From the NCBI GenBank assembly GCA_030655315.1, contig JAURVT010000001.1:1-64000 (forward strand): a DNA stretch of 64,000 nucleotides, in the 5' to 3' direction. Source of the stretch: Nocardioidaceae bacterium (lineage in GTDB: Bacteria; Actinomycetota; Actinomycetes; Propionibacteriales; Nocardioidaceae). Below the pieces are notes generated by a model, which had not been told where the DNA came from, did not search any database, and saw only the letters and a program-made list of their open reading frames with translations. The translations under genes were made by a program, and so were the position numbers. Positions 1-64,000 of this stretch are shown piece after piece. The number at the start of each line of letters is the position of its first letter. Position 1 is the stretch's first letter.

Positions 1-78
1 CAGCGTGCCGTTGACCCCCCAGCGGGTGCGACCCCAGCACCACAGGGTCGCGTCGGTGTCGACGGCGCACGCCGTCCC

Positions 79-690
79 GTGGGCCACGGTCACCGAGCGC
101 CAGGCGCGGTCCGCCCCGACCCGACGGCCACCCGGGTCGCCCCCGGTGCCGCCGTGCCGCCGCCGTACCTGCCGCCCCCGTCCGACCCCACCACGACCGG
201 CGACGACGGCAAGGGCGGCAGGAAGTGGCCGCTCGTCGCGGCGCTCGTCGTCATCGCGCTGCTCGCGGGCGGCCTCGTGTACGCGCTCACGCAGGGTGGC
301 GGCGAGGACCAGCCCACCGACGCCCCGACCACGTCGGCCCCGACCACCCCCGAGCCCACGGACGAGGAGACCACCGAGGAGCCGACGGAGGACCCGACCA
401 CCGAGGAGCCGACGCAGGAGCCGACCACCGAGGAGCCCACGGAGGAGCCGACCACCGAGGAGCCGACGCAGGAGCCCACCACCGAGGAGCCCACCGACCC
501 GACGGCCGACGAGGGCGCGAACGGGAACGGCAACGGGAACGGCAACGGGAACGGCAACGGCAACGGCAACGGCAACGGAGAGGGCGACGACGCCAACGCC
601 GACGAGGCCCCGGCTGCGCCCGACGTCCGGGACCAGGCCGGGCCCGACACCGCGCGGGACCTCGCCGGCCCGAGCCCGGCCGTCGGGTAG
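79..690 (+). CDS. Low-complexity single-pass membrane protein, possibly 5'-truncated
   Basis: The frame is open to the window edge, so the GTG at 79 is only the first start available and the protein may begin outside the window. From residue 49 there is a basic patch, then one membrane helix (WPLVAALVVIALLAGGLVYAL, about residues 50-70). An exported tail follows, made of Thr/Glu/Pro repeats (EEPTTEEPT type) and ten Asn-Gly dipeptides. The tail looks like an extracellular spacer or wall-spanning stalk. There is no enzymatic domain. It could be the C-terminal part of a larger membrane protein such as a receptor kinase, but nothing visible proves that. The first 130 bases read better on the other strand, so the N-terminus is doubtful. 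Confidence 0.5.
   Translation: MGHGHRAPGAVRPDPTATRVAPGAAVPPPYLPPPSDPTTTGDDGKGGRKWPLVAALVVIALLAGGLVYALTQGGGEDQPTDAPTTSAPTTPEPTDEETTEEPTEDPTTEEPTQEPTTEEPTEEPTTEEPTQEPTTEEPTDPTADEGANGNGNGNGNGNGNGNGNGNGEGDDANADEAPAAPDVRDQAGPDTARDLAGPSPAVG
358..507 (+). repeat. Thr-Glu-Pro codon repeat
   Basis: Imperfect tandem units built on acc-acc-gag-gag-ccg-ac encode the (T)TEEPT(E/Q)EP stalk of the overlapping gene. The unit is about 15-30 bases and is repeated across 150 bases. It is a low-complexity coding repeat, not a mobile element. Confidence 0.8.
520..579 (+). repeat. Ten-copy AACGGN hexamer repeat (Asn-Gly)10
   Basis: Ten consecutive AAC-GGN codon pairs encode ten Asn-Gly dipeptides in the exported tail of the first gene. 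The hexamer unit keeps the frame whatever the copy number, so length variation between strains is likely. Confidence 0.9.
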
Positions 691-719
691 AGCCGCCGCG
701 ACGGGACCGGCAGCAGCCG

Positions 720-1199
720 TCAGGCGGGCGTCTCGCCCTGGTCGCGCAGCTGCTCCTCGATGCGGGCGAGGGTCTTGTCGATGTTGGAGCGGGTCGTCCT
801 GACCAGCGGTGAGCGCTTGATCAGGAAGCGCTGCTTGTCCTGCGACAGGTCCCAGGTCTCGCGCAGACGGGTGCCGCCGCCCTCGGTCGGCTCGAGCTCG
901 TAGCGCCAGATGCGTCCGCCGACGACCTTGGCCAGGAGGCCCGCGCCGGTGGTCTGCCAGGCGATCCGACGGTCCTGCTCGAACTCGATGACGGTGTTCT
1001 GGGTGGAGTAGGAGAAGCCCTGGTTCATCGACATCCCGAACACCGATCCCGCACGCAGCGGCTCGGAGGGCCCGCTGGTGCCGCGGACGGTGCCCGAGCC
1101 GTCGAACTCGGAGTGTCGGCTCGCGTCGGAGAGCATCGCGAACACCGCCTCCGGCGGTGCGGGGACGATGCGCTCGGCGCTGACGGTGTCGTGGTCCAT
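720..1199 (-). CDS. SRPBCC (START-like) family protein
   Basis: A 159-residue protein that fits the whole SRPBCC/polyketide-cyclase fold. It has an N-terminal strand with the typical opening (ERIVPAPPEAVFAMLSDASRH), a central WQTTG strand, and a C-terminal long helix from about residue 125 (LIKRSPLVRTTRSNIDKTL). Family members form a hydrophobic pocket for lipids or polyketides, and no catalytic residue is conserved enough to name a reaction. It stands alone between the first gene and purF, divergent from purF, so context does not suggest a partner. Confidence 0.75.
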   Translation of the reverse strand: MDHDTVSAERIVPAPPEAVFAMLSDASRHSEFDGSGTVRGTSGPSEPLRAGSVFGMSMNQGFSYSTQNTVIEFEQDRRIAWQTTGAGLLAKVVGGRIWRYELEPTEGGGTRLRETWDLSQDKQRFLIKRSPLVRTTRSNIDKTLARIEEQLRDQGETPA

Positions 1200-1227
1200 G
1201 CGCGCCAGCCTAGGGAGACCGCGGGGA

Positions 1228-1270
1228 TTCGGCCGGGTGACGCCGCTGGCCTACACTGACCGACGTGCCC
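1228..1270 (+). promoter_or_regulatory. Probable purF promoter, leaderless
   Basis: A -10-like TACACT lies at 1252-1257, with a weak -35-like TTCGGC at 1228-1233 (18-base spacer). Transcription would begin 7 bases after the -10, on the GTG at 1265. This suggests a leaderless purF mRNA. There is no Shine-Dalgarno sequence in front of the GTG, which agrees. Confidence 0.5.
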
Positions 1271-2776
1271 CGCGGAGATGGACGGCTGAACCACGACCTC
1301 GATCCCCAGGACGTCGGACCCCAGGACGCGTGCGGCGTCTTCGGTGTCTGGGCCCCCGGCGAGGAGGTCGCCAAGCTCACGTACTTCGGGCTCTACGCCC
1401 TGCAGCACCGTGGGCAGGAGTCCGCCGGGATCGCGGTGAGCAACGGCACCCAGATCCTGGTCTACAAGGACATGGGCCTGGTGAGCCAGGTCTTCGACGA
1501 GCCGACGCTCGAGTCGCTCAAGGGCGAGCTCGCGATCGGCCACGCGCGCTACTCGACCACCGGCTCCAGCGTGTGGTCCAACGCGCAGCCGACCTTCCGC
1601 TCCACCGCCACCGGCACCGTCGCGCTCGGCCACAACGGCAACCTCACCAACACCGCCGAGCTGATGCAGGTGCTCGACCAGCGCATCGCCGACTCCGGCC
1701 AGCTCGACCTCGCCGGACGCGGGCGCGACGTGTCCACCAGCGACACCGCGGTGATGGCCTCCCTGCTCGCCTCCTACCCCGACCGGTCGGTCGAGGAGGC
1801 CGCGCTCGCCGTCCTGCCGCAGCTGCGCGGCGCGTTCTCGCTGGTGTTCATGGACCAGGGCACGCTCTACGCGGCGCGCGACCCGCAGGGCGTCCGACCG
1901 CTGGTGCTCGGCCGGCTCGACCGCGGCTGGGTGGTCGCCAGCGAGACCGCGGCGCTCGACATCGTGGGCGCGTCCTACATCCGTGAGATCGAACCCGGCG
2001 AGTTCGTCGCCATCGACGCCGACGGGCTGCGCAGCGAGCGGTTCGCCGAGAAGGCTCCCAAGGGCTGCATCTTCGAGTACGTGTACCTCGCACGCCCCGA
2101 CACGCTGATCAACGACAAGCGGGTCCACTCCGCGCGCACCGACATCGGCCGACGGCTGGCCCGCGAGAGCCCGGTCGACGCCGACCTGGTGATCCCGGTG
2201 CCCGAGTCGGGCACCCCGGCCGCGATCGGGTACGCCGAGGAGTCGGGCATCCCGTTCGGCCACGGTCTGGTCAAGAACAGCTACGTCGGCCGGACCTTCA
2301 TCCAGCCGAGCCAGACGATCCGCCAGCTCGGCATCCGGCTCAAGCTCAACCCGCTGCGCGACGTCATCGCGGGCAAGCGCCTCGTGGTGGTGGACGACTC
2401 GATCGTCCGCGGCAACACCCAGCGCGCGCTGGTGCGGATGCTGCGCGAGGCCGGTGCCGCCGAGGTGCACGTCCGCATCTCCAGCCCGCCGGTCAAGTGG
2501 CCGTGCTTCTACGGCATCGACTTCGCCAGCCGCGCCGAGCTGATCGCCAACGGCATCTCGGTCGAGGAGATCCAGCGCTCGATCGGCGCCGACTCGCTCG
2601 CCTACGTGTCGCTCGAGCAGCTGATCGAGGCCACCGAGCGTCCCGCCGACGACCTCTGCCGGGCCTGCTTCGACGGGATCTACCCGATCGCGCTGCCGCA
2701 CGAGACCGAGATCGGCAAGAACCTCCTCGAGCCCGCCTCGCCCAACTACGCCCCTCTCGCACCGGAGCGCACATGA
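1265..2776 (+). CDS. purF: Amidophosphoribosyltransferase
   Basis: Catalyses the first committed step of purine synthesis: PRPP plus glutamine gives phosphoribosylamine. The 503-residue protein has the N-terminal glutaminase domain with catalytic Cys23 (DACGVFGVW), exposed after removal of a 22-residue propeptide. The phosphoribosyltransferase domain carries the PRPP loop VVVDDSIVRGNT at about 374-386. Cys268, Cys414, Cys465 and Cys468 match the [4Fe-4S] ligands of the Bacillus-type enzyme, so this is the iron-sulfur, propeptide-bearing class. It overlaps purM by four bases (ATGA), so the two are translationally coupled. The GTG start is supported by the -10 box placed for leaderless transcription. 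Confidence 0.97.
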   Translation: MPRGDGRLNHDLDPQDVGPQDACGVFGVWAPGEEVAKLTYFGLYALQHRGQESAGIAVSNGTQILVYKDMGLVSQVFDEPTLESLKGELAIGHARYSTTGSSVWSNAQPTFRSTATGTVALGHNGNLTNTAELMQVLDQRIADSGQLDLAGRGRDVSTSDTAVMASLLASYPDRSVEEAALAVLPQLRGAFSLVFMDQGTLYAARDPQGVRPLVLGRLDRGWVVASETAALDIVGASYIREIEPGEFVAIDADGLRSERFAEKAPKGCIFEYVYLARPDTLINDKRVHSARTDIGRRLARESPVDADLVIPVPESGTPAAIGYAEESGIPFGHGLVKNSYVGRTFIQPSQTIRQLGIRLKLNPLRDVIAGKRLVVVDDSIVRGNTQRALVRMLREAGAAEVHVRISSPPVKWPCFYGIDFASRAELIANGISVEEIQRSIGADSLAYVSLEQLIEATERPADDLCRACFDGIYPIALPHETEIGKNLLEPASPNYAPLAPERT

Positions 2777-3813
2777 CCTCGTACGCGGACTCCGGCGTCT
2801 CGATCGAGAACGGCGACCGCGCCGTCGAGCTGATGCGCGAGTGGGTCGACAAGTCCCGCCGTCCCGAGGTCGTCGGCGGGATCGGCGGCTTCGCGGGCCT
2901 GTTCGACGCCTCCGCCCTGCGCCGGTTCGACCGCCCGCTGCTGGCCACGTCGGCCGACGGCGTGGGCACCAAGGTGGCGATCGCGCAGCGGATGGACGTG
3001 CACGACACCATCGGCTTCGACCTCGTCGGCATGCTCGTCGACGACCTCGTCGTGTGCGGTGCCGAGCCGCTGTTCGTCACCGACTACATCGCCTGCGGCA
3101 AGGTCGTGCCCGAGCGCATCGCCGCCGTCGTCAAGGGCATCGCCGAGGCGTGCACCGAGACCGGCTGCGCGCTGCTCGGCGGCGAGACCGCCGAGCACCC
3201 GGGCCTGCTCGGTCCCGACGAGTACGACGTCGCCGGCTCCACCACGGGCGTGGTCGAGGCCGAGAAGCTGCTCGGGGCCCACCGCGTGCAGCCCGGTGAC
3301 GCGGTCGTCGCGATGGCCTCGTCGGGCCTGCACGCCAACGGCTACTCGCTCGTGCGCCGCGTCTTCGACGACGCCGGCTGGGAGCTCGACCGCGACGTCC
3401 CCGAGCTCGGCCGCACGCTCGGCGAGGAGCTCCTCACGCCGACGCGCCTGTACGCGCGTCCCGTGCTCGACCTGATCGCCCGGGCCCGCGTGCACGCGAT
3501 GTCGCACATCACCGGCGGCGGGCTCGCGTCCAACCTGGCCCGGGTCGTCCCCGACTCGGTCAGCGTGCGGATCGAGCGGTCCACCTGGGAGCTGCCGGCG
3601 GTGTTCGGGCTGGTGGGCGAGGTCGGCGGCGTCGCCCGTCACGACCTCGAGGCCACCCTGAACCAGGGCGTCGGCATGGTCGCGGTCGTCGACGACGCCG
3701 ATGCGGACGCGACCGTCGCGGTGCTGGCCGAGAACGGCGTGCGCGCGTGGGTGTGCGGCGAGGTCGTCGACGCCCCCGGTGGCGGCGTCGAGCTGCTCGG
3801 CGACCACGCCTGA
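2773..3813 (+). CDS. purM: Phosphoribosylformylglycinamidine cyclo-ligase (AIR synthetase)
   Basis: Converts FGAM to aminoimidazole ribotide with ATP, the fifth step of purine synthesis. The 346 residues match the usual length. The ATP/dimer motif SADGVGTK (about 60-67), DLVVCGAEPLF, GGETAEHPG and the glycine-rich HITGGGLASNL are all present. The ATG at 2773 overlaps the purF stop by four bases; longer readings upstream in this frame lie inside purF and are not credible. It is the second gene of a purF-purM operon. Confidence 0.97.
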   Translation: MTSYADSGVSIENGDRAVELMREWVDKSRRPEVVGGIGGFAGLFDASALRRFDRPLLATSADGVGTKVAIAQRMDVHDTIGFDLVGMLVDDLVVCGAEPLFVTDYIACGKVVPERIAAVVKGIAEACTETGCALLGGETAEHPGLLGPDEYDVAGSTTGVVEAEKLLGAHRVQPGDAVVAMASSGLHANGYSLVRRVFDDAGWELDRDVPELGRTLGEELLTPTRLYARPVLDLIARARVHAMSHITGGGLASNLARVVPDSVSVRIERSTWELPAVFGLVGEVGGVARHDLEATLNQGVGMVAVVDDADADATVAVLAENGVRAWVCGEVVDAPGGGVELLGDHA

Positions 3814-3947
3814 GCGAGCCCCGCGCGCCGGTGTGACGAGTCCGAACACTCGTTCGGGCGGGTCCGTGTGCGCGAGGTTGCCCTGATTGGGTACCGTGAC
3901 CCCACGACGTATCCGACTGATCCGAGACAGTGCGAGGGGTTGACCCG

Positions 3948-4130
3948 ATGGGGCGCGGCCGTGCGAAAGCCAAGCAGACCAAGGTTGCTCGCGACCTGAA
4001 GTACCGACCGCTGGAGACGGACTTCGAACGGTTGCAGCGAGAGCTCCACGGCGAGCCCGACGCCCCGCGCGTCGAGGTCGTCGACGACGACGACTCCGAC
4101 ACCGACTACCGCGGCTCGGCCGCGGGCTGA
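3948..4130 (+). CDS. DUF3073 family small protein
   Basis: A 60-residue protein with the conserved N-terminus MGRGRAKAKQTKVARDLKY, which identifies the actinobacterial DUF3073 family. The first half is basic and the second half very acidic (VVDDDDSD). The function of the family is unknown. The basic head suggests nucleic-acid or ribosome contact, which is inference only. The ATG at 3948 is chosen because homologs start at MGRGRAK; an in-frame start 18 bases earlier would add six unconserved residues. It follows purM after a 134-base gap and probably has its own promoter. Confidence 0.9.
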   Translation: MGRGRAKAKQTKVARDLKYRPLETDFERLQRELHGEPDAPRVEVVDDDDSDTDYRGSAAG

Positions 4131-4143
4131 CCAAGCCCCCCGC

Positions 4144-5250
4144 TCAGCGCGGCAGCCACACGCCGCGCAGGCGGCCCACCTCGGCGATGCGCTGCTCGGC
4201 CAGACGGCCGGCGGCCACCGAGGGGGCGACGTCGTCGGAGGCGGCCCGCTCGAGCACGTCGAGCGTGGTGTCGAAGATCCTCCCGGCCCGCTGCTGCGCG
4301 CGCTCGAACGAGAAGCCCTCGAGCTCGTCGGCCACCTGGATCACGCCTCCGGCGTTGACGCAGTAGTCCGGCGCGTACACGATGCCGCGCTCGACCAGCA
4401 CCTGCTCCACACCGGGGTGGGCGAGCTGGTTGTTGGCGGCGCCGCAGACGATGCGTGCCTGCAGGACGGCCGCGACGTCGTCGTCGACCGCGCCGCCGAG
4501 CGCGCAGGGGGCGTAGACGTCGAGGGCGCCTCGGACGAGGGCGGCGGTGTCGTCGACGGCAGACACCGAGGGGTGCGCCTCGCGGAGCGCCGCCACCGCG
4601 GACGCGTCGACGTCGGTGACCACCACGTGCGCGCCGTCCTCGACCAGGTGGCGCACGAGGTGCCGGCCGACCTTGCCGACGCCGGCGACGCCCACGGTGC
4701 GCCCGGCGAGGGAGTCCTCGCCCCAGGTGTGGTGCGCCGCGGCGCGCATGCCCTGGTAGACGCCGAACGCGGTGAGGACCGAGGAGTCGCCGGCCCCGCC
4801 GTGCGCGGTGGTGCGGCCGGTGACGAAGTCGCACTCGCGGGCCACGACGTCCATGTCGGCGGAGTAGGTGCCGACGTCGCACGCGGTGTAGTAGCGGCCA
4901 CCGAGCGCCTGCACGAAGCGGCCGTAGGCGCGCAGCAGCGGCTCGGTCTTGTCGCGCCGCGGGTCGCCGATGACGACGGCCTTGCCGCCGCCGTGGTCGA
5001 GGCCGGCCAGGGCGTTCTTGTAGGTCATCGAGTGCGCGAGACCGAGCACGTCCCGCAGGGCGTCCTGCTCGCTGGCGTAGGGGTAGAAGCGGGTGCCGCC
5101 GAGGGCGGGACCGAGGGCGGTGGACGAGATCGCGACGATCGCGCGCAGCCCGGACTCGCGGTCGGACACGAACACGACCTGCTCGTGGCCGTCGCCGAAG
5201 GGCGAGGGGCCGTCGTGCGGGGCCGTGGAGGTGCGGGGGTCGCCGGTCAC
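4144..5250 (-). CDS. Glu/Leu/Phe/Val dehydrogenase (valine/leucine dehydrogenase type)
   Basis: NAD-dependent oxidative deamination of a branched-chain amino acid to its 2-oxo acid. The 368-residue protein has the dimerisation/catalytic domain with the conserved GGxxY-type region ([15 protein letters not shown], 51-65) and catalytic Lys90 in DHGGGKA. The Rossmann fold carries GVAGVGKVG at 187-195. The length and the PDYCVNAGG motif fit the octameric leucine/valine dehydrogenases rather than glutamate dehydrogenase. It is convergent with DUF3073 (13 bases between stops) and divergent from bldC. Substrate preference (Val or Leu) cannot be decided from sequence. Confidence 0.9.
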
Positions 5251-5402
5251 GGGGGTGCCTTTCGGGCGGGGGGTGCGCCGCGGGGGTGGTGCGGCTCGCC
5301 GACCACCGTATCCGTGGGGTGCGTCACGTCATGGACGAGCCGCGCCGCCGAGGGTGCGGGCACGCGGGGGGCGTGATCCCGCGCACGCGTGTGACCATCT
5401 GG

Positions 5403-5476
5403 TTGACAACGGTCATGTCGTTGTGAAAAGGCACAAAACCCTGCGAATGCGAAACCGTGACTGGCACTATCGAGCC
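5403..5476 (+). promoter_or_regulatory. bldC upstream region with inverted repeat over a TTGACA box
   Basis: The hexamer TTGACA (5403-5408) is overlapped by a perfect inverted repeat ACAACG-7-CGTTGT (5406-5424). A second candidate -10, CACTAT, is at 5466-5471, close to the bldC start. The repeat could be an operator for BldC itself or another regulator. Which hexamer pair is used cannot be decided by eye. Confidence 0.4.
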
Positions 5477-5683
5477 ATGACAGCCCGTGCCAACGATTCC
5501 GAGCGACTCCTGACTCCCGCGGAGGTCGCCGTGCTCTTCCGTGTCGACCCCAAGACGGTCACCCGTTGGGCCCAGGCGGGCAAGCTGAGCTCGATCCGCA
5601 CGCTCGGTGGTCACCGTCGCTTCCGCGAGTCCGAGGTCAAGTCGCTGCTCTCGGGCGTCGACTCCTCCGAGACGACCGCCTGA
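5477..5683 (+). CDS. bldC: BldC-like MerR-family developmental regulator
   Basis: A 68-residue DNA-binding protein consisting only of a MerR-type winged helix-turn-helix. The core LLTPAEVAVLFRVDPKTVTRWAQAGKLSSIRTLGGHRRF is characteristic of BldC, which binds DNA cooperatively as head-to-tail monomers and controls development or stationary-phase genes in actinomycetes. There is no dimerisation or sensor domain. The ATG at 5477 is chosen because homologs begin at MTAR and are 68 residues long; the frame is open further upstream but that stretch is not conserved. The neighbouring divergent amino-acid dehydrogenase is a frequent partner in actinomycete genomes. Confidence 0.93.
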   Translation: MTARANDSERLLTPAEVAVLFRVDPKTVTRWAQAGKLSSIRTLGGHRRFRESEVKSLLSGVDSSETTA

Positions 5684-5770
5684 CCCACCCCGACGGTGCG
5701 CCGTCGTGACGACGGCCACCAGTTCGGTGAACCGGGTGTCGCCCCGCCCTGCAGCGCCTACGCTGGGCGC

Positions 5771-5794
5771 ATGACTCGGGGGGGTCGGGAATGA
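5771..5794 (+). CDS. Seven-codon leader ORF coupled to the GGDEF-EAL gene
   Basis: ATG ACT CGG GGG GGT CGG GAA TGA, encoding MTRGGRE, begins 7 bases after a -10-like TACGCT (5759-5764). A transcript from that box would start on this ATG. Its stop overlaps the ATG of the next gene as ATGA, so a ribosome finishing the leader could re-initiate there. This is a reading of the sequence; translation is not shown. Confidence 0.35.
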   Translation: MTRGGRE

Positions 5795-7902
5795 TCCGAC
5801 GTGGACGGGCGCGGCAGCGCGCCACCGGCTCCCGCTCGCCCTGGAGCGCCCTGCCCTTCGTGGGGTGCGCCGCCGTGGCGGTCGCCGCGGCCACGATGTC
5901 GCCCCCGACGGGCACCCCGTTCGCGCTGCAGGTCTTCCTGCTGGCCTCCCTCCCGGTGCTGTGGGCCGCGCTGCACGGCAGCCGCCTCCACGTGCTGCTC
6001 GTCGCCGCCGCCAGCTCGGTGCTGCTGGTCGCGCCGCTGACCGTGCTGCGCGGGGTGGCGTGGGACGTCGCCGACTGGGGCGTGCTGGCCAGCTGGGTCT
6101 GCCTGGCCTTCGTGCTGTGCCCGGGGATCCAGCTCGTCGTCGACCGGGTCTGGCGCCACGACCACGCCCAGGTGTCCGAGGCCGCGAGGCAGAGCCTCGG
6201 TCGCGTCCGCACGCTCTCCGACCAGGTCGACCAGCTCGTGCTCCAGGCGCCCACCGGCATCTGCGTGGTCGGTCTGGACGGCGTCGTGGAGCGCGTCAAC
6301 CCGGCTCTCGTCACCATGCTCGGCCGACCCGAGGACCCGACCGGTGCGAGCGTGGCCCTGCTCGGCCTGCTGCCCGGCGCCGACGGACCCGAGGTCGTCC
6401 GCTCGGTGCTGTCGGCGGACGGTGCCACGGTGACCCGCGAGGTGCGCATCGGTGGCGACGCCGATCCGCACCACCTCTCGGTGCACGCGACCACCCTCAC
6501 CGACGAGGACGGCGAGCCGTCCGGCGTGCTCGTGCACCTCTTCGACGTCACCGCCCGGACCCGGGTGGAGGCGAGGCTGGACCACCTGTCCTCGCACGAC
6601 GGCCTCACCGGCCTGGCCAACCGGAGCACCTTCGACGGGGTCCTCGAGGAGCACCTCGTGCGGTGCCGCCGCTACGGGCCCGCGGGTGCGGTCCTGATGA
6701 CGGACCTCGACCACTTCAAGGACGTCAACGACTCGCTCGGCCACGACGCCGGCGACCGGCTGCTCGTCGAGGTGGCGGCCGTCCTGCAGGGCACCCTGCG
6801 CGAGTCCGACGTGGTCGCCCGGCTCGGTGGCGACGAGTTCGTCGTCCTGCTGCCCCGGGCCGACCGGGCCGAGGCCACGGTCGTCGCCCAGCGGCTGGTC
6901 GAGGCCGTGCGCTCGATGGAGCCGCCCGAGGGCTACCGGGGCCAGCCCGTCACGGCGAGCGTCGGCGCGGTGGTCCTGGACGAGGTGGGCGTCAGTGCCA
7001 GCGAGCTGATCTCGACCGCCGACCTGACGATGTACGACGCCAAGGAGGCCGGGCGCGACCGCGCGGCCGTCTTCGACGCGACCGAGTACGCGCTCCCGCA
7101 GTCCGGCGCCCGGCTCGTGTGGGCCAGCCGGGTGCGCGAGGCGCTGCGCGACGACGGGTTCGAGCTGCACGCCCAGCCCCTGGTCGACCTCGGCACGCGC
7201 GAGGTCGTCGGCGCCGAGCTGCTGCTCCGCATGGTCGACCGCGACGGGTCGCTCGTCGCCCCCGTCCACTTCCTGCCCGTGGCCGAGCGGACCGGCCTGA
7301 TCCCGCAGGTCGACCGGTGGGTCGTCAAGCGGGGGCTCGAGCGTCTCGCCGAGCTCGCCGAGGTCGGCAGCACCGTCGGGCTCTCGGTGAACATCTCGGG
7401 ACGCTCGCTCGACGACACCGACTTCGCGTGCGAGATCGCGGCCGCGGTGCAGGCGTCCTCGGTCGACCCGAGCCGGCTGACGTTCGAGATCACCGAGACC
7501 GCGGCCATCGCCGACATGGAGCGCGCCCGCACGTTCACCCAGATGCTGCACGACCTCGGCTGCCGCCTGGCCCTCGACGACTTCGGGGCGGGCTACGGCT
7601 CCTTCTACTACCTCAAGCACCTGCCCTTCGACTACGTGAAGATCGACGGCGAGTTCGTGCGGGGCGCGCTCGCGGACCCCGTGGACCGGCTCGTCGTCGC
7701 CTCCGTGGTCTCCCTCGCGCAGGGCGTGGACGGCCACGTGGTGGCCGAGCACGTCGCCGACGAGGAGACCGCGGTGCTGCTGCGCGATCTCGGGGTCGAC
7801 CTCGGCCAGGGCGTCTACCTCGGCCCCCCGCGGCCCTGGTCAACCTTCGTCGCCGAGCTGGGCGGTGCGGCCGTCGAGCCGGTCCCGGCGGACCTGGCCT
7901 GA
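5791..7902 (+). CDS. Membrane PAS-GGDEF-EAL cyclic-di-GMP protein
   Basis: A 703-residue protein likely to make and/or break c-di-GMP. About three to four N-terminal membrane helices (residues 20-115) precede a PAS domain (about 145-260), then GGDEF and EAL domains. The GGDEF motif is intact (346-350) with an upstream inhibitory-site RESD (337-340), so synthase activity is plausible. The EAL domain has Glu476 in a variant AELLLR context and the metal pair Asp596-Asp597 in DDFGAGYGS, and YVKID is present, so phosphodiesterase activity is also possible. The start follows a seven-codon leader. In actinomycetes c-di-GMP acts through BldD; BldC next door makes a developmental context plausible. 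Confidence 0.92.
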   Translation: MIRRGRARQRATGSRSPWSALPFVGCAAVAVAAATMSPPTGTPFALQVFLLASLPVLWAALHGSRLHVLLVAAASSVLLVAPLTVLRGVAWDVADWGVLASWVCLAFVLCPGIQLVVDRVWRHDHAQVSEAARQSLGRVRTLSDQVDQLVLQAPTGICVVGLDGVVERVNPALVTMLGRPEDPTGASVALLGLLPGADGPEVVRSVLSADGATVTREVRIGGDADPHHLSVHATTLTDEDGEPSGVLVHLFDVTARTRVEARLDHLSSHDGLTGLANRSTFDGVLEEHLVRCRRYGPAGAVLMTDLDHFKDVNDSLGHDAGDRLLVEVAAVLQGTLRESDVVARLGGDEFVVLLPRADRAEATVVAQRLVEAVRSMEPPEGYRGQPVTASVGAVVLDEVGVSASELISTADLTMYDAKEAGRDRAAVFDATEYALPQSGARLVWASRVREALRDDGFELHAQPLVDLGTREVVGAELLLRMVDRDGSLVAPVHFLPVAERTGLIPQVDRWVVKRGLERLAELAEVGSTVGLSVNISGRSLDDTDFACEIAAAVQASSVDPSRLTFEITETAAIADMERARTFTQMLHDLGCRLALDDFGAGYGSFYYLKHLPFDYVKIDGEFVRGALADPVDRLVVASVVSLAQGVDGHVVAEHVADEETAVLLRDLGVDLGQGVYLGPPRPWSTFVAELGGAAVEPVPADLA

Positions 7903-7913
7903 CGCGGAGGCCG

Positions 7914-7955
7914 AACCTCTTCACGGGTGCGGTGCCCGGTGAAGAGGTTTAGGGT
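7914..7955 (+). promoter_or_regulatory. 11-bp inverted repeat abutting a -10 box, before the MerR/B12 gene
   Basis: Arms AACCTCTTCAC (7914-7924) and GTGAAGAGGTT (7939-7949) are perfectly complementary around a 14-base spacer. TAGGGT at 7950-7955 directly follows and could be a -10 for the downstream regulator. It may be the autoregulatory operator of that regulator or a terminator of the preceding gene. The wide spacer and the adjoining -10 favour an operator. Confidence 0.5.
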
Positions 7956-8007
7956 AGGCAGAGGCGCTCGTGCATGCGGGGGTCATCGGACCAGGGAGGC
8001 GACTCAC

Positions 8008-9027
8008 GTGGACGACCGACAGGCTCAGACCCGCCGGCTCGAGTCCGTGACGGGCGACACCCAGACCTTGTCGGGCCTCGACGCGGCGGCCGCTGCCGGC
8101 ACCGCGGACCTGCTGTGGGGCGTGGGGGCGGTCGCGACGCGGCTCAACCTGCCTCCGGCGACGCTGCGCACGTGGGAGCGCCGCTACGGCGTCGGTCCGT
8201 CCGAGCGCACCCAGGGCGGCCACCGCCGCTACAGCGAGGAGGACATCCTCCGCGCCCAGGTCGTCGCCCACCTGATCGCCCGCGGCGTCCCGGCCCAGGC
8301 CGGCGCCCGCGTGGCCCTGTCGCTCGACGGGACCGGTCTCGTCGCGGCGCTCGCCGACGGCGGCGCGTCGTCCGATGGCGTGGCCGTCGATCCCGACATG
8401 CAGCCCGAGGTCGCGATCCAGTCGATCATCGCCGCGGCGCACCAGGGCGGCCCCGACGAGCTCGGTCACCTCTATGCCCGTGTCCTCGGCCAGTGGGGCA
8501 TCGTCCCGGGCTGGGACTCGGTGCTGGCGCCCTCGCTGTCGCGCATCGGCGACCTCTGGTTCGACGGCCTGATGGGCATCGAGGGCGAGCACCTCGCCAC
8601 CGAGCGCCTGAGCGCCGAGCTGCGGGCCTTCACGCGACGCAAGCGTCCCCAGACCAACCAGGTCGACCCGATCGTCATCGCCAGTGCGGACGAGGAGATG
8701 CACTCCCTCCCGCTGATCGCGCTCGAGGCGGCGCTCGCCTCGGCCGGGCTCACCTGCTACGCGCTCGGCTCGCGCGTCCCCGCACGGGCCCTCGCGCACA
8801 CCATGCAGCGCAAGCAGCCGCGGGTGGTGTTCCTGTGGTCGTCGATCGCGCGGCCGCTCGACGACGAGACGTGGTCGGCCTTCGACGGGCTCGACGCACC
8901 CGTCTCGGTGCTCCTCGGCGGCCCCGGCTGGCCCGAGACGCTCGCCGACGACGCCCCGGCGACGTCGATGCAGCACAGCCTCGGAGGCGCGCTCGACGCC
9001 ATCCGGGACGTCTTCGCCGACAGCTGA
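8008..9027 (+). CDS. MerR-family regulator with CarH-type cobalamin-binding domain
   Basis: A 339-residue DNA-binding regulator. The N-terminal MerR helix-turn-helix (LPPATLRTWERRYGVGPSERTQGGHRRYSEED) is at about 43-75. A helical B12 cap domain follows (130-210), then a Rossmann-type B12-binding domain (220-339). The cap holds Trp184-x9-Glu194-His195, the signature of adenosylcobalamin-dependent photoreceptors of the CarH/LitR type. EMHSLP (230-235) supplies a candidate axial His232. The usual final Gly of E-x-H-x-x-G is Pro here. The GTG at 8008 is chosen for the GGGAGG site 8-13 bases upstream. An inverted repeat 60-95 bases upstream may be its operator. Light sensing is inferred from residues only. 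Confidence 0.85.
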   Translation: MDDRQAQTRRLESVTGDTQTLSGLDAAAAAGTADLLWGVGAVATRLNLPPATLRTWERRYGVGPSERTQGGHRRYSEEDILRAQVVAHLIARGVPAQAGARVALSLDGTGLVAALADGGASSDGVAVDPDMQPEVAIQSIIAAAHQGGPDELGHLYARVLGQWGIVPGWDSVLAPSLSRIGDLWFDGLMGIEGEHLATERLSAELRAFTRRKRPQTNQVDPIVIASADEEMHSLPLIALEAALASAGLTCYALGSRVPARALAHTMQRKQPRVVFLWSSIARPLDDETWSAFDGLDAPVSVLLGGPGWPETLADDAPATSMQHSLGGALDAIRDVFADS

Positions 9028-9168
9028 CCGCGTCGCCGTCGTTCTTGCCCGTGCCGGGCTCGCGCGTGCGGGGGACCGTCCGGATCTGGAGTCGTGGCAC
9101 GCCCGGACGCCGGGTGTGAGAGGCTGCCAACCTCGAAGTTCGTCACGCCACACTCCTGAGGAGCCCGG

Positions 9169-10422
9169 ATGGCCCTGGAGACCGCGCCCGGTCGCCCGGC
9201 CGGCCCGCCGCTGCCGCGTCGGGCCGCGGCCCTGCTGGGGCCGGCCTTCGTCGCGGCCATCGCCTACGTGGACCCCGGCAACGTGGCCGCCAACCTCACC
9301 GCGGGCGCCCGCTACGGCTACCTGCTGCTGTGGGTGCTCGTGGCGGCCAACGCGATGGCCGTGCTCGTGCAGTACCTGTCGGCCAAGCTCGGCGTCGTCA
9401 CCGGCCGCAGCCTGCCCGAGCTGCTCGGCGAGCGGCTCGGCACCGGGAAGCGCCGACTGTTCTGGGGCCAGGCCGAGGTGGTGGCGATGGCCACCGACCT
9501 GGCCGAGGTCATCGGCGGGGCCATCGCCCTCAACCTGCTGTTCGACCTGCCGCTCCTGATCGGCGGGCTGGTCGTCGGCGTGATCTCGACCGCGATGCTG
9601 TCGGTGCAGACCCGCCGCGGCCAGCGTCCGTTCGAGGGCGTGATCGTCACGCTGCTCGTGGTCATCGCCGTGGGCTTCCTCGCCGGCCTGTTCGTCAGCC
9701 CGGTCGACCCGGGCGAGGCGCTCGCCGGCATCGTCCCGCGCTTCGACGGGACCGAGACGGTCCTCCTGGCGGCGAGCATGCTCGGTGCCACGGTGATGCC
9801 CCACGCGATCTACCTGCACTCGGCCCTCGCGCGCGACCGCCACGGCGTCCAGGACGACCCGGGCGTCGTGCGCCGGCTGCTGCGTGCCACCCGGTGGGAC
9901 GTGGCCGGGGCGCTCGTCGTCGCGGGCGCGGTCAACATCGCCATGCTGCTCGTGGCCGCCGCCAGCCTGCGCGGCGTCGCGGGCACCGACACGATCGAGG
10001 GCGCTCACGCCGCGATCACCGCGGCGCTCGGGGCGGGCATCGGCATCGTCTTCGCGATCGGCCTGCTGGCCTCGGGCCTGGCCTCCACGTCGGTCGGCTG
10101 CTACGCGGGGGCCGCGATCATGGGCGGCCTGCTGCACCTGCGGGTGCCGCTGCTGCTCCGGCGGGTCGTCACGCTCGTCCCCGCGCTCGTCGTGCTCGGC
10201 CTCGGTGGCGAGCCGACCACCGCGCTCGTGCTCAGCCAGGTGGTGCTGAGCCTGGGCATCCCGTTCGCCCTCGTGCCGCTCGTGCGGCTCACCGGCGACC
10301 GCGCCCTGATGGGCGAGTTCGCCAACCCCGCCGCGGTGCGCGTCGTCGCCTGGACGGTGGTGGCCCTGATCGTCGCGCTCAACGTGGCGCTGATCGTGCT
10401 CACCGTCGCGGGTTCCGGCTGA
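9169..10422 (+). CDS. Nramp-family divalent metal (Mn/Fe) transporter
   Basis: A proton-coupled importer of Mn2+ or Fe2+ in the cytoplasmic membrane. The 417 residues form about 11 helices. Metal ligands are visible: DPGN in helix 1 (Asp35, Asn38) and MPH in helix 6 (Met210, His212). Nramp proteins with this Met select transition metals over Ca or Mg. It begins 141 bases after the MerR/B12 gene on the same strand, so joint control is possible, though the gap is large enough for a separate promoter. No Mn riboswitch or clear MntR box was recognised. Confidence 0.93.
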   Translation: MALETAPGRPAGPPLPRRAAALLGPAFVAAIAYVDPGNVAANLTAGARYGYLLLWVLVAANAMAVLVQYLSAKLGVVTGRSLPELLGERLGTGKRRLFWGQAEVVAMATDLAEVIGGAIALNLLFDLPLLIGGLVVGVISTAMLSVQTRRGQRPFEGVIVTLLVVIAVGFLAGLFVSPVDPGEALAGIVPRFDGTETVLLAASMLGATVMPHAIYLHSALARDRHGVQDDPGVVRRLLRATRWDVAGALVVAGAVNIAMLLVAAASLRGVAGTDTIEGAHAAITAALGAGIGIVFAIGLLASGLASTSVGCYAGAAIMGGLLHLRVPLLLRRVVTLVPALVVLGLGGEPTTALVLSQVVLSLGIPFALVPLVRLTGDRALMGEFANPAAVRVVAWTVVALIVALNVALIVLTVAGSG

Positions 10423-10471
10423 GCCCCGGACGTGGCACGGTGGGGTCCTGCCGGCGCCAGGTGTGGCCCCC

Positions 10472-10660
10472 ATGGCTCATGACCAGCACGACCAGCACGG
10501 CGCCCGGCGCGGTCCGGACCGGCTCGCGGCGCTCGCCCTCGGACGGGTCGCGCGGACGGCCTGGTTGGCCATGACGTCGGCGGCGGACGTGCGTCCGCAC
10601 GGCGACGACGTCCCGCCGGACACCTCGAGGGCCCAGAGACCGCAGGACCATCGCCCGTAG
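10472..10660 (+). CDS. Hypothetical small protein, doubtful
   Basis: A 62-codon frame rich in His, Arg and Asp (MAHDQHDQHGARRG). Third codon positions are mostly G or C, as in real genes here, but it has no recognised domain and no good ribosome site. An opposite-strand frame is also open over the same bases. It is listed because it is the only candidate in the 250 bases between the Nramp gene and tRNA-Phe. Confidence 0.2.
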   Translation: MAHDQHDQHGARRGPDRLAALALGRVARTAWLAMTSAADVRPHGDDVPPDTSRAQRPQDHRP

Positions 10661-10676
10661 GACGGCGACGGGGTGG

Positions 10677-10750
10677 TGGCCAGGGCCGGGGTCGAACCGG
10701 CGACCTTCCGCTTTTCAGGCGGACGCTCGTACCAACTGAGCTACCTGGCC
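10677..10750 (-). tRNA. tRNA-Phe (GAA)
   Basis: On the minus strand the acceptor GGCCAGG pairs with CCTGGCC. The D-loop region AGCTCAGTTGGTA and the T-loop GGTTCGACCCC are canonical. The anticodon loop CTGAAAA places GAA at 10714-10716. CCA is encoded at 10674-10676. Confidence 0.97.
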
Positions 10751-10836
10751 GCTGCGCCGCGTGACGCTGCGCAACACCCGCGTGTTCCGGGCGGGGACCA
10801 CGATACACAGGCGATCCGGCGGGTCGCTCGGTGGCG

Positions 10837-12225
10837 TCAGGCGGGGACGCCCTGGCGCGACCGGCGGGCGGCGGCGCCCGACAGCGTCAGCACCACCAGG
10901 GCGCCCACGGCGGAGGTGGCGGCCGTGATCAGGGCGGCGGCGCGCCACCCGTCGGCGGGGTCGGCGAACGCGGTGGCGACGAGGCCGACGACGGTCACGC
11001 CGATGGCCGACCCGAGGTAGCGCGCGGTGTTGTTGACGCCGCTGCCGAGCCCGCCGCGTCCGGGCGGGGCGGTGGCCACGGCCTCGCGGCCGAGGGCGGC
11101 GTTGAGGAACCCGGTGCCGACGCCGGCGACGACGAAGCCCGGCAGCATCGTCGCGACCGACGTCGACGCGGCGGTGACGGCCAGCACCAGCTGTCCCGCG
11201 GTGCACAGGGCCAGGCCGAGCGCCAGCTGGCGCAGGCCCTGCAGCGACGCCGGGAGGCGGCGCGCGAGGAGCGCGAACACGGTGCTCGGCACCGACCAGG
11301 CGGCGAGGGCGCCCGCGGCGACGAGGGTGCTCGCGCCGAGCCCGTTGGTCAGGTGCGACGCCGAGTAGGACATCACCGCGATGACGCCCGTGCCGGTGGC
11401 CAGCCCGGCGACGTGGGTGGCGGTGAAGTCCGGGCGGGTGAACAGGGCGAGATCGAGCATCGGGTGGTCCCGCCGACGCTCCACCACGACGAACGCGACG
11501 GCCAGCGCCGCCGCGAGGAGCACCAGGACGGTCGTGACGAGGGGACCGGACGGACCGCGGGACTCCACGAGGGCGACCAGCAGCACCGTCATCGCCCCGC
11601 CGAACGTCACCGCGCCGGGGAGGTCGAGCGCGCGACGGTGGTCGGCGAACGTCTCGCGCAGCCGGGTGCCGGCGGCGGCGACGAGCAGACCCAGCACGGC
11701 CAGCACGACGTAGGGGGCCCGCCACGACACCGACGCGTCGAGCAGACCGGGGAGGAAGGGGCCGGTGGCGATGCCCGCCGACACGCTGGCGCCCCAGACC
11801 GCGCCCGCGGTGGCCCGCTCGGCCGGGGTGGGGAAGAAGAAGGAGGTCATCGCGAGGCTCGTCGCGACCAGTGCCGCGGCGCCGACCCCCTCGACCACCC
11901 GGCCGAGCACGAAGGCGACGGGCTCCTGCGCGACCGCGCAGAGCACCGAGCCGGCGGTGAGGAGCAGGGCGCCGCCGACGAAAATCAGGCGTCGACCGCG
12001 GTCGTCGCCCAGCACGCCGACCACCAGGAGGCTGGCCGCGAGCCCCACGCTCATCGAGCTGAGGATCCAGATCTGGCCGGCCGTGCCGGCGGCGAGCTCG
12101 CGCCCGAGCGTGGGGGCGTCGGCCAACGACGTCGTGAACGCGGTGAGGGCGACGAAGACGCCCAGCGAGCCGACGACCAGCGCCGAGGTGCGGTCGCGCC
12201 GGTCGTCGCGGGCAGGTGGGGTCAC
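10837..12225 (-). CDS. MFS drug-efflux transporter (DHA2-like)
   Basis: A cytoplasmic-membrane antiporter of the major facilitator superfamily, about 462 residues with 12-14 predicted helices. The helix 2-3 loop motif is GDDRGRRLIF (variant of GxLaDrxGrkxxl). The helix 5 motif appears as GASVSAGIATGPFLPG, and the substrate is likely a hydrophobic toxic compound. I place the start at GTG 12225 (MTPPARDDRRD), because longer readings run through the operator region. It is divergent from an HxlR regulator, the usual arrangement for a locally controlled efflux pump. Confidence 0.88.
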   Translation of the reverse strand: MTPPARDDRRDRTSALVVGSLGVFVALTAFTTSLADAPTLGRELAAGTAGQIWILSSMSVGLAASLLVVGVLGDDRGRRLIFVGGALLLTAGSVLCAVAQEPVAFVLGRVVEGVGAAALVATSLAMTSFFFPTPAERATAGAVWGASVSAGIATGPFLPGLLDASVSWRAPYVVLAVLGLLVAAAGTRLRETFADHRRALDLPGAVTFGGAMTVLLVALVESRGPSGPLVTTVLVLLAAALAVAFVVVERRRDHPMLDLALFTRPDFTATHVAGLATGTGVIAVMSYSASHLTNGLGASTLVAAGALAAWSVPSTVFALLARRLPASLQGLRQLALGLALCTAGQLVLAVTAASTSVATMLPGFVVAGVGTGFLNAALGREAVATAPPGRGGLGSGVNNTARYLGSAIGVTVVGLVATAFADPADGWRAAALITAATSAVGALVVLTLSGAAARRSRQGVPA

Positions 12226-12239
12226 GGGGACAACGTAGG

Positions 12240-12278
12240 ACCAGATCTGGTCTGGTGACAAGACCATGGGGGTAGGGT
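12240..12278. promoter_or_regulatory. Divergent operator/promoter between MFS and hxlR genes
   Basis: The palindrome ACCAGATCTGGT (12240-12251) overlaps a second dyad TGGTCT-7-AGACCA (12248-12266). TAGGGT at 12273-12278 sits 7 bases before the hxlR ATG, so it can serve as a -10 for a leaderless hxlR transcript. HxlR proteins usually bind such dyads next to their own gene and control the divergent gene. Confidence 0.65.
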
Positions 12279-12284
12279 GGGTCC

Positions 12285-12797
12285 ATGGCACTGGGCAGCG
12301 GCTACGCCGGGCAGGACTGCTCGCTCGCCCGCGCCCTCGAGGTGGTGGGGGAGCGGTGGAGCCTGCTCGTGGTGCGTGACTGCTTCTTCGGGGTGCGCCG
12401 GTTCTCCGACTTCGCCGCCCACCTGGACATCTCGCGCGCGGTCCTGACCGACCGGCTGGGCTCGCTCGTCGAGGCCGGGGTGCTGCGGCGCGAGCAGGTC
12501 GCGGGCCACCACGAGTACGTGCTCACCGACGCCGGCCTCGCGCTCTGGCCGGCGCTCCACGCGCTCGCCGCGTGGGGAGGAGAGCACGCCGTCCCGGGGG
12601 CGCAGCCCTACCGGCTCTTCACGCACGACCGCTGCGGTGGGCGGCTCGACGCCGTCGGTCGCTGCGCGGCCTGCGACGTGGTGCCGGCGCCGTCGGAGGT
12701 GGTCTCCGAGCAGGGTCCCGCGCCCCGCCGTGGCCGTGACGACGCCGTCAGCGCAGCGCTCGTCGGACCCCGCCCGCTGCTCGTCCCCGTCCGCTGA
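12285..12797 (+). CDS. HxlR-family transcriptional regulator
   Basis: A 170-residue winged-helix regulator. The N-terminal motif CSLARALEVVGERWSLLVVRD with its conserved Cys14 marks the HxlR/DUF24 family, many of whose members sense thiol-reactive quinones or aldehydes through this Cys. The wing FSDFAAHLDISRAVLTDRL follows. The C-terminus has a second Cys pair (RCAACDV), unusual for the family and possibly a small zinc or redox site. It is divergent from the MFS pump, with a palindromic operator between. Confidence 0.88.
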   Translation: MALGSGYAGQDCSLARALEVVGERWSLLVVRDCFFGVRRFSDFAAHLDISRAVLTDRLGSLVEAGVLRREQVAGHHEYVLTDAGLALWPALHALAAWGGEHAVPGAQPYRLFTHDRCGGRLDAVGRCAACDVVPAPSEVVSEQGPAPRRGRDDAVSAALVGPRPLLVPVR

Positions 12798-12854
12798 GGA
12801 GGGACTCGTGGGTCCACGACCTCACGAAACCCCGGCCCCGTGCGTTGGCCCACC

Positions 12855-13334
12855 ATGACAGCCGTCCCGTTCGAGCAGGTGGTGGCCGCGCACGGCGCGA
12901 CCGTGTGGCGCGTGTGCCGCGCGGTCGTCGGGCCGGTCGACGCCGACGACGCGTGGTCCGAGACCTTCCTGTCCGCGCTGCAGGCCTACCCGGCCCTGCG
13001 TCCGGGCAGCGACGTGCGGGCCTGGCTGGTGACGATCGCGCACCGCAAGGCGATCGACCGGCACCGCGTCGCGGCACGCCAGCCCGTCCCGCTCGAGCAG
13101 CTGCCCGAGCCCGCGCCGGTCGACGCCGGTCCCGCGGGCGACCCCGCGCTGTGGGAGGCGGTCCGGTCGCTGCCCGACAAGCAGCGGTCCGCGGTCGCCT
13201 ACCGCTACGTCGCCGACCTCCCGTACGCCGAGATCGGTCGCATCCTCGGCACGAGCGAGGCAGCCGCCCGTCGCAGCGCCGCCGACGGCGTCAGGAACCT
13301 GCGCGCCCGCCACCCCCAGGAGACCCGCCCATGA
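12855..13334 (+). CDS. ECF-type sigma-70 family RNA polymerase sigma factor
   Basis: A 159-residue alternative sigma factor. Region 2 (about 7-75) contains DADDAWSETFLSAL and RAWLVTIAHRKAIDRHR. Region 4 (about 100-155) contains LPDKQRSAVAYRYVADLPYAEIGRILGTSEAAARR. No anti-sigma gene lies beside it. Instead its stop overlaps ogt (ATGA), followed by alkB (ATGA) and tag, so it is built into a DNA-alkylation repair operon. It may turn on repair genes during alkylation stress. How it is itself controlled cannot be seen. Confidence 0.9.
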   Translation: MTAVPFEQVVAAHGATVWRVCRAVVGPVDADDAWSETFLSALQAYPALRPGSDVRAWLVTIAHRKAIDRHRVAARQPVPLEQLPEPAPVDAGPAGDPALWEAVRSLPDKQRSAVAYRYVADLPYAEIGRILGTSEAAARRSAADGVRNLRARHPQETRP

Positions 13335-13933
13335 CCCGCCACGACCCCCTCGCCGCGCTCGCCGACGACCCGGCCGTCGACCTCGCCCCGCTGCGGGCCC
13401 GGCTCGCGACCGACGCCGACGCCGCCGGCCTGCTCGACGTCGCCTACCGCACCCTCGACACCCCCGTCGGCGCGCTGCTCCTGGCCGCCACGGAGCACGG
13501 GCTGGTGCGCGTGGCCTACGCGGTCGAGGACCACGACGTCGTGCTCGGGACGCTCGCCGAGCAGGTGAGCCCCCGCGTGCTGCACGCACCGGCCCGGCTC
13601 GACGCCGTCGCGCGCGAGGTCGACGAGTACTTCGCGGGCCGCCGGTCCTCCTTCGACGTGGCGCTCGACCTCCGGCTCGCGAGCGGCTTCCGCCGCCGGG
13701 TGCTCGACCACCTCGCCGACATCGCCTACGGCAGCACCGCGAGCTATGCCGCGGTGGCGTCCCTGGCCGGCAGCCCGGCCGCGGTGCGCGCCGTCGGCAC
13801 CGCCTGTGCCCGCAACCCGCTCCCGGTCGTCCTGCCCTGCCACCGGGTGGTGCGCGCCGACGGGTCGCTCGGGCAGTACGTCGGCGGTGCGGACGCGAAG
13901 CAGGCGCTGCTCGTCCTCGAGGGCGCGGCATGA
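13331..13933 (+). CDS. ogt: Methylated-DNA-protein cysteine methyltransferase
   Basis: Removes alkyl groups from O6-alkylguanine by irreversible transfer to its own Cys170 in the motif PCHRVV. The 200-residue protein has the small N-terminal alpha/beta domain, the DNA-binding helix-turn-helix (YGSTASYAAVASLAGSPAAVRAVG) and the C-terminal active-site loop. There is no Ada N-terminal zinc domain, so it is a constitutive-type methyltransferase. It is coupled to the sigma gene upstream and to alkB downstream by ATGA overlaps. Confidence 0.93.
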   Translation: MTRHDPLAALADDPAVDLAPLRARLATDADAAGLLDVAYRTLDTPVGALLLAATEHGLVRVAYAVEDHDVVLGTLAEQVSPRVLHAPARLDAVAREVDEYFAGRRSSFDVALDLRLASGFRRRVLDHLADIAYGSTASYAAVASLAGSPAAVRAVGTACARNPLPVVLPCHRVVRADGSLGQYVGGADAKQALLVLEGAA

Positions 13934-14592
13934 GCCTGCTGCCGCGGGAGCGGCGGGAGGTGGCCCCGGGCGCGGTGCACGTGCCCGACTGGCTCGACGC
14001 CGACGAGCAGCGCCGGCTCGTCGAGGCCTGCCGCGGGTGGGCGCGCGGCCCGTCGCCCATGCGCGCGCCGCGGACGCCCGGCGGCGGACGGATGAGCGTC
14101 CAGATGGTCAGCCTGGGCTGGCACTGGAGGCCGTACGCCTACAGCCGCACCGGCGACGACGGCACGCCCGTGGCCGCGTTCCCCGACTGGCTCGGCGACG
14201 TCGGGCGCCGCGCCGTCGCCGACGCGTACGACGACCCGTCCGCGGGCGAGGCCTACCGGCCCGACGTCGCGCTCGTGAACTACTACGACGACGCCGCGCG
14301 GATGGGTCTGCACCAGGACCGCGACGAGGCTGCCTCCGATCCCGTCGTCTCGCTGTCGCTCGGCGACACCTGCCTGTTCCGGTTCGGCGGCACCGAGAAC
14401 CGCAACCGTCCCTGGACCGACGTCGAGCTGGAGTCGGGCGACCTGTTCGTCTTCGGCGGGCCGTCGCGGTACGCCTTCCACGGCGTGACGGGCGTGCGGC
14501 CCGGCAGCAACCTCGTCGAGAACGGGCTGGGGGCCGGCCGGCTGAACCTCACCCTGCGGGTGTCGGGACTGGTCCACGGCGGGCCTGCGTAG
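13930..14592 (+). CDS. alkB: AlkB-type DNA-repair dioxygenase
   Basis: Fe(II)/2-oxoglutarate dioxygenase that oxidatively demethylates 1-methyladenine and 3-methylcytosine. All key residues are visible in the 220 residues: iron ligands His128 and Asp130 (LHQDRDE), distal His184 (FHGV), and the 2-oxoglutarate/substrate arginines Arg204 and Arg210 in RLNLTLR. The NYYDD motif precedes the iron site. It is the third gene of the coupled sigma-ogt-alkB string. Confidence 0.95.
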   Translation: MSLLPRERREVAPGAVHVPDWLDADEQRRLVEACRGWARGPSPMRAPRTPGGGRMSVQMVSLGWHWRPYAYSRTGDDGTPVAAFPDWLGDVGRRAVADAYDDPSAGEAYRPDVALVNYYDDAARMGLHQDRDEAASDPVVSLSLGDTCLFRFGGTENRNRPWTDVELESGDLFVFGGPSRYAFHGVTGVRPGSNLVENGLGAGRLNLTLRVSGLVHGGPA

Positions 14593-14601
14593 CCTGGCGC
14601 C

Positions 14602-15207
14602 ATGGCTGAGCAGGGCACGGGCGTCATCGTGGGCGAGGACGGCCTCGCCCGCGCGCCGTGGGGGCACCACGACCCGCTGCTGCGCGCGTACTACGACACC
14701 GAGTGGGGCATGCCCGTCCAGGGCGAGGCGGCCCTGTTCGAGCGGGTCAGCCTCGAGGCGTTCCAGTCCGGGCTGTCCTGGCTGATCATCCTGCGCAAGC
14801 GCCCCACCTTCCGCGCGGCCTTCGACGGCTTCGACCCCGACGTCGTCGCGGCCTACGACGAGTCCGACGTCGAGCGGCTGATGGCCGACCCCGGCATCGT
14901 CCGCAACCGTCGCAAGGTCGACGCCACCATCGCCAACGCCCGCGCGACCGTCGCCCTGCGCGACGACGGCGGGCTCGAGCAGCTGGTCTGGTCGTTCAAG
15001 CCGGACCGGACGCCGCGGCCGACCGTCCTGGAGGAGGTGCCCACCACCTCGCCCGAGTCGCTCGCGCTCAGCAAGGAGCTCAAGCGCCGCGGCTTCTCGT
15101 TCGTCGGCCCCACCACGATGTTCGCCCTGATGGAGGCCGTCGGCATCGTCGACACCCACCTGGTGGGGAGCCACCGGCGCGGGGCGTCGGGGGTCTGGCC
15201 GGCCTGA
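14602..15207 (+). CDS. tag: DNA-3-methyladenine glycosylase I, zinc site degenerate
   Basis: Excises 3-methyladenine from alkylated DNA. The 201-residue protein has the TAG fold: YYDTEWGMP, the Glu-containing FQSGLSWLIILRKR, and GFSFVGPTTMFALMEAVGIVDTHLVG. By comparison with E. coli TAG, three of four zinc ligands are missing: Cys4 is Ala18, His17 is Tyr31 and Cys179 is Ser, while His175 remains. The metal is structural, so activity may persist. A -10-like TAGCCT (14590-14595) overlaps the alkB stop and would give a leaderless tag mRNA besides read-through. It lies 9 bases after alkB. Confidence 0.9.
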   Translation: MAEQGTGVIVGEDGLARAPWGHHDPLLRAYYDTEWGMPVQGEAALFERVSLEAFQSGLSWLIILRKRPTFRAAFDGFDPDVVAAYDESDVERLMADPGIVRNRRKVDATIANARATVALRDDGGLEQLVWSFKPDRTPRPTVLEEVPTTSPESLALSKELKRRGFSFVGPTTMFALMEAVGIVDTHLVGSHRRGASGVWPA

Positions 15208-15311
15208 CGCGCCCTGACCACCGGTGGGGGATCTCCCCTAGTCCGGAGGTCGCCGCAGGTCCGTCCCTCCGCCCGACGACGGCGACCGGGTGGGCCTGGT
15301 GCGATCGACCC

Positions 15312-16802
15312 ATGAGACCTCCACGCACCGTGCACCTTCGACGTCCGCTCCTCGCCCTGCTGGCCCTGGCGCTCGCCTGGGGGATCGTGCCCTCCGCGTC
15401 GGGTGGGTCCGCCGACTCGACCACCCTGGGGAGCCGGGTGGACACGTTCGTGGGCGCCTACCTCGACCGGCACCGGCTGCCGGGGGCGACCGTCGCGGTG
15501 GTGCACGATGGCCGCGTCGTGCACGAGTCCGGGTACGGCCACGACGCCGACGGTCGGGACCTCACCGCGACGACCCGGATGCGCCTGGCGTCCGGGTCCA
15601 AGCCGGTCACCGCCTTGGCGGTCCTGCAGCTCGTCCAGGACGGCCGGGTGGATCTCGACGCGCCGGTCGTGCGCTACCTGCCCGACTTCGAGACCGAGGA
15701 CGGCCGCGAGGACGGCGTGACGGTGCGTCACCTGCTGGCGCAGACGTCCGGGCTCCCGAACCCGACCGTCGTCCCGCCGGCGCGGACCCTGCGGGAGGCG
15801 GCCGAGCGGACCCGGTCCCTGCGACTGTCGACCGCCCCGGGCACCCGGTACGCCTACAGCAACGCCAACTACTGGGTGGCGGCCCGCCTGGTGGAGGTCG
15901 TGTCGGGCCGTGACTTCTCCTCCTACCTCCGGGACCGGGTGTTCGCCCCGCTCGGCATGGAGCGGTCGGTGAACCGCACGAACACCGCCGACGCGGTCCC
16001 CGGCCTCGCGCGCGGTCACGTGACCGCCTGGGGCGGATCGGTGGCCGTCGGGTCGGTGGACCAGACGGTCTCGGGTGCCGGAGGGGTGATCAGCACGGCG
16101 CACGACATGGGCCTGTGGCTGGCCGCCCAGCAGCGGGACGGGCGCGCGCCCGACGGGACGTCGGTGCTCTCACCCGGGCTCGTGCGGGAGTCGCACCACG
16201 CTCAGCCGGGCACCGACGGCGTCGGCCTGGGATGGGACGGGGACGTGACGGAGTCGGGGCGGCCCCGGGTCGGCTACAGCGGGGTGGACGCGTCCGGCTG
16301 GAGCTCCCGGCAGGACCTCGTGCCGGGCACGGGCTACGGCGTCGTCGTCCTCGCCAACAGCACGAGCCCGACGATCGAGCACCCCTACGAGCTGAGCTCG
16401 GGCGTCCTCGAGCTGACCGAGGGAGGCGAGCCCGACCTGGGGACGCCCGTCGCCGTCCTGGTCGACCTCGCGCTCGGGGCGACCACCCTGCTCGTGCTGG
16501 CCGCGGGCGTGGTCGGCGTCGGACGGGCCGGACGGTGGGCCGCGCGTCGCCGGGGTCGTCGGGCGTGGAGGTCGGCGCTGCGTCTGGTGCCCCTCGGCGT
16601 CGCGCCGGCCGCTGCCGTGGCCCTCTTCGGGGTGGCTCCGTCCCTGCAGGACAACAGCTTGACGCCGACCGACGTCTTCTGGCTGTTCCCCTCCGCCACG
16701 GGGCTCCTGGCCGCGCTCGCGGCGGCGTCCACCGCCGTGCTCGTCACCCGTGGGTGGTGGATGGCCCGTCGCCGGCCGGCGCGAGGGACGGTCACGACGT
16801 AA
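15312..16802 (+). CDS. Membrane-anchored serine beta-lactamase-like hydrolase
   Basis: A 496-residue exported protein of the class C beta-lactamase/DD-peptidase (AmpH/EstB) superfamily. It starts with a signal peptide (RRPLLALLALALAW). The nucleophile motif SGSK is at about residue 96 and the YSN motif at about 182. The HSG-like third motif is not obvious. The C-terminal 120 residues form about four membrane helices (from TPVAVLVDLALGATTLLVLAAG), so the catalytic domain is tethered outside the membrane. Substrate is unknown: a D-amino-acid peptide or an ester are possibilities. It is followed 62 bases later by a DUF418 membrane gene. Confidence 0.85.
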   Translation: MRPPRTVHLRRPLLALLALALAWGIVPSASGGSADSTTLGSRVDTFVGAYLDRHRLPGATVAVVHDGRVVHESGYGHDADGRDLTATTRMRLASGSKPVTALAVLQLVQDGRVDLDAPVVRYLPDFETEDGREDGVTVRHLLAQTSGLPNPTVVPPARTLREAAERTRSLRLSTAPGTRYAYSNANYWVAARLVEVVSGRDFSSYLRDRVFAPLGMERSVNRTNTADAVPGLARGHVTAWGGSVAVGSVDQTVSGAGGVISTAHDMGLWLAAQQRDGRAPDGTSVLSPGLVRESHHAQPGTDGVGLGWDGDVTESGRPRVGYSGVDASGWSSRQDLVPGTGYGVVVLANSTSPTIEHPYELSSGVLELTEGGEPDLGTPVAVLVDLALGATTLLVLAAGVVGVGRAGRWAARRRGRRAWRSALRLVPLGVAPAAAVALFGVAPSLQDNSLTPTDVFWLFPSATGLLAALAAASTAVLVTRGWWMARRRPARGTVTT

Positions 16803-16864
16803 GTCTCCGGGCCCCCGACGTTCGACCGATGACGGTCGGCACCGCGGCGGCTTGAGTGGCACCC

Positions 16865-18016
16865 ATGACCGAGGACCTGCTCCGCCGCCCGACGCCGCTG
16901 ACGGACCGGGCCCTCGGCCCCGACCTGGCCCGGGGGTTCATGCTCCTGTTCATCGCCCTGGCCAACTCGCACTACTTCCTCAGCGGCCGCCCGGTGCTCG
17001 GGGGCTACCCGCAGGCAGGCTCACGGCTCGACTCCGTCGTCACCTGGGTGCTCTCGACGTTCGTCGACGGCCGGGCGTTCCCGATGTTCGGCCTGCTGTT
17101 CGGGTACGGCGTCGCCCAGATCGTGCGCCGGCAGGAGGCGCGGGGCCCGCGCGCGGTGCGGCGGATCCTGTGGCGACGCGCGCTCGCGCTGGTCGTCCTC
17201 GGGTTCCTGCACGCCACCCTGCTCTTCGCCGGGGACGTCCTCGGCGCGTACGGGGTGCTGCTGCTCGCCGGCGCGTGGATGGTGCGGTGGAGGGACCGCT
17301 GGCTGCTGCTGGTCGCGGTGCTGTTCTTCGCGCTGAACGCGATGCCCAGCCCTGACCTGTTCGTCCTGAGCCCTGCGCCGCCGGATGCCTCGATGCTGCC
17401 TCCCGATGCGGTGACCGCCGTCGTCGAGCGTGCGCAGGTGTCGGGCTTCGTCAGCCTGTTCGGTCCGCTCGGCTTCCTGTGCCCGTTCGTGGTCGGCCTG
17501 GTGGCGGGCAGGCGCCGGCTGCTCGAGCACCCCGAGCTGCACCGCCGGCTCCTCGGCGTCGTCGCGGTCGTCGGCGTCGGCGCCGCGGTGCTCGGCGCGC
17601 AGCCCGCGGCCCTCGTGCTCGCCGGGGTCCGGGGGCTGCCCGACCCGGTGGTGACCGAGCGGTTCGAGGCGCTGCACGACGCGACGGGCACGCTCGGCGG
17701 CTTCGGCTACGCCGCCCTGATCGTGCTGGTGGCCCTGCGGCTCGACGCGGGCCGTCGCCACCGGGTGGTCGACGCGGTCGCGGCCGTCGGCCAGCGGTCG
17801 ATGACCTGCTACCTGGCGCAGTCCGTCGTCTGGGCGCTGGTGTTCACGCCGTTCCTGCTCGACCTTTCGGGCACGCTCGACGTCACGTCGACCGCCCTGC
17901 TCGCGACCGCGACGTGGCTCGCCACCGTCGTCCTCGCGGACTGGATGCGTCGCACCGGCCGTCGCGGCCCGTTCGAGCGGCTCGTCCGGCGCGTCACGTA
18001 CGGGCGCTGGACGTGA
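16865..18016 (+). CDS. DUF418 domain-containing membrane protein
   Basis: A polytopic membrane protein of 383 residues with about nine to ten helices. The N-terminal segment RALGPDLARGFMLLFIALANSHYFL and the internal MFGLLFGYGVAQI are typical of the DUF418/YeiB family. The conserved C-terminal DUF418 region is about 230-383 (VGQRSMTCYLAQSVVWALVF). The function is unknown; resemblance to acyltransferase-3 membrane enzymes suggests envelope modification, which is inference. The ATG at 16865 is preferred to a GTG 9 bases earlier. A strong hairpin follows the stop. Confidence 0.85.
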   Translation: MTEDLLRRPTPLTDRALGPDLARGFMLLFIALANSHYFLSGRPVLGGYPQAGSRLDSVVTWVLSTFVDGRAFPMFGLLFGYGVAQIVRRQEARGPRAVRRILWRRALALVVLGFLHATLLFAGDVLGAYGVLLLAGAWMVRWRDRWLLLVAVLFFALNAMPSPDLFVLSPAPPDASMLPPDAVTAVVERAQVSGFVSLFGPLGFLCPFVVGLVAGRRRLLEHPELHRRLLGVVAVVGVGAAVLGAQPAALVLAGVRGLPDPVVTERFEALHDATGTLGGFGYAALIVLVALRLDAGRRHRVVDAVAAVGQRSMTCYLAQSVVWALVFTPFLLDLSGTLDVTSTALLATATWLATVVLADWMRRTGRRGPFERLVRRVTYGRWT

Positions 18017-18019
18017 CGA

Positions 18020-18061
18020 ACCCCCGCTCACCGTGGAGAGCACGCCACGGTCGGCGGGGGT
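18020..18061. terminator. Bidirectional hairpin terminator between DUF418 and iolA
   Basis: Arms at 18020-18036 and 18045-18061 match at 15 of 17 positions around an 8-base loop. The two flanking genes converge on it. It has no U-tract, as usual in high-GC actinomycetes. Confidence 0.7.
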
Positions 18062-18093
18062 CCACCACGACCTCGTGGTGTCGGCGGACGGGA

Positions 18094-19587
18094 TCAGGTG
18101 TTCTGGGGGAAGCCCAGGTTGATGCCGCCGTGGGAGGGGTCGAGCCAGCGGGTGGTGACGACCTTGCCGCGGGTGAAGAAGTGCACGCCCTCGGTGCCGT
18201 GGGCGTGGGTGTCGCCGAAGAGGCTGTTCTTCCAGCCGCCGAAGGAGAAGTAGGCCATCGGCACCGGGACGGGCACGTTGATGCCGATCATGCCGACGGT
18301 GACCTCGTTCTGGAACTTGCGCGCGGCGCCGCCGTCGTTGGTGAACAGCGCGGTGCCGTTGCCGTAGGGGTTGGCGTTGATCAGGTCGACGGCCTCGTCG
18401 TAGGTGTCCACGCGCAGGACCGACAGCACGGGGCCGAAGATCTCGTCGGTGTAGACGCTCATGTCGGGCGTGACGTGGTCGAACAGGGTGGGCCCGACGA
18501 AGAATCCCTTGCCGTCGGCGTCGGGCTGCACGGTACGGCCGTCGACGACGAGCTTGGCGCCCGCGGACTCGCCGGCGTCGACGTACCCCGAGACGCGGTC
18601 CTGCGAGGCGGCGGTGACCAGGGGGCCCATGTCGCACCCGCGGGTGCCGTCGCCGGTGACCAGACCGGTGGCGCGGTCGTGGATCTTCGCGACGAGCTCG
18701 TCGGCGACGTCGCCGACCGCGACCAGGGCCGAGATGGCCATGCAGCGCTCGCCCGCGGAGCCGAAGCCGGCGTTGATGGCGGCGTCGGCGGCCAGATCGA
18801 GGTCGGCGTCGGGCAGGACGACCATGTGGTTCTTCGCGCCGCCGAGGGCCTGGACGCGCTTGCCGTGGGCGGTGCCCGTCTCGTAGACGTAGCGGGCGAT
18901 GGGGGTGGACCCGACGAACGACGCGGACGCGATGTCGGGGTGCGTCAGCAGGCCGTCGACGGCGACCTTGTCGCCCTGCAGGACGTTGAAGACGCCGTCG
19001 GGGAGCCCGGCCTCCTTCCACAGCTGCGCCATCCAGATCGCGGCGGTGGGGACCTTCTCCGAGGGCTTGAGGACGACGGTGTTGCCCGCGGCGATCGCGA
19101 CGGGGAAGAACCACATCGGGACCATCGCGGGGAAGTTGAACGGGCTGATGATCGCGACCGGGCCGAGCGGCTGACGGGTCGAGTGCACGTCGACGCCGGT
19201 GGAGGCGTTCTCGGTGAAGGCGCCCTTGAGCAGGTGCGGCATGCCGCACGCGAACTCGACGACCTCCTGGCCGCGGGCGACCTCGCCGGCGGCGTCGGAC
19301 AGCACCTTGCCGTGCTCGGAGGTGATGATCGCGGCGAGCTCGGGAGCGCGCGCGTTGAGCAGCTCGCGGAACGCGAACAGGATCTGGGTGCGCTTGGTCA
19401 GCGACGTGTCGCGCCAGCCGGGGAACGCCGCGGTGGCGGCGGCGACGGCGGCCTGCACGTCGTCCTGCGACGCGAGGTCGACCTGGCCGGTGACCTCGCC
19501 GGTCGCGGGGTTGGTGACGTCGGCGGTGCGGCCGCCCGTGCCGGGCACGGACGCCCCGCCGATCCAGTGGTTGATCGAGGTGGTCAT
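18094..19587 (-). CDS. iolA: Methylmalonate-semialdehyde dehydrogenase (acylating)
   Basis: CoA-acylating aldehyde dehydrogenase that converts malonate semialdehyde to acetyl-CoA, the last step of inositol breakdown; it is also called mmsA. The 497 residues show the ALDH fold with PFNFPAMVP, the cofactor motif FVGSTPIARYVYE, the catalytic Cys in SAGERCMA (about 283), and the family-specific KNHMVVLPDADLD. Its ribosome site is strong (TGAGGAGG). It is the last gene of the minus-strand inositol operon, 30 bases after the TIM-barrel gene. Confidence 0.92.
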   Translation of the reverse strand: MTTSINHWIGGASVPGTGGRTADVTNPATGEVTGQVDLASQDDVQAAVAAATAAFPGWRDTSLTKRTQILFAFRELLNARAPELAAIITSEHGKVLSDAAGEVARGQEVVEFACGMPHLLKGAFTENASTGVDVHSTRQPLGPVAIISPFNFPAMVPMWFFPVAIAAGNTVVLKPSEKVPTAAIWMAQLWKEAGLPDGVFNVLQGDKVAVDGLLTHPDIASASFVGSTPIARYVYETGTAHGKRVQALGGAKNHMVVLPDADLDLAADAAINAGFGSAGERCMAISALVAVGDVADELVAKIHDRATGLVTGDGTRGCDMGPLVTAASQDRVSGYVDAGESAGAKLVVDGRTVQPDADGKGFFVGPTLFDHVTPDMSVYTDEIFGPVLSVLRVDTYDEAVDLINANPYGNGTALFTNDGGAARKFQNEVTVGMIGINVPVPVPMAYFSFGGWKNSLFGDTHAHGTEGVHFFTRGKVVTTRWLDPSHGGINLGFPQNT

Positions 19588-19616
19588 GGGTTCCTCCTCA
19601 GGAACGCAGGCGCTGC

Positions 19617-20534
19617 TCAGGCCTGCTGGGTGCCGATCTCGACGTGGTTGCCGCAGCCGGACAGGTACGTGTGGGTGCGGCGCGCGATCGGGAACGGGGT
19701 GTCGGGGTGGCAGGGGTAGAGGTCCTGCTCGACGATCGCGTACAGCTGGCGGTCGAGCTTCTCCACCTCGGCGATGACCTCGGAGAGGTCGGGCACGCCC
19801 TGGGGCGGCTCGATCATGACGCCGAGCTTGACCGCGGCGGGGAACGTCAGGTCCTCGGCCTCGACCTGCGCGACGATCGCGGGGTCGACCTGCTTGAGGT
19901 GCAGGTAGCCGATGCGGTCGGGGTAGCGCTGGATCAGCTCGATGTTGTCGCCGCCGTAGTACGACACGTGGCCGGTGTCGAGGCACAGGTTCACGTAGCG
20001 GGGGTCGGTCTTCTCCAGGAAGCGCTCGATGTCCTTCTGGTAGCCCACGTGGCTGTCGGCGTGGGAGTGGAACTGCAGCTTCAGGCCGTACTCGTCGAGG
20101 ATGCGGCGGCCGAGCTCGTCGTGGCCCGTGGTGATGGCCTCCCACCCCTCGGCGCCGAGCTCGCGGGGCTCGATGTCCGCGCCGGTCTTGTGGTCGCGGA
20201 ACAGGTCGGGGATGACGACGATGTGCTCGCCGCCGACGGCCTTGGTCAGCGCGGCGACGTCGGTGACCTGCTTCCAGACCGCGTCCCACGTGTTCGGGCG
20301 GTGCAGCGCGGAGAAGACGGTGCCGGCCGAGACCTTGAGCTGGTGCTGGTCGAGCTTGTCCTGCAGCTCGCTCGGGTCCGTCGGCAGGTAGCCGTAGGGG
20401 CCCAGCTCGATCCAGTCGTAGCCCGACGCGCGGACCTCGTGCAGGAAGCGGTCGGCGGTGGTCTGCTCGGGGTCGTCGGCGAACCAGACGCCCCAGGAGT
20501 CCGGGGCCGAGCCGATGACGATGCGTGCGTTCAC
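19617..20534 (-). CDS. iolE: TIM-barrel inosose dehydratase (IolE-like)
   Basis: A 305-residue sugar-phosphate isomerase/epimerase-like TIM barrel. Metal-binding residues typical of the fold are visible (IELGPYGY, LQFHSHADSHVG, NLCLDTGHVSYYG, YLHLKQVD). In this operon the missing step is dehydration of 2-keto-myo-inositol, so I assign inosose dehydratase; an IolI-type isomerase is the alternative. The start is GTG 20534 with GGAGGAA upstream. The opening SAPDSWGVWF differs from the classical IolE start, so the assignment rests mainly on context. Confidence 0.75.
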   Translation of the reverse strand: MNARIVIGSAPDSWGVWFADDPEQTTADRFLHEVRASGYDWIELGPYGYLPTDPSELQDKLDQHQLKVSAGTVFSALHRPNTWDAVWKQVTDVAALTKAVGGEHIVVIPDLFRDHKTGADIEPRELGAEGWEAITTGHDELGRRILDEYGLKLQFHSHADSHVGYQKDIERFLEKTDPRYVNLCLDTGHVSYYGGDNIELIQRYPDRIGYLHLKQVDPAIVAQVEAEDLTFPAAVKLGVMIEPPQGVPDLSEVIAEVEKLDRQLYAIVEQDLYPCHPDTPFPIARRTHTYLSGCGNHVEIGTQQA

Positions 20535-20575
20535 GTGTGATTCCTCCGGGGTGCCAGGGTGGTCGAGGGTGGCGG

Positions 20576-22501
20576 TCAGTGGGTCGGGATGGTCGGCGGC
20601 GCGAGGTGGAGGCGCTGCGTGGCCTTGTGGGTCTCGTAGACCGTGCGGGCCTGCTGGGTCGAGTCGAGCGTGGAGACCTCGCTGACGGGCACGTCCCACC
20701 ACGACGCCGAGTCGGGCGCGCCGATCAGCGGGTCGGTCTCGACGTGCACGACGGTGCTCGTGGTCGACGCCTTGGCGGCGCGGATCGCGGCGGCGAGCTC
20801 GTCGTTGCTCGCGACCTTGACGACCTCGACGCCGAGGCTGGCGGCGTTGGCGGCGAGGTCGACGGGCAGCAGGCCGCCGTCGAGGCGTCCGGTCTCGGAC
20901 GAGCGGGCGCGGTACCGGGTGCCGAAGCGCTGGGAGCCGAGCGACTCCGACAGCGAGCCGATCGACGCGAACCCGTGGTTCTGCACCAGGATGACGATCA
21001 CCTTGAGGTCCTCCTGCACCGCGGTGACGAGCTCGGTGGCCATCATCAGGTAGGAGCCGTCGCCGACCATGACGAAGACGTCGCGGTCGGGGCACGCCAT
21101 CGCGACGCCCAGGCCGCCGGCGACCTCGTAGCCCATGCAGGAGTAGCCGTACTCGACGTGGTAGCCCTTGCTGTCGCGCGTGCGCCACAGCTTGTGCAGG
21201 TCGCCGGGCATCGAGCCGGCCGCGCACACGACGACGTCGCGCGGGTCGGACAGCTCGTTGACGAGCCCGAGCACCTCGCCCTGGGTGAGCAGGCCGCCGG
21301 CGCCGGCCTGCGGCACCTCGGGGTGGTAGGTCGCGTCGACCGTCGCGTCCCAGGTCGCCTTCCAGGTCGCGGTGTCGCGGACGACGTCCTCGCCGACGCG
21401 GAAGTCCTGGAGCGCCTGGGTGAGCGCGACGAGCGACTCGCGCGCGTCGGCCGTGACGGCCAGGCCGGACTGCTTGACCGAGTCGAGCGGCGCGACGTTG
21501 ATGTTGACGAACCGCACGTCCTCGGCCCCGAACGCGGTACGGCTGGCGGTGGTGAAGTCGGAGTAGCGGGTGCCGATGCCGATCACGACGTCGGCGGTCT
21601 CGGCGTACGCGTTGGCCGCCGTGGTGCCGGTGGAGCCGATGGCGCCGAGGCACTGCGGGTGCGCGTCGGGCAGCGTGCCCTTGCCGGCCTGGCTCTGGCC
21701 GACGGGGATGCCGGTGGCCTCGCTGAACGCGGCGAGCGCGTCGGTGGCCTGGCTGTAGTGGACGCCGCCGCCCGCGACGACGAGCGGACGCCGCGCCGAC
21801 GCGATGATCTCCGCGGCCTGCTCGACGAGCACCGTCTCGGGGACGGGACGCGCGACGTGCCAGACCCGCTTGGCGAACAGCGCGACGGGCCAGTCGTGGG
21901 CCTGCGCCTGGACGTCCTGCGGGAGGCAGACGGTGACCGTGCCGGTCTCGGACGGGTCGGTGAGCACGCGCATCGCGGCGAGCATGGCCGCCGGCAGCTG
22001 CTCGGGACGCCAGATCCGGTCGAAGTAGCGCGACACCGGACGGAAGCAGTCGTTGACGGTGACGTCGCCCGACTGCGGCAGCTCGAGCTCCTGCAGCAGC
22101 GGTGACGCGCTGCGGTCGGCGAAGGTGTCGGCCGGCAGCAGCAGCACGGGCAGCCGGTTGATCGTGGCGAGCGCGGCCCCGGTGACCATGTTGGTCGCGC
22201 CCGGGCCGACGCTGGTGCTGACCGCGTAGGTCTGCAGGCGGTCGCGCATGCGCGCGAACGCGGCGGCGGAGTGCACCATCGCCTGCTCGTTGCGTCCGAG
22301 CACGTAGGGCAGCGCGTCGGGCTCCTCGAGCTCGGCCTGCAGCAGCGCCTGGCCGAGGCCCGCGACGTTGCCGTGGCCGAAGATCCCGAAGCACCCGGCG
22401 AACAGCCGCTGCTCCTGGCCGTCGCGCTCGGAGTGCTGCGCGGCGAGGAAGCGGACGATCGCCTGCGCGACGGTCAGCCGCACGGTCGTGGGCTCGGACA
22501 T
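20576..22501 (-). CDS. iolD: 3D-(3,5/4)-trihydroxycyclohexane-1,2-dione hydrolase
   Basis: Thiamine-diphosphate enzyme that opens the inositol-derived ring to 5-deoxyglucuronate. The 641 residues show the three acetolactate-synthase-like domains: an N-terminal PYR domain (GRNEQAMVHSAAAFARM, GPGATNMVTG), a central domain (GGGVHYSQA) and a C-terminal PP domain (GDGSYLMMATELVTA). The length is normal. Its ATG overlaps the iolB stop by one base (TGATG). Confidence 0.95.
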   Translation of the reverse strand: MSEPTTVRLTVAQAIVRFLAAQHSERDGQEQRLFAGCFGIFGHGNVAGLGQALLQAELEEPDALPYVLGRNEQAMVHSAAAFARMRDRLQTYAVSTSVGPGATNMVTGAALATINRLPVLLLPADTFADRSASPLLQELELPQSGDVTVNDCFRPVSRYFDRIWRPEQLPAAMLAAMRVLTDPSETGTVTVCLPQDVQAQAHDWPVALFAKRVWHVARPVPETVLVEQAAEIIASARRPLVVAGGGVHYSQATDALAAFSEATGIPVGQSQAGKGTLPDAHPQCLGAIGSTGTTAANAYAETADVVIGIGTRYSDFTTASRTAFGAEDVRFVNINVAPLDSVKQSGLAVTADARESLVALTQALQDFRVGEDVVRDTATWKATWDATVDATYHPEVPQAGAGGLLTQGEVLGLVNELSDPRDVVVCAAGSMPGDLHKLWRTRDSKGYHVEYGYSCMGYEVAGGLGVAMACPDRDVFVMVGDGSYLMMATELVTAVQEDLKVIVILVQNHGFASIGSLSESLGSQRFGTRYRARSSETGRLDGGLLPVDLAANAASLGVEVVKVASNDELAAAIRAAKASTTSTVVHVETDPLIGAPDSASWWDVPVSEVSTLDSTQQARTVYETHKATQRLHLAPPTIPTH

Positions 22502-23370
22502 CACTGGCCTCCTGCTGCGGGACGGACACGGGGGTCGATCTCGGTGTCGGCCCAGGTGTCGCGCACCCAGGTCTGGTCGGGGTGGTCGCTGATCCGCCAC
22601 GCGCGCTCGCCCGGGCCGGCCATCACGTTCAGGTAGTACATGTCGTGGCCCGGCGCCGCGACGCACGGCCCGTGCCACCCGAACGGCACCAGCGCGGTGT
22701 CGCGGTCGCGCACCTCCAGGAGCACGTCGATCTCGCCGGCGGGGCTGCTGCTGGTGCGGTGGAAGCCGAAGCCGGGCTGCCCGGCGGGTCCGGCCGCGAT
22801 CTCGAAGTAGTAGATCTCCTCGAGGCGCGACTCGTGCTCGGTCTCCTCGTCGTGCTTGTGCGCGGGGTAGCTCGACCAGTTGCCACCGGGCGTGATCACC
22901 TCGCACGCGATGAGCGCGCCGGCCTCGAACGCGTCGACGGTGCCGAAGTTGCGCACCTGGCGGCTGGCCTGGCCGGCGCCGCGCATCTCGACGGCGACGT
23001 CGGCACGCGGGCCGTAGCGGAACGGGAGCGCCCGGTCGGTGCGCGCGCCGGTCAGGGCGAAGCGGCCGCCGGCCGCGGACGTCAGCGTGACGCTGCTGCG
23101 GACGGGCAGGTAGGCGACGTCGGTGGGCCCGGCGAAGACGTCGGGGCGCCCGGCGAGCTCGTGCGTCTCGTCGCCGACGGTGACGGTGACGCCGCCGCTG
23201 AGCGGGACGACGAACATCTCCTCGCCGCCGGTGTCGACGGTGCGCGTGGCGCCGGCGTCCAGGTTGAGCACGCGCAGGCTGCAGTGCTCCCAGCCGGCGG
23301 ACTCGGGCGTGACGAGGAGGTCCCAGCCGTCCGTGGCGGACGTGCCGGCGGGCAGGTGGTGGTCGGTCAT
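22501..23370 (-). CDS. iolB: 5-deoxy-glucuronate isomerase
   Basis: Isomerises 5-deoxy-glucuronate to 2-deoxy-5-keto-gluconate. A 289-residue bicupin (KduI/IolB family). The metal-binding cluster HKHDEETEHESRLEEIYYFE (about 181-200) supplies His and Glu ligands, and a second cupin motif lies near GWHGPCVAAPGHDMYYLNVMAG. It sits between the aldolase gene and iolD, coupled to iolD. Confidence 0.94.
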   Translation of the reverse strand: MTDHHLPAGTSATDGWDLLVTPESAGWEHCSLRVLNLDAGATRTVDTGGEEMFVVPLSGGVTVTVGDETHELAGRPDVFAGPTDVAYLPVRSSVTLTSAAGGRFALTGARTDRALPFRYGPRADVAVEMRGAGQASRQVRNFGTVDAFEAGALIACEVITPGGNWSSYPAHKHDEETEHESRLEEIYYFEIAAGPAGQPGFGFHRTSSSPAGEIDVLLEVRDRDTALVPFGWHGPCVAAPGHDMYYLNVMAGPGERAWRISDHPDQTWVRDTWADTEIDPRVRPAAGGQ

Positions 23371-23384
23371 CAGGGGCTCCTTCC

Positions 23385-24281
23385 TCAGTGGACGAGCGAG
23401 ACGGCGGTGTCGACGGCGCCGGCGACGTCGTCGTCGGCGGGGAACAGCAGGGAGCGGCCCACCACGAGGCCGCGGACCGGCGCGATCGCCAGCGCCTTGG
23501 ACCACGACGCGTAGACCTCGTCGGACGAGCCCGTCGGATCGCCGCCGAGCAGCAGCGTGGGCAGGTTGGTGGCCTCCATGACGCGCTCCATCTCCTCCAC
23601 CACGGGCAGCTTCATCCAGGTGTACGCGCTGGAGCCGCCGAGGCCCTGGGTGATGGCGACCGACTTCACGACGGCCTCGACCGACAGGTCGTTGACCACC
23701 TTGCCGTCGACGCGGCGTGACATGAAGGGCTCGACCATCGCGACGAGCTCGGCACGGTTGAGGTCGCTGACGGCCTCGGCGCACGCCTCGAGCGTCGCGA
23801 GCGACCCGGTGTCGTCGAGGTCGATCCGGGTGAGCATCTTGGCGCCCTCGAAGCCGGACTCGACGGTCGAGCGCACGTCGTAGCCCGTCATCCGGTCGTC
23901 CATCTCGAACGCCGAGCCGGCCAGGCCGCCGCGGTTCATCGACGAGAAGACGACCTTGTCCTCGAGCGCGCCGAGCAGCAGGAGGTCCTCGAGGATGTCG
24001 GCGGTGCCGAGCACGCCGTCGACGCCCGGACGCGACAACGCGGTGCGCAGGCGGTCGATGACGTCGCGCCGGTTGGCCATCGCGTCCGCGCGGCCGGCCG
24101 CGGCCAGGGCCCCGCGGGCGGGGTGGTCGCAGGCGACGATCATCAGCCGGCCGTCGGCGGGGAGCAGCGGTCGTCGGCTGCGGCTCGCGAGGAGGCGCTT
24201 GACGCGACCGGGGTCGGTGGCGCGCACGTCGCGCAGCTCGTCCTGGTCCGCGACGAAACCGCCGGTGGAGAACAGCGACAT
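23385..24281 (-). CDS. Cgl0159-family (beta/alpha)8 aldolase, probable 2-deoxy-5-keto-gluconate-6-phosphate aldolase
   Basis: A 298-residue class I-like aldolase barrel of the family known from actinobacterial inositol loci. The inositol operon needs an enzyme to split 2-deoxy-5-keto-gluconate-6-phosphate into malonate semialdehyde and dihydroxyacetone phosphate, and no IolJ homolog is present. This protein fills that slot. A likely Schiff-base lysine lies in SAYTWMKLPVVEE, and other barrel motifs include MIVACDHPARGAL and LLLGGDPTG. It is separated by one base from iolC. The reaction is inferred from context. Confidence 0.8.
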   Translation of the reverse strand: MSLFSTGGFVADQDELRDVRATDPGRVKRLLASRSRRPLLPADGRLMIVACDHPARGALAAAGRADAMANRRDVIDRLRTALSRPGVDGVLGTADILEDLLLLGALEDKVVFSSMNRGGLAGSAFEMDDRMTGYDVRSTVESGFEGAKMLTRIDLDDTGSLATLEACAEAVSDLNRAELVAMVEPFMSRRVDGKVVNDLSVEAVVKSVAITQGLGGSSAYTWMKLPVVEEMERVMEATNLPTLLLGGDPTGSSDEVYASWSKALAIAPVRGLVVGRSLLFPADDDVAGAVDTAVSLVH

Positions 24282-24282
24282 G

Positions 24283-25263
24283 TCAGGCCTCCTGGGTGCG
24301 CTCGGCGACGAGCGCGTCGATCTCGTCCTGCGTGGGCATGGCGGTGGAGCACTCGAGCCGCGAGGCGACGATGGCGCCGGCGGCGTTGGCGTTGACGAGC
24401 AGCCGGTCGAGCGGCAGCCCGGCCAGCAGGCCGTGGACCAGCGAGCCGCCGAAGCTGTCGCCCGCGCCCAGGCCGTTGACCGGCTCGATCGGGATGGGCG
24501 GTGACACGACGCGCTCGTCGCGCGTCTTGGCCAGCACGCCCTTGGGGCCCTGCTTGACGATCGCCAGCTCGACGCCGGCGTCGAGCAGCGCGTCGGCGGC
24601 GCGGTCGGGGTCGGACTCGCCGACGGCGACCTCGCACTCCTCGCGGTTGCCGACGGCGACCGTCACCTGCGACAGGATCTTCTGCACCTGCTCGGTGGCG
24701 GCGGCGGGGGACTCCCAGAACATCGGGCGGTAGTCGAGGTCGAGCACCGTGTGCCGGCGACGGTCGCGCGCGGCCAGCATGTCGAGCTGGGTCTGACGGC
24801 TGGGCTCCTCGCCCAGGCCGCTCGTGGTCACCCATAGCAGGCCGGCGTCGCGGACGAGGTCGAGGTCGACCTGGTCGGTGGTGATCTGCATGTCGGGCGC
24901 GGCGGGCTTGCGGTAGAAGTACAGCGGGAAGTCGTCCGGCGGGAAGATCTCGCAGAACGTGACCGGCGTCGGCAGGTCGGGGTGCACGACCACCTGGGCG
25001 TCGTCGACGCCGAGGTCGCGCAGCGCGCGGCGCACGAAGCGGCCGAACGGGTCGTCGCCGACCCCGGTCACCGCGGTCACGCGCCGGCCGAGCCGTGCCG
25101 CGGCCACCGCGACGTTGGCGGTGGTGCCGCCGAGGAACTTGCCGAACGACTCGACGTCCTCCAGGCCGACCCCCACCTGCAGCGGGTAGATGTCGACACC
25201 GGCGCGGCCGTACGTCAGGACCTCGGGGGTCTGGCTCGACGGGTGCTGGCTCGGCGGGGTCAT
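24283..25263 (-). CDS. iolC: 5-dehydro-2-deoxygluconokinase
   Basis: PfkB/ribokinase-family kinase that phosphorylates 2-deoxy-5-keto-gluconate. Signature 1 appears as GGTTANVAVAAARLG (about 45-59). Signature 2 is VNGLGAGDSFGGSLVHGLL with catalytic Asp in GAGDSF (about 270). The 326 residues match the family. It is the first gene of the minus-strand inositol operon. Its promoter and the GntR operator lie directly upstream. Confidence 0.94.
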   Translation of the reverse strand: MTPPSQHPSSQTPEVLTYGRAGVDIYPLQVGVGLEDVESFGKFLGGTTANVAVAAARLGRRVTAVTGVGDDPFGRFVRRALRDLGVDDAQVVVHPDLPTPVTFCEIFPPDDFPLYFYRKPAAPDMQITTDQVDLDLVRDAGLLWVTTSGLGEEPSRQTQLDMLAARDRRRHTVLDLDYRPMFWESPAAATEQVQKILSQVTVAVGNREECEVAVGESDPDRAADALLDAGVELAIVKQGPKGVLAKTRDERVVSPPIPIEPVNGLGAGDSFGGSLVHGLLAGLPLDRLLVNANAAGAIVASRLECSTAMPTQDEIDALVAERTQEA

Positions 25264-25314
25264 CGCTGACCTTCCTCGACGGGGGTGGGAGCGGGTCGCT
25301 GTGACCCGGACGAA

Positions 25315-25375
25315 ACACTACGAGCCGGTCGCCGCTACGTCAACAGTATGTCAGGACAAGCGCTTGTCAGGACAA
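25315..25375 (-). promoter_or_regulatory. iolC promoter with tandem TGTCAGGACAA operators
   Basis: On the minus strand, TTGACG (25338-25343), a 17-base spacer and TAGTGT (25315-25320) form a good promoter for iolC. Two direct copies of TGTCAGGACAA occur at 25349-25359 and 25365-25375, 16 bases apart, just upstream of the -35. Their junction also forms the palindrome GACAAGCGCTTGTC (25355-25368). The same motif recurs at the divergent transporter promoter, so it is the likely operator of the neighbouring GntR protein. Confidence 0.75.
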
Positions 25376-25431
25376 ACTCGTCGAGCTGGGCGTGCGGGTC
25401 GGCGACGCGACGCCGACCGGGTGTCCGTCCG

Positions 25432-26181
25432 TCAGCGGTCGACGAGGGTGAGCTCGAAGGCGTACGAGTCGGCCCGGTAGACGTGGCGGCCGAGCTCGAC
25501 GGCGTTGCCCGCGTCGTCGTAGGCGGTGCGCTCCATGGTGAGCAGGGGCGCGTTGCGTGGCTCCTCCAGCAGCCGCGACTCGCGGGCATCGGCCCGCCGG
25601 GCGCCGATCTTCTGCCGGGCGACCCGCATGTGGATGCCCGCGCCGCGGATGGCCGCGTAGAGGCCGACCTCGGCGAGGTCGACGGCGGCGAGGTCGAGGC
25701 TCGACGCGGGCAGGTAGTTCTGCATCAGGGCGAGGGGGCCGCTGCGGATGCGTCGCAGCCGCTCGAGGAACCACACCGTCTCGCCGACGTCGATCCGCAG
25801 CGCGGACGCGACCTCGTCGTCGGCGGGGCGCTGGTCGAGCACCAGCACGTCGGTGCGGGGCTCCTCGCCGGCCGCGACGAGGTCGTCGTGCAGGCTCGTC
25901 AGCTCGACCGAGCGGTTGATCTTCCCGTGCACCACCTGGGTGCCGACGCCGCGCTTGCGCACCAGCATCCCCTTGTCGACGAGCACCTGGATCGCCTGGC
26001 GCATCGTCGGTCGCGACAGGCCGAGGTCCGCGGCGAGCGAGATCTCGTTGTCGATACGCTCACCCGCGGCGATGGAGCCGTCGAGGATGGCGCGCTCGAG
26101 CTGCTCGGCGACCTGGAAGTACAGGGGGACCGGGCTCGAGCGGTTCAGGGTGATCGGCGGCTTGGTGCCTTGGGTGGCCAT
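25432..26181 (-). CDS. GntR/HutC-family regulator of inositol use
   Basis: A 249-residue repressor. The N-terminal winged helix-turn-helix (PLYFQVAEQLERAILDG, LGLSRPTMRQAIQVLVDKGMLVRKRGVGT) is followed by a C-terminal UTRA ligand domain (about 90-245). The position between the catabolic operon and the divergent ABC importer points to control of both, probably induced by inositol or a breakdown product. It has a TATGCT -10 at 26217-26222 and a GGAGGA ribosome site. A copy of TGTCAGGACA further upstream suggests autoregulation. Confidence 0.9.
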   Translation of the reverse strand: MATQGTKPPITLNRSSPVPLYFQVAEQLERAILDGSIAAGERIDNEISLAADLGLSRPTMRQAIQVLVDKGMLVRKRGVGTQVVHGKINRSVELTSLHDDLVAAGEEPRTDVLVLDQRPADDEVASALRIDVGETVWFLERLRRIRSGPLALMQNYLPASSLDLAAVDLAEVGLYAAIRGAGIHMRVARQKIGARRADARESRLLEEPRNAPLLTMERTAYDDAGNAVELGRHVYRADSYAFELTLVDR

Positions 26182-26254
26182 GCTGTGGGCCCTCCTCCGG
26201 GTGCCGGGTCAGCGCAGCATAGCGGCCGACCCGCGTCGTGTCCGGGCGTCAAGA

Positions 26255-26298
26255 TGTCCTGACAAACAATTGACAAGGCGTGTGAGCAGGCGCACACT
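26255..26298 (+). promoter_or_regulatory. Promoter and operator of the inositol ABC transporter
   Basis: TTGACA (26270-26275) with a 17-base spacer and CACACT (26293-26298) forms the plus-strand promoter. Directly upstream TGTCCTGACAA (26255-26265) is the inverted form of the TGTCAGGACAA motif seen before iolC, and a half-copy overlaps the -35 (TTGTCA on the minus strand). It is the probable GntR binding site. Confidence 0.7.
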
Positions 26299-26390
26299 TT
26301 CTCGCAGCCGACCGCCTGCCTCGCCGCGACGTCGTCCTGAGACGCCGCCACCGGGACCGGTCGGTCCCACCCACGAAGGAGAACGCCCCC

Positions 26391-27353
26391 ATGAAGAAGC
26401 TCAGGTTCGCCGGAGTCCTGGCCGTCGGCGCGCTGCTGCTCAGCGCGTGCAGCGGCACCGGGCAGAGCGAGGGCCCCGCCGACACGGCGGACCTCGACCT
26501 GTCCTACGCGGTCATCACCCACGGCGCCCCCGGAGACGCGTTCTGGGACCGGGTCAAGTCCGGCGCCGAGCGCGCCGGCGAGGACTACGGGGTCGACGTC
26601 GCCTACAGCTCGGACCCCGACCCCTCGAAGCAGTCCGCGCTGATCGACGGCGCCGTGGCCGACAAGGTCGACGGCATCGTCGTCTCCATGGCCAACCCTG
26701 ACGGCGTGAAGACCGCCGTCGAGTCCGCCGTGGCCGCGGGTGTCCCCGTGATCACGATCAACTCGGGCCTGGAGTTCTCCAAGGCCTTCGGCGCGATCAC
26801 CCACATCGGCCAGTCCGAGGAGATCGCGGGCCAGGCCGCAGGTGAGCGCCTGAAGGACGAGGGCTTCACGAACGTCCTCTGCGTGGTCCAGGAGGCCGGC
26901 AACGTGGGCCTCGAGACCCGATGCAAGGCCGTCGCCGACTCCATGGGCGGCACTGTCGAGAACCTGCAGGTCGACGGCACGGACGACAACGCCGTCCAGG
27001 CCACCATCACCTCCAAGCTCCAGGCCGACACCGACGTGGACGGCGTGCTGACCCTGGGCGGTCAGTACGGCATCGACGCCGTGGCAGCGGTCGGGGAGGC
27101 CGGCAGCGACGCACGCGTCGCCACCTTCGACCTCTCCGAGGACGTCATCAAGGCGATCCAGTCCGACGACATCCTGTTCGCCATCGACCAGCAGCCGTTC
27201 GTCCAGGGCTTCGAGGGCGTCTCCGGTCTCTACCTGAAGAGCATCAACGGCAACGACGTCGGCGGCGGCCAGCCGATCAACTCCGGCCCCGCGTTCATCA
27301 CCAAGGACAACGCGGACGCGGTGCTGAAGTTCGCCGAGGAGGGCACCCGCTGA
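26391..27353 (+). CDS. Sugar/inositol ABC transporter substrate-binding lipoprotein
   Basis: A 320-residue periplasmic-binding-protein-like lipoprotein with a lipobox LLLSACSG (lipidated Cys20) after a basic start MKKLR. The PBP1/RbsB-type fold is visible (YAVITHGAPGDAFWDRVKSGAERA, DGIVVSMANPDGV, INSGLEFSK). It captures the sugar outside the membrane, most likely myo-inositol given the flanking iol genes. AAGGAG lies 8 bases upstream of the ATG. It is the first gene of the plus-strand operon. Confidence 0.92.
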   Translation: MKKLRFAGVLAVGALLLSACSGTGQSEGPADTADLDLSYAVITHGAPGDAFWDRVKSGAERAGEDYGVDVAYSSDPDPSKQSALIDGAVADKVDGIVVSMANPDGVKTAVESAVAAGVPVITINSGLEFSKAFGAITHIGQSEEIAGQAAGERLKDEGFTNVLCVVQEAGNVGLETRCKAVADSMGGTVENLQVDGTDDNAVQATITSKLQADTDVDGVLTLGGQYGIDAVAAVGEAGSDARVATFDLSEDVIKAIQSDDILFAIDQQPFVQGFEGVSGLYLKSINGNDVGGGQPINSGPAFITKDNADAVLKFAEEGTR

Positions 27354-27439
27354 CCCCCTCCCGACGGCGGCCGGGCCCGGCCCGGCCGCCGTCGGGACCA
27401 GGCGCACCCACCCCCACCGCCCACACCCAGGAGAACCAG

Positions 27440-28477
27440 ATGGCGACCGCCACCGCAGCACCTGACGAAAGGCTCGCGACGACCTCACTGGTCGGCCGCC
27501 TGCTGAAGCGTCCCGAGATCGGGGCCCTCATCGCGGCGATCGCCGTGTTCATCTTCTTCGCGGTCGTCACCGACACCTTCGCTACCGCGGGCGGGGCCTC
27601 CACCTGGTTGCGCACGTCGTCGACGATCGGCGTCATGGCCGTCGCGGTGGCGGTGCTGATGATCGGCGGCGAGTTCGACCTGTCGGCGGGCGCCATGACC
27701 GGCTTCACCGGCCTGGTCGTCGGCGTGCTCACCACCGAGTACGGCCTGAACATCTGGGCCGCGATGGTCGTGTCGCTCGCGCTCGCGCTGGGCATCGGTG
27801 CCATCAACGGCATCCTGGTGATGCGGACGGGCCTGCCGAGCTTCATCGTCACCCTGGGCACGTTCTTCGTGCTCCAGGGCGTGGACCTCGCGGTGCCGAA
27901 GGCGATCATCGGCCAGGTCGCGATCCAGGGGATGGCCGACGTGCCGTTCTACGACCAGCCCAAGGCGGTCTTCGGCTCGGCGATCAGCGTGCTCGGCGGC
28001 AACGTCTACGCGTCGGTGTTCTGGTGGATCGGCGTCACCGCCCTGGCCACCTGGATCCTGCTGCGCACCAAGGTCGGCAACTGGATCTTCGCCGTCGGCG
28101 GCGCGCAGACCGCGTCCCGCCAGATCGGCGTCCCGGTCTTCAAGACCAAGGTCGGCCTGTTCATGACGACGGCCGGCGCCGGCTGGCTCGCCGGCATGCT
28201 GCTGCTCTTCTCGGTCTCGACGGTGCAGGCCAACACCGGCGTGGGCCAGGAGTTCATCTACATCATCTGCGCCGTCGTGGGCGGCTGCCTGCTCACCGGC
28301 GGCTACGGGTCGGCGATCGGCGCCGCGTTCGGCGCGCTGATCTACGGCATGACCAACCAGGGCATCGTCTACGCCGGGTGGGACAACAACTGGCTGCGCG
28401 CGTTCCTCGGAGTGATGCTCCTCGGCGCGGTCCTCCTGAACGAATGGGTTCGCAAGCGAGCGGAGACGTCACGATGA
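27440..28477 (+). CDS. Sugar/inositol ABC transporter permease
   Basis: A 345-residue membrane subunit of the RbsC/BPD-transp-2 type with about nine to ten helices. The family signature region is [17 protein letters not shown], and the coupling helix is near [20 protein letters not shown]. It probably acts as a homodimer. GGAGAA precedes the ATG at 27440, and its stop overlaps the ATPase start by four bases. Confidence 0.93.
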
Positions 28478-29370
28478 GCGACACGAAGAGCACCACCCAC
28501 GAGGCCCACCCCGACACGTCGAAGCCGGCCGAGGTCGGCACGCCGATCATCGAGGTCGTCGACATCGGCAAGCGCTACGGCAGCGTCATCGCCCTGTCCG
28601 AGGTCACCACCTCGGTCCGGGCGGGCGAGGTCACCTGCGTCCTCGGCGACAACGGCGCCGGCAAGTCGACGTTCATCAAGATCCTCGCCGGTGCGCACGA
28701 GCACACCGACGGCACCCTGAACATCGACGGCGTCTCGCGCCACCTCGCGTCGCCGCGGGTGGCGCTCGACCTCGGGATCGCGACGGTCTACCAGGACCTC
28801 GCCGTGGTCCCGCTGATGCCGGTCTGGCGCAACTTCTTCCTGGGGTCCGAGCCCACCACCGGGTTCGGTCCGTTCAAGAAGCTCGACGTCGCGACGATGA
28901 AGAAGACCACCAAGTCCGAGCTCGCGGCCATGGGCATCGACCTGCGCGACGTCGACCAGCCCATCGGCACGCTGTCCGGCGGTGAGCGCCAGTGCGTCGC
29001 GATCGCCCGCGCGGTCTACTTCGGTGCCCGCGTCCTGATCCTCGACGAGCCCACCGCGGCGCTCGGCGTCAAGCAGTCCGGCGTGGTGCTCAAGTACATC
29101 GCCAAGGCGCGCGAGCGTGGCCTCGGCGTCGTCTTCATCACCCACAACCCCCACCACGCCTACCCGGTGGGCGACCGCTTCATGCTGCTGCGACGCGGCA
29201 AGTCGATGGGCGACTTCCCCAAGTCCGAGATCACGCTCGACGAGCTGACGGCCATGATGGCCGGCGGCGCGGAGCTCGAGGCGCTGAGCCACGAGCTCTC
29301 GCGCGAGCTGGGCGCGGACTCCGAGGTCGCGAAGAAGATGGAGCTTGCCGTGGAGGACGCAGAGGCATGA
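28474..29370 (+). CDS. Sugar/inositol ABC transporter ATPase, single-domain
   Basis: A 298-residue nucleotide-binding subunit. Walker A is GDNGAGKST, the Q-loop is in YQDLAVVP, the signature is [14 protein letters not shown], Walker B is [13 protein letters not shown], and the H-loop is FITHN. Most RbsA-type sugar ATPases are fused doubles of about 500 residues; this one has a single domain, like the fructose importer FrcA. It is coupled by ATGA overlaps to the permease and to the dehydrogenase downstream. Confidence 0.93.
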
Positions 29371-30524
29371 GGGACGACCTCGGGATCGGCGTCGTCGGGT
29401 TCGGCTGGATGGGGCAGGTGCACGCACGGTCGATGTCGCGCCTCCTCCAGCACTTCCCCGACGCGCCGCTGCGTCCCCGCCTGGTGGCCGTGGCCGACGT
29501 CGCCGACGACGACCGCCTCGAGCGGGCGGCCGACGCGTACGGCTTCGAGCACGCGCTCGGCGACTGGCGCGAGCTGGTCGCCCGCGACGACGTCGACGTC
29601 GTCTGCGTGACGGGCCCCAACTTCATCCACCGCGACGTCGGGGTGGCGGCGGCGCAGGCCGGCAAGCACCTCTGGATCGAGAAGCCCGCCGGCCGTGACG
29701 CGGCCGAGACCGCCGAGGTCGTCGCCGCCGTCGAGGCGGCCGGTGTCCAGTCCGCGGCCGGCTTTAACTACCGCAACGCACCGGCGGTGCAGCGCGCCCG
29801 TGAGCTCGTGGCGGACGGCCGCCTCGGCACCGTCACCCACGTCGACGTCACGTTCATGTCCGACTACGCCGCGCACCCCGCGGGGGCGCTGTCGTGGCGG
29901 TTCCAGAACGAGTTCGCGGGCAGCGGCGTGCTCGGCGACCTGGTCAGCCACGCGGCCGACCTCGCCCGCCACGTCGCCGGCGACATCAGCGAGCTCGTCG
30001 TCGACGACGCCCGCTTCATCCCGCAGCGACCGGCCCCGGCGTCCGCGTCGGCGTCGCACTTCGCCCGCGGCGGCGACGGCCCGCTGCTCGAGGTCGAGAA
30101 CGAGGACTACGTCGCGGCGCTGCTGCGGTTCGCCTCGGGCGCGCGCGGCACGCTGCAGTCCTCGCGCGCCGCGGTCGGCGAGCAGAACACCTACGGCATC
30201 GACGTGCACGGCACCACCGGTGCGCTGTCGTGGGACTTCCGCCGCATGGGCGAGCTGCGCGTCTGCCTCGACCAGGACTACCAGGACGCCTCCTACACGA
30301 CGGAGTTCGTCACGCCCCGCGACGGCAGCATGGGCGCGTTCCAGCCCGGCGCCGGCATCTCGATGGGCTTCGACGACCTCAAGGTGATCGAGGCGCACGC
30401 GCTGGTCCGGTCCATCGCGGACGGCAAGCCGCACGGCGCCACGGTGCAGGACGCGCTCGTCGCGGCCCGCACGGTGGATGCCATGCTCCTGTCCGTGAGC
30501 GAGCGTCGGTGGGTGTCCCTGTGA
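29367..30524 (+). CDS. Gfo/Idh/MocA-family oxidoreductase
   Basis: A 385-residue NAD(P)-dependent sugar dehydrogenase. The Rossmann motif is GFGWMG (residues 11-16), and the EKPAGR motif with its catalytic-type Lys is at about 109. The C-terminal alpha/beta domain has the SHAADLARH helix. It probably oxidises an inositol isomer or a substituted inositol (a scyllo-inositol or iminosugar-type substrate), so that several isomers can enter the pathway. Overlaps of four bases on both sides place it inside the transporter operon. Confidence 0.85.
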
Positions 30525-31513
30525 GCCTGCGGATCGGCGTGGTCGGCGCCGGCGCGATGGGGTCGGAGCACGTCCGCGTCCTCAGCGCCCACGTCCCGGC
30601 GGCGCGCGTCACCACGGTCTTCGACGCCGACGTCGAGCGTGCCGCCCACGTCGCCGACGGCGTCAGCGCCCGGGTCGCGTCGTCGGGGGAGGACCTCGTC
30701 CGCTCCGACGACGTCGACGCGGTCGTCATCGCCTCGCCCGACTTCACCCATGCCGACCTGGTGCGCGCCTGCATCGACGCGCGCAAGCAGGTCCTGTGCG
30801 AGAAGCCCCTCGCGCTCACGTCGGAGGAGTCCGCGGGCGTGGTCGAGGCCGAGGCGGCCTCGGGACGCCGCTTCGTGCAGGTCGGCTTCATGCGTCGCTT
30901 CGACCCCGGTTTCGTGGCGCTGCGCGAGAGCGCGCTCGGCGGGGCCGTCGGCATTCCGCGGATGGTGCACTGCGTCCACCGCAACGCGGTGTCGCAGACC
31001 AGCACCTCGAGCGACAACCTCATCACCGGCTCGATGATCCACGAGCTCGACACGGTGCGGTGGCTGCTCGGCGAGGAGATCGTCTCGATCGACGTGCGCA
31101 GCCCCGTCGCCGAGGGCTTCGCCGACCCCCAGCTCGCGGTCATCGAGATGGCGTCGGGCGTGCTCGTCACTGTCGAGGTCTTCGTCAACGCCCACTACGG
31201 CTACGACGTCGGGTGCGAGGTCGTCGGCACCCGCGGGACCACCAGCCTGGCCGCCCCGCAGCTGGTCACGCACAAGCGCGCCGGCGCCGACGAGACGCCC
31301 ATCGGCGACAGCTTCGTGGCCCGGTTCGCCGACGCCTACCGGATCGAGCTGAACGAGTGGGTGGAGGCCGCGCTGGGCGGCACGCCCACCGGTCCGACCG
31401 CCTGGGACGGCCACGTCGCCAACGTCGTCGCGGCCGCCGGCATCGCGTCGCTGCACAGCGGCAGCCGGCAGCGCGTCGAGCTGCCCGCGGCTCCCGGTCT
31501 CTACGCATCCTGA
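30521..31513 (+). CDS. iolG: Inositol 2-dehydrogenase (Gfo/Idh/MocA family)
   Basis: Oxidises myo-inositol to 2-keto-myo-inositol with NAD+, the entry step of the pathway. The 330-residue protein has the N-terminal motif GVVGAGAMGSEHVR, the catalytic-type CEKPLA (Lys about 91), MRRFDPGF, and the family hallmark SMIHELDTVRWLLGEEI. The length and motifs fit IolG better than the preceding paralogue. The GTG start overlaps the upstream stop as GTGA. It ends the coupled five-gene string. Confidence 0.9.
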   Translation: MSLRIGVVGAGAMGSEHVRVLSAHVPAARVTTVFDADVERAAHVADGVSARVASSGEDLVRSDDVDAVVIASPDFTHADLVRACIDARKQVLCEKPLALTSEESAGVVEAEAASGRRFVQVGFMRRFDPGFVALRESALGGAVGIPRMVHCVHRNAVSQTSTSSDNLITGSMIHELDTVRWLLGEEIVSIDVRSPVAEGFADPQLAVIEMASGVLVTVEVFVNAHYGYDVGCEVVGTRGTTSLAAPQLVTHKRAGADETPIGDSFVARFADAYRIELNEWVEAALGGTPTGPTAWDGHVANVVAAAGIASLHSGSRQRVELPAAPGLYAS

Positions 31514-31581
31514 CCGCGCCGCCCGGTGCCCGGGGGAGGTAGATTTCCCCGTGCGCCAGGCCGGCGCCGTCAGGAGGAGAG

Positions 31582-32931
31582 ATGTCCGAGAACACCAGCG
31601 TCGCGGGGGGTCCCGCGCTGCCCCAGGAGCGCCTGCTCGCCACCGAGATCCCCGGTCCCCGCTCGCGTGAGCTGATGGCGCGCAAGCACGCCGCCGTGGC
31701 CTCGGGCGTCGGCACCACGATGCCGGTCTTCGCGGCCGCCGCCGGTGGTGGCGTGGTGCAGGACGTCGACGGCAACCGGCTGATCGACCTCGGCTCGGGC
31801 ATCGCCGTCACGACCGTCGGCAACAGCGCGCCGCGCGTCGTCGAGGCCGTGCAGGCCCAGGTGGCGGCGTTCACCCACACCTGCTTCATGATCACGCCCT
31901 ACGAGGGCTACGTGCGCGTCGCCGAGGAGCTGGCGCGCCTGACGCCCGGCGACCACGACAAGCACACCGCGCTGTTCAACTCCGGCGCCGAGGCGGTCGA
32001 GAACGCCGTCAAGGTGGCCCGCCACCACACCGGACGCTCGGCCGTCGTCGTGTTCGACCACGCGTACCACGGGCGCACCAACCTGACGATGGCCATGACG
32101 GCGAAGAACATGCCGTACAAGGACGGCTTCGGGCCGTTCGCCGGCGAGGTCTACCGCGCACCGCTGTCGTACCCGTTCCGCGACGGGCTGTCCGGCGCCG
32201 ACGCCGCCGCACGCGCCATCGACGTGATCGAGAAGCAGGTGGGCGCCGCCAACCTCGCGGCCGTGGTGATCGAGCCCGTGCAGGGCGAGGGCGGCTTCAT
32301 CGTCCCGGCCGAGGGCTTCCTGCCCGCGCTGGTCGACTGGTGCACCGCCAACGGCGTGGTGTTCGTGGCCGACGAGGTGCAGTCCGGCTTCGGGCGCACC
32401 GGCGCGATGTACGCCAGCGAGCACGACGGCATCGTCCCCGACCTCGTCGTGAGCGCCAAGGGCATCGCGGCCGGTCTGCCGCTGTCGGCCGTCACCGGCC
32501 GCGCCGAGATGATGGACGCCGTCCACACCGGTGGCCTGGGCGGCACCTACGGCGGCAACCCGCTGGCCTGCGCCGCGGCGCTCGCCGTCATCGAGACCAT
32601 CGAGGCCGACGGCCTGCTGGCCCGCGCCGACGAGATCAACGCCCGGCTGGTCGAGGTGCTCGGCAAGCTCCAGGCCGACGACCCGCGCATCGGCGAGGTC
32701 CGCGGACGCGGCGCGATGGTCGCGGTCGAGGTGGTCGAGCCCGGCACCACCCGTCCGGACGCCGCGCTCACCAAGCAGGTCGCCGCGGCCTGCCACGCGG
32801 CCGGCGTCATCGTCCTCACCTGCGGCACCGACGGCAACGTCCTGCGCATCCTCCCGCCGCTGTCCATCCCCGACCACCTCCTCGACGAGGGCCTCTCGGT
32901 CCTGGTCGACGCCTTCGGAGCCGCCCGATGA
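31582..32931 (+). CDS. gabT: 4-aminobutyrate/omega-amino acid aminotransferase
   Basis: PLP-dependent class III aminotransferase of 449 residues, transferring an omega-amino group to 2-oxoglutarate. The PLP lysine is Lys293 (VSAKGIAAGLPL). Other markers are NSGAEAVENAVK, FDHAYHGRT, VVIEPVQGEGGFI and FVADEVQSGFGRTG. It has a strong ribosome site (AGGAGGAGAG). Its stop overlaps the amine oxidase start, so amine oxidation and transamination are coupled, for example in putrescine or GABA breakdown. The exact substrate is uncertain. Confidence 0.9.
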   Translation: MSENTSVAGGPALPQERLLATEIPGPRSRELMARKHAAVASGVGTTMPVFAAAAGGGVVQDVDGNRLIDLGSGIAVTTVGNSAPRVVEAVQAQVAAFTHTCFMITPYEGYVRVAEELARLTPGDHDKHTALFNSGAEAVENAVKVARHHTGRSAVVVFDHAYHGRTNLTMAMTAKNMPYKDGFGPFAGEVYRAPLSYPFRDGLSGADAAARAIDVIEKQVGAANLAAVVIEPVQGEGGFIVPAEGFLPALVDWCTANGVVFVADEVQSGFGRTGAMYASEHDGIVPDLVVSAKGIAAGLPLSAVTGRAEMMDAVHTGGLGGTYGGNPLACAAALAVIETIEADGLLARADEINARLVEVLGKLQADDPRIGEVRGRGAMVAVEVVEPGTTRPDAALTKQVAAACHAAGVIVLTCGTDGNVLRILPPLSIPDHLLDEGLSVLVDAFGAAR

Positions 32932-34850
32932 CCAGCCACCCGCTCGACCCGCTCGTCGCCTCGGAGTTCGAGGCGGTGGCGTCGCTGCTGGCGCGCGACC
33001 ACGGCGTGAGCACCGCGGAGGGCTGGAGGTTCGCCAACGTCGAGCTGGCCGAGCCGGGCAAGGACGCGCTGGCGGCGTTCGACGGCGGCGGCGAGCGTCC
33101 CACCCGCGAGGCCCTCGCGACCGTCTTCCGCAAGGGGGCCGACTCCACGCACCGCGTGCGGCTCGACCTCGACGCCGGCGCCGTCACCTCGTTCGAGCAC
33201 GTGCCGGGGGTGCAGGCCAACGTCACCGTCGACGAGTGGGAGGAGGCCGACGCCGCCGTCGCCTCCGACGAGCGCGTCACCGCGGCGCTGAACGCGCGCG
33301 GCATCACCGACCTGTCGCTCGTCTTCCACGACACCTGGACCTACGGCGCGTCGCACGTCCCGCCGCAGTACGAGGGACGCCGGATCGGCTGGACCGACAC
33401 CTGGGTCAAGGCCGAGGCCGGGGCCAACCCCTACGCGGGCCCGGTGGGCGGCCTGCACTGCGTCGTCGACCTCTCGACGATGGAGGTGCTCGAGATCTCC
33501 GACGAGGGCGACGTGCCGCGTCCGCAGATCATGGGCGAGTACGTGCCGCGGCTGGTGCCCGAGCGGCTCAAGGGCCACCGGCCCGAGCGGAGGACGCTCG
33601 ACATCGCGCAGCCCGAGGGCGTCTCCTTCACCGTCGACGGCCAGCAGCTCACGTGGCAGAACTGGTCGATGCGCGTGGGCTTCAACCACCGCGAGGGCCT
33701 GGTGCTGCACGCGGTGACGTACGACGACGCCGGCCGCGAGCGGCAGGTGGCGCACCGGCTCTCGTTCTCGGAGATGGTGGTGCCCTACCGCGACCCCTCG
33801 CCCGACCACGCCCGCCGGACCGCCTTCGACATCGGCGAGTGGGGCCTGGGCTTCATGACCCAGTCCCTGACGCTGGGCTGCGACTGCCTCGGCGAGATCC
33901 GGTACCTCGACGCCGTGCTGCACGACAGCACCGGCGCCCCCGTCACGATCGAGAACGCGGTCTGCATCCACGAGGAGGACGCCGGCGTCATCTGGAAGCA
34001 CGTCGACCACGACGCCGGCGCCGAGGTGCGGCGGATGCGGCGCTTCGTCGTCTCGTTCCAGGTGACGGTGGCCAACTACGAGTACCTGACCTACTGGCGA
34101 TTCTACGAGGACGGCAACATCGAGTGCGAGGTGCGCGCCACCGGGATCATGGTGGTCACGCACGTCGCCGAGGGCCAGGCGCACCCGCACGGGACGCTCG
34201 TCGACAACCGGACCTACGCGCCGTACCACCAGCACTTCATCGTCGCGCGGCTCGACCTCGACGTCGACGGCAACCAGAACACCGTCTACCGCAGCGAGAC
34301 GCAGATCGACCCGATCGGTCCGGACAACCCCGACGGCCTGGCGCTGCGTCAGGTGAGCACGCCGCTGCGGCGCGAGTCCGAGGCCCGCGAGGACTACTCC
34401 TGGGAGACCCAGCGCGGCTGGAAGGTGCAGAACGACCAGGTCGTCAACGGCCTGGGCACCCACCCCGCCTACAAGCTGGTGCCGGGCGCGGCGATCCCGT
34501 CGATGTTCCACCCCGACGCGCCCGTGCTACAGCGCGCCCAGGTGATCGGCCACACGCTGTGGGTGACGCCGAACCACCCCGACGAGCGCTGGCCCGCCGG
34601 TGAGTTCGTGAACCAGAGCGGCCCGGGGGAGGGGCTCCCGGCGTGGACCGCGGCCGACCGTCCCCTCGAGAACACCGACGTCGTGCTCTGGTACGTCTTC
34701 GGCATCCACCACGTCACCCGTCCCGAGGACTGGCCCGTGATGCCCGCCGACACCGTCTCGTTCTGGCTCAAGCCGTTCGGCTTCTTCGACCGCAACCCGT
34801 CCCTCGACGTCGAGCCCTCACCCCCCACCACCGGCCACGCCTGCCACTGA
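32928..34850 (+). CDS. Copper-containing primary amine oxidase
   Basis: Topaquinone enzyme oxidising primary amines to aldehydes with release of ammonia and H2O2. The 640 residues match the Arthrobacter enzyme. Tyr384 in NYEY is the topaquinone precursor, Asp301 in FDIGEWG is the catalytic base, and His434, His436 and His595 are the copper ligands (YHQHF, IHHVTRPEDWP). The substrate-gate Tyr of the Arthrobacter phenylethylamine oxidase, two residues before the Asp, is Ala here, which suggests a wider entrance. There is no signal peptide, so it is cytoplasmic. It is translationally coupled to gabT. Confidence 0.93.
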   Translation: MTSHPLDPLVASEFEAVASLLARDHGVSTAEGWRFANVELAEPGKDALAAFDGGGERPTREALATVFRKGADSTHRVRLDLDAGAVTSFEHVPGVQANVTVDEWEEADAAVASDERVTAALNARGITDLSLVFHDTWTYGASHVPPQYEGRRIGWTDTWVKAEAGANPYAGPVGGLHCVVDLSTMEVLEISDEGDVPRPQIMGEYVPRLVPERLKGHRPERRTLDIAQPEGVSFTVDGQQLTWQNWSMRVGFNHREGLVLHAVTYDDAGRERQVAHRLSFSEMVVPYRDPSPDHARRTAFDIGEWGLGFMTQSLTLGCDCLGEIRYLDAVLHDSTGAPVTIENAVCIHEEDAGVIWKHVDHDAGAEVRRMRRFVVSFQVTVANYEYLTYWRFYEDGNIECEVRATGIMVVTHVAEGQAHPHGTLVDNRTYAPYHQHFIVARLDLDVDGNQNTVYRSETQIDPIGPDNPDGLALRQVSTPLRRESEAREDYSWETQRGWKVQNDQVVNGLGTHPAYKLVPGAAIPSMFHPDAPVLQRAQVIGHTLWVTPNHPDERWPAGEFVNQSGPGEGLPAWTAADRPLENTDVVLWYVFGIHHVTRPEDWPVMPADTVSFWLKPFGFFDRNPSLDVEPSPPTTGHACH

Positions 34851-34876
34851 CGGACCGTCCACCCGCGTGCGTCGAC

Positions 34877-34925
34877 TTCCGGCTCAGTTACCCATCAGGG
34901 CTCGCTTCAGGTAACTGAGTCGGAA
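34877..34925. repeat. Long imperfect inverted repeat
   Basis: Arms TTCCGGCTCAGTTACC (34877-34892) and GGTAACTGAGTCGGAA (34910-34925) pair at 15 of 16 positions around a 17-base spacer. It lies 26 bases after the amine oxidase stop. It may be a terminator for that operon or a protein-binding dyad. Confidence 0.6.
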
Positions 34926-34974
34926 CTCGGCGACGGGGACGGGTGGGACGGGCGGCGGCGCGGGTGGGGACACG

Positions 34975-35009
34975 ACGAAGGCCCGGGAGCGATGCTCCCG
35001 GGCCTTCGT
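34975..35009 (-). terminator. Strong 16-bp hairpin terminator after the tRNA pair
   Basis: A perfect 16-base stem (arms 34975-34990 and 34994-35009) with a 3-base loop GAT lies 17 bases downstream of tRNA-Asp on the minus strand. It can also stop plus-strand transcripts coming from the amine oxidase. Confidence 0.85.
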
Positions 35010-35028
35010 CCTTCACACGTGCTGCTGG

Positions 35029-35102
35029 CGACCCCGACGAGACTCGAACTCGCGACCTCCGCCGTGACAGGGCGGCGCGCTAACCAACTGCGCCACGGGG
35101 CC
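35029..35102 (-). tRNA. tRNA-Asp (GTC)
   Basis: On the minus strand the acceptor GGCCCCG pairs with CGGGGTC (one G-U). The D-region is GGCGCAGTTGGTTAG and the T-loop is GAGTTCGAGTC. The anticodon loop CTGTCAC places GTC at 35066-35068. The discriminator base is G, as in Asp tRNAs, and CCA is encoded at 35026-35028. Confidence 0.97.
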
Positions 35103-35180
35103 AGGTGTGTGTTGCTGTTCTGTTGTGCCTGCCTTGCGGCCAGAGGCAACACTACATGCTGCTCCCGGCTGTTCTGCACG

Positions 35181-35253
35181 TGCCCCCAACGGGATTCGAA
35201 CCCGTGCTACCGCTGTGAAAGAGCGGCGTCCTAGGCCCCTAGACGATGAGGGC
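35181..35253 (-). tRNA. tRNA-Glu (TTC)
   Basis: On the minus strand the acceptor GCCCTCA pairs with TGGGGGC (one T-G wobble). CGTCTAGGGGCCTAGGA and GGTTCGAATCC are canonical. The anticodon loop CTTTCAC places TTC at 35217-35219. CCA is not encoded. It lies 78 bases upstream of tRNA-Asp, so the two are probably cotranscribed. Confidence 0.97.
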
Positions 35254-35292
35254 CAGAGGTCTTCGGGCGGTGAGGCCGTCAGGGACTCCGCA

Positions 35293-35322
35293 AGCATAGG
35301 GGGTCCTGCCCCGCTGAGCCAA
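35293..35322 (-). promoter_or_regulatory. Probable promoter of the tRNA-Glu/tRNA-Asp unit
   Basis: On the minus strand TTGGCT (35317-35322), an 18-base spacer and TATGCT (35293-35298) precede tRNA-Glu by 39 bases. No competing start site was seen on this strand. Confidence 0.55.
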
Positions 35323-35351
35323 AACGGGTCCGGGTGGGCGAGGATGGGGAC

Positions 35352-35702
35352 GTGGTCGACGTCGACGAGGAGCGGTTCCACCAGCTCGTGGAGGCGGCGT
35401 TCGACGCCCTCCCCGACGCGCTCGTCGGGCTGCTCGACAACGTCGCGCTGTTCGTCGAGGACGAGGCGCCCGCGCACGACCCGGACCTGCTCGGGCTCTA
35501 CGACGGGGTGCCGCTCACCGAGCGCGACACGTCTTACGCGGGGGCCCTGCCCGACCGGATCATGGTCTACCGCCGCAACATCCTCGCGATGTGCGAGACC
35601 GAGGAGGAGGTGGTGGAGGAGGTCGGCATCACCGTCGCCCACGAGATCGCCCACCACTTCGGCATCGACGACGAGCGGCTGCACGAGCTCGGCTATGCCT
35701 AG
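35352..35702 (+). CDS. Zincin-like metallopeptidase family protein
   Basis: A 116-residue small zincin-like protein. The zinc motif HEIAHHFGID (HExxHxxG) is at about residues 98-107, near the C-terminus as usual for this minimal family. A third ligand is probably the downstream Asp. The MVYRRNI and TVAHEIAHH segments are conserved hallmarks. Its substrate is unknown. GTG 35352 (MVDVDEERF) is preferred over the GTG 18 bases upstream because homologs start there. Its stop overlaps the pirin start by eight bases. Confidence 0.85.
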   Translation: MVDVDEERFHQLVEAAFDALPDALVGLLDNVALFVEDEAPAHDPDLLGLYDGVPLTERDTSYAGALPDRIMVYRRNILAMCETEEEVVEEVGITVAHEIAHHFGIDDERLHELGYA

Positions 35703-36438
35703 GCTCCCGTGGCGTCGGCAGCCGGCCGCCGACCCGAGCCGCGGCACGGTGCTGCGCGCCGACGACCGCGCCACCAGCACGCGCGACGACGGCAGCTCCA
35801 CCCGTCACTGCTTCTCCTTCGGTGACCACTACGACCCGTCCAACACCAGCTTCGGCCCGCTGCGCGCGGTCAACGAGGAGCTCGTGCCGCCCGGCGGCGG
35901 GTTCGACGCCCACCGGCACGCCGACGTCGAGGTCGTCACGTGGGTGCTCCAGGGCGTGCTGCGCCACGAGGACTCGACGGGTCGCCGCGGCGAGCTGCGT
36001 CCGGGCCAGGTGCAGCACCTGAGCGCGGGCAGCGGCGTCGAGCACGCCGAGCGCAACGCGTCGGCCACCGAGCCGCTGCGCTACGTCCAGATGGAGCTCG
36101 CGCCGAGCGAGGAGCAGCTGCGTGCCGACGCCGAGCCCCCGAGGTACGACCAGCACTGGGTCGAGGGGGCCCGGGGGCTGCTGCTGACGGCCGTGACCGT
36201 CCGCGAGGGCGTGTCGCTCGCGGTCGCGATCTGCGACACCGACGACCACCTCGCGCTGCCGGCCGACGTCCCGCTGCACCTGCACCTCACGCGCGGCTCG
36301 GTCGTGCTCGACGACCTCGGCACGCTGCGCGCCGGCGACACCGCGCGCCTGCCGGCCGGCCCCGCGCGCACGCTCGTCGCGTGGGCCGACTCCGAGGTGC
36401 TCGTCTGGCGGCTGCCGCCCGCGGCTCCGCCGCAGTGA
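35695..36438 (+). CDS. Pirin-family bicupin protein
   Basis: A 247-residue two-cupin protein. The N-terminal cupin carries the iron ligands in FDAHRHADVEVVTWVLQG and the acidic ligand in SGVEHAERN. Pirins act as redox-sensitive transcription cofactors or as quercetin dioxygenases, and which applies here is not visible. The central phrase YVQMELAPSEEQL is typical of actinobacterial pirin-like proteins. It is translated from within the end of the preceding peptidase gene. Confidence 0.88.
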   Translation: MPRLPWRRQPAADPSRGTVLRADDRATSTRDDGSSTRHCFSFGDHYDPSNTSFGPLRAVNEELVPPGGGFDAHRHADVEVVTWVLQGVLRHEDSTGRRGELRPGQVQHLSAGSGVEHAERNASATEPLRYVQMELAPSEEQLRADAEPPRYDQHWVEGARGLLLTAVTVREGVSLAVAICDTDDHLALPADVPLHLHLTRGSVVLDDLGTLRAGDTARLPAGPARTLVAWADSEVLVWRLPPAAPPQ

Positions 36439-36503
36439 GACGCTCACCTCACGGGCGGTCGCCGGCTGTCGTTGCGTCGCGAACACGTCCTAAGGTGTGT
36501 CCC

Positions 36504-37895
36504 ATGTCCGTGGTCGGGTGGCAGGTGCACGAGCGGGCGGTCGCCGCGCTCGAGGACTCGTTCCGGCGCATCCCGGACGGCGCGCCGGTCCGGCTCGCGA
36601 AGTCCACAACGAACCTGTTCCGCACGCGCGCGCCCAGCGACGCGCCCGGGCTGGACGTCAGCGGCCTCGACGGCGTCATCGAGGTCGACCCCGTCACCCG
36701 CACCGCCGAGGTGCAGGGGATGTGCACCTACGAGGACCTCGTCGAGGCGACGTGGGCGCACGGACTGCTGCCGCTCGTCGTCCCGCAGCTGAAGACGATC
36801 ACGCTGGGCGGCGCCGTCACCGGCCTCGGGATCGAGTCCACCTCGCTGCGCAACGGCCTGCCGCACGAGTCGGTCCTGGAGATGGACGTCATGACCGGCT
36901 CGGGCCAGGTGGTCACCGCGACGCCCGACGGCCCGCACGCCGACCTGTTCGCGGCGTTCCCCAACTCCTACGGCAGCCTCGGCTACGCCACCCGTCTGCG
37001 GATCGAGCTGGAGGCGGTCGCCCCGGTGATCGCGACGACGCACGTCCGCTTCGACCGCGTCGGCGACCTCACCGACGCGATCGGCGAGATCTCCCGCACG
37101 GGCGAGCACCGCGGCACCCGGGTGCACGGCGTCGACGCGGTGGTGTTCGCGCCGGGGGAGTCCTACCTGGTGGTGGCCACCGAGGCGCCGGCCGGCACGA
37201 CCGCCCGCACCGGCGTGCTCGAGCCGCGGCCGTTCTACCTCACCGTGCAGGAGACGCGCGGCACCACGATGCGCACCGAGGACTACGTCTGGCGCTGGGA
37301 CGACGACTGGTTCTGGTGCTCGCGCGCCTTCGGCCTCGGCCGTCCGCTCGTGCGCCGGCTGTGGCCGCGACGCTGGCGTCGCAGCGACGTCTACCAGCGG
37401 CTCGTCGCGCTCGAGGCGCGCCACGAGCTGGTCGCGCGGATCGAGCGCCGCCGCGGCCTGCCCGCGCGCGAGCGCGTTATCCAGGACATCGAGGTGCCGC
37501 TGTCGCGCACCGAGGAGTTCTGCACCTGGTTCGACGCCGAGGTCGGCATGCGTCCGGTCTGGCTCTGCCCGCTCAAGCTGCGCGAGCCGTCCGGTCCCGG
37601 GTCGGCCCGGCACTGGCCGCTCTACCCCCTCGAGCCCGGCGAGACCTACGTCAACGCCGGGTTCTGGGGCACGGTGCCCGTCCGTGAGGGCGACCCCGAC
37701 GGCGGCACCAACAAGTTGATAGAGGAAACTGTTACCCGGTTGGACGGTCACAAGTCGCTGTACTCGGACGCGTACTACGACCGCGAGACCTTCGACCGTC
37801 TGTACGACGGGGCGACCCTGAGCGCGGTGCGCGCGGGTCACGACCCCGCCGGACGGCTGACCGGACTGTACGAGAAAGCGGTACGACGACGATGA
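36504..37895 (+). CDS. bfaA: FAD-binding oxidoreductase for 10-methyl branched fatty acids
   Basis: A 463-residue FAD-linked (PCMH/VAO-type) oxidoreductase. The FAD-binding part contains GVIEVDPVTRTAEVQGMCTYEDLV and LKTITLGGAVTGLGIESTSLRNGL. It is joined by ATGA overlap to a cyclopropane-synthase-like methyltransferase. This pair is known from mycobacteria and relatives as BfaA/BfaB (also TmsA/TmsB): BfaB adds a methylene to oleoyl phospholipid and BfaA reduces it to 10-methylstearate (tuberculostearate). The assignment rests on family and gene order. Confidence 0.85.
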   Translation: MSVVGWQVHERAVAALEDSFRRIPDGAPVRLAKSTTNLFRTRAPSDAPGLDVSGLDGVIEVDPVTRTAEVQGMCTYEDLVEATWAHGLLPLVVPQLKTITLGGAVTGLGIESTSLRNGLPHESVLEMDVMTGSGQVVTATPDGPHADLFAAFPNSYGSLGYATRLRIELEAVAPVIATTHVRFDRVGDLTDAIGEISRTGEHRGTRVHGVDAVVFAPGESYLVVATEAPAGTTARTGVLEPRPFYLTVQETRGTTMRTEDYVWRWDDDWFWCSRAFGLGRPLVRRLWPRRWRRSDVYQRLVALEARHELVARIERRRGLPARERVIQDIEVPLSRTEEFCTWFDAEVGMRPVWLCPLKLREPSGPGSARHWPLYPLEPGETYVNAGFWGTVPVREGDPDGGTNKLIEETVTRLDGHKSLYSDAYYDRETFDRLYDGATLSAVRAGHDPAGRLTGLYEKAVRRR

Positions 37896-39178
37896 CCACC
37901 ACCTCCACCCGCACCCAGATCTCCATCGGCGAGGCGATCGACCGCCTCATGCCCGGCGGTCCGCCGTTCGCGTTCACCGCCTACGACGGCAGCTCGGCCG
38001 GTCCCGCCGACTCCGAGATCCGGCTGCACCTGGCCAACGAGCGCGGCCTGGCCTACGTGATGACGGCGCCGGGCGACCTCGGCGTCGCGCGCGCCTACGT
38101 GGCGGGCGACCTCGAGGTCACCGGGGTGCACCCGGCCGACCCGTACGACGCCATGACGCTGCTCATGAACAACCTGCACTTCACGCGCCCGACGGCGTCC
38201 GAGGCGCTGAGGATCGTCCGGAGCCTCGGCATCTCCAACCTCAAGCCGCCGCCGCCCCCGCCGCAGGAGCACCTGCCGCGCTGGCGCCGCGCCCTCGAGG
38301 GCCTGCGGCACAGCCGCAACCGTGACGCGGTCGCGATCCACCACCACTACGACGTCTCGAACCGCTTCTACGAGCTGGTGCTCGGACCGTCGATGACCTA
38401 CACCTGCGCGGTCTTCCCCAAGGCCGAGTCGAGCCTGGAGGAGGCGCAGGCCGAGAAGTACGACCTCGTCGCCCGCAAGCTCGACCTGCAGCCGGGCCAG
38501 CGCCTGCTCGACATCGGCTGCGGCTGGGGCGGCATGGTCCGTCACGCGGTGCGCGAGTACGGCGTCACCGCCGTCGGGGTCACGCTGTCGCAGCAGCAGG
38601 CGTCGTGGGCCCAGGCCGAGATCGACCGCCAGGGCCTCACCGGTCGCGCCGAGGTGCGGCACAGCGACTACCGCGACGTCGCCGAGACCGACTTCGACGC
38701 GATCAGCTCGATCGGCCTGACCGAGCACATCGGCATCAAGGCCTACCCGGCGTACTTCGCCTTCCTGCACGACCACCTGCGCGAGGGCGGCCGGCTGCTC
38801 AACCACTGCATCACCCGGCCTGACAACCTCGCCACCGACACCGGCGCGTTCATCGACCGGTACGTCTTCCCCGACGGCGAGCTCACCGGCTCGGGCCGCA
38901 TCGTCAGCGAGATCCAGGACATCGGTCTCGAGGTGCGTCACGCGGAGAACCTGCGCGAGCACTACGCCCTGACGCTCGCCGGCTGGTGCCGCAACCTCGA
39001 GGCGAACTGGGACGAGTGCGTGGCCGAGGTCGGCGAGGGCACCGCCAAGGTGTGGGGCGTGTACATGGCCGGCTCCCGCCTCGGCTTCGAGCGCAACGAG
39101 ATCCAGCTCCACCAGGTCCTGGCGGTCAAGCCCGACGCTGCCGGCCGGGCCCACTACCCGCTGAGGCCGACCTTCTAG
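37892..39178 (+). CDS. bfaB: Cyclopropane-synthase-family methyltransferase for 10-methyl fatty acids
   Basis: A 428-residue SAM-dependent methyltransferase acting on unsaturated fatty acyl chains of phospholipids. The SAM site is LLDIGCGWGGMVRHA (about 207-221). The family substrate/bicarbonate region appears as IHHHYDVSNRFYELVLGPSMTYTCAVF and SIGLTEHIG. The N-terminal 120 residues are an extra domain typical of BfaB. A proline-rich linker (PPPPPPQ) lies at about 112-118. It is coupled to bfaA and convergent with the nuclease gene; the two stops share CTAG. Confidence 0.88.
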   Translation: MTTTSTRTQISIGEAIDRLMPGGPPFAFTAYDGSSAGPADSEIRLHLANERGLAYVMTAPGDLGVARAYVAGDLEVTGVHPADPYDAMTLLMNNLHFTRPTASEALRIVRSLGISNLKPPPPPPQEHLPRWRRALEGLRHSRNRDAVAIHHHYDVSNRFYELVLGPSMTYTCAVFPKAESSLEEAQAEKYDLVARKLDLQPGQRLLDIGCGWGGMVRHAVREYGVTAVGVTLSQQQASWAQAEIDRQGLTGRAEVRHSDYRDVAETDFDAISSIGLTEHIGIKAYPAYFAFLHDHLREGGRLLNHCITRPDNLATDTGAFIDRYVFPDGELTGSGRIVSEIQDIGLEVRHAENLREHYALTLAGWCRNLEANWDECVAEVGEGTAKVWGVYMAGSRLGFERNEIQLHQVLAVKPDAAGRAHYPLRPTF

Positions 39179-39984
39179 TCGCTCGCGTCCGACAGCTCCA
39201 CGATCACCGGCGCGTGGTCCGAGGCGCCCTTGCCCTTGCGCTCCTCGCGGTCGATGACCGCACCGGTGACACGGGTCTGCAGGGCGGGGGAGCCGAGGAC
39301 GAAGTCGATCCGCATGCCCTCGCGCCGGGCGAAGCGCAGGCGCTGGTAGTCCCAGTAGGTGAAGACGCCGGGGCCCGGCGCGTGCGGGCGGACGACGTCG
39401 GCGAAGCCCGCGTCGACGACGGCCTCGAACGCCGCACGCTCCGGCGGCGACACGTGGGTGTGGCCCTCGAACGCCGTGACGTCCCAGACGTCCTCGTCGA
39501 GCGGCGCGACGTTCCAGTCGCCGACGAGGGCCACCTGCGCCTGCGGGTCCCTGTGGAGCCAGGAGGCGCCGGCCGCGCGCAGCGCCTCGAGCCAGGCCAG
39601 CTTGTAGTCGTAGTGGGGGTGGCCGAGCTCGCGGCCGTTGGGCACGTACAGGCTCCACACCCGCACGCCGCCGCACGTCGCCCCGATCGCCCGCGCCTCG
39701 ACGACCGGCTCCTCGCCGTAGGCCGGCACGCCGTCGAAGCCCACCTCGACGTCCGCCAGGCCCACGCGCGACAGCACCGCCACGCCGTTCCACTGCGAGA
39801 GGCCGTGGTGCGCGACCTCGTAGCCGATGGCCTCGAGCCGGGCGCGCGGGAGCTGGTCCTCGCGGCACTTGGTCTCCTGCAGGGCCAGCACGTCGACGTC
39901 GGAGCGCTCGAGGAAGGCCTCGACCCGGTCGATGCGCGAGCGGAGGGAGTTGACGTTCCAGGTCGCGAGTCGCACGCCGTCCAT
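39175..39984 (-). CDS. xth: Exodeoxyribonuclease III (AP endonuclease)
   Basis: Repairs abasic sites and degrades 3' ends of duplex DNA with Mg2+. The 269 residues have the four-layer EEP fold: ATWNVNSLRSR, LQETKCREDQ with the metal Glu, catalytic Tyr in LYVPNG, GDWNVAP, and SDHAPV with the catalytic His. The length is normal. It is convergent with bfaB; both genes stop on the shared CTAG at 39175-39178. Confidence 0.93.
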   Translation of the reverse strand: MDGVRLATWNVNSLRSRIDRVEAFLERSDVDVLALQETKCREDQLPRARLEAIGYEVAHHGLSQWNGVAVLSRVGLADVEVGFDGVPAYGEEPVVEARAIGATCGGVRVWSLYVPNGRELGHPHYDYKLAWLEALRAAGASWLHRDPQAQVALVGDWNVAPLDEDVWDVTAFEGHTHVSPPERAAFEAVVDAGFADVVRPHAPGPGVFTYWDYQRLRFARREGMRIDFVLGSPALQTRVTGAVIDREERKGKGASDHAPVIVELSDASD

Positions 39985-40023
39985 CGAACCAGACGGGTCC
40001 CGGCATGGCCCACCTGGGCTAAT

Positions 40024-40039
40024 TACTTAATTTTAAGTA
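40024..40039. promoter_or_regulatory. AT-rich palindrome upstream of the GAF-PAS-GGDEF gene
   Basis: TACTTAA-TT-TTAAGTA is a perfect dyad inside a run of about 20 bases with almost no G or C, exceptional in this window. It lies 68 bases before the ATG of the diguanylate cyclase gene and 40 bases before the xth start, so it could be the operator or promoter for either divergent gene. Confidence 0.55.
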
Positions 40040-40106
40040 GTGAAACGCCGCAGGAGGCCTCAGACTCGGGTGCGGGACGTTCGGGCGTCCCCGGGAGGAG
40101 GGCGTC

Positions 40107-41543
40107 ATGACGACGGACGCGCACGGCTACGACGCGGCGACGGTCCACGACCTGCTCGCGGCGCTGCGCCACGTCCAGACGCGCACCTCCTACGCCGACT
40201 CGCTGCAGGCCGTCGTGGACGGGGTCGTCGCGGTCGCCGGCTTCGACGTCGCCGTCGTCCGCGTGCTCCACCGGGACGGTCACCTGCACTGCGAGGCCGT
40301 GGCCGGCAACCCCGACAACCCCCTCGCCGCCGTGGACGTGGGCGACCTCGAGCCGCTCGCCCTGGCCGACCTCCAGGCCGAGTTCGACCTCGGACGCCCC
40401 CTGGGCGACCTCGTCTTCCTGCACCACGCCGACGCGCCGCACGACGTCGACGCCTGGGTGCCCGACCTGCCCGAGCCCCTCGAGGCCGACGGGTGGCACC
40501 CGATGGACGCGCTGTGGGCGCCGATGCGCGACGACGACGGCGTGCTGCACGCCGTCCTCGGTGTCGACCTGCCCCGGTCGGGTCGGGTCCCCGACGCCCG
40601 TCAGGCCGAGGTGCTCGCCCTGTTCGCGGGCCAGGCCGGTGTCGCGCTCGCGCACTCCCGCCTCGCGGACCGCCTGCGTCACCACGAGCGCGAGTTCCGG
40701 ATGGCCTTCGACCACGCGGTCAACGGGATGGCGCTGGTGCACCTCGACGCCCGCGGCCAGGTGGTCGGCGGCCGCGTCAACCCGATGCTCTGCACCCTGC
40801 TGGGGCGCACCCCCGAGGAGTTCGCGACCACCCCGTTGAGCCGGCTCGTCGCGCCCGGCCAGGACGTCGACCTGACGGCGTCGGTCGTCTCGGGTGCCAC
40901 CGGCCAGGTCGAGCTGCGGGCGCTGCACGCCGACGGCACCCAGCGGTGGGTGGGCGTGACGAGCGCGGTGGTCGCCCGCGGGGACGACCGGGTCACCGCG
41001 ATCCTGCACGTGACCGACATCGGCGAGCAACGACGCCTGGGCGACGAGCTGCTCCGCCAGGCCAACCGCGACGAGCTCACCGGCCTGTGGAACCGCCGCG
41101 TCCTCGACTCCCGCCTGGACCAGCTCGCCGCGCAGGTCGAGGCGTCCGGCGTCGGCGGTGCGGTGCTGTTCGTCGACGTCGACGGGTTCAAGGGCGTCAA
41201 CGACACCTACGGGCACCTCGCCGGCGACCGCACCCTGGTCGCCGTCGGCTCCCGCCTGCAGGAGTCGGTGCGCCCCGACGACGTGGTCATCCGCATCGGC
41301 GGCGACGAGTTCGTGGTGCTGCTGGCCGGCATCACGCCCGAGGCGATGGAGGGCGTCGTCGCCCGCATCGGCAGCCGCATCGCCTGCCCCATCGAGGTCG
41401 GCGAGGTCGCCATCTCGGTGACCGCCTCGGTGGGCGTCGCCTACACCGGCGCCGGTGCGGTCGACACCGACGCGCTCCTCGCCCTCGCCGACTCCGACAT
41501 GTACGCGAGGAAGCGTCTGAGCGGGTCCGGCCATCCCGTCTGA
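40107..41543 (+). CDS. GAF-PAS-GGDEF diguanylate cyclase
   Basis: A 478-residue soluble sensor enzyme likely to make c-di-GMP from two GTP. A GAF domain (about 15-190), a PAS domain (195-310) and a GGDEF domain (315-475) are in order. The GGDEF motif is intact (398-402) and the inhibitory-site RPDD (389-392) is at the correct spacing, so product feedback is expected. There are no membrane helices, so the signal is cytoplasmic. GGAGGAGG lies 9 bases before the ATG. It converges on the antiporter operon. Confidence 0.93.
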   Translation: MTTDAHGYDAATVHDLLAALRHVQTRTSYADSLQAVVDGVVAVAGFDVAVVRVLHRDGHLHCEAVAGNPDNPLAAVDVGDLEPLALADLQAEFDLGRPLGDLVFLHHADAPHDVDAWVPDLPEPLEADGWHPMDALWAPMRDDDGVLHAVLGVDLPRSGRVPDARQAEVLALFAGQAGVALAHSRLADRLRHHEREFRMAFDHAVNGMALVHLDARGQVVGGRVNPMLCTLLGRTPEEFATTPLSRLVAPGQDVDLTASVVSGATGQVELRALHADGTQRWVGVTSAVVARGDDRVTAILHVTDIGEQRRLGDELLRQANRDELTGLWNRRVLDSRLDQLAAQVEASGVGGAVLFVDVDGFKGVNDTYGHLAGDRTLVAVGSRLQESVRPDDVVIRIGGDEFVVLLAGITPEAMEGVVARIGSRIACPIEVGEVAISVTASVGVAYTGAGAVDTDALLALADSDMYARKRLSGSGHPV

Positions 41544-41572
41544 CGCCGTCGCCCGGGCGGCAACGGGCTGAT

Positions 41573-41920
41573 TCAGTCCTCGTCGTCGCGGTCGGCGAGC
41601 TCGTCGCGCACCAGCAGGTCGCGCCGGACGGGGCTGGTGCGGTAGGCGGCGCGTCCGACCATGTGCGCCGACACGGGCGCGGTCATGAACTGGAAGAGCG
41701 CGACCAGGACGATCACGCCCAGGGCCTCGCCCGAGCGGAGCCGCAGCTCGACGCCGACCAGGACGAGCAGCAGCCCGAGCACCTGCGGCTTGGTGGCCGC
41801 GTGCATGCGGCTGAACAGGTCGGGGAAGCGGACGATGCCCACGGCGGCCGCGAGCGACAGCAGCGACCCGCCGATCAGGCAGACCGCCGCGGCGGCGTCG
41901 GCGACGTCGGTCCAGGTCAT
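41573..41920 (-). CDS. mnhG: Na+/H+ antiporter subunit G
   Basis: A 115-residue membrane subunit of the Mnh/Mrp complex with three helices and an acidic tail. The conserved GIVRFPDLFSRMHAATKPQVLGLLL is diagnostic for MnhG/PhaG. It is the last gene of the operon; its ATG overlaps the mnhF stop by four bases. Confidence 0.95.
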   Translation of the reverse strand: MTWTDVADAAAAVCLIGGSLLSLAAAVGIVRFPDLFSRMHAATKPQVLGLLLVLVGVELRLRSGEALGVIVLVALFQFMTAPVSAHMVGRAAYRTSPVRRDLLVRDELADRDDED

Positions 41921-42201
41921 GCGTGGTCACGTCCCTCGGTCTTCTCCTCGCGCGCGGCGAACCGGGCGACGCTGACGGACCCGACGAACCCGAGCAGCGA
42001 CAGCGCCACCAGGATCGGGAGGGTGGTGGCGTGCCGGTTGACGGCCGCCTCCAGCCCGAGCGCGCACACGCAGATCGCCACGAGCACGTCCATCGCGATG
42101 GTGCGGTTGAGCGTCGTCGGCCCCAGCGCCATCCGCAGCACCGTCAGGGCCGCGCTGACGCCGAGCAGCGCCACGCAGACCACGATCACCCAGGTGCTCA
42201 C
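41917..42201 (-). CDS. mnhF: Na+/H+ antiporter subunit F
   Basis: A 94-residue subunit with three helices. GPTTLNRTIAMDVLVAICVCALGL is the family signature, with the conserved Asp in helix 2. It overlaps mnhE and mnhG by four bases on each side, so stoichiometric translation of the complex is likely. Confidence 0.95.
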   Translation of the reverse strand: MSTWVIVVCVALLGVSAALTVLRMALGPTTLNRTIAMDVLVAICVCALGLEAAVNRHATTLPILVALSLLGFVGSVSVARFAAREEKTEGRDHA

Positions 42202-42758
42202 TGTGACTCCTCCACGGCGGCCTCGTAGTCACGCATCTCCGCGTCCGACGCGAGCGCCCGCATGACCCGGCGCTCCTGCGCCCACACGTTCTGCCGTGCC
42301 CGCTCGACCTCGGCGTCGTCCCGGACACCGAGCACGTGCAGGTACAGGGTGCGCCGGCGGTAGTTGGTCTCGAGCAGCAGGCTGCCGGGGACGAGCGACA
42401 CCAGCTCGGCGGTGATCAGGAAGTAGGCGTCGGCCAGGCTCCGCAGCGGCACCGCGATGATCGCGTTGGACGGCTGGTACCAGGGGTTGAGCGCCTTGCC
42501 CGCCACCTGCACGCTCGCCTTGACGAGGTCGACGAGGAAGACCCCGAGCAGCACGAGCAGACCCACGGGGCGGACCCGGCCGGAGAACTGCAGCGGCGGC
42601 AGCGGGAAGACCGTCAGGACGGTGATCGCGACGAGCACGCCGCAGATCACGTTGAACCACGACAGGTCGCCCCACAGCATCACCCAGACCGCGGCCAGCC
42701 CGGTGATGACGGGCCACTGGTAGGTGAGCCTGACGCGCTGCAGGCGGTTGCCGGCCAT
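42198..42758 (-). CDS. mnhE: Na+/H+ antiporter subunit E
   Basis: A 186-residue subunit. Helices lie in the first 90 residues (TYQWPVITGLAAVWVMLWG, PVGLLVLLGVFLVDLVKASVQVA), followed by the soluble domain with PGSLLLETNYRRRTLYLHVLGV. It overlaps mnhD by one base (TGATG) and mnhF by four. Confidence 0.95.
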   Translation of the reverse strand: MAGNRLQRVRLTYQWPVITGLAAVWVMLWGDLSWFNVICGVLVAITVLTVFPLPPLQFSGRVRPVGLLVLLGVFLVDLVKASVQVAGKALNPWYQPSNAIIAVPLRSLADAYFLITAELVSLVPGSLLLETNYRRRTLYLHVLGVRDDAEVERARQNVWAQERRVMRALASDAEMRDYEAAVEESQ

Positions 42759-44368
42759 CACTCGCCCCCCGCCGTCGAGGGGTCGTCGCCGGCGTCGGTG
42801 TCGTCGGTGAGCACCGCCGAGATGTACGGCGTGCGCTCCATCAGCTCGGTCGCCGACCGCTCGCTGACGCCGTACAGCGGTCCGGCGACGAGGGTGAGGG
42901 ACGACCCCAGGACCACCAGCACCAGCGTCGGCACGACCATCGCGGTGGGCAGCTTGGTGAGGTTCGACAGCGCGTCGACGCTGCCCCAGCGCTCGCCGGA
43001 CTTGGTGCCGCTGGACCAGCGGTGGTCGAGGTCGTCGAGGTCCTCGGGCGCGGGCTGCCAGAACGCGCGGTTCCAGGTCTTGGCGATGGCGTACAGCGTG
43101 AGCAGGCTGGTGACGATCGACCCGGCGACCACCAGGGTGGACAGCCAGCCGGCCCGGTCGATGCCGCCCTGGACCAGGGCGACCTTGCCGAGGAACCCCG
43201 AGAACGGCGGGATGCCGCCGAGGTTCATGGCCGGCACGAAGAACATCACGGCCAGCAGGGGAGCGGACCTGGCCAGGCCGCCGAGCCGGTCCAGGGACGT
43301 GCTCCCGCCCCTGACCTCGATCAGACCGGTCACCAGGAACAGGGTCGTCTGGATGGTGATGTGGTGGACGACGTAGAAGATCGCGCCGGTCAGACCCAGC
43401 TCGGACGCGAGCGCGATCCCGAAGATCATGTAGCCGATGTGGCTCACGAGGGTGAACGAGAGCAGACGCTTGATGTCGGACTGGGCGACGGCGCCGAGGA
43501 TGCCCACCACCATCGTCAGCAGCGCGGCCCACAGCAGGAAGTCCGACAGCGGGCTGTCGGGGAAGAGCAGCGTCTGGGTGCGGATGATCGCGTAGACGCC
43601 CACCTTGGTGAGCAGCCCGGCGAACACCGCGGTGACGGGCGCGGGCGCCGTCGGGTAGCTGTCGGGGAGCCAGGCCGACAGCGGGAACACCGCTGCCTTG
43701 ATCGAGAAGGCGGTGAGCAGCAGCAGCTGCAGCACCAGCTGGACGCCCGGCGGCACCGAGTCCATCCGCTGCGCCACGTCGGCCATGTTGACCGTGCCGA
43801 CGGCGGCGTAGGTCGCGGCGATGGCGATCAGGAACAGCATCGAGGACAGCAGACTGACCACGACGTAGGTGGTACCGGCCCGCACCCGGGGGCCGGTGCC
43901 GCCGAGCGTGATGAGCACGTAGCTCGCCGACAGCAGCACCTCGAACCCGACGAAGAGGTTGAACAGGTCGCCGGACAGGAAGGCGTTGGACACACCGGCG
44001 CTGAGCACCAGGAACGTCGGGAAGTACACCGAGAGGGGGGTGTCGCGCCCGAACTCGATGACGCCCTGGCCGAGCGAGTACGCGAGCACGCACAGGGTGA
44101 CGACGGTCGAGACCAGCAGCATCAGCGCCGAGAGGCGGTCCGCCACCAGGCTGATGCCGAGCTCGGCCGGCCAGGCGCCCAGGTGGACCACCTGCGGGCC
44201 GTCGGTGTCGGCGCGCACCAGCAGCACCGCCGCGATGACGACGACGGCGCTGAGCACGCCGAAGCTGATCAGGCGCTGTGCGCGAGCGGAGCGGCCGAAG
44301 ACCAGGCAGGCGCCGGCGCCGAGCAGCGGCAGGACGACGGGCAGCGGGATGATCACGTTGACGTTCAC
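42758..44368 (-). CDS. mnhD: Na+/H+ antiporter subunit D
   Basis: A 536-residue, about 14-helix proton-pumping subunit homologous to complex I NuoN/NuoM. Conserved features are the helix 5 Glu (FVGFEVLLSASY), the Lys in FSIKAAVFPLSAWLPDSYPTAPAPV, and the Lys/His of the later helices. The start is GTG 44368, overlapping the mnhC stop as GTGA. A reading that starts further upstream would run through mnhC. Confidence 0.95.
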   Translation of the reverse strand: MNVNVIIPLPVVLPLLGAGACLVFGRSARAQRLISFGVLSAVVVIAAVLLVRADTDGPQVVHLGAWPAELGISLVADRLSALMLLVSTVVTLCVLAYSLGQGVIEFGRDTPLSVYFPTFLVLSAGVSNAFLSGDLFNLFVGFEVLLSASYVLITLGGTGPRVRAGTTYVVVSLLSSMLFLIAIAATYAAVGTVNMADVAQRMDSVPPGVQLVLQLLLLTAFSIKAAVFPLSAWLPDSYPTAPAPVTAVFAGLLTKVGVYAIIRTQTLLFPDSPLSDFLLWAALLTMVVGILGAVAQSDIKRLLSFTLVSHIGYMIFGIALASELGLTGAIFYVVHHITIQTTLFLVTGLIEVRGGSTSLDRLGGLARSAPLLAVMFFVPAMNLGGIPPFSGFLGKVALVQGGIDRAGWLSTLVVAGSIVTSLLTLYAIAKTWNRAFWQPAPEDLDDLDHRWSSGTKSGERWGSVDALSNLTKLPTAMVVPTLVLVVLGSSLTLVAGPLYGVSERSATELMERTPYISAVLTDDTDAGDDPSTAGGE

Positions 44369-44793
44369 GTGTCCGCCCCCTCCTCGTCGAGCTCGCCGTC
44401 GGAGCCGCCGTCGAAGGTCGAGGAGGTCTCGTCGCGCTCGGCCAGACGGGTGATCAGGGCGTCCTCCACGTCGTCCTGGACCTCGTCGTCGCCGCCGAGC
44501 TGCCACGACCGGTAGGCCATCGCGAGCAGGAACGCCGAGACGCCGAGGGTGATGACGATGGCCGTGAGGACCATCGCCTGGGGGAGCGGGTCGCTCATCG
44601 GGCCGGGCCCGACCGACCCGAGCACCGGCGCGTTGCCGGCCGGGCCCGAGGCGACCAGGAAGAACAGGTTGACGCCGTTGCTGAGCAGCAGCACGCCGAC
44701 CAGGATCCGGGTCAGGCTGCGCTCGAGCAGCAGCGTCACGCCGCAGGCGACGAGCACCGCCATCAGGATCACCAGCGTCAGGTTCGTGGTCAC
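44365..44793 (-). CDS. mnhC: Na+/H+ antiporter subunit C
   Basis: A 142-residue NuoK-like subunit with three helices; LLSNGVNLFFLVASG and PLPQAMVLTAIVITLGVSAF are typical. It carries a long acidic C-terminal tail (about 45 residues, rich in Asp/Glu), longer than in most MnhC proteins. It overlaps mnhA and mnhD by four bases. Confidence 0.95.
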   Translation of the reverse strand: MTTNLTLVILMAVLVACGVTLLLERSLTRILVGVLLLSNGVNLFFLVASGPAGNAPVLGSVGPGPMSDPLPQAMVLTAIVITLGVSAFLLAMAYRSWQLGGDDEVQDDVEDALITRLAERDETSSTFDGGSDGELDEEGADT

Positions 44794-47675
44794 GAGATCC
44801 CCTCCGCCGGGGCTGCGTCGGGGACCGAGGACGGGTCGTCGTCCTCGGCCTCGGCCTCGGCGCCGCGGTCGATGCCGCCGCCGAGGCTGCGCAGGACGTC
44901 GAGCATCAGGCCGACGACGACGAGGTAGACGCCGAAGTCGAAGAACAGGGACGTGACCAGCTTGACGTAGCCCAGCACCGGCAGCGTGCCGTCGACGACG
45001 GCGCTCTGCAGGACCTCGCCGCCGAACGCCAGCGGCGCGAGCGCCGACAGCGTGGCGATGACGAGCCCGAGGCCGAGCAGGTGCCCGGCGTCGACGGGCG
45101 CCGCCTCGTCAAGCTCGTGACGGCCACCCGCGAGGTACCGGACCATCAGGGCCAGGCCCGCGATCAGCCCGCCGGCGAACCCGCCGCCGGGCTCGTTGTG
45201 TCCGGAGAACACCAGGAACAGCGAGAACACCATGATCATGTGGAACACGAGCCGGGTGACGATCTCGAAGACCACCGAGCGTCGCTCCTCCGACAGCGTC
45301 CGACCGGCCCGCAGCCAGCGGCTGGGGTGGTCGATCGCCTCGTCGGGGCGGACGCGACCGGTGCGCCCGGTGATGAGGAAGATCAGGCTGGCGACGCCCG
45401 TCGCGGCGACCACCAGCACCGACAGCTCGCCCATGGTGTCCCAGGCGCGGATGTCGACGAGCGTCACGTTGACGACGTTCTCGCCGCCGCCGAAGTCGTA
45501 GGCCTCGCGGGCGAACGCCTCCGACACCGGCGGCAGGGTCCGCGCCCCCGACGCCGCGAGGGCGAACCCGCCGACGGCCACGCCCGCGGCGACGCCGATC
45601 GCGACGCGCCACCAGCGGGCGATGGTCAGCGGGCGGTCGGAGAAGTAGGCCGGCAGGCGGCGCAGCACCAGCAGGAAGATCACCAGGGTGACGGTCTCGA
45701 CGAGGACCTGGGTGAGGCCGAGGTCGGGCGCGCCGTGCAGGACGAACATCACGGCCATCCCGTAGCCGGCGACGCCCACGAGGATGACGGCCTTGAGCCG
45801 CTTGCGCGAGCGGACGGCCGCGATCGCGGCGACGGCCATGATGACCGCGACGACGGCCTGCGCCGGGTGCTGCCACGCGACGACGTCGCCGAGGCCGTCG
45901 AACTGGCGGACGAGCGCGAAGCCGGGCACGAGCACGAGCGCGAGCACGATGGTGCCGAGGTAGAGGGGGAGCGAGCCACGCTGCGTGGCACCGGTGACCT
46001 CGACCGCGAGCCGGTCGACGCCGCGCATGCCCCACTGGTAGCCGCGCTCGGCGTCGGGCAGGCGGGTGAACTGGGCCTGGAGCACCTCGGTGCGGTAGCG
46101 CTGCAGGTGGAGGACGACGCCGCCGGCGACCGCGACGGCCGACAGCAGCAGCGGCAGCTCGAAGCCGTGCCACAGCGCGAGGTACTCCTCGTGCTCGCCG
46201 GCCGGGAAGGCGGTGGAGTAGCCCTCGACGAGGGTCGTCCACGGGCGCCCGAGAAAGCCGACGACCAGGCTGAGCACGGCGAGCACGGCCGCGGGCGCCA
46301 GGAACCCGGCGGGGATCGCGTCGGGCTCGCGCGGCAGCTCGGCGCCGTCCTTGTCGGCGAACACGCCCCAGACGAAGCGCAGGCTGTAGGCCACCGTGAG
46401 GAGCGAGCCCACCACCAGCCCGGCGAGGACGAGCCACCCGGCCCACGACGGCAGCCCGGTGCCGTCACCGGTTCTGGCGACCTCCTCGAAGGCGGCGAAC
46501 ACCGTCTCCTTGGCCACGAAGCCGGTGAGCGGCGGGATGCCCGCCATCGACGCGGCCGCGAGCACGGTGACGACGAGCAGCACCGGCATCCGTCGGGCCA
46601 GGCCGGTGAGCTGGCGCAGGTCGCGGGTGCCGCAGGAGCGGTCGACGATGCCGACGACCATGAACAGCGCGGCCTTGAACAGGGCGTGCGCGCAGATCAT
46701 GGCGACGCCCGCGAGCGCGGCGTTGCGGGTGCCGAGCCCGACGATCGCCATCAGGAAGCCCAGCTGGCTGACCGTGCCGTAGGCGAGGAGCAGCTTGACG
46801 TCGTGCTGGCGCAGCGCCCGCAGGCCGCCGACCAGCATCGTCAGCACGCCGAGCACGAGGAGCGACGGTCGCCAGAGCGGGGTGTCGGCGAACGCGGGCG
46901 CGAGCAGGGCGACCAGGAAGATGCCGGCCTTGACCATCGCGGCGGCGTGCAGGTAGGCGCTGACCGGGGTGGGGGCGGCCATGGCGCCGGGCAGCCAGAA
47001 GTGGAACGGCACGAGGGCCGACTTGGAGACCGCGCCGACGAGGATCAGGGCGATCGCGGCGGTGACCGCGGCGCCCGACGGCTCGGCCGCGACGATGTCG
47101 GCGATGCGGTACGTGCCGACGCGCTGACCGAGCACGATGATGCCGACGAGCATCGCGAGGCCGCCGAACGTCGTGACGATCAGGGCGTTCATCGCGGCCC
47201 GACGGTTGGCCTTGCGCTCGGGGTTGTGGCCCACCAGCAGGTAGGAGAAGACGGTGGTGAGCTCCCAGAAGACGAACAGGAGCAGGAAGTCCTCGGACAG
47301 GACCAGCCCGAGCATCGACCCGGCGAACCCGGTGAGGACGGCGGAGAAGCGCCAGATCTCGGGGTCACCGGGGCGGAAGTACCAGGCGCAGTAGACCAGC
47401 ACGAGCGCGCCGACGCCGGTGACGAGCACGGCCAGGAACCACGAGAGGGTGCCGAGCGAGAACGCCAGCTCGAGGTCCAGCGCGGGCACCCAGGGGGTGA
47501 CCTGCTCGACCGCTCGGGCGTCCGGGCCGGTGACGGTGGAGGTCTGGGCGAGGATCCAGGCCAGCGACCCGGCCGGGACGAGCGCGAGGACCAGGAAGGC
47601 CCGGCGGTCCATCAGGCGGGTCAGGGCAGGCGCGACGGCTGCGGCGACGAGGTGGATCGCGACGAGGAGCAGCAT
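44790..47675 (-). CDS. mnhA: Na+/H+ antiporter subunit A with fused MnhB domain
   Basis: A 961-residue giant subunit homologous to NuoL. The proton-channel part contains FWELTTVFSYLLVGHN, SKSALVPFHFWLPGAMAAPTPVSAYLHAAAMVKAG and the TGFVAKE loop. The C-terminal 230 residues include the MnhB-type domain (RLVFHMIMVFSLFLVFSGHNEPGGGFAGGLIAGLALM), so no separate mnhB gene is needed, as in other actinobacteria. It is the first gene of a six-gene operon that exports Na+ (and other cations) for pH and salt homeostasis. Confidence 0.96.
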   Translation of the reverse strand: MLLLVAIHLVAAAVAPALTRLMDRRAFLVLALVPAGSLAWILAQTSTVTGPDARAVEQVTPWVPALDLELAFSLGTLSWFLAVLVTGVGALVLVYCAWYFRPGDPEIWRFSAVLTGFAGSMLGLVLSEDFLLLFVFWELTTVFSYLLVGHNPERKANRRAAMNALIVTTFGGLAMLVGIIVLGQRVGTYRIADIVAAEPSGAAVTAAIALILVGAVSKSALVPFHFWLPGAMAAPTPVSAYLHAAAMVKAGIFLVALLAPAFADTPLWRPSLLVLGVLTMLVGGLRALRQHDVKLLLAYGTVSQLGFLMAIVGLGTRNAALAGVAMICAHALFKAALFMVVGIVDRSCGTRDLRQLTGLARRMPVLLVVTVLAAASMAGIPPLTGFVAKETVFAAFEEVARTGDGTGLPSWAGWLVLAGLVVGSLLTVAYSLRFVWGVFADKDGAELPREPDAIPAGFLAPAAVLAVLSLVVGFLGRPWTTLVEGYSTAFPAGEHEEYLALWHGFELPLLLSAVAVAGGVVLHLQRYRTEVLQAQFTRLPDAERGYQWGMRGVDRLAVEVTGATQRGSLPLYLGTIVLALVLVPGFALVRQFDGLGDVVAWQHPAQAVVAVIMAVAAIAAVRSRKRLKAVILVGVAGYGMAVMFVLHGAPDLGLTQVLVETVTLVIFLLVLRRLPAYFSDRPLTIARWWRVAIGVAAGVAVGGFALAASGARTLPPVSEAFAREAYDFGGGENVVNVTLVDIRAWDTMGELSVLVVAATGVASLIFLITGRTGRVRPDEAIDHPSRWLRAGRTLSEERRSVVFEIVTRLVFHMIMVFSLFLVFSGHNEPGGGFAGGLIAGLALMVRYLAGGRHELDEAAPVDAGHLLGLGLVIATLSALAPLAFGGEVLQSAVVDGTLPVLGYVKLVTSLFFDFGVYLVVVGLMLDVLRSLGGGIDRGAEAEAEDDDPSSVPDAAPAEGIS

Positions 47676-47746
47676 GGGTCGGACTGATCCTATCGTGGCG
47701 GCGGCACCGTCATGACGGGACGGAGCGGTGGGTCAGGCGGGGGGTG

Positions 47747-47794
47747 ACGTCCGACACCCACCGTGGCCGAGGCGCACGGTGGGTGTCAGGACGT
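47747..47794. terminator. 19-bp hairpin between glsB-like gene and mnhA
   Basis: Arms GACACCCACCGTG (47753-47765) and CACGGTGGGTGTC (47775-47787) are perfect. Six more pairs (ACGTCC/GGACGT) extend the stem after a one-base bulge. It lies downstream of the minus-strand GlsB/YeaQ gene and upstream of mnhA, so it should isolate the two transcripts. Confidence 0.75.
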
Positions 47795-47839
47795 TCGGTG
47801 CAGCGCACGTCCGCGTGGCGGACGTCGGGCTGCGGTAGG

Positions 47840-48100
47840 TCAGGCGACCTTCTTGCGACCGGTGACGGCGTTGTAGACCAGCAGCGCGACGATGGCGCCG
47901 ATGATCGAGCCGATGATGCCCGAGGCGCTGATGTCGATGTTGCCTCCGAAGATCAGCGACCCGAGGAAGCCTCCGACGAAGGAGCCGACCATGCCGAGGA
48001 TGATCGTGGCGATGATCCCCATGTTGTCGTTTCCGGGGACGATCGCGCGGGCGAGGAAGCCCGCGATGAGTCCGACGATGATGAATCCGATGATTCCCAT
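47840..48100 (-). CDS. GlsB/YeaQ/YmgE family membrane stress protein
   Basis: An 86-residue transglycosylase-associated-type protein with three membrane helices and glycine-rich packing (MGIIGFIIVGLIAGFLARAIVPG, GMVGSFVGGFLGSLIFGG). Family members are induced by stationary phase or envelope stress, and their function is unclear. The ATG at 48100 is chosen for the AGAGAGG site upstream and because homologs start MGIIGFI. It stands alone. Confidence 0.92.
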   Translation of the reverse strand: MGIIGFIIVGLIAGFLARAIVPGNDNMGIIATIILGMVGSFVGGFLGSLIFGGNIDISASGIIGSIIGAIVALLVYNAVTGRKKVA

Positions 48101-48270
48101 GGTGGTGCCTCTCTGTGGTGGACGGGTGTGGTCCCCGAGGACCCGACCACACACTAGAGGTCGAGGGACGTTTCGGCTCGTCGAGAAGTTCCCACCCGTT
48201 CGCGAAGGTTGCGTGGCTCACAGCGGGCTCACAGGTGACGCCCGGCCGTCACCCAGGCGTCCGGGCCATG

Positions 48271-48987
48271 ATGGTGCCCGTGCAGCAGACCTCTGACGCC
48301 CCCGCCCGGCTCCTCGTCGTCGACGACGAGCCGAGCATCCTCGAGCTCCTCGCGGCGAGCCTGCGGTTCGCCGGGTTCGAGGTCGAGACCGCCGAGGGCG
48401 GCCAGGCCGCGCTCGACCAGGCGGCGGCGAGCCGTCCGGACCTGGTGGTGCTCGACGTGATGATGCCCGACCTCGACGGGTTCGAGGTCGTGCGGCGGCT
48501 GCGCAGCAGCGGCGACGAGGTGCCGGTCATCTTCCTCACCGCGCGCGACGCCGGGTCGGACCGCGTCGCCGGCCTGACGGTCGGCGGCGACGACTACGTC
48601 GCCAAGCCGTTCAGCCTGGAGGAGCTGGTGGCCCGCGTCCGCGCGGTCCTGCGCCGCGCCCGCGGCATCGCCCCGCCGTCGTCGACGACGACCCTGGCCC
48701 TGGCCGACCTCGAGATGGACACCGACAGCCACGAGGTCCGCAAGGCGGGCGCGCTCGTCGAGCTGTCGCCCACGGAGTTCAACCTGCTGCGCTACCTGCT
48801 CCAGAACGTCGGACGGGTGCTGTCGAAGCAGCAGATCCTCGACCACGTCTGGCAGTACGACTTCGGCGGCGACGGCAACGTCGTCGAGACCTACGTGTCG
48901 TACCTGCGCCGCAAGATCGACACCACCGAGCCGCGCCTGCTCCACACCGTCCGTGGGTTCGGCTACGTGGTGCGGCTGCCCCGGTGA
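48271..48987 (+). CDS. OmpR-family response regulator
   Basis: A 238-residue regulator with a receiver domain (phosphoacceptor Asp62 in VVLDVMMPDLDGFE, Lys in DDYVAKPF) and an OmpR-type winged helix (LSPTEFNLLRYLLQNVGRVLSKQQIL, YVSYLRRKID). It resembles MprA/TcrX/PrrA-type regulators. Two tandem ATGs at 48268 and 48271 could both be used. It is coupled to the sensor kinase by a GTGA overlap. A 22-bp repeat array downstream of the kinase is a candidate target. Confidence 0.93.
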   Translation: MVPVQQTSDAPARLLVVDDEPSILELLAASLRFAGFEVETAEGGQAALDQAAASRPDLVVLDVMMPDLDGFEVVRRLRSSGDEVPVIFLTARDAGSDRVAGLTVGGDDYVAKPFSLEELVARVRAVLRRARGIAPPSSTTTLALADLEMDTDSHEVRKAGALVELSPTEFNLLRYLLQNVGRVLSKQQILDHVWQYDFGGDGNVVETYVSYLRRKIDTTEPRLLHTVRGFGYVVRLPR

Positions 48988-50435
48988 GCGTCCGGGAGCG
49001 GACCGCCGCGCTCCCGCTGCGCGTCCGGCTCGTCGCGATCCTGGTGCTCTCGGTGATCGTGGGCCTGGCGGTCACCGCGGTCGTGGCCAACGTGGTGCTC
49101 GAGCGCTCGCTCGTGTCGCGGGTCGACGACCAGCTCGGCGAGCAGTCCCGACGCTTCGGCGACCAGCGCTTCAGCACGCCTCCCATGGGCGATCCGGGCG
49201 GCGACGGGGACCGCGACCGTCCGCAGCTGCCGAGCCCGCTGTTCGTCCAGTACGTCGACGCCGCCGGCCAGGTGGTCGTCCGGCGCTCGGACGACCGCCG
49301 CAGCGACCGTCAGCTGCCCGACCTCGGGACGCTCGACGCCGACCGGGTGGAGGCGCTCGGCACCGATCCGTTCACGGTCGGCTCGACGGGGGGCGGCACG
49401 CAGTGGCGCGTCGTCGTCCGTCCCCTCGACAACGGCGACAGCGTCGTCACCGCGCTCGACCTCGACGACGTCGACGAGACGGTCTCGCGCCTCGCACTGA
49501 TCGAGACGGGCGTGGCCGGGCTCGTCGCGGTGCTGCTCGGCGGTGCCGGGTACCTGGTGGTCCGCTCGAGCCTGCGACCGCTCGTCGAGGTGGAGCACAC
49601 CGCCGAGGCGATCGCCGCGGGCGACCTGTCGGCGCGCGTCCCCGACCTCGACCCCCGGACCGAGGTGGGTGGGCTGTCGGTGGCGATCAACCAGATGCTC
49701 GTGCGGATCGAGGACGCCGTCCGCTCCCGCGAGGAGGCGGCCGACTCCGCGCGCGACTCCGAGCAGCGGATGCGTCGCTTCGTCGCCGACGCGAGCCACG
49801 AGCTGCGCACGCCCCTGACGTCCATCCGCGGGTTCGCCGACCTCTACGCCCAGGGCGGCTCGCCCGACCGGGACACCACCGACCGGTTCATGGGGCGCAT
49901 CCAGTCCGAGTCCGCGCGGATGGGTCTGCTCGTCGAGGACCTGCTCGTGCTCGCCCGGATGGACCAGGACCGCCCGCTCGACCTCGGCCCCGTCGACCTC
50001 GTGCCGCTCGCCGAGGAGGTCGTGCAGGACGCGCGCCTCACCGAGCCCGACCGGCCTGTGGTGCGCGTCGCCGGCAGCAGCCGCGTCGTCGTGACCGGCG
50101 ACGCCGACCGCCTGCGCCAGGTCCTCACCAACCTGGTGCGCAACGCACTCGTGCACACCCCGCCCGGCACGCCCGTCAGCGTGTCGGTGCAGGTCGATGA
50201 CGGCGAGGGCGTGCTCGTCGTGCGCGACAAGGGCCCCGGCATGTCGGCCGAGGACGCCGCGAAGGTGTTCGAGCGCTTCTACCGCGCCGAGCGGTCCCGC
50301 TCCCGCGTCGTCGGCGGCAGCGGCCTCGGCCTGTCGATCGTGTCGGCGCTCGTCGACGCCCACGGCGGCAGCGTCGACCTGCGGACCGCCCCCGGTGAGG
50401 GCGCCACCTTCACCGTCCGCCTCCCCCTCGCCTAG
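48984..50435 (+). CDS. Sensor histidine kinase
   Basis: A 483-residue membrane kinase. Helix 1 (about 15-38) and helix 2 (about 172-194) bracket an extracellular sensor domain of 130 residues that is rich in charged residues. HAMP (195-250), the HisKA domain with His272 (DASHELRTPL) and an HATPase domain (N-box NLVRNALVHTP, DKGPGM, GGSGLGLSIV) follow. It pairs with the response regulator upstream. The signal is unknown. The next genes on the same strand are glycosyltransferases. Confidence 0.93.
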   Translation: MSVRERTAALPLRVRLVAILVLSVIVGLAVTAVVANVVLERSLVSRVDDQLGEQSRRFGDQRFSTPPMGDPGGDGDRDRPQLPSPLFVQYVDAAGQVVVRRSDDRRSDRQLPDLGTLDADRVEALGTDPFTVGSTGGGTQWRVVVRPLDNGDSVVTALDLDDVDETVSRLALIETGVAGLVAVLLGGAGYLVVRSSLRPLVEVEHTAEAIAAGDLSARVPDLDPRTEVGGLSVAINQMLVRIEDAVRSREEAADSARDSEQRMRRFVADASHELRTPLTSIRGFADLYAQGGSPDRDTTDRFMGRIQSESARMGLLVEDLLVLARMDQDRPLDLGPVDLVPLAEEVVQDARLTEPDRPVVRVAGSSRVVVTGDADRLRQVLTNLVRNALVHTPPGTPVSVSVQVDDGEGVLVVRDKGPGMSAEDAAKVFERFYRAERSRSRVVGGSGLGLSIVSALVDAHGGSVDLRTAPGEGATFTVRLPLA

Positions 50436-50440
50436 CTCGA

Positions 50441-50528
50441 TCCGTCACTTCCGCCGGTCCCGTCCGTCACTTCGGCCGGACAGGACCAGCAGAACCGCCG
50501 GACCGCACCAGCCGAACCGCCGGATCGC
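50441..50528. repeat. Four 22-bp tandem units with CCGCCGG core
   Basis: Units start at 50441, 50463, 50485 and 50507. Each has CCGCCGG (CGGCCGG in unit 2) at positions 11-17. Units 1 and 2 share TCCGTCACTT, and units 3 and 4 are nearly identical (ACCAGC.GAACCGCCGGA). The 22-base period is about two helical turns, as expected for protein binding on one face. A further pair GTGTGGAC (50533, 50547) follows. It lies in the 181-base gap before the glycosyltransferase genes. Confidence 0.75.
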
Positions 50529-50616
50529 GGGGGTGTGGACGCTCGGGTGTGGACTCTCAGGCGGACCACAGGGTAAGTGGGGGTGACGCGCAGGTGGCGG
50601 CGTCAGTGTTCGGGAC

Positions 50617-51882
50617 ATGGAAGCCACCACAGTCGTCCCGGGCCTGGACCGGACGCCCCTCCCGCCCCCGTCGCGCCAGCTCCAGACCCTGCCCGGGCGT
50701 CGGTCCGACGACCGGCCGAGCCGGGTCGAGATCCTGGTGCCGGTCAAGAACGAGGAGTCCGGGCTGGCCTCGAGCGTCCGCAGGCTGCGGACCTACCTCG
50801 ACGTGTCGTACCCGTTCAGCGCGGACGTGTGCATCGTCGACAACGGCAGCACCGACAGCACCTGGGACGTCGCCCAGGAGCTGGCCGACGAGCTGGACGG
50901 GGTCCGCGCCGTCCGGCTGGAGCGGCCGGGCCGCGGCAACGCGCTCAAGACCGTCTGGTCGTGCAGCGACGCCGAGGTGCTCGCCTACATGGACGTCGAC
51001 CTGTCCACCGACCTCGACGCGCTGCTGCCGCTGACCGCGCCCCTGCTGTCGCGCCACAGCGACGTGGCCATCGGCACCCGCCTCGCGCCGGGCTCGCGGG
51101 TCGTCCGCGGCAGCTACCGCGAGGTGCTGTCCCGGGGCTACAACCTGCTGCTCCGCACGGCGCTCGGCGTCCGCTTCAGCGACGCGCAGTGCGGCTTCAA
51201 GGCCGTCCGTGCCGACGTCGCCGCCCGGCTCCTCCCGCTGGTCAAGGACGGCAGCTGGTTCTTCGACACCGAGCTGCTCGTCCTCGCCGAGCGCGCCGGC
51301 CTGCGCATCCACGAGGTGCCGGTCGACTGGGTGGACGACCCCGACTCGCGGGTCGACGTGCGGAAGACGGTGCTCGAGGACCTCAGGGGCGTCGTCCGCG
51401 TGCGTCGCGACGCCGCCCACGGCCGGCTCGGCCTGGAGGCGCTCGGCGACGAGTTCGCGCGGCGCACGCTGGGGCCGACGCAGGCGCCGCTGCCCGTCCG
51501 CCTGGCCCGGTTCGCCGCGGTGGGGGTGCTCAGCACCGTGGCCTACGCCGCGCTCTTCCTGCTGCTCCGGACCGTGCTGGGCGCGCAGGCGGCCAACCTC
51601 GCGTCGCTGCTGATCACCGCGGTCGCCAACACCGCGCTGAACCGTCGCTTCACCTTCGGCGTCAGCGGTCGCGTCGGCCGCACCACCCACCACCTCAAGG
51701 GCCTGGTGACGTTCGGCGTCGGCTGGGGCCTGACGGCCGGCACGCTCGCGCTCCTGCACGCGAGCGCGGCCACGCCGTCCACCACCGTCGAGATCGTCGC
51801 GCTCACCGCGGCCAACCTCGCCGCCACCGTCGTCAAGTTCGGGCTCTTCCACGCCTGGGTCTTCACGGGGGACCAGAAGTGA
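50617..51882 (+). CDS. GT2 glycosyltransferase fused to a GtrA membrane domain
   Basis: A 421-residue fusion. The N-terminal GT2 domain (about 38-265) has the nucleotide-sugar fold EILVPVKNEE, DNGSTDSTW and the metal motif DVDLSTDLDALL, plus GFKAVR. This is dolichol-phosphate-mannose-synthase-like. The C-terminal GtrA domain (about 285-415) has four helices and ends NLAATVVKFGLFHAWVF. Such enzymes load a sugar on polyprenyl phosphate, and GtrA helps flip or present it. It is coupled by GTGA to the next glycosyltransferase, which would use the lipid-linked sugar outside. Confidence 0.92.
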   Translation: MEATTVVPGLDRTPLPPPSRQLQTLPGRRSDDRPSRVEILVPVKNEESGLASSVRRLRTYLDVSYPFSADVCIVDNGSTDSTWDVAQELADELDGVRAVRLERPGRGNALKTVWSCSDAEVLAYMDVDLSTDLDALLPLTAPLLSRHSDVAIGTRLAPGSRVVRGSYREVLSRGYNLLLRTALGVRFSDAQCGFKAVRADVAARLLPLVKDGSWFFDTELLVLAERAGLRIHEVPVDWVDDPDSRVDVRKTVLEDLRGVVRVRRDAAHGRLGLEALGDEFARRTLGPTQAPLPVRLARFAAVGVLSTVAYAALFLLLRTVLGAQAANLASLLITAVANTALNRRFTFGVSGRVGRTTHHLKGLVTFGVGWGLTAGTLALLHASAATPSTTVEIVALTAANLAATVVKFGLFHAWVFTGDQK

Positions 51883-53801
51883 CCACCACCCTCGCCCGCC
51901 CCGCGGACGCGTCCGCCGGGTCCGTCGCCGACGCCTCGGTGCAGCGCACCACCCGGTCACCACGACGCAGCCGCGGCGAGCGCGTCGCCTTCTGGTCGCT
52001 GGTCGCCGGGACCGCGCTGCTCTACCTCTGGGACCTCACGGTCAACGGCTACTCCAACGAGTTCTACGCCGCCGCCGTCCAGGCCGGGTCGCAGAGCTGG
52101 AAGGCCTGGTTCTTCGGGTCGCTGGACGCGTCCAACGCGATCACCGTCGACAAGACGCCCGGCGCGCTGTGGCTGATGGGCCTGTCGGCCCGGGTCCTCG
52201 GGTTCAGCAGCTTCTCGATGCTGCTGCCCCAGGTGCTGCTCGGCATCGGCTCGGTGGTCGCGCTGTACGGGTCCGTGCGCCGCTGGTTCGGACCAGTGGC
52301 CGGCTTCGTCGCCGGGCTGGTGCTCGCGCTGACCCCGGTCGCCGCGCTGATGTTCCGCTTCAACAACCCCGACGCGCTGCTGGTGATGCTGTCCGTCGTG
52401 GCGGCCTACGCGGTGACGCGGGCGATCGAGTCGCCGCGTCGCGCGCTGCGCTGGATGGTCCTCGCCGGAGCGCTGGTCGGGTTCGCCTTCCTGGCCAAGA
52501 TGCTGCAGGCCTTCCTCGTGCTCCCCGGGTTCGTCCTGGCCTACGCCCTCGCGGCACGCGTCGGCCTCGGCCGGCGCGTCGTGCACCTGCTCGCGGCGTT
52601 CGCGGCGATGGTCGTCGCCGCGGGCTGGTGGATCCTGGCCGTCGAGCTGTGGCCGTCCGCGTCGCGCCCCTACATCGGCGGGTCGCAGTCCGACAGCATC
52701 CTCGAGCTCACCCTCGGCTACAACGGCCTGGGGCGCCTCAACGGCGACGAGACGGGCTCGGTCGGCGGTGGCGGTGGCGCCAGCGGCGGGCAGTGGGGCG
52801 ACCCCGGGCTGTTCCGGCTGGTCGGGTCCGAGATGGGCTCGCAGATCGGGTGGCTCCTGCCCACGGCGCTCCTCGCCCTCGGCGTGCTCGTGGCCCTGTC
52901 CGGACGCGCCCCACGCACCGACCGCAGGCGCGCGTTCGCGCTCCTCTGGGGCGGCTGGCTGCTCGTCACGGGCCTGACGTTCAGCTTCATGCAGGGGATC
53001 ATCCACAGCTACTACACGGTGGCCCTCGCCCCCGCCATCGGTGCGCTCGTCGGTGCCGGCGCGGTGGAGCTCTGGCGCCGCCGGGACGACCTCGTGGCCC
53101 GTGCGGCCAGGGCCGGGGGAGCCGTGCTGACCGCCGGCATGGCCTTCTCGCTCGTGAGCGTCTCGGGCGCGCACGCCTGGATCGGCTGGGTCGCGCTGGT
53201 GGCGGGGCTCCTCGCCGCCGCGCTGCTCCTCGTCGGGCCCGACCTCGCGCACGGCTGGGCCCGTCCGACGGCCGTGGCCGCCGCCGCGCTCGTCGCGGTC
53301 GCGGCGCTCCTCGGCCCGGCCACCTCCGCGGTGGCGACGGTCGCGAGCGCCAACACCGGCACCCTCCCGTCGGCGAGCGCCTGGGCGGCGGCGTCGTCCA
53401 CCCGGGGCGGACCCGGGGGAGGCGGCGGGATGGGCGGCTTCCTCGGCGGCAACGGCACCAGCGGGGTGACCGACGAGATGGTGTCGCTGCTCCAGGAGGG
53501 CGACTACACCTGGGCGGCCGCGGCCGTCACGGCCAACGCCGCGGCACCGCTCCAGCTCGCCTCGGGCGAGCCGGTGATGGCCGTCGGCGGCTTCAACGGC
53601 ACCGATCCCTCGCCCACGCTCGCCGAGTTCCAGGCGCTCGTCGCCGACGGGCAGATCCACTACTTCGTCGCCGGCGACTCCGGTCGCGGCGGCGGCATGG
53701 GCGGACAGGCCGACAGCGCGATCGCCACCTGGGTGGAGCAGACCTTCACCGCCGCGACGGTCGGCAGCTCGACCGTCTACGACCTCACCAGCCCGTCATG
53801 A
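51879..53801 (+). CDS. GT39-type (ArnT/PMT-like) membrane glycosyltransferase
   Basis: A 640-residue polytopic enzyme with about 11-12 helices. The first loop has NEFYAAAVQAGSQSWKAWFFGSLDASNAITVDKTP, where an acidic residue would be catalytic. It probably transfers a sugar from polyprenyl phosphate to a protein or wall polymer outside the cell. Odd points are glycine-rich insertions (GGGGGASGG at about 290; GGPGGGGGMGGFLGGNG at about 510) and an extracellular C-terminal domain of about 120 residues after the last helix. The GTG start overlaps the preceding stop. Confidence 0.88.
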   Translation: MTTTLARPADASAGSVADASVQRTTRSPRRSRGERVAFWSLVAGTALLYLWDLTVNGYSNEFYAAAVQAGSQSWKAWFFGSLDASNAITVDKTPGALWLMGLSARVLGFSSFSMLLPQVLLGIGSVVALYGSVRRWFGPVAGFVAGLVLALTPVAALMFRFNNPDALLVMLSVVAAYAVTRAIESPRRALRWMVLAGALVGFAFLAKMLQAFLVLPGFVLAYALAARVGLGRRVVHLLAAFAAMVVAAGWWILAVELWPSASRPYIGGSQSDSILELTLGYNGLGRLNGDETGSVGGGGGASGGQWGDPGLFRLVGSEMGSQIGWLLPTALLALGVLVALSGRAPRTDRRRAFALLWGGWLLVTGLTFSFMQGIIHSYYTVALAPAIGALVGAGAVELWRRRDDLVARAARAGGAVLTAGMAFSLVSVSGAHAWIGWVALVAGLLAAALLLVGPDLAHGWARPTAVAAAALVAVAALLGPATSAVATVASANTGTLPSASAWAAASSTRGGPGGGGGMGGFLGGNGTSGVTDEMVSLLQEGDYTWAAAAVTANAAAPLQLASGEPVMAVGGFNGTDPSPTLAEFQALVADGQIHYFVAGDSGRGGGMGGQADSAIATWVEQTFTAATVGSSTVYDLTSPS

Positions 53802-53854
53802 CCGATCCGAGCAGCACCCACCCGAGCAGCACCCACCCGAGACAGGAGAACGAG

Positions 53855-54256
53855 ATGGACCGGACCCGAGAGGTCGAGCGCCCCGTGGACCACGCACCCG
53901 AGGGGCAGGCCCCGCCGGTGGTCGACTGGCCCACCGAGCCCGCGGCCGCGCACCCCGCGCCGCCGCCCCGCCAGACGGGTGCCCCCGCGGGCTGGGCGGC
54001 CCTGGGACGCAAGCCGGTGGCGATCGCCCTCGCCGGCGCCGTCCTCGCCGCCACCACGTTCCTCGGCGGCTTCGCCGTGGGACGCACCACCGGCGGCGAC
54101 GGCGCGGCCACCCAGCAGGGCGGCTTCGGCGGAAGCGGTTTCGGCGGCCCGCAGCAGGGTGGGCCGGGCAACCAGCAGGGCCAGGGCACCGTGCCGAACC
54201 AGCAGGGCCAGGGCGCCGTCCCGAACCAGCAGCAGGGCGGCACCACGACCAGCTGA
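53855..54256 (+). CDS. Small Gly/Gln/Asn-rich single-pass membrane protein
   Basis: A 133-residue protein with a proline-rich cytoplasmic head (about 45 residues), one helix (PVAIALAGAVLAATTFLGGFAVG, about 53-75) and an exported tail rich in Gly, Gln and Asn with repeats of NQQGQG. No domain is recognised. It is the last gene of the glycosyltransferase operon, and its tail resembles the glycine-rich insertions of the preceding enzyme. It may be an acceptor or accessory of that enzyme. The start is ATG 53855 (AGGAG 8 bases upstream); an in-frame ATG at 53798 overlapping the previous stop is the alternative. Confidence 0.75.
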   Translation: MDRTREVERPVDHAPEGQAPPVVDWPTEPAAAHPAPPPRQTGAPAGWAALGRKPVAIALAGAVLAATTFLGGFAVGRTTGGDGAATQQGGFGGSGFGGPQQGGPGNQQGQGTVPNQQGQGAVPNQQQGGTTTS

Positions 54257-54263
54257 CCCGACC

Positions 54264-54300
54264 GACCACGCGGCGCCGGCCCCCTCGGCGTCGCGTGGTC
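54264..54300 (+). terminator. Hairpin terminator of the glycosyltransferase operon
   Basis: GACCACGCG (54264-54272) pairs with CGCGTGGTC (54292-54300), with further GC pairing inside. Short GTGGTCTC-like repeats continue to about 54345. No gene was seen in 54257-54456. Confidence 0.65.
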
Positions 54301-54456
54301 TCGTGGTCGCTTGGTCTCCAGGTTGCGTGGTCTCCGGGTCGCGGGGCCGAGCCCGTCCGCCCCGCTCGCCTCCCCTGCCACATTTCTCCTCCGTTTGGAG
54401 GACAGACACGCCGATGTCACGCAGGATGATCCCGACCAGCGTGGATCGAAGGGCGA

Positions 54457-55620
54457 ATGATGACACAGGCACGACGCATCTCGGCGGTCCTCACGATCGG
54501 CGTGTCGCTCTTCGGCCTGATGTCGACCCTCGGGGCCTCCGGCGCGTCCGCCGTCACGGCGCCGACGCCCGTCCCGACCGTGGCCAAGGGCCTGCGGGCC
54601 CCGGTGGCCCAGCCGGCGGCGCTCGACGCGGCCGCGACCTACCAGCCGCAGGTGTCCTGCTCCCCGGTCGCGCTCCCGGGCACGAAGAAGCTCCGTGACC
54701 TCGCGCTGCGCACCTACGGGGTGGGCCGCGACGGTGGGACCACCCGCGCGTGCTCGATCGGCGGGCTCTCCGAGCACAAGGAGGGGCGCAGCTGGGACTA
54801 CATGCTGAACGTCAAGAACCCCACCGAGAAGAAGACCGCGGGGCAGTTCATCGACTTCCTGACGGCGGGCGGCGGCCTGCAGGCGCGCCGGCTCGGCGTC
54901 ATGTACGTCATCTACAACAAGAAGATCTGGTCGTCCTACCGGACCGGGTGGCGCGACTACCGCGGCGCCCAGGACCACACCGACCACGTCCACGTCTCGC
55001 TGAGCTGGGCCGGTGCCCGCGGCCTCACCTCGTTCTGGACCGGACGGGTGGGCGCCGTCGACTTCGGGCCGTGTGCCGCCTTCACCGGCCAGCCCGCGGC
55101 CGTGCGCTCCAGCGCCCGCAGGACCCCGTGTCCCACGACGGCGGCCCGGGTGAAGTCCACCTCCCTCCCCACGACCTACGTCGGGGCCTCGGGCACCCTC
55201 GTCCGGACGGCACAGAAGGCCGTCGGGACCCCGGTGACCGGCCGGTTCGACACCCGGACCTGGACCGCGCTGAAGAAGTACCAGAGCGCCAACGACGTCC
55301 CCAAGACCGGCGTGCTCGACGCGGCCACCTGGGCGTCCCTGGTCCCCGCGCGCGTCACCTACGACGCCGCGAAGGGCATGACCGCCGCCGGCGCCGCGGC
55401 CTACGGTCGCCAGCACTACGGAGCGACGCGCCTCGCCCCGGCGTCCGCCGGCAAGGCCGTGCTGCTGCTTCAGGTCGCCCTCGGCATGCCGGTCCGGCAG
55501 CGCACCGGCTACTACGGGGCCAGGACCAAGGCCGCCGTCGCGGCGGTGCAGTCCGCCCGCGGGCTGCGCCGGACCGGGACGGCCGACCGGTCCCTGTGGA
55601 CGGTGTTGACGCCGCGGTGA
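54457..55620 (+). CDS. Secreted peptidoglycan-binding protein with peptidase-like domain
   Basis: A 387-residue exported protein. The signal peptide is about residues 1-32 (cut near ASA). A domain at about 65-205 with SEHKEGRSWDYML and DHTDHVHVSLSW resembles LAS-type (VanY/M15-like) metallo-peptidases and their ARB_07466-like relatives; the His/Asp set may bind zinc. Two peptidoglycan-binding-1 units follow (about 245-295 and 325-385; GTLVRTAQKAVGTPVTGRFDTRTW, LLLQVALGMPVRQRTGYYGARTKAAV). It is likely a wall-bound hydrolase or a receptor-like wall protein. It begins ATG-ATG. Confidence 0.85.
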   Translation: MMTQARRISAVLTIGVSLFGLMSTLGASGASAVTAPTPVPTVAKGLRAPVAQPAALDAAATYQPQVSCSPVALPGTKKLRDLALRTYGVGRDGGTTRACSIGGLSEHKEGRSWDYMLNVKNPTEKKTAGQFIDFLTAGGGLQARRLGVMYVIYNKKIWSSYRTGWRDYRGAQDHTDHVHVSLSWAGARGLTSFWTGRVGAVDFGPCAAFTGQPAAVRSSARRTPCPTTAARVKSTSLPTTYVGASGTLVRTAQKAVGTPVTGRFDTRTWTALKKYQSANDVPKTGVLDAATWASLVPARVTYDAAKGMTAAGAAAYGRQHYGATRLAPASAGKAVLLLQVALGMPVRQRTGYYGARTKAAVAAVQSARGLRRTGTADRSLWTVLTPR

Positions 55621-55769
55621 CGCGGCTGCAACGCGCGGGTCACGGCATGGTGATCTCGGGCCACGGGACGTCTCGTCCGGTCCGTCCGCGGGTGGGTGTT
55701 CATGGCCCGTTCGGGCCATCGTGTCCAGATTGCGGGCTTCTCGGCCCCTGACGTGCCTAGGTTCCTCCC

Positions 55770-55931
55770 ATGTCCGTCACCCACCACACCGCCGTCCCCG
55801 GCCCCGCGGAGCGACGCGGATCGGTCGGACCTCGGGACGGTGCCGGGCTCGCCGGCTTCCTCCTCGCCCTCACCGCGAGCCTGTCGGTGTGGGTCGCCGT
55901 CATCGCGCTGGTGCTGCACGTCCTGCTCTGA
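55770..55931 (+). CDS. 53-residue single-helix membrane peptide
   Basis: A short frame, MSVTHHTAVPGPAERRGSVG followed by one strong helix (LAGFLLALTASLSVWVAVIALVLHVLL), ends 18 bases before the convergent hydrolase stop. TAGGTTCC with a C-rich stretch precedes the ATG. Codon third positions are almost all G or C. No family is recognised. Expression is not proven, but a helix at the extreme C-terminus suggests a tail-anchored or small membrane protein. Confidence 0.55.
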   Translation: MSVTHHTAVPGPAERRGSVGPRDGAGLAGFLLALTASLSVWVAVIALVLHVLL

Positions 55932-55949
55932 GTCGTCGCGACCGAGGCG

Positions 55950-56816
55950 TCAGAGCACCTGCTCGAGCGAGCGGACGCACAGCTCCCAGTCCGGTGACGA
56001 CGGGTCGATCAGCGTGAAGTGGTCGCCCGCCGCCGCGACGAGGGCCGCGTCGTCTCCGGCGCCGGTCGCCGCCGCGACGAAGCGCTCGCTCTGGTCGAAC
56101 GGGACGTTGCCGTCGGCCGGTGCGTGCACGCAGCGGACGGGCACGCCGAGCGGGAGCCAGGCCGACGGGTCGGCCACGGCGTAGCGATCGGGCACGTCCG
56201 CGGGACCGCCGCCGAGCAGGTCGGTCACGGCCGTGCCGCCGACCCCCTCCTCCGCGGCCCGGGCCAGCTCGACCACGCCCGCCTGCGACACCACCCCGGT
56301 CACCGTCACCGTCGGCGACGCCCCGGGTGAACCGGGCGACAGCCGGGGCCTGGCGGCGGCCCATGCGGCGAGCTGACCGCCGGCCGAGTGCCCGACGACC
56401 GCGACGCTCGTCAGGTCGAGCGCCGCGCCGTCGTCGTCGCGCAGGTCCGCGAGGTGGTCGATCCCCGCGGCGACGTCCTCGAGCGTGGCGGGCCACCCGC
56501 CGCCGCCACCGACGCGCCGGTACTCCAGGTTCCATGCGACCCAGCCGCGCGCGGCGAGGTCGCGCGCGAGCGGCTCGCCGAGGTCGGCGCCGAACTGCGA
56601 CCGCCAGAAGCCGCCGTGCAGCACCACCACCGTCCCGGCACGCGGCGTCCCGGTGGGCAGGTGGAGCCAGCCGACCTGCGACTCGTCGTCCCCGTACGCC
56701 TCGCGTCGACCGCCGTCGGACTGCTGCACGTCACCCTCGCCGTCTCGGGAGCACCCGACCAGCGGTGCCAGCGCCGCGGCGCCGATCCCGCCCACGAGCG
56801 CGCGTCTGCTGATCAC
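55950..56816 (-). CDS. Tat-type lipoprotein alpha/beta hydrolase
   Basis: A 288-residue exported alpha/beta hydrolase. The start VVISRRALVGGIGAAALAPLVGC combines a twin-arginine-like SRR with a lipobox (LVGC), so it is probably Tat-exported and lipidated. The nucleophile elbow GHSAGG, oxyanion region LHGGFWR, acid near APADGN and His in GDHFTLI complete the triad. The family is close to kynurenine-formamidase/BD-FAE-type esterases; the substrate is unknown. The GTG start lies four bases after the VanY stop, so they form one unit. Confidence 0.85.
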   Translation of the reverse strand: MISRRALVGGIGAAALAPLVGCSRDGEGDVQQSDGGRREAYGDDESQVGWLHLPTGTPRAGTVVVLHGGFWRSQFGADLGEPLARDLAARGWVAWNLEYRRVGGGGGWPATLEDVAAGIDHLADLRDDDGAALDLTSVAVVGHSAGGQLAAWAAARPRLSPGSPGASPTVTVTGVVSQAGVVELARAAEEGVGGTAVTDLLGGGPADVPDRYAVADPSAWLPLGVPVRCVHAPADGNVPFDQSERFVAAATGAGDDAALVAAAGDHFTLIDPSSPDWELCVRSLEQVL

Positions 56817-56820
56817 GACC

Positions 56821-57609
56821 TCAGTCTCGCGGGCTCGTCCACGGCTCGCTCGGGTACCCGGTGTCGAAGTGCATGTAGTCGGCCACGTCGATGTTCTGCC
56901 AGATCCAGCCCTCACGCTCGAACAGGCGCCACACGAGGCCGCCCCGGAGCACCTTGCCCTTGCCGGGCGTGCGGTCGGCGTGCTTCGCGATCGGGGACCA
57001 GCACTCGCAGCGGGGGTCCATCCAGGGGTTCTCGCGGGGGTTGATGTCGATCGCGCGCCCGTTGGCGTGCGGCGACGCCATGGGCGGCGCGTTGATCTGG
57101 TCCGGCCGGCGGCAGTTGTAGACCGCGGTGTTGTCGGCCGCCAGGCTCGCGTCGCTGTCGCCGTCGTAGGCCTCGACGGACTGCATCCGACGGATCGGGA
57201 ACCGCTCCTCGAACAACCGGGTGAAGATCCGGGACAGGCTCGGGGCCACGTCGCGGTTCACCACCAGGACGCCGCGCTGCACCTCGCCGTCCCAGTCCCA
57301 GTAGTTCAGCTCGAGCCGCCGGAGCTGGGCACGGGTGGCCGGGCAGCCCTCGCGCCACATGCCGAGCTCGCGCATCGTCCGCCACTGGTCGCGGGGGAGC
57401 GGCGAGGTGACCGGGTCGGCGCTGGTCGGCACCGGGGGTGTCGTCGGCGCGGGCGTCGTGGGCGCGGGCGTCGTCGGCGTCGGGGGCGGTGCCGACGACG
57501 TGGCCGCGGTGGGCGCGCCCGTCGCGTCGTCGCCCGAGCCGCCGCTCGGTCCCGAGCACGCGGTCAGGAGCAGCAGGGTCGCCGTCACGATCAGCAGGGG
57601 CGGTCGCAT
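56821..57609 (-). CDS. D-alanyl-D-alanine carboxypeptidase-like lipoprotein (M15)
   Basis: A 262-residue lipoprotein with lipobox LLTACSG and a Thr/Pro-rich linker (about 25-70). The M15 zinc peptidase domain has SPHANGRAIDINPRENP (His and Asp ligands) and YMHFD. These trim the D-Ala from peptidoglycan stems outside the membrane. The ATG at 57609 is chosen because it begins the signal peptide MRPPLLIVTATLLLL; an upstream in-frame ATG adds 23 unlikely residues. It is followed at once by the hydrolase gene. Confidence 0.88.
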   Translation of the reverse strand: MRPPLLIVTATLLLLTACSGPSGGSGDDATGAPTAATSSAPPPTPTTPAPTTPAPTTPPVPTSADPVTSPLPRDQWRTMRELGMWREGCPATRAQLRRLELNYWDWDGEVQRGVLVVNRDVAPSLSRIFTRLFEERFPIRRMQSVEAYDGDSDASLAADNTAVYNCRRPDQINAPPMASPHANGRAIDINPRENPWMDPRCECWSPIAKHADRTPGKGKVLRGGLVWRLFEREGWIWQNIDVADYMHFDTGYPSEPWTSPRD

Positions 57610-57868
57610 GCCCCACAGCCTCCCCCACGGCGCGTCCCCACCCAAGCCTTCGCCGCCGACCCGCGTCGTGTGGGCCACGTCACGTCACGGTGTCGACGGT
57701 CGGGTGTTTGAGCGGTCAACGAACGGGGAAGCATGTCCTCGTCCCCCGGATAGGCAGCGCCCGGCGTGGGCCTCCGCGCGTCTCCCCCGTACGCCGCGGA
57801 AGCGCCCCGCCGGGCGTTGTCGCGTCCGGGGGTCCCGAGGTCGCGGCGCTGTCGAGTCGTGATGTCGT

Positions 57869-58642
57869 CTAGTAGTGACGCACCGCGCCGCCGTCGCAGC
57901 GCACCTGCTCGCCCGTCACGTAGCCGGCGATCTCGCTGGCCAGGAAGGTGACCACGGCGGCGAACTCGTCGGGCCGTCCGTAGCGGCCGACCGGGATGGA
58001 GGCCTCCGACGCCGCGCGGACGTCGGCGACGGAGCGTCCGGTGGCGTCGGCGCTCCCGGCGTCCAGGGACGCGACCCGGTCGGTGTCGATCCGACCGGGC
58101 AGCACCATGTTGACGGTGACGCCGTCGCGGGCGACGTCGGCGGCCAGCGACTTGAGGAAGCCCGCGAGCGCCGCGCGTCCGACGTTGGAGGCGGCGAGCG
58201 CCTGGATCGGCTCCTGGACCCCCGAGGACGCGACCGCGACCACGCGTCCCCACCCGCGCTCGCGCATGCCGGGGAGGAACGCCTCGACGAGGCGGACGTG
58301 CGGCACGAGCAGCCGGTCGACGGCGTCGCGGGCCGCGGAGGGCGTCATGTCCTCGGCCCGACCGGGGGCCGGGCCTCCGCCGTTGAGGACGAGGACGTCG
58401 ACCCGGCCGAGGTCGTCGGTGACCGTGGAGACGAGGCGCTCGAGGTCGTCGGCGTCGAGCAGGTCGGCCTCGACGCCGACCGCGTCGGGCAGCCCGGCTG
58501 CGACCGTGCGGGCGAGGTCGCCGCGGCGTCCGACGACGACGACCCGCGCCCCCTCGGCGGCGAGCGAGCGGGCGACGGCCAGGCCGATGCCCGACGTCGA
58601 GCCGGGGACGAGTGCGATCTTGCCCGCGAGTCCGGTGTCCAT
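57869..58642 (-). CDS. SDR-family oxidoreductase lacking the YxxxK motif
   Basis: A 257-residue short-chain dehydrogenase/reductase fold with the cofactor motif GSTSGIG (14-20), NGGG (87-90) and C-terminal GYVTGEQVRCDGG. The catalytic Ser140 is present. Where Tyr-x-x-x-Lys should be, the sequence is Ser152-Asn-Val-Gly-Arg156. This matches the beta-ketoacyl-ACP-reductase-like subgroup with altered active site. It may be inactive as a classical reductase or use another mechanism. ATG 58642 is preferred to the one nine bases upstream. It is divergent from the DUF2252 gene. Confidence 0.85.
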   Translation of the reverse strand: MDTGLAGKIALVPGSTSGIGLAVARSLAAEGARVVVVGRRGDLARTVAAGLPDAVGVEADLLDADDLERLVSTVTDDLGRVDVLVLNGGGPAPGRAEDMTPSAARDAVDRLLVPHVRLVEAFLPGMRERGWGRVVAVASSGVQEPIQALAASNVGRAALAGFLKSLAADVARDGVTVNMVLPGRIDTDRVASLDAGSADATGRSVADVRAASEASIPVGRYGRPDEFAAVVTFLASEIAGYVTGEQVRCDGGAVRHY

Positions 58643-58708
58643 GGCCCCCATGTAACCGCACGCCGCCGTTGCCGGTCGGGGGTGGTGCACGGCGCTACCG
58701 TGTGCGGC

Positions 58709-60025
58709 GTGGAACCCCGTGACCAGCGCACCGAGCTCATCGTGTCGACCCTCGTCGACGCTTTCGACGACCTGATGCGGGCCAGCCCGCGCGCCTTCAG
58801 GACCAAGTTCCGCAAGATGGCGGCCGACCCGTTCGCCTTCTACCGCGGCACCGCCTGCCTGTTCTACGCCGACATGGCCGAGCTGGACGACCGGTGGGCC
58901 GACGAGCGGACGTCGCGGGTGTGGATCCACGGCGACCTGCACGCCGAGAACTTCGGCACCTACATGAACGCCGACGGCGTGCTGGTGTTCGACGTCAACG
59001 ACTTCGACGAGGCCTACGTGGGCCACTTCAGCTGGGACCTGCGCCGCTTCGCCGCCAGCCTGGCCCTGCTCGGGTGGCGCAAGGCCCTGCCCGAGGAGGC
59101 CGTGGAGGACCTCGTGCGGGCCTACCTGCAGGCCTACGTCGAGCAGGTGCGGCAGTACGTCCGGGGCTCGGACGACGCCGAGTTCGCCCTGCGCCTCGAC
59201 AACACCGAGGGCGCGCTCAAGGACGTGCTCGAGGGGGCTCGCGCCTCGAGCCGTCGCGGCATGCTCGACCAGGTGTCGGTGGTCGTCGAGCACGAGCGGC
59301 GCTTCCGCGACGGCAGCCGCAACCGTCGGCTCGACGACGCCGAGCGGGACGTCGTGATGGAGGCGTACGAGCGGTACCTCGGCACGATCCCGCACCGCAA
59401 GCGCGAGGACCACCGCGACTTCTACGCCGTCAAGGACCTCGTCGCCACCTCGGGCTTCGGCATCGGCAGCGCGGGCCTGCCCGCGTACAGCCTGCTCATC
59501 GAGGGCGTGAACCAGGCGCTGGAGAACGACGTCGTGCTGACCATGAAGCAGGCGAACGTGCCCGCGGCCAGCCGCTTCGTCGACCTGCCCGACGTGCGCG
59601 GCTACTTCGAGCACGAGGGCCACCGCACCGTCGTCAGCCAGCGCGCGCTGCAGGTGCACGCCGACCCGTTTCTCGGGCACACCACCGTCGAGGGAGTCGG
59701 CTACGTCGTCGACGAGCTGTCGCCCTACGAGACCGACCTCGACTGGGGCGACGTCAACGAGCCCGACGAGATGGCCCCCGTCGTGGCCCAGCTCGGCCGC
59801 GCCACCGCCAAGATCCACTGCGTCTCCGACACCGACTCCGACCAGACCCTCGTCGACTTCCAGACCGAGGAGGCCATCGCGGCGGTGATCGGCGACGGCG
59901 ACGCCTTCGTCGAGGACCTCGTCGCGTTCGGCACCGCCTACGCCGCCCGCGTCCGCGACGACCACGCGCTGTTCGTCGCCGCCTTCCGCTCGGGCAGCAT
60001 CGGCGGCGTCTCCGCCGCCGACTGA
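58709..60025 (+). CDS. DUF2252 family protein (kinase-like fold)
   Basis: A 438-residue DUF2252 protein. The central motif VWIHGDLHAENFGTYMNADGVLVFDVNDFDEA resembles the catalytic loop and metal Asp of aminoglycoside-phosphotransferase/protein-kinase-like folds (HGDLHAEN, DVNDFD). Function is unknown; a small-molecule kinase is possible. TACCGT at 58696-58701 lies 7 bases before GTG 58709, so a leaderless mRNA is likely; GTG 58700 is an alternative start. It is followed by tRNA-Lys on the other strand. Confidence 0.88.
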   Translation: MEPRDQRTELIVSTLVDAFDDLMRASPRAFRTKFRKMAADPFAFYRGTACLFYADMAELDDRWADERTSRVWIHGDLHAENFGTYMNADGVLVFDVNDFDEAYVGHFSWDLRRFAASLALLGWRKALPEEAVEDLVRAYLQAYVEQVRQYVRGSDDAEFALRLDNTEGALKDVLEGARASSRRGMLDQVSVVVEHERRFRDGSRNRRLDDAERDVVMEAYERYLGTIPHRKREDHRDFYAVKDLVATSGFGIGSAGLPAYSLLIEGVNQALENDVVLTMKQANVPAASRFVDLPDVRGYFEHEGHRTVVSQRALQVHADPFLGHTTVEGVGYVVDELSPYETDLDWGDVNEPDEMAPVVAQLGRATAKIHCVSDTDSDQTLVDFQTEEAIAAVIGDGDAFVEDLVAFGTAYAARVRDDHALFVAAFRSGSIGGVSAAD

Positions 60026-60039
60026 CGAGGGTCGCCCGG

Positions 60040-60112
60040 TGGGCCCCGTGGGACTCGAACCCACAACCTACGGATTAAAAGTCCGCAGCTCTGACCATTG
60101 AGCTAGAGGCCC
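60040..60112 (-). tRNA. tRNA-Lys (TTT)
   Basis: On the minus strand the acceptor GGGCCTC pairs with GGGGCCC (one T-G). AGCTCAATGGTCAGAGC and GGTTCGAGTCC are canonical. The anticodon loop CTTTTAA places TTT at 60077-60079. CCA is not encoded. It ends 14 bases after the DUF2252 stop on the other strand. Confidence 0.97.
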
Positions 60113-60225
60113 GCGGCCTCGCGGACCTGCCTCGGGCCGCGTGCCGCGCCCAGGTTACGTCGTGGACGGCGTGACGGCGCCCGACGGTGGGGAACGCCGC
60201 CGGGCGACGGGGCGTTGACAGCGGC

Positions 60226-61038
60226 ATGGACCGACCGACGCCGACGCGCCCGCGGCGGTGGCTGCGTCGTCTGGCGGTGGCCGCGGTCGTCGTCGCGGTG
60301 GCGTGCGGGGTGCTGACGCAGGTGGGCACCCGGGTCAGCACGGCGGTGGGTGCCGAGGGGGTCGGGGACGGGACGTTCCCGGTCGTCGAGCTCGCCGGCC
60401 TCGGCAGCAGGGGAGCGGGGTTCGCGAGGCTCACCGCCGAGCTGGAGTCGCGCGGCGTGGTCGTGCTCGACTTCGACCCCGACCGGACGGGTACCCAGGC
60501 GCTGACCTACGAGCCGGAGGCGGGGATCGACGTCCCGACGCTCGCGGTGCGGACCGTCGCCCCGGCCGTCCGGGCCGCCCTGGTGCGGGCGGGCCTGGAC
60601 CCGCGCACCCAGCGGGTCGACGTCGTCGCACACTCCATGGGCGGCCTGCTGATGCGCTACCTCGTCGAGCACCCGGTGGACGACTGGGCGACCCGCGTGG
60701 ACGACCTCGTGATGGTGGGGACGCCCAACCGCGGCAGTCGCGTGGTCGGCTGGGAGACGCAGGCCGGCCCCTTCGCCGCGCTCGGCGACGACATGGCGCC
60801 CGGATCGGACTTCCTGGAGGCGCTGGGCACGCGCGAGCCGTCGGGGCAGACGTACACGACGGTCGGCGGCGACCCGTGGTTCCTCCGCTGGTACCCGGGC
60901 GGCTTCGACGACCAGGTGCCCTCGCGCTCGCCGTTCCTCACCGGGGCGGCCAACAACACCCGCCCGCACCTCCACGGCAGGCTGCTGCCGTCCGACACGG
61001 TCGTCGACCTCGTGGTGCGGACGCTCGCCGCCCGCTGA
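60226..61038 (+). CDS. Secreted triacylglycerol lipase/esterase-like protein
   Basis: A 270-residue alpha/beta hydrolase with an N-terminal membrane/signal segment (LRRLAVAAVVVAVACGVLTQVG, about 13-35). The nucleophile elbow VAHSMGGLLMRYL is at about 131-143, and MVGTPNRGS follows, typical of bacterial lipases of the LipA/PGAP1-like group. The active His is near the C-terminus (HLHGRLL). It is predicted to act outside the membrane on lipid esters. The ATG at 60226 is preferred to an in-frame ATG 39 bases earlier because it gives a normal signal peptide. Confidence 0.82.
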   Translation: MDRPTPTRPRRWLRRLAVAAVVVAVACGVLTQVGTRVSTAVGAEGVGDGTFPVVELAGLGSRGAGFARLTAELESRGVVVLDFDPDRTGTQALTYEPEAGIDVPTLAVRTVAPAVRAALVRAGLDPRTQRVDVVAHSMGGLLMRYLVEHPVDDWATRVDDLVMVGTPNRGSRVVGWETQAGPFAALGDDMAPGSDFLEALGTREPSGQTYTTVGGDPWFLRWYPGGFDDQVPSRSPFLTGAANNTRPHLHGRLLPSDTVVDLVVRTLAAR

Positions 61039-61044
61039 GCGGGA

Positions 61045-62346
61045 CTACGGCGCGGGGTGCGCGAGACGTGCGACCTCGCGCTCGAGGACGGACCGATACC
61101 TCGGGGTGCGCCTGAGCCCGTGGCCGAGGGCCGGTGGCCTGGTGGTGTCGTAGGTGTGGCCGGTGGGGGTGCGCCAGCGGGTGGTGCGGGTGCGGGGGTC
61201 GCGGGTGACGTCCCAGCCGGGGAGGTGGCGGGTGGTGTGGTCGGGCCGGCAGAGCGACTGCGCGGTCTGCAGGGTGGTGCGACCGCCCTCGGCGTGGGGC
61301 TCGACGTGGTCGACGTCGCGGGCGCGGCAGTCGCAGCCGGGTCGTTGGCAGTGCCGCTCGGCGGCGTCGACGAGGTGGCGCAGGGGTCCGTCGAAGCGTC
61401 GGCGGCGGGAGTCGCGGGCGACGACGGTGTCGTCGACGGGGTCGGTGAAGAACCGCCGCACCCAGGTACGTGACGCCTGGTCCACCAGCCGGCGGGCGAG
61501 GCCGGCCGGGAGTGGTCCGTGGCCGGCCATCATCGCGGGCACGTCCTGGTCGCCGAGCAGGGAGTCGGCGTCCATCAGGACCCCGACCTCCAGGACGATC
61601 CGGGGGTCGGTGACGTCGACGATGCCGGTGAGGCGCTCGATCGCGGTGTCGCACATCAGCTGCCCCATGGACCGGGGGTCGCCGTCGGCGAACCTGCCGG
61701 CGGCGTGGGCGTGGACGGCCTCGTAGGCGGCGGCGACCTGCTCAGCCGGACCGTGAACCGTGAGCCAGGCGGTGCCGGTGGGTCCGGGCCCGGAGGTGAC
61801 GTAGCGGTCGGTGCGGTTCTGCCTGGCCTGGCGCTCGGCCGCGCAGGGGTCGAGCTGGAGGACGATCGTGCGGGCGGCGTGCTCGGCCCGCTTGGGCGTC
61901 AGGTCGGCCAGGACGGGGGCGAGGCGGTCGTCCAGGGCGGCCATCTGGTCGGGGTCGAGGTGGCGGGCCTCGTCGAGGACCTCGCACGCGACCCGCTCGG
62001 ACACCTCGCCCGCGGCCAGGAGCGCGGCGACCCGGGGGAGCCGGCGCAGGGTGCCCGCGCGGCACGTCCGGGCCGCGGCGGTGCCGCGGCTGGTGCCGGT
62101 GGCCATCGCCACCTCCGTCTCGACCGACCTGGTCGCCTCGGGCTCCCACGACCCCTGGGTGAGGCGGTGCTCGTGCAGGGCGTCGATCAGCTCGTACCGG
62201 CGCGCCGCGACCCACCGGTCGAGGTGTTCCAGGGCGATCATCGCGTCGACGTACTGCGCACCGGCGGGGCCTGGCCCGGTGGTGGGGGTGGTGGCGTGGG
62301 TGGTCAGGGCCTCGATGAGGTCCTTCACCGCCACGGCGTCGAGCAT
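61045..62346 (-). CDS. DUF222/HNH (13E12-type) endonuclease-like protein
   Basis: A 433-residue protein of the family expanded in actinobacterial genomes (the 13E12 repeat family of Mycobacterium). The DUF222 domain fills residues 1-290. A C-terminal HNH-like zinc motif has CQRPGCDCRARDVDHVEPHAEGG and LCRPDH. The usual central Asn of the HNH (TTLDNLxxLC) is TTLQTAQSLC here, so the nuclease centre may be impaired. The family is often multi-copy and behaves like a mobile or selfish gene, but no repeats or target duplications were seen around it. Confidence 0.88.
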   Translation of the reverse strand: MLDAVAVKDLIEALTTHATTPTTGPGPAGAQYVDAMIALEHLDRWVAARRYELIDALHEHRLTQGSWEPEATRSVETEVAMATGTSRGTAAARTCRAGTLRRLPRVAALLAAGEVSERVACEVLDEARHLDPDQMAALDDRLAPVLADLTPKRAEHAARTIVLQLDPCAAERQARQNRTDRYVTSGPGPTGTAWLTVHGPAEQVAAAYEAVHAHAAGRFADGDPRSMGQLMCDTAIERLTGIVDVTDPRIVLEVGVLMDADSLLGDQDVPAMMAGHGPLPAGLARRLVDQASRTWVRRFFTDPVDDTVVARDSRRRRFDGPLRHLVDAAERHCQRPGCDCRARDVDHVEPHAEGGRTTLQTAQSLCRPDHTTRHLPGWDVTRDPRTRTTRWRTPTGHTYDTTRPPALGHGLRRTPRYRSVLEREVARLAHPAP

Positions 62347-62697
62347 GCCTTCAACCTAGGGGCCGGGTCTGACAGTTTCTGCCGGAACGACAAGCTCAGA
62401 TCGGTGGAGGACAAGGGCGCAGCGAGGGCGGCGGGCGGCCGGTCAGGCGGATCGGGTGCGGGCCCGTCTCGGTCTGCGAGACTGGAGGGTGCCGGGAGTC
62501 ACACGCGCCCCACCGACCGAGGCAACCAGTCACTTCACGTGGTGGATCCACCGTGCTTCGCGTGGTTTGCCATGGTCAGCGCGACCTTGCGGCCGATCCG
62601 TCCTGCAGAGCGAGACGACCCGACCACCCGCACCCGACCTCGGCGCCCGAGCCGCCGCCGTCCCTCGCTGCGCACTGTCCCCGACGGGCCGCCTCCC
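62347..62697. other. 351-base gap without a convincing gene
   Basis: Between the DUF222 start and the MarR stop, all open frames are short, Arg-rich shadow readings. The only structure seen is the perfect palindrome GGTGGATCCACC (62541-62552), flanked by CACGT and CGTG. It probably holds the DUF222 promoter and the MarR 3' end. No hairpin terminator was recognised. Confidence 0.5.
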
Positions 62698-63138
62698 CTA
62701 CCCCTCCACGAGCGCCGAGGTGCAGGCCACCAGGTCACCGTGCAGCCGAACCCGGGCAGCAGCAGACAGGTCCCGCAGCATCGAGGCCTCCACCTCGGCG
62801 ACGGCGGCGCTGGCGCGGGTGAGCAGGTGGGTGCCGTCGGGGGTGAGCCGGGTGGGCAGGGCGCGGCCGGACGGGACGGAGGCGGGGCGCGAGAGCAGCC
62901 CGCGGTCCTGCAGGCCCTGCAGCACGGTGTGCATGGACTGGCGGGTGACGAACGTGGCGCGGGCGAGCTCGGCGACGGAGAGGCCCGGGCGGTGGCCGAG
63001 CACCTCGAGGCACGAGTACTGCGACACGTTCAGGTCCAGCGGCCGCAGCGCGGCGTCCATCGAGGTGCGCAGCGCGGCGGCGGCGTGCTTCAGGGCGTAC
63101 CCGACGGAGACGTCGAGATCGATCCGGTCTTGCGTCAT
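62698..63138 (-). CDS. MarR-family transcriptional regulator
   Basis: A 146-residue winged-helix repressor. The helix-turn-helix LSVAELARATFVTRQSMHTVLQGLQDRGLLSR and the wing region (RALPTRLTPDGTHLL) are typical. Its ATG overlaps the first of two palindromic ATGTCAG sites shared with the divergent VOC gene, so it very likely represses itself and that gene. A small phenolic or aldehyde ligand is likely by family, unknown here. Confidence 0.9.
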   Translation of the reverse strand: MTQDRIDLDVSVGYALKHAAAALRTSMDAALRPLDLNVSQYSCLEVLGHRPGLSVAELARATFVTRQSMHTVLQGLQDRGLLSRPASVPSGRALPTRLTPDGTHLLTRASAAVAEVEASMLRDLSAAARVRLHGDLVACTSALVEG

Positions 63139-63183
63139 GTCAGGAGTCTGACATAAAGTCAGTGATGTCAGGGACCTGACATC
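63137..63183. promoter_or_regulatory. Two MarR-type operators in the marR-VOC intergenic region
   Basis: ATGTCAG-4-CTGACAT (63137-63154) overlaps the marR start codon. GATGTCAGG-GA-CCTGACATC (63164-63183) is a perfect 20-base dyad. The two centres are about 28 bases apart. CATAAA at 63152-63157 may be the -10 of the VOC gene. The arrangement predicts repression of both genes. Confidence 0.8.
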
Positions 63184-63200
63184 ACACGAAGGAGCCTCCC

Positions 63201-63590
63201 ATGAGCACCACCGCCGGACCCACCGTCACCGGACCCAGCTTCGTCGCCCTGCAGGTGCGCGACCTCGACGCCGCGGCGTCCTTCTACGAGTCGCACCTCG
63301 GCCTGCGCCGGGCCGCCGCGAGCCCTCCCGGCGCCGTGGTCTTCGACACCGCCCCGATCGCCTTCGCGGTGCGCGAGCCCCTCCCGGGCGTCGACCTGGA
63401 CGCCGCCTCGCCCCGTCCCGGACTCGGCGTCGCGCTGTGGCTGCACGCCGACGACGCCCCGGGGCTGCACGAGCGTCTGGTCGACGGCGGCGTCACGGTC
63501 GTCGCCCCGCTCGCGGACGGCCCGTTCGGACCGATGTTCACCTTCCTCGACGTCGACGGGTACGCCGTGACGATCCACGGCGACCGGTGA
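63201..63590 (+). CDS. VOC (glyoxalase/bleomycin-resistance) family protein
   Basis: A 129-residue protein with two beta-alpha-beta-beta-beta units of the vicinal-oxygen-chelate fold. N-terminal FVALQVRDLDAAASFYESHLGL and C-terminal FTFLDVDGYAVTIHGD are typical. Metal ligands of true glyoxalases are only partly obvious. It could bind or modify a toxic small molecule sensed by the divergent MarR. AAGGAGCC precedes the ATG. Its stop overlaps the next gene (TGATG). Confidence 0.88.
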   Translation: MSTTAGPTVTGPSFVALQVRDLDAAASFYESHLGLRRAAASPPGAVVFDTAPIAFAVREPLPGVDLDAASPRPGLGVALWLHADDAPGLHERLVDGGVTVVAPLADGPFGPMFTFLDVDGYAVTIHGDR

Positions 63591-64000
63591 TGGCGGCCGC
63601 GTCGCTGGTGGTGGAGCGGCCCGTCCTCGGCCCCTGGTCGCTCGCGGTCAGCCGCACCTTCTGGGAGGGGTTCGCCCCGGCGGCGCTCGCGGGCGCCGGC
63701 ACGCAGCAGGACGCGCTGCGCACCGTCTTCCTCGGCGACGCGGACTGGACGCGGGTCGAGACCTCCGTCGTCCAGGACGGCGGCACCGCACGCGTCGAGG
63801 TGTCCGGGGCGGGCGACCTCGAGGCCGCGGCCGAGCAGGTCGCGCGGTTCCTCTCGCTCGACGTCGACGCGACCGGGTGGCCCGACGTCGGCCGGCGCGA
63901 CCCGGTGGTCGCCCGGGCGCAGGACGCCGTGCCGGGTCTGCGTCCCTGCGGGTTCCACTCGCCCTACGAGGCCGCGGTCTGGTCCGTCCTCTCCCAGCGG
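63590..64000 (+). CDS. AlkA-like DNA-3-methyladenine glycosylase, cut by the window end
   Basis: The first 137 residues are present and the frame runs off the window. RPCGFHSPYEAAVWSVLSQR matches the start of the helix-hairpin-helix glycosylase domain of AlkA/3-methyladenine glycosylase II proteins; the catalytic Asp should lie beyond 64000. An N-terminal beta-rich domain (about 1-95) precedes it, as in AlkA. It overlaps the VOC stop by one base and is in the MarR-controlled unit. Confidence 0.75.
   Translation, partial: MAAASLVVERPVLGPWSLAVSRTFWEGFAPAALAGAGTQQDALRTVFLGDADWTRVETSVVQDGGTARVEVSGAGDLEAAAEQVARFLSLDVDATGWPDVGRRDPVVARAQDAVPGLRPCGFHSPYEAAVWSVLSQR

Follow-up and report, generated by a model that had tools for sequence, protein, structure and literature searches.

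The window analysed here is a 64,000-nt stretch in which five plus-strand genes make up an envelope-glycosylation module beside a two-component system, as the earlier note had proposed; gene calling and an ORF check within the window bore out all five genes where it had put them. An OmpR-type response regulator (48268–48987, PF00072 and PF00486; first ATG at 48268, second in-frame ATG at 48271) is followed, through a GTGA overlap, by a sensor histidine kinase with HAMP, HisKA and HATPase_c domains (48984–50435), and the two can indeed be described as a coupled regulator-kinase pair. The remaining three genes encode a GT2 (GT-A) glycosyltransferase fused to a GtrA/DPMS transmembrane domain (50617–51882), a YkcB-type GT-C glycosyltransferase (51879–53801, PF13231 and PF24878) and a small single-TM protein (53855–54256), the latter a putative accessory subunit on the basis of its homologues, linkage and selection.

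Divergent from the regulator, on the minus strand, lies a gene for a Transglycosylase-associated small membrane protein (47840–48100, PF04226). This family we take to be the one also named GlsB/YeaQ/YmgE-type. The gene occupies the same place in genomes G020 and G299, as observed in loci L133 and L212, and its product is a possible regulon member. The window, G020 and G299 have one gene order in common: Transgly_assoc (divergent), response regulator, kinase, GT2, GT39-type transferase, small gene. Further upstream, minus-strand genes at 41573–47675 resemble those of an Mrp-type cation antiporter (the one scanned matches PF00361, PF04039, PF13244 and PF20501). Directly adjoining the module downstream is an exported peptidoglycan-binding protein (54457–55620, PF01471), and a lipoprotein-like protein at 56821–57678 is by motif presumably D,D-carboxypeptidase-like (putative).

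For neither the regulator nor the kinase did any of the 25 listed NCBIfam models reach its curated cut-off. The kinase sensor region is 33–42% identical to kinases adjoining YkcB-type genes in Rhodococcus, Williamsia, Nocardia and G020. Between the kinase and the GT2 gene is a gap of 181 bp holding an imperfect inverted repeat (50438–50527) with arms of 42+42 nt that are 71% complementary. The repeat is composed of CCGTCACTTC(C/G)GCCGG units at 22-bp spacing, which are also found on contigs C11, C1, C56 and C7 of the window's own genome (G000). This dispersed palindrome looks, from its sequence, like a REP-like element of that genome, and the direct repeats in the kinase-GT2 gap were rejected as a private regulator site because the same units occur elsewhere in the genome. 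The two-component pair does adjoin the module it was proposed to control, but the 181 bp with the inverted repeat separates the regulator pair from the trio, so that coupling across the whole set of five is no more than a possibility.

The GT2-GtrA fusion was confirmed by domain content, with PF00535 above its cut-off and PF04138 present as the fused domain. Sequence comparison matches residues 35–204, the GT2 domain, to 5mlz (E 1.3e-12) and places it among the DPMS/ArnC relatives. We take 5mlz to be the Pyrococcus furiosus DPMS, with a second, GtrA/DPMS-type membrane domain; the sequence match to the window protein is limited to the GT2 domain. The fusion protein would be expected to make and present a polyprenyl-phosphate sugar. 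Judged by domains, the GT-A enzyme and GtrA-type flippase components of a multi-component transmembrane glycosylation system would thus both be present.

The transferase was correctly recognised in the earlier note as a GT39-type enzyme with an exported C-terminal domain. It is of the PMT_2 type, overlaps the GT2-GtrA gene by GTGA, and scores 103.9 bits against PF13231 (PMT_2 catalytic region, cut-off 26.1) and 101.8 bits against PF24878 (YkcB_C, cut-off 27). A structure predicted from 48 sequences (pLDDT 88.7, pTM 0.90) shows the exported YkcB_C domain, residues 539–621, as folded. The best solved structural match of the model is ArnT (5f15; Z 29.3 over 497 residues, 19% identity), with an aligned DKTP/EKPP motif. 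ArnT, the L-Ara4N transferase, acts on lipid A. The YkcB_C domain and the Gly-rich loops set the window transferase apart from ArnT. Further best solved relatives are oligosaccharyltransferases and Pmt4 (Z 26.5), and the window enzyme shares its predicted GT-C fold with canonical PMTs. The enzyme itself has no PF02366 or PF16192 match at E ≤ 0.001, and a PF02366 search of its own genome gives matches on contigs C55 and C38 and none in the window. Canonical PMT was thus rejected as an assignment, as the window protein has neither domain and the genome's PMT is encoded elsewhere. The claim that standard mannosylation genes are missing accordingly stands for the window transferase but not for the genome, which encodes a canonical PMT beyond the window. 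We conclude that the window gene encodes a YkcB-type GT-C enzyme with a predicted ArnT-like fold. The same genome contains a second YkcB-type transferase (L131, on contig C38), 54% identical, with no GT2 or two-component genes nearby.

The Gly-rich loops of the transferase (residues ~290–306, ~506–530 and ~600–611) are all of low confidence in the model. Over 122 YkcB_C family sequences, the window included, the richest 40-residue stretch contains a median of 17 Gly and a minimum of 10, compared with 15 in the window. The notion that these insertions are special to the window locus was hence rejected: they are a trait of the family.

The GT-A and GT-C enzymes of B. subtilis YkcB-YkcC and YkoS-YkoT are, as in the window, encoded together in one operon. 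The window differs from both in the fusion of GtrA to GT2, in the adjacent two-component genes and in the small one-TM protein that follows. Judged by sequence, the GT2-GtrA/GT-C core belongs to the multi-component transmembrane glycosylation systems of the YkcBC type. A C55-P-sugar enzyme, a GtrA-type flippase and a GT-C enzyme are likewise combined in the LTA/WTA glycosylation systems CsbB/GtcA/YfhO and GtlA/GtcA/GtlB, according to the accessible text of PMC8035078 and PMC5836110. However, YfhO belongs to another GT-C family and the acceptor there is teichoic acid; the same accessible text mentions no small partner. The available part of PMC11081497 reports that overexpression of YkcC in a strain lacking ykcBC induces SigM, which its authors read as trapping of undecaprenyl phosphate. 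PMC13390465, to judge from the portion available, deals with gsf, which is another kind of GtrA cluster.

Two-component control has also been reported for this type of system: in B. subtilis, ykcBC lies in the YclJ and YrkP regulons and ykoST is under YkoH-YkoG (PMC5836110, accessible sections). The earlier note had called the module undescribed. This does not apply to the transferase pair or to its two-component control, but it may apply to the small protein, which is the new element: to judge from the listings of the open-licence literature, none of the papers listed deals with it, or with an actinobacterial association of YkcB-type genes and two-component systems or DUF5666.

PF24878 was found in 79 of 197 genomes of the class and 68 of 117 of the order, while among 14 control genomes B. 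subtilis alone has it. YkcB-type transferases are thus widespread in the class, yet the function and acceptor of YkcBC are described as unknown even in B. subtilis (PMC8035078 and PMC5836110, in the text accessible). The neighbourhoods of 80 named loci, the best 80 of at least 592 related ones, were surveyed. Within this best 80, a GT2-GtrA relative lies no more than five genes from the transferase in 60, both a response regulator and a kinase lie within five genes in 40, and two YkcB-type genes within three genes occur in 26. The two-component association is recurrent, and it is absent in half of the 80. Common gene orders are RR-HK-GT39-GT2(-GT39) and RR-HK-GT2-GT39, with GT2-GT39-RR-HK in some Nocardia. 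These counts, as well as those of Gly-rich genes given below, are lower bounds, because the gene caller used does not pick up every gene; in L051 and L066, for instance, it fails to call the small one.

The small gene was assigned to the ATG at 53855, 53 nt from the transferase stop. This start has AGGAG six bases upstream and was also picked by the gene caller. In eleven other loci the homologous start follows the stop by 2–44 nt (42 nt in G020, 44 nt in G299, 2–26 nt in nine Kribbella-like loci), an operon-like spacing. A possible ATGA start at 53798 was rejected as the weaker call on these three grounds, so that of the overlaps said to tie the trio together the GTGA between GT2-GtrA and transferase holds and the ATGA does not. 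The protein consists of a Pro-rich N-terminus, a conserved helix with FLGGxAVG and a Gly/Gln-rich tail. It has no Pfam or NCBIfam match at E ≤ 0.001, PF18914 included.

A profile (A2) was built from the window protein and six relatives, and seven of its matches are thus there by construction. Across the 117 order genomes, all 38 matches at E ≤ 1e-13 (7 of the 38 being profile members) share their strand with a PF24878 match and are no more than 1.5 kb downstream of it. At looser cut-offs the linkage is 39/41 (E ≤ 1e-6; 2 unlinked) and 39/49 (E ≤ 1e-3; 10 unlinked). A profile of the helix core recovers 41 of 44 loci, and the three it misses are unlinked matches in G311, G289 and G018, whose homology is doubtful for that reason. 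The small gene is present in all 36 sampled genomes of the Kribbella-like genus g28 that have PF24878. In the window's own family, a linked small gene occurs in 3 of 17 sampled genomes with PF24878, namely the window's, G020 and G299. The small gene is therefore conserved together with the transferases within the clade, a point on which the earlier note had staked its proposal, while outside it most YkcB-type genes are without the gene, which can therefore not be essential to the enzyme family.

The helix core has a pN/pS of 0.115 and a mean identity of 0.90 among 37 g28 sequences; the helix is under purifying selection. This bears on the reading that the locus is an ordinary YkcBC-type wall-polymer glycosylation locus and the small gene a near-neutral, low-complexity passenger. 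The wide distribution of the PF24878 family, the low complexity of the tail and the lack of a small gene in most clades would agree with such a passenger, but the helix pN/pS and the 36/36 co-occurrence in g28 would be unexpected, even if close relatives also share passengers. We consider this reading very improbable.

The tails are variable and of low complexity (29–118 residues, 59% Gly/Gln/Asn in 40 sequences). The earlier note had remarked that the small protein shares the odd composition of the transferase insertions. This applies to Gly, but not to Gln and Asn, whose combined fraction is 0.06 in the insertions and 0.29 in the tail. Within 36 Kribbella-like pairs, k-mer sharing between insertion and tail of the same genome is no greater than in shuffled pairs, and the idea of the two as sequence-matched partners was rejected for this reason. 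The Gly fractions of insertion and tail correlate at Spearman 0.35 (p 0.04; Gly being among five residues tried, 36 pairs, genomes related). The lengths of insertion and tail also correlate (Spearman 0.58, 36 Kribbella-like loci from related genomes), an observation that is not leaned on here.

The tail is the part that would matter if the small protein were the acceptor, with the YkcB-type enzyme glycosylating the exposed tail of one dedicated membrane-anchored glycoprotein. The operon-like linkage with the transferase fits this proposal, as does the presence of at least three Ser/Thr in 40 of 40 tails (mean 15% of tail residues) and of repeated N-G-T in some (L198 has 12 N-x-S/T motifs). However, a seven-sequence alignment has no tail Ser/Thr at a fixed place, L139 gets by with 3 in 61 residues, and N-x-S/T is absent from 31 of 40 tails, that of the window included; furthermore, the most conserved part of the protein is its helix. 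An acceptor role is in our view unlikely. Of the two roles suggested before, sugar acceptor or a partner that holds the enzyme, the partner fits better, because the helix is conserved and the tail has no conserved Ser/Thr or N-glycosylation site.

There are nine Kribbella-like loci in which the small gene accompanies the transferases and no response regulator or kinase is called in the stretch examined; the small gene therefore follows the transferases. Our preferred reading, held with slightly more than even confidence, is that the small protein is an accessory subunit packed on the transferase within a regulated YkcBC-type sugar-transfer module. It is preferred because the helix is conserved, the tail is variable, linkage to the transferase is strict within the clade and the gene occurs without adjacent regulators. 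Several observations count against it, among them the 181-bp gap before the trio, the lack of an adjacent regulator-kinase pair in half of the 80 loci and the absence of the small gene beside most YkcB-type genes outside the clade. In addition, the transferases that have a small gene make up, with one exception, a set of 11 rows with full support; at the locus of the eleventh row, L054 (Kribbella antibiotica), neither that gene nor a GT2 gene is seen. Moreover, in several genomes (e.g. G203, G152 and G109) the closest kinase-sensor matches, among the matches listed and judged by eye, sit off the contig that carries PF24878.

What the analysis observed is the domain content, the predicted fold, the gene order, the operon-like spacing, and how far the small gene is conserved and linked. 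For the reaction, its sugar and acceptor, its sidedness, the role of the subunit and the regulation, we infer the following course. On the cytoplasmic side, the GT2 domain would charge polyprenyl phosphate with a sugar. The fused GtrA domain would serve as an anchor for the enzyme and may assist the passage of the lipid-sugar through the membrane. The ArnT-like GT-C enzyme would then hand the sugar to an acceptor on the outer side; its C-terminal domain and its flexible Gly-rich loops would presumably sit over the exit. The conserved helix of the small protein could pack against the transferase, or against the GT2-GtrA/transferase pair, leaving the disordered Gly/Gln tail as a possible tether or as an arm that recruits the acceptor. 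Expression would be adjusted by the two-component system next to the trio, which probably responds to a signal from the envelope. The accessible text of PMC8035078 includes the speculation that some smaller GT-C enzymes need a second, acceptor-binding protein, a question left open there; the small protein is a candidate for a partner of this sort. Being small and conserved, it would offer a handle for pull-down and acceptor finding.

Other one-TM Gly-rich proteins adjoin the module in Lentzea, Saccharothrix, Amycolatopsis, Mycolicibacterium, Aeromicrobium and Nocardioides, often divergently from the regulator. By a homology-free definition of such proteins, set after examples were known, they account for 29 of 202 genes in or next to the module and 6 of 780 elsewhere (101 loci, including one duplicate record, L136 = L081; Fisher p 1e-15, related genomes included). 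Those divergent from the regulator in L055, L056, L075, L091, L100, L105 and others (Pseudonocardiaceae, Mycobacteriaceae) have a DUF5666-like C-terminal domain. Modelling gives this beta domain the form of an OB-like barrel, whose best matches are weak (none at E ≤ 0.001) and include CusF and cold-shock proteins. PF18914 matches three of five divergent neighbours scanned, each below the cut-off. The DUF5666 part of the profile for this divergent type (A1) matches many genomes without PF24878. The divergent proteins are not clearly homologous to the window small protein.

They nonetheless raise the question of whether the small protein belongs on the signalling side, as a membrane accessory or target of the two-component system that is adjacent to the transferase by chance. 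Regulator-divergent one-TM Gly-rich proteins in Lentzea, Saccharothrix, Mycolicibacterium, Aeromicrobium, Nocardioides and others, often with the OB domain, would suit this possibility, and G065, a genome without a PF24878 match, has such a protein directly after a related regulator-kinase pair. Nevertheless, the nine Kribbella-like loci place the small gene after GT2-GT39 with no regulator or kinase called nearby, and profile A1 has no match at E ≤ 0.001 in the window's genome. We regard a signalling role as distinctly unlikely. Returning to the accessory subunit, a broader extension would be that a lineage-specific, clade-obligate small subunit (or dedicated glycoprotein acceptor) has been added to the core, and that Gly-rich one-TM proteins are a recurring and so far unrecognised fourth component across Actinobacteria, wired into two-component control; we offer this tentatively, as less likely than not.

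Gly-rich small proteins were also matched outside such modules. None of the module's genes were called around the matches L207 and L208. In L206 (4722–10059), from a genome without a PF24878 match, a small Gly-rich one-TM gene follows NAGPA, GT2-GtrA and Cthe_2159 genes, and its product is a possible distant homologue (E 7.9e-7). The L206, L207 and L208 proteins may share composition only, as the helix-core profile misses all three. The L206 cluster may represent a second system for glycans, equipped with a small protein of this type.
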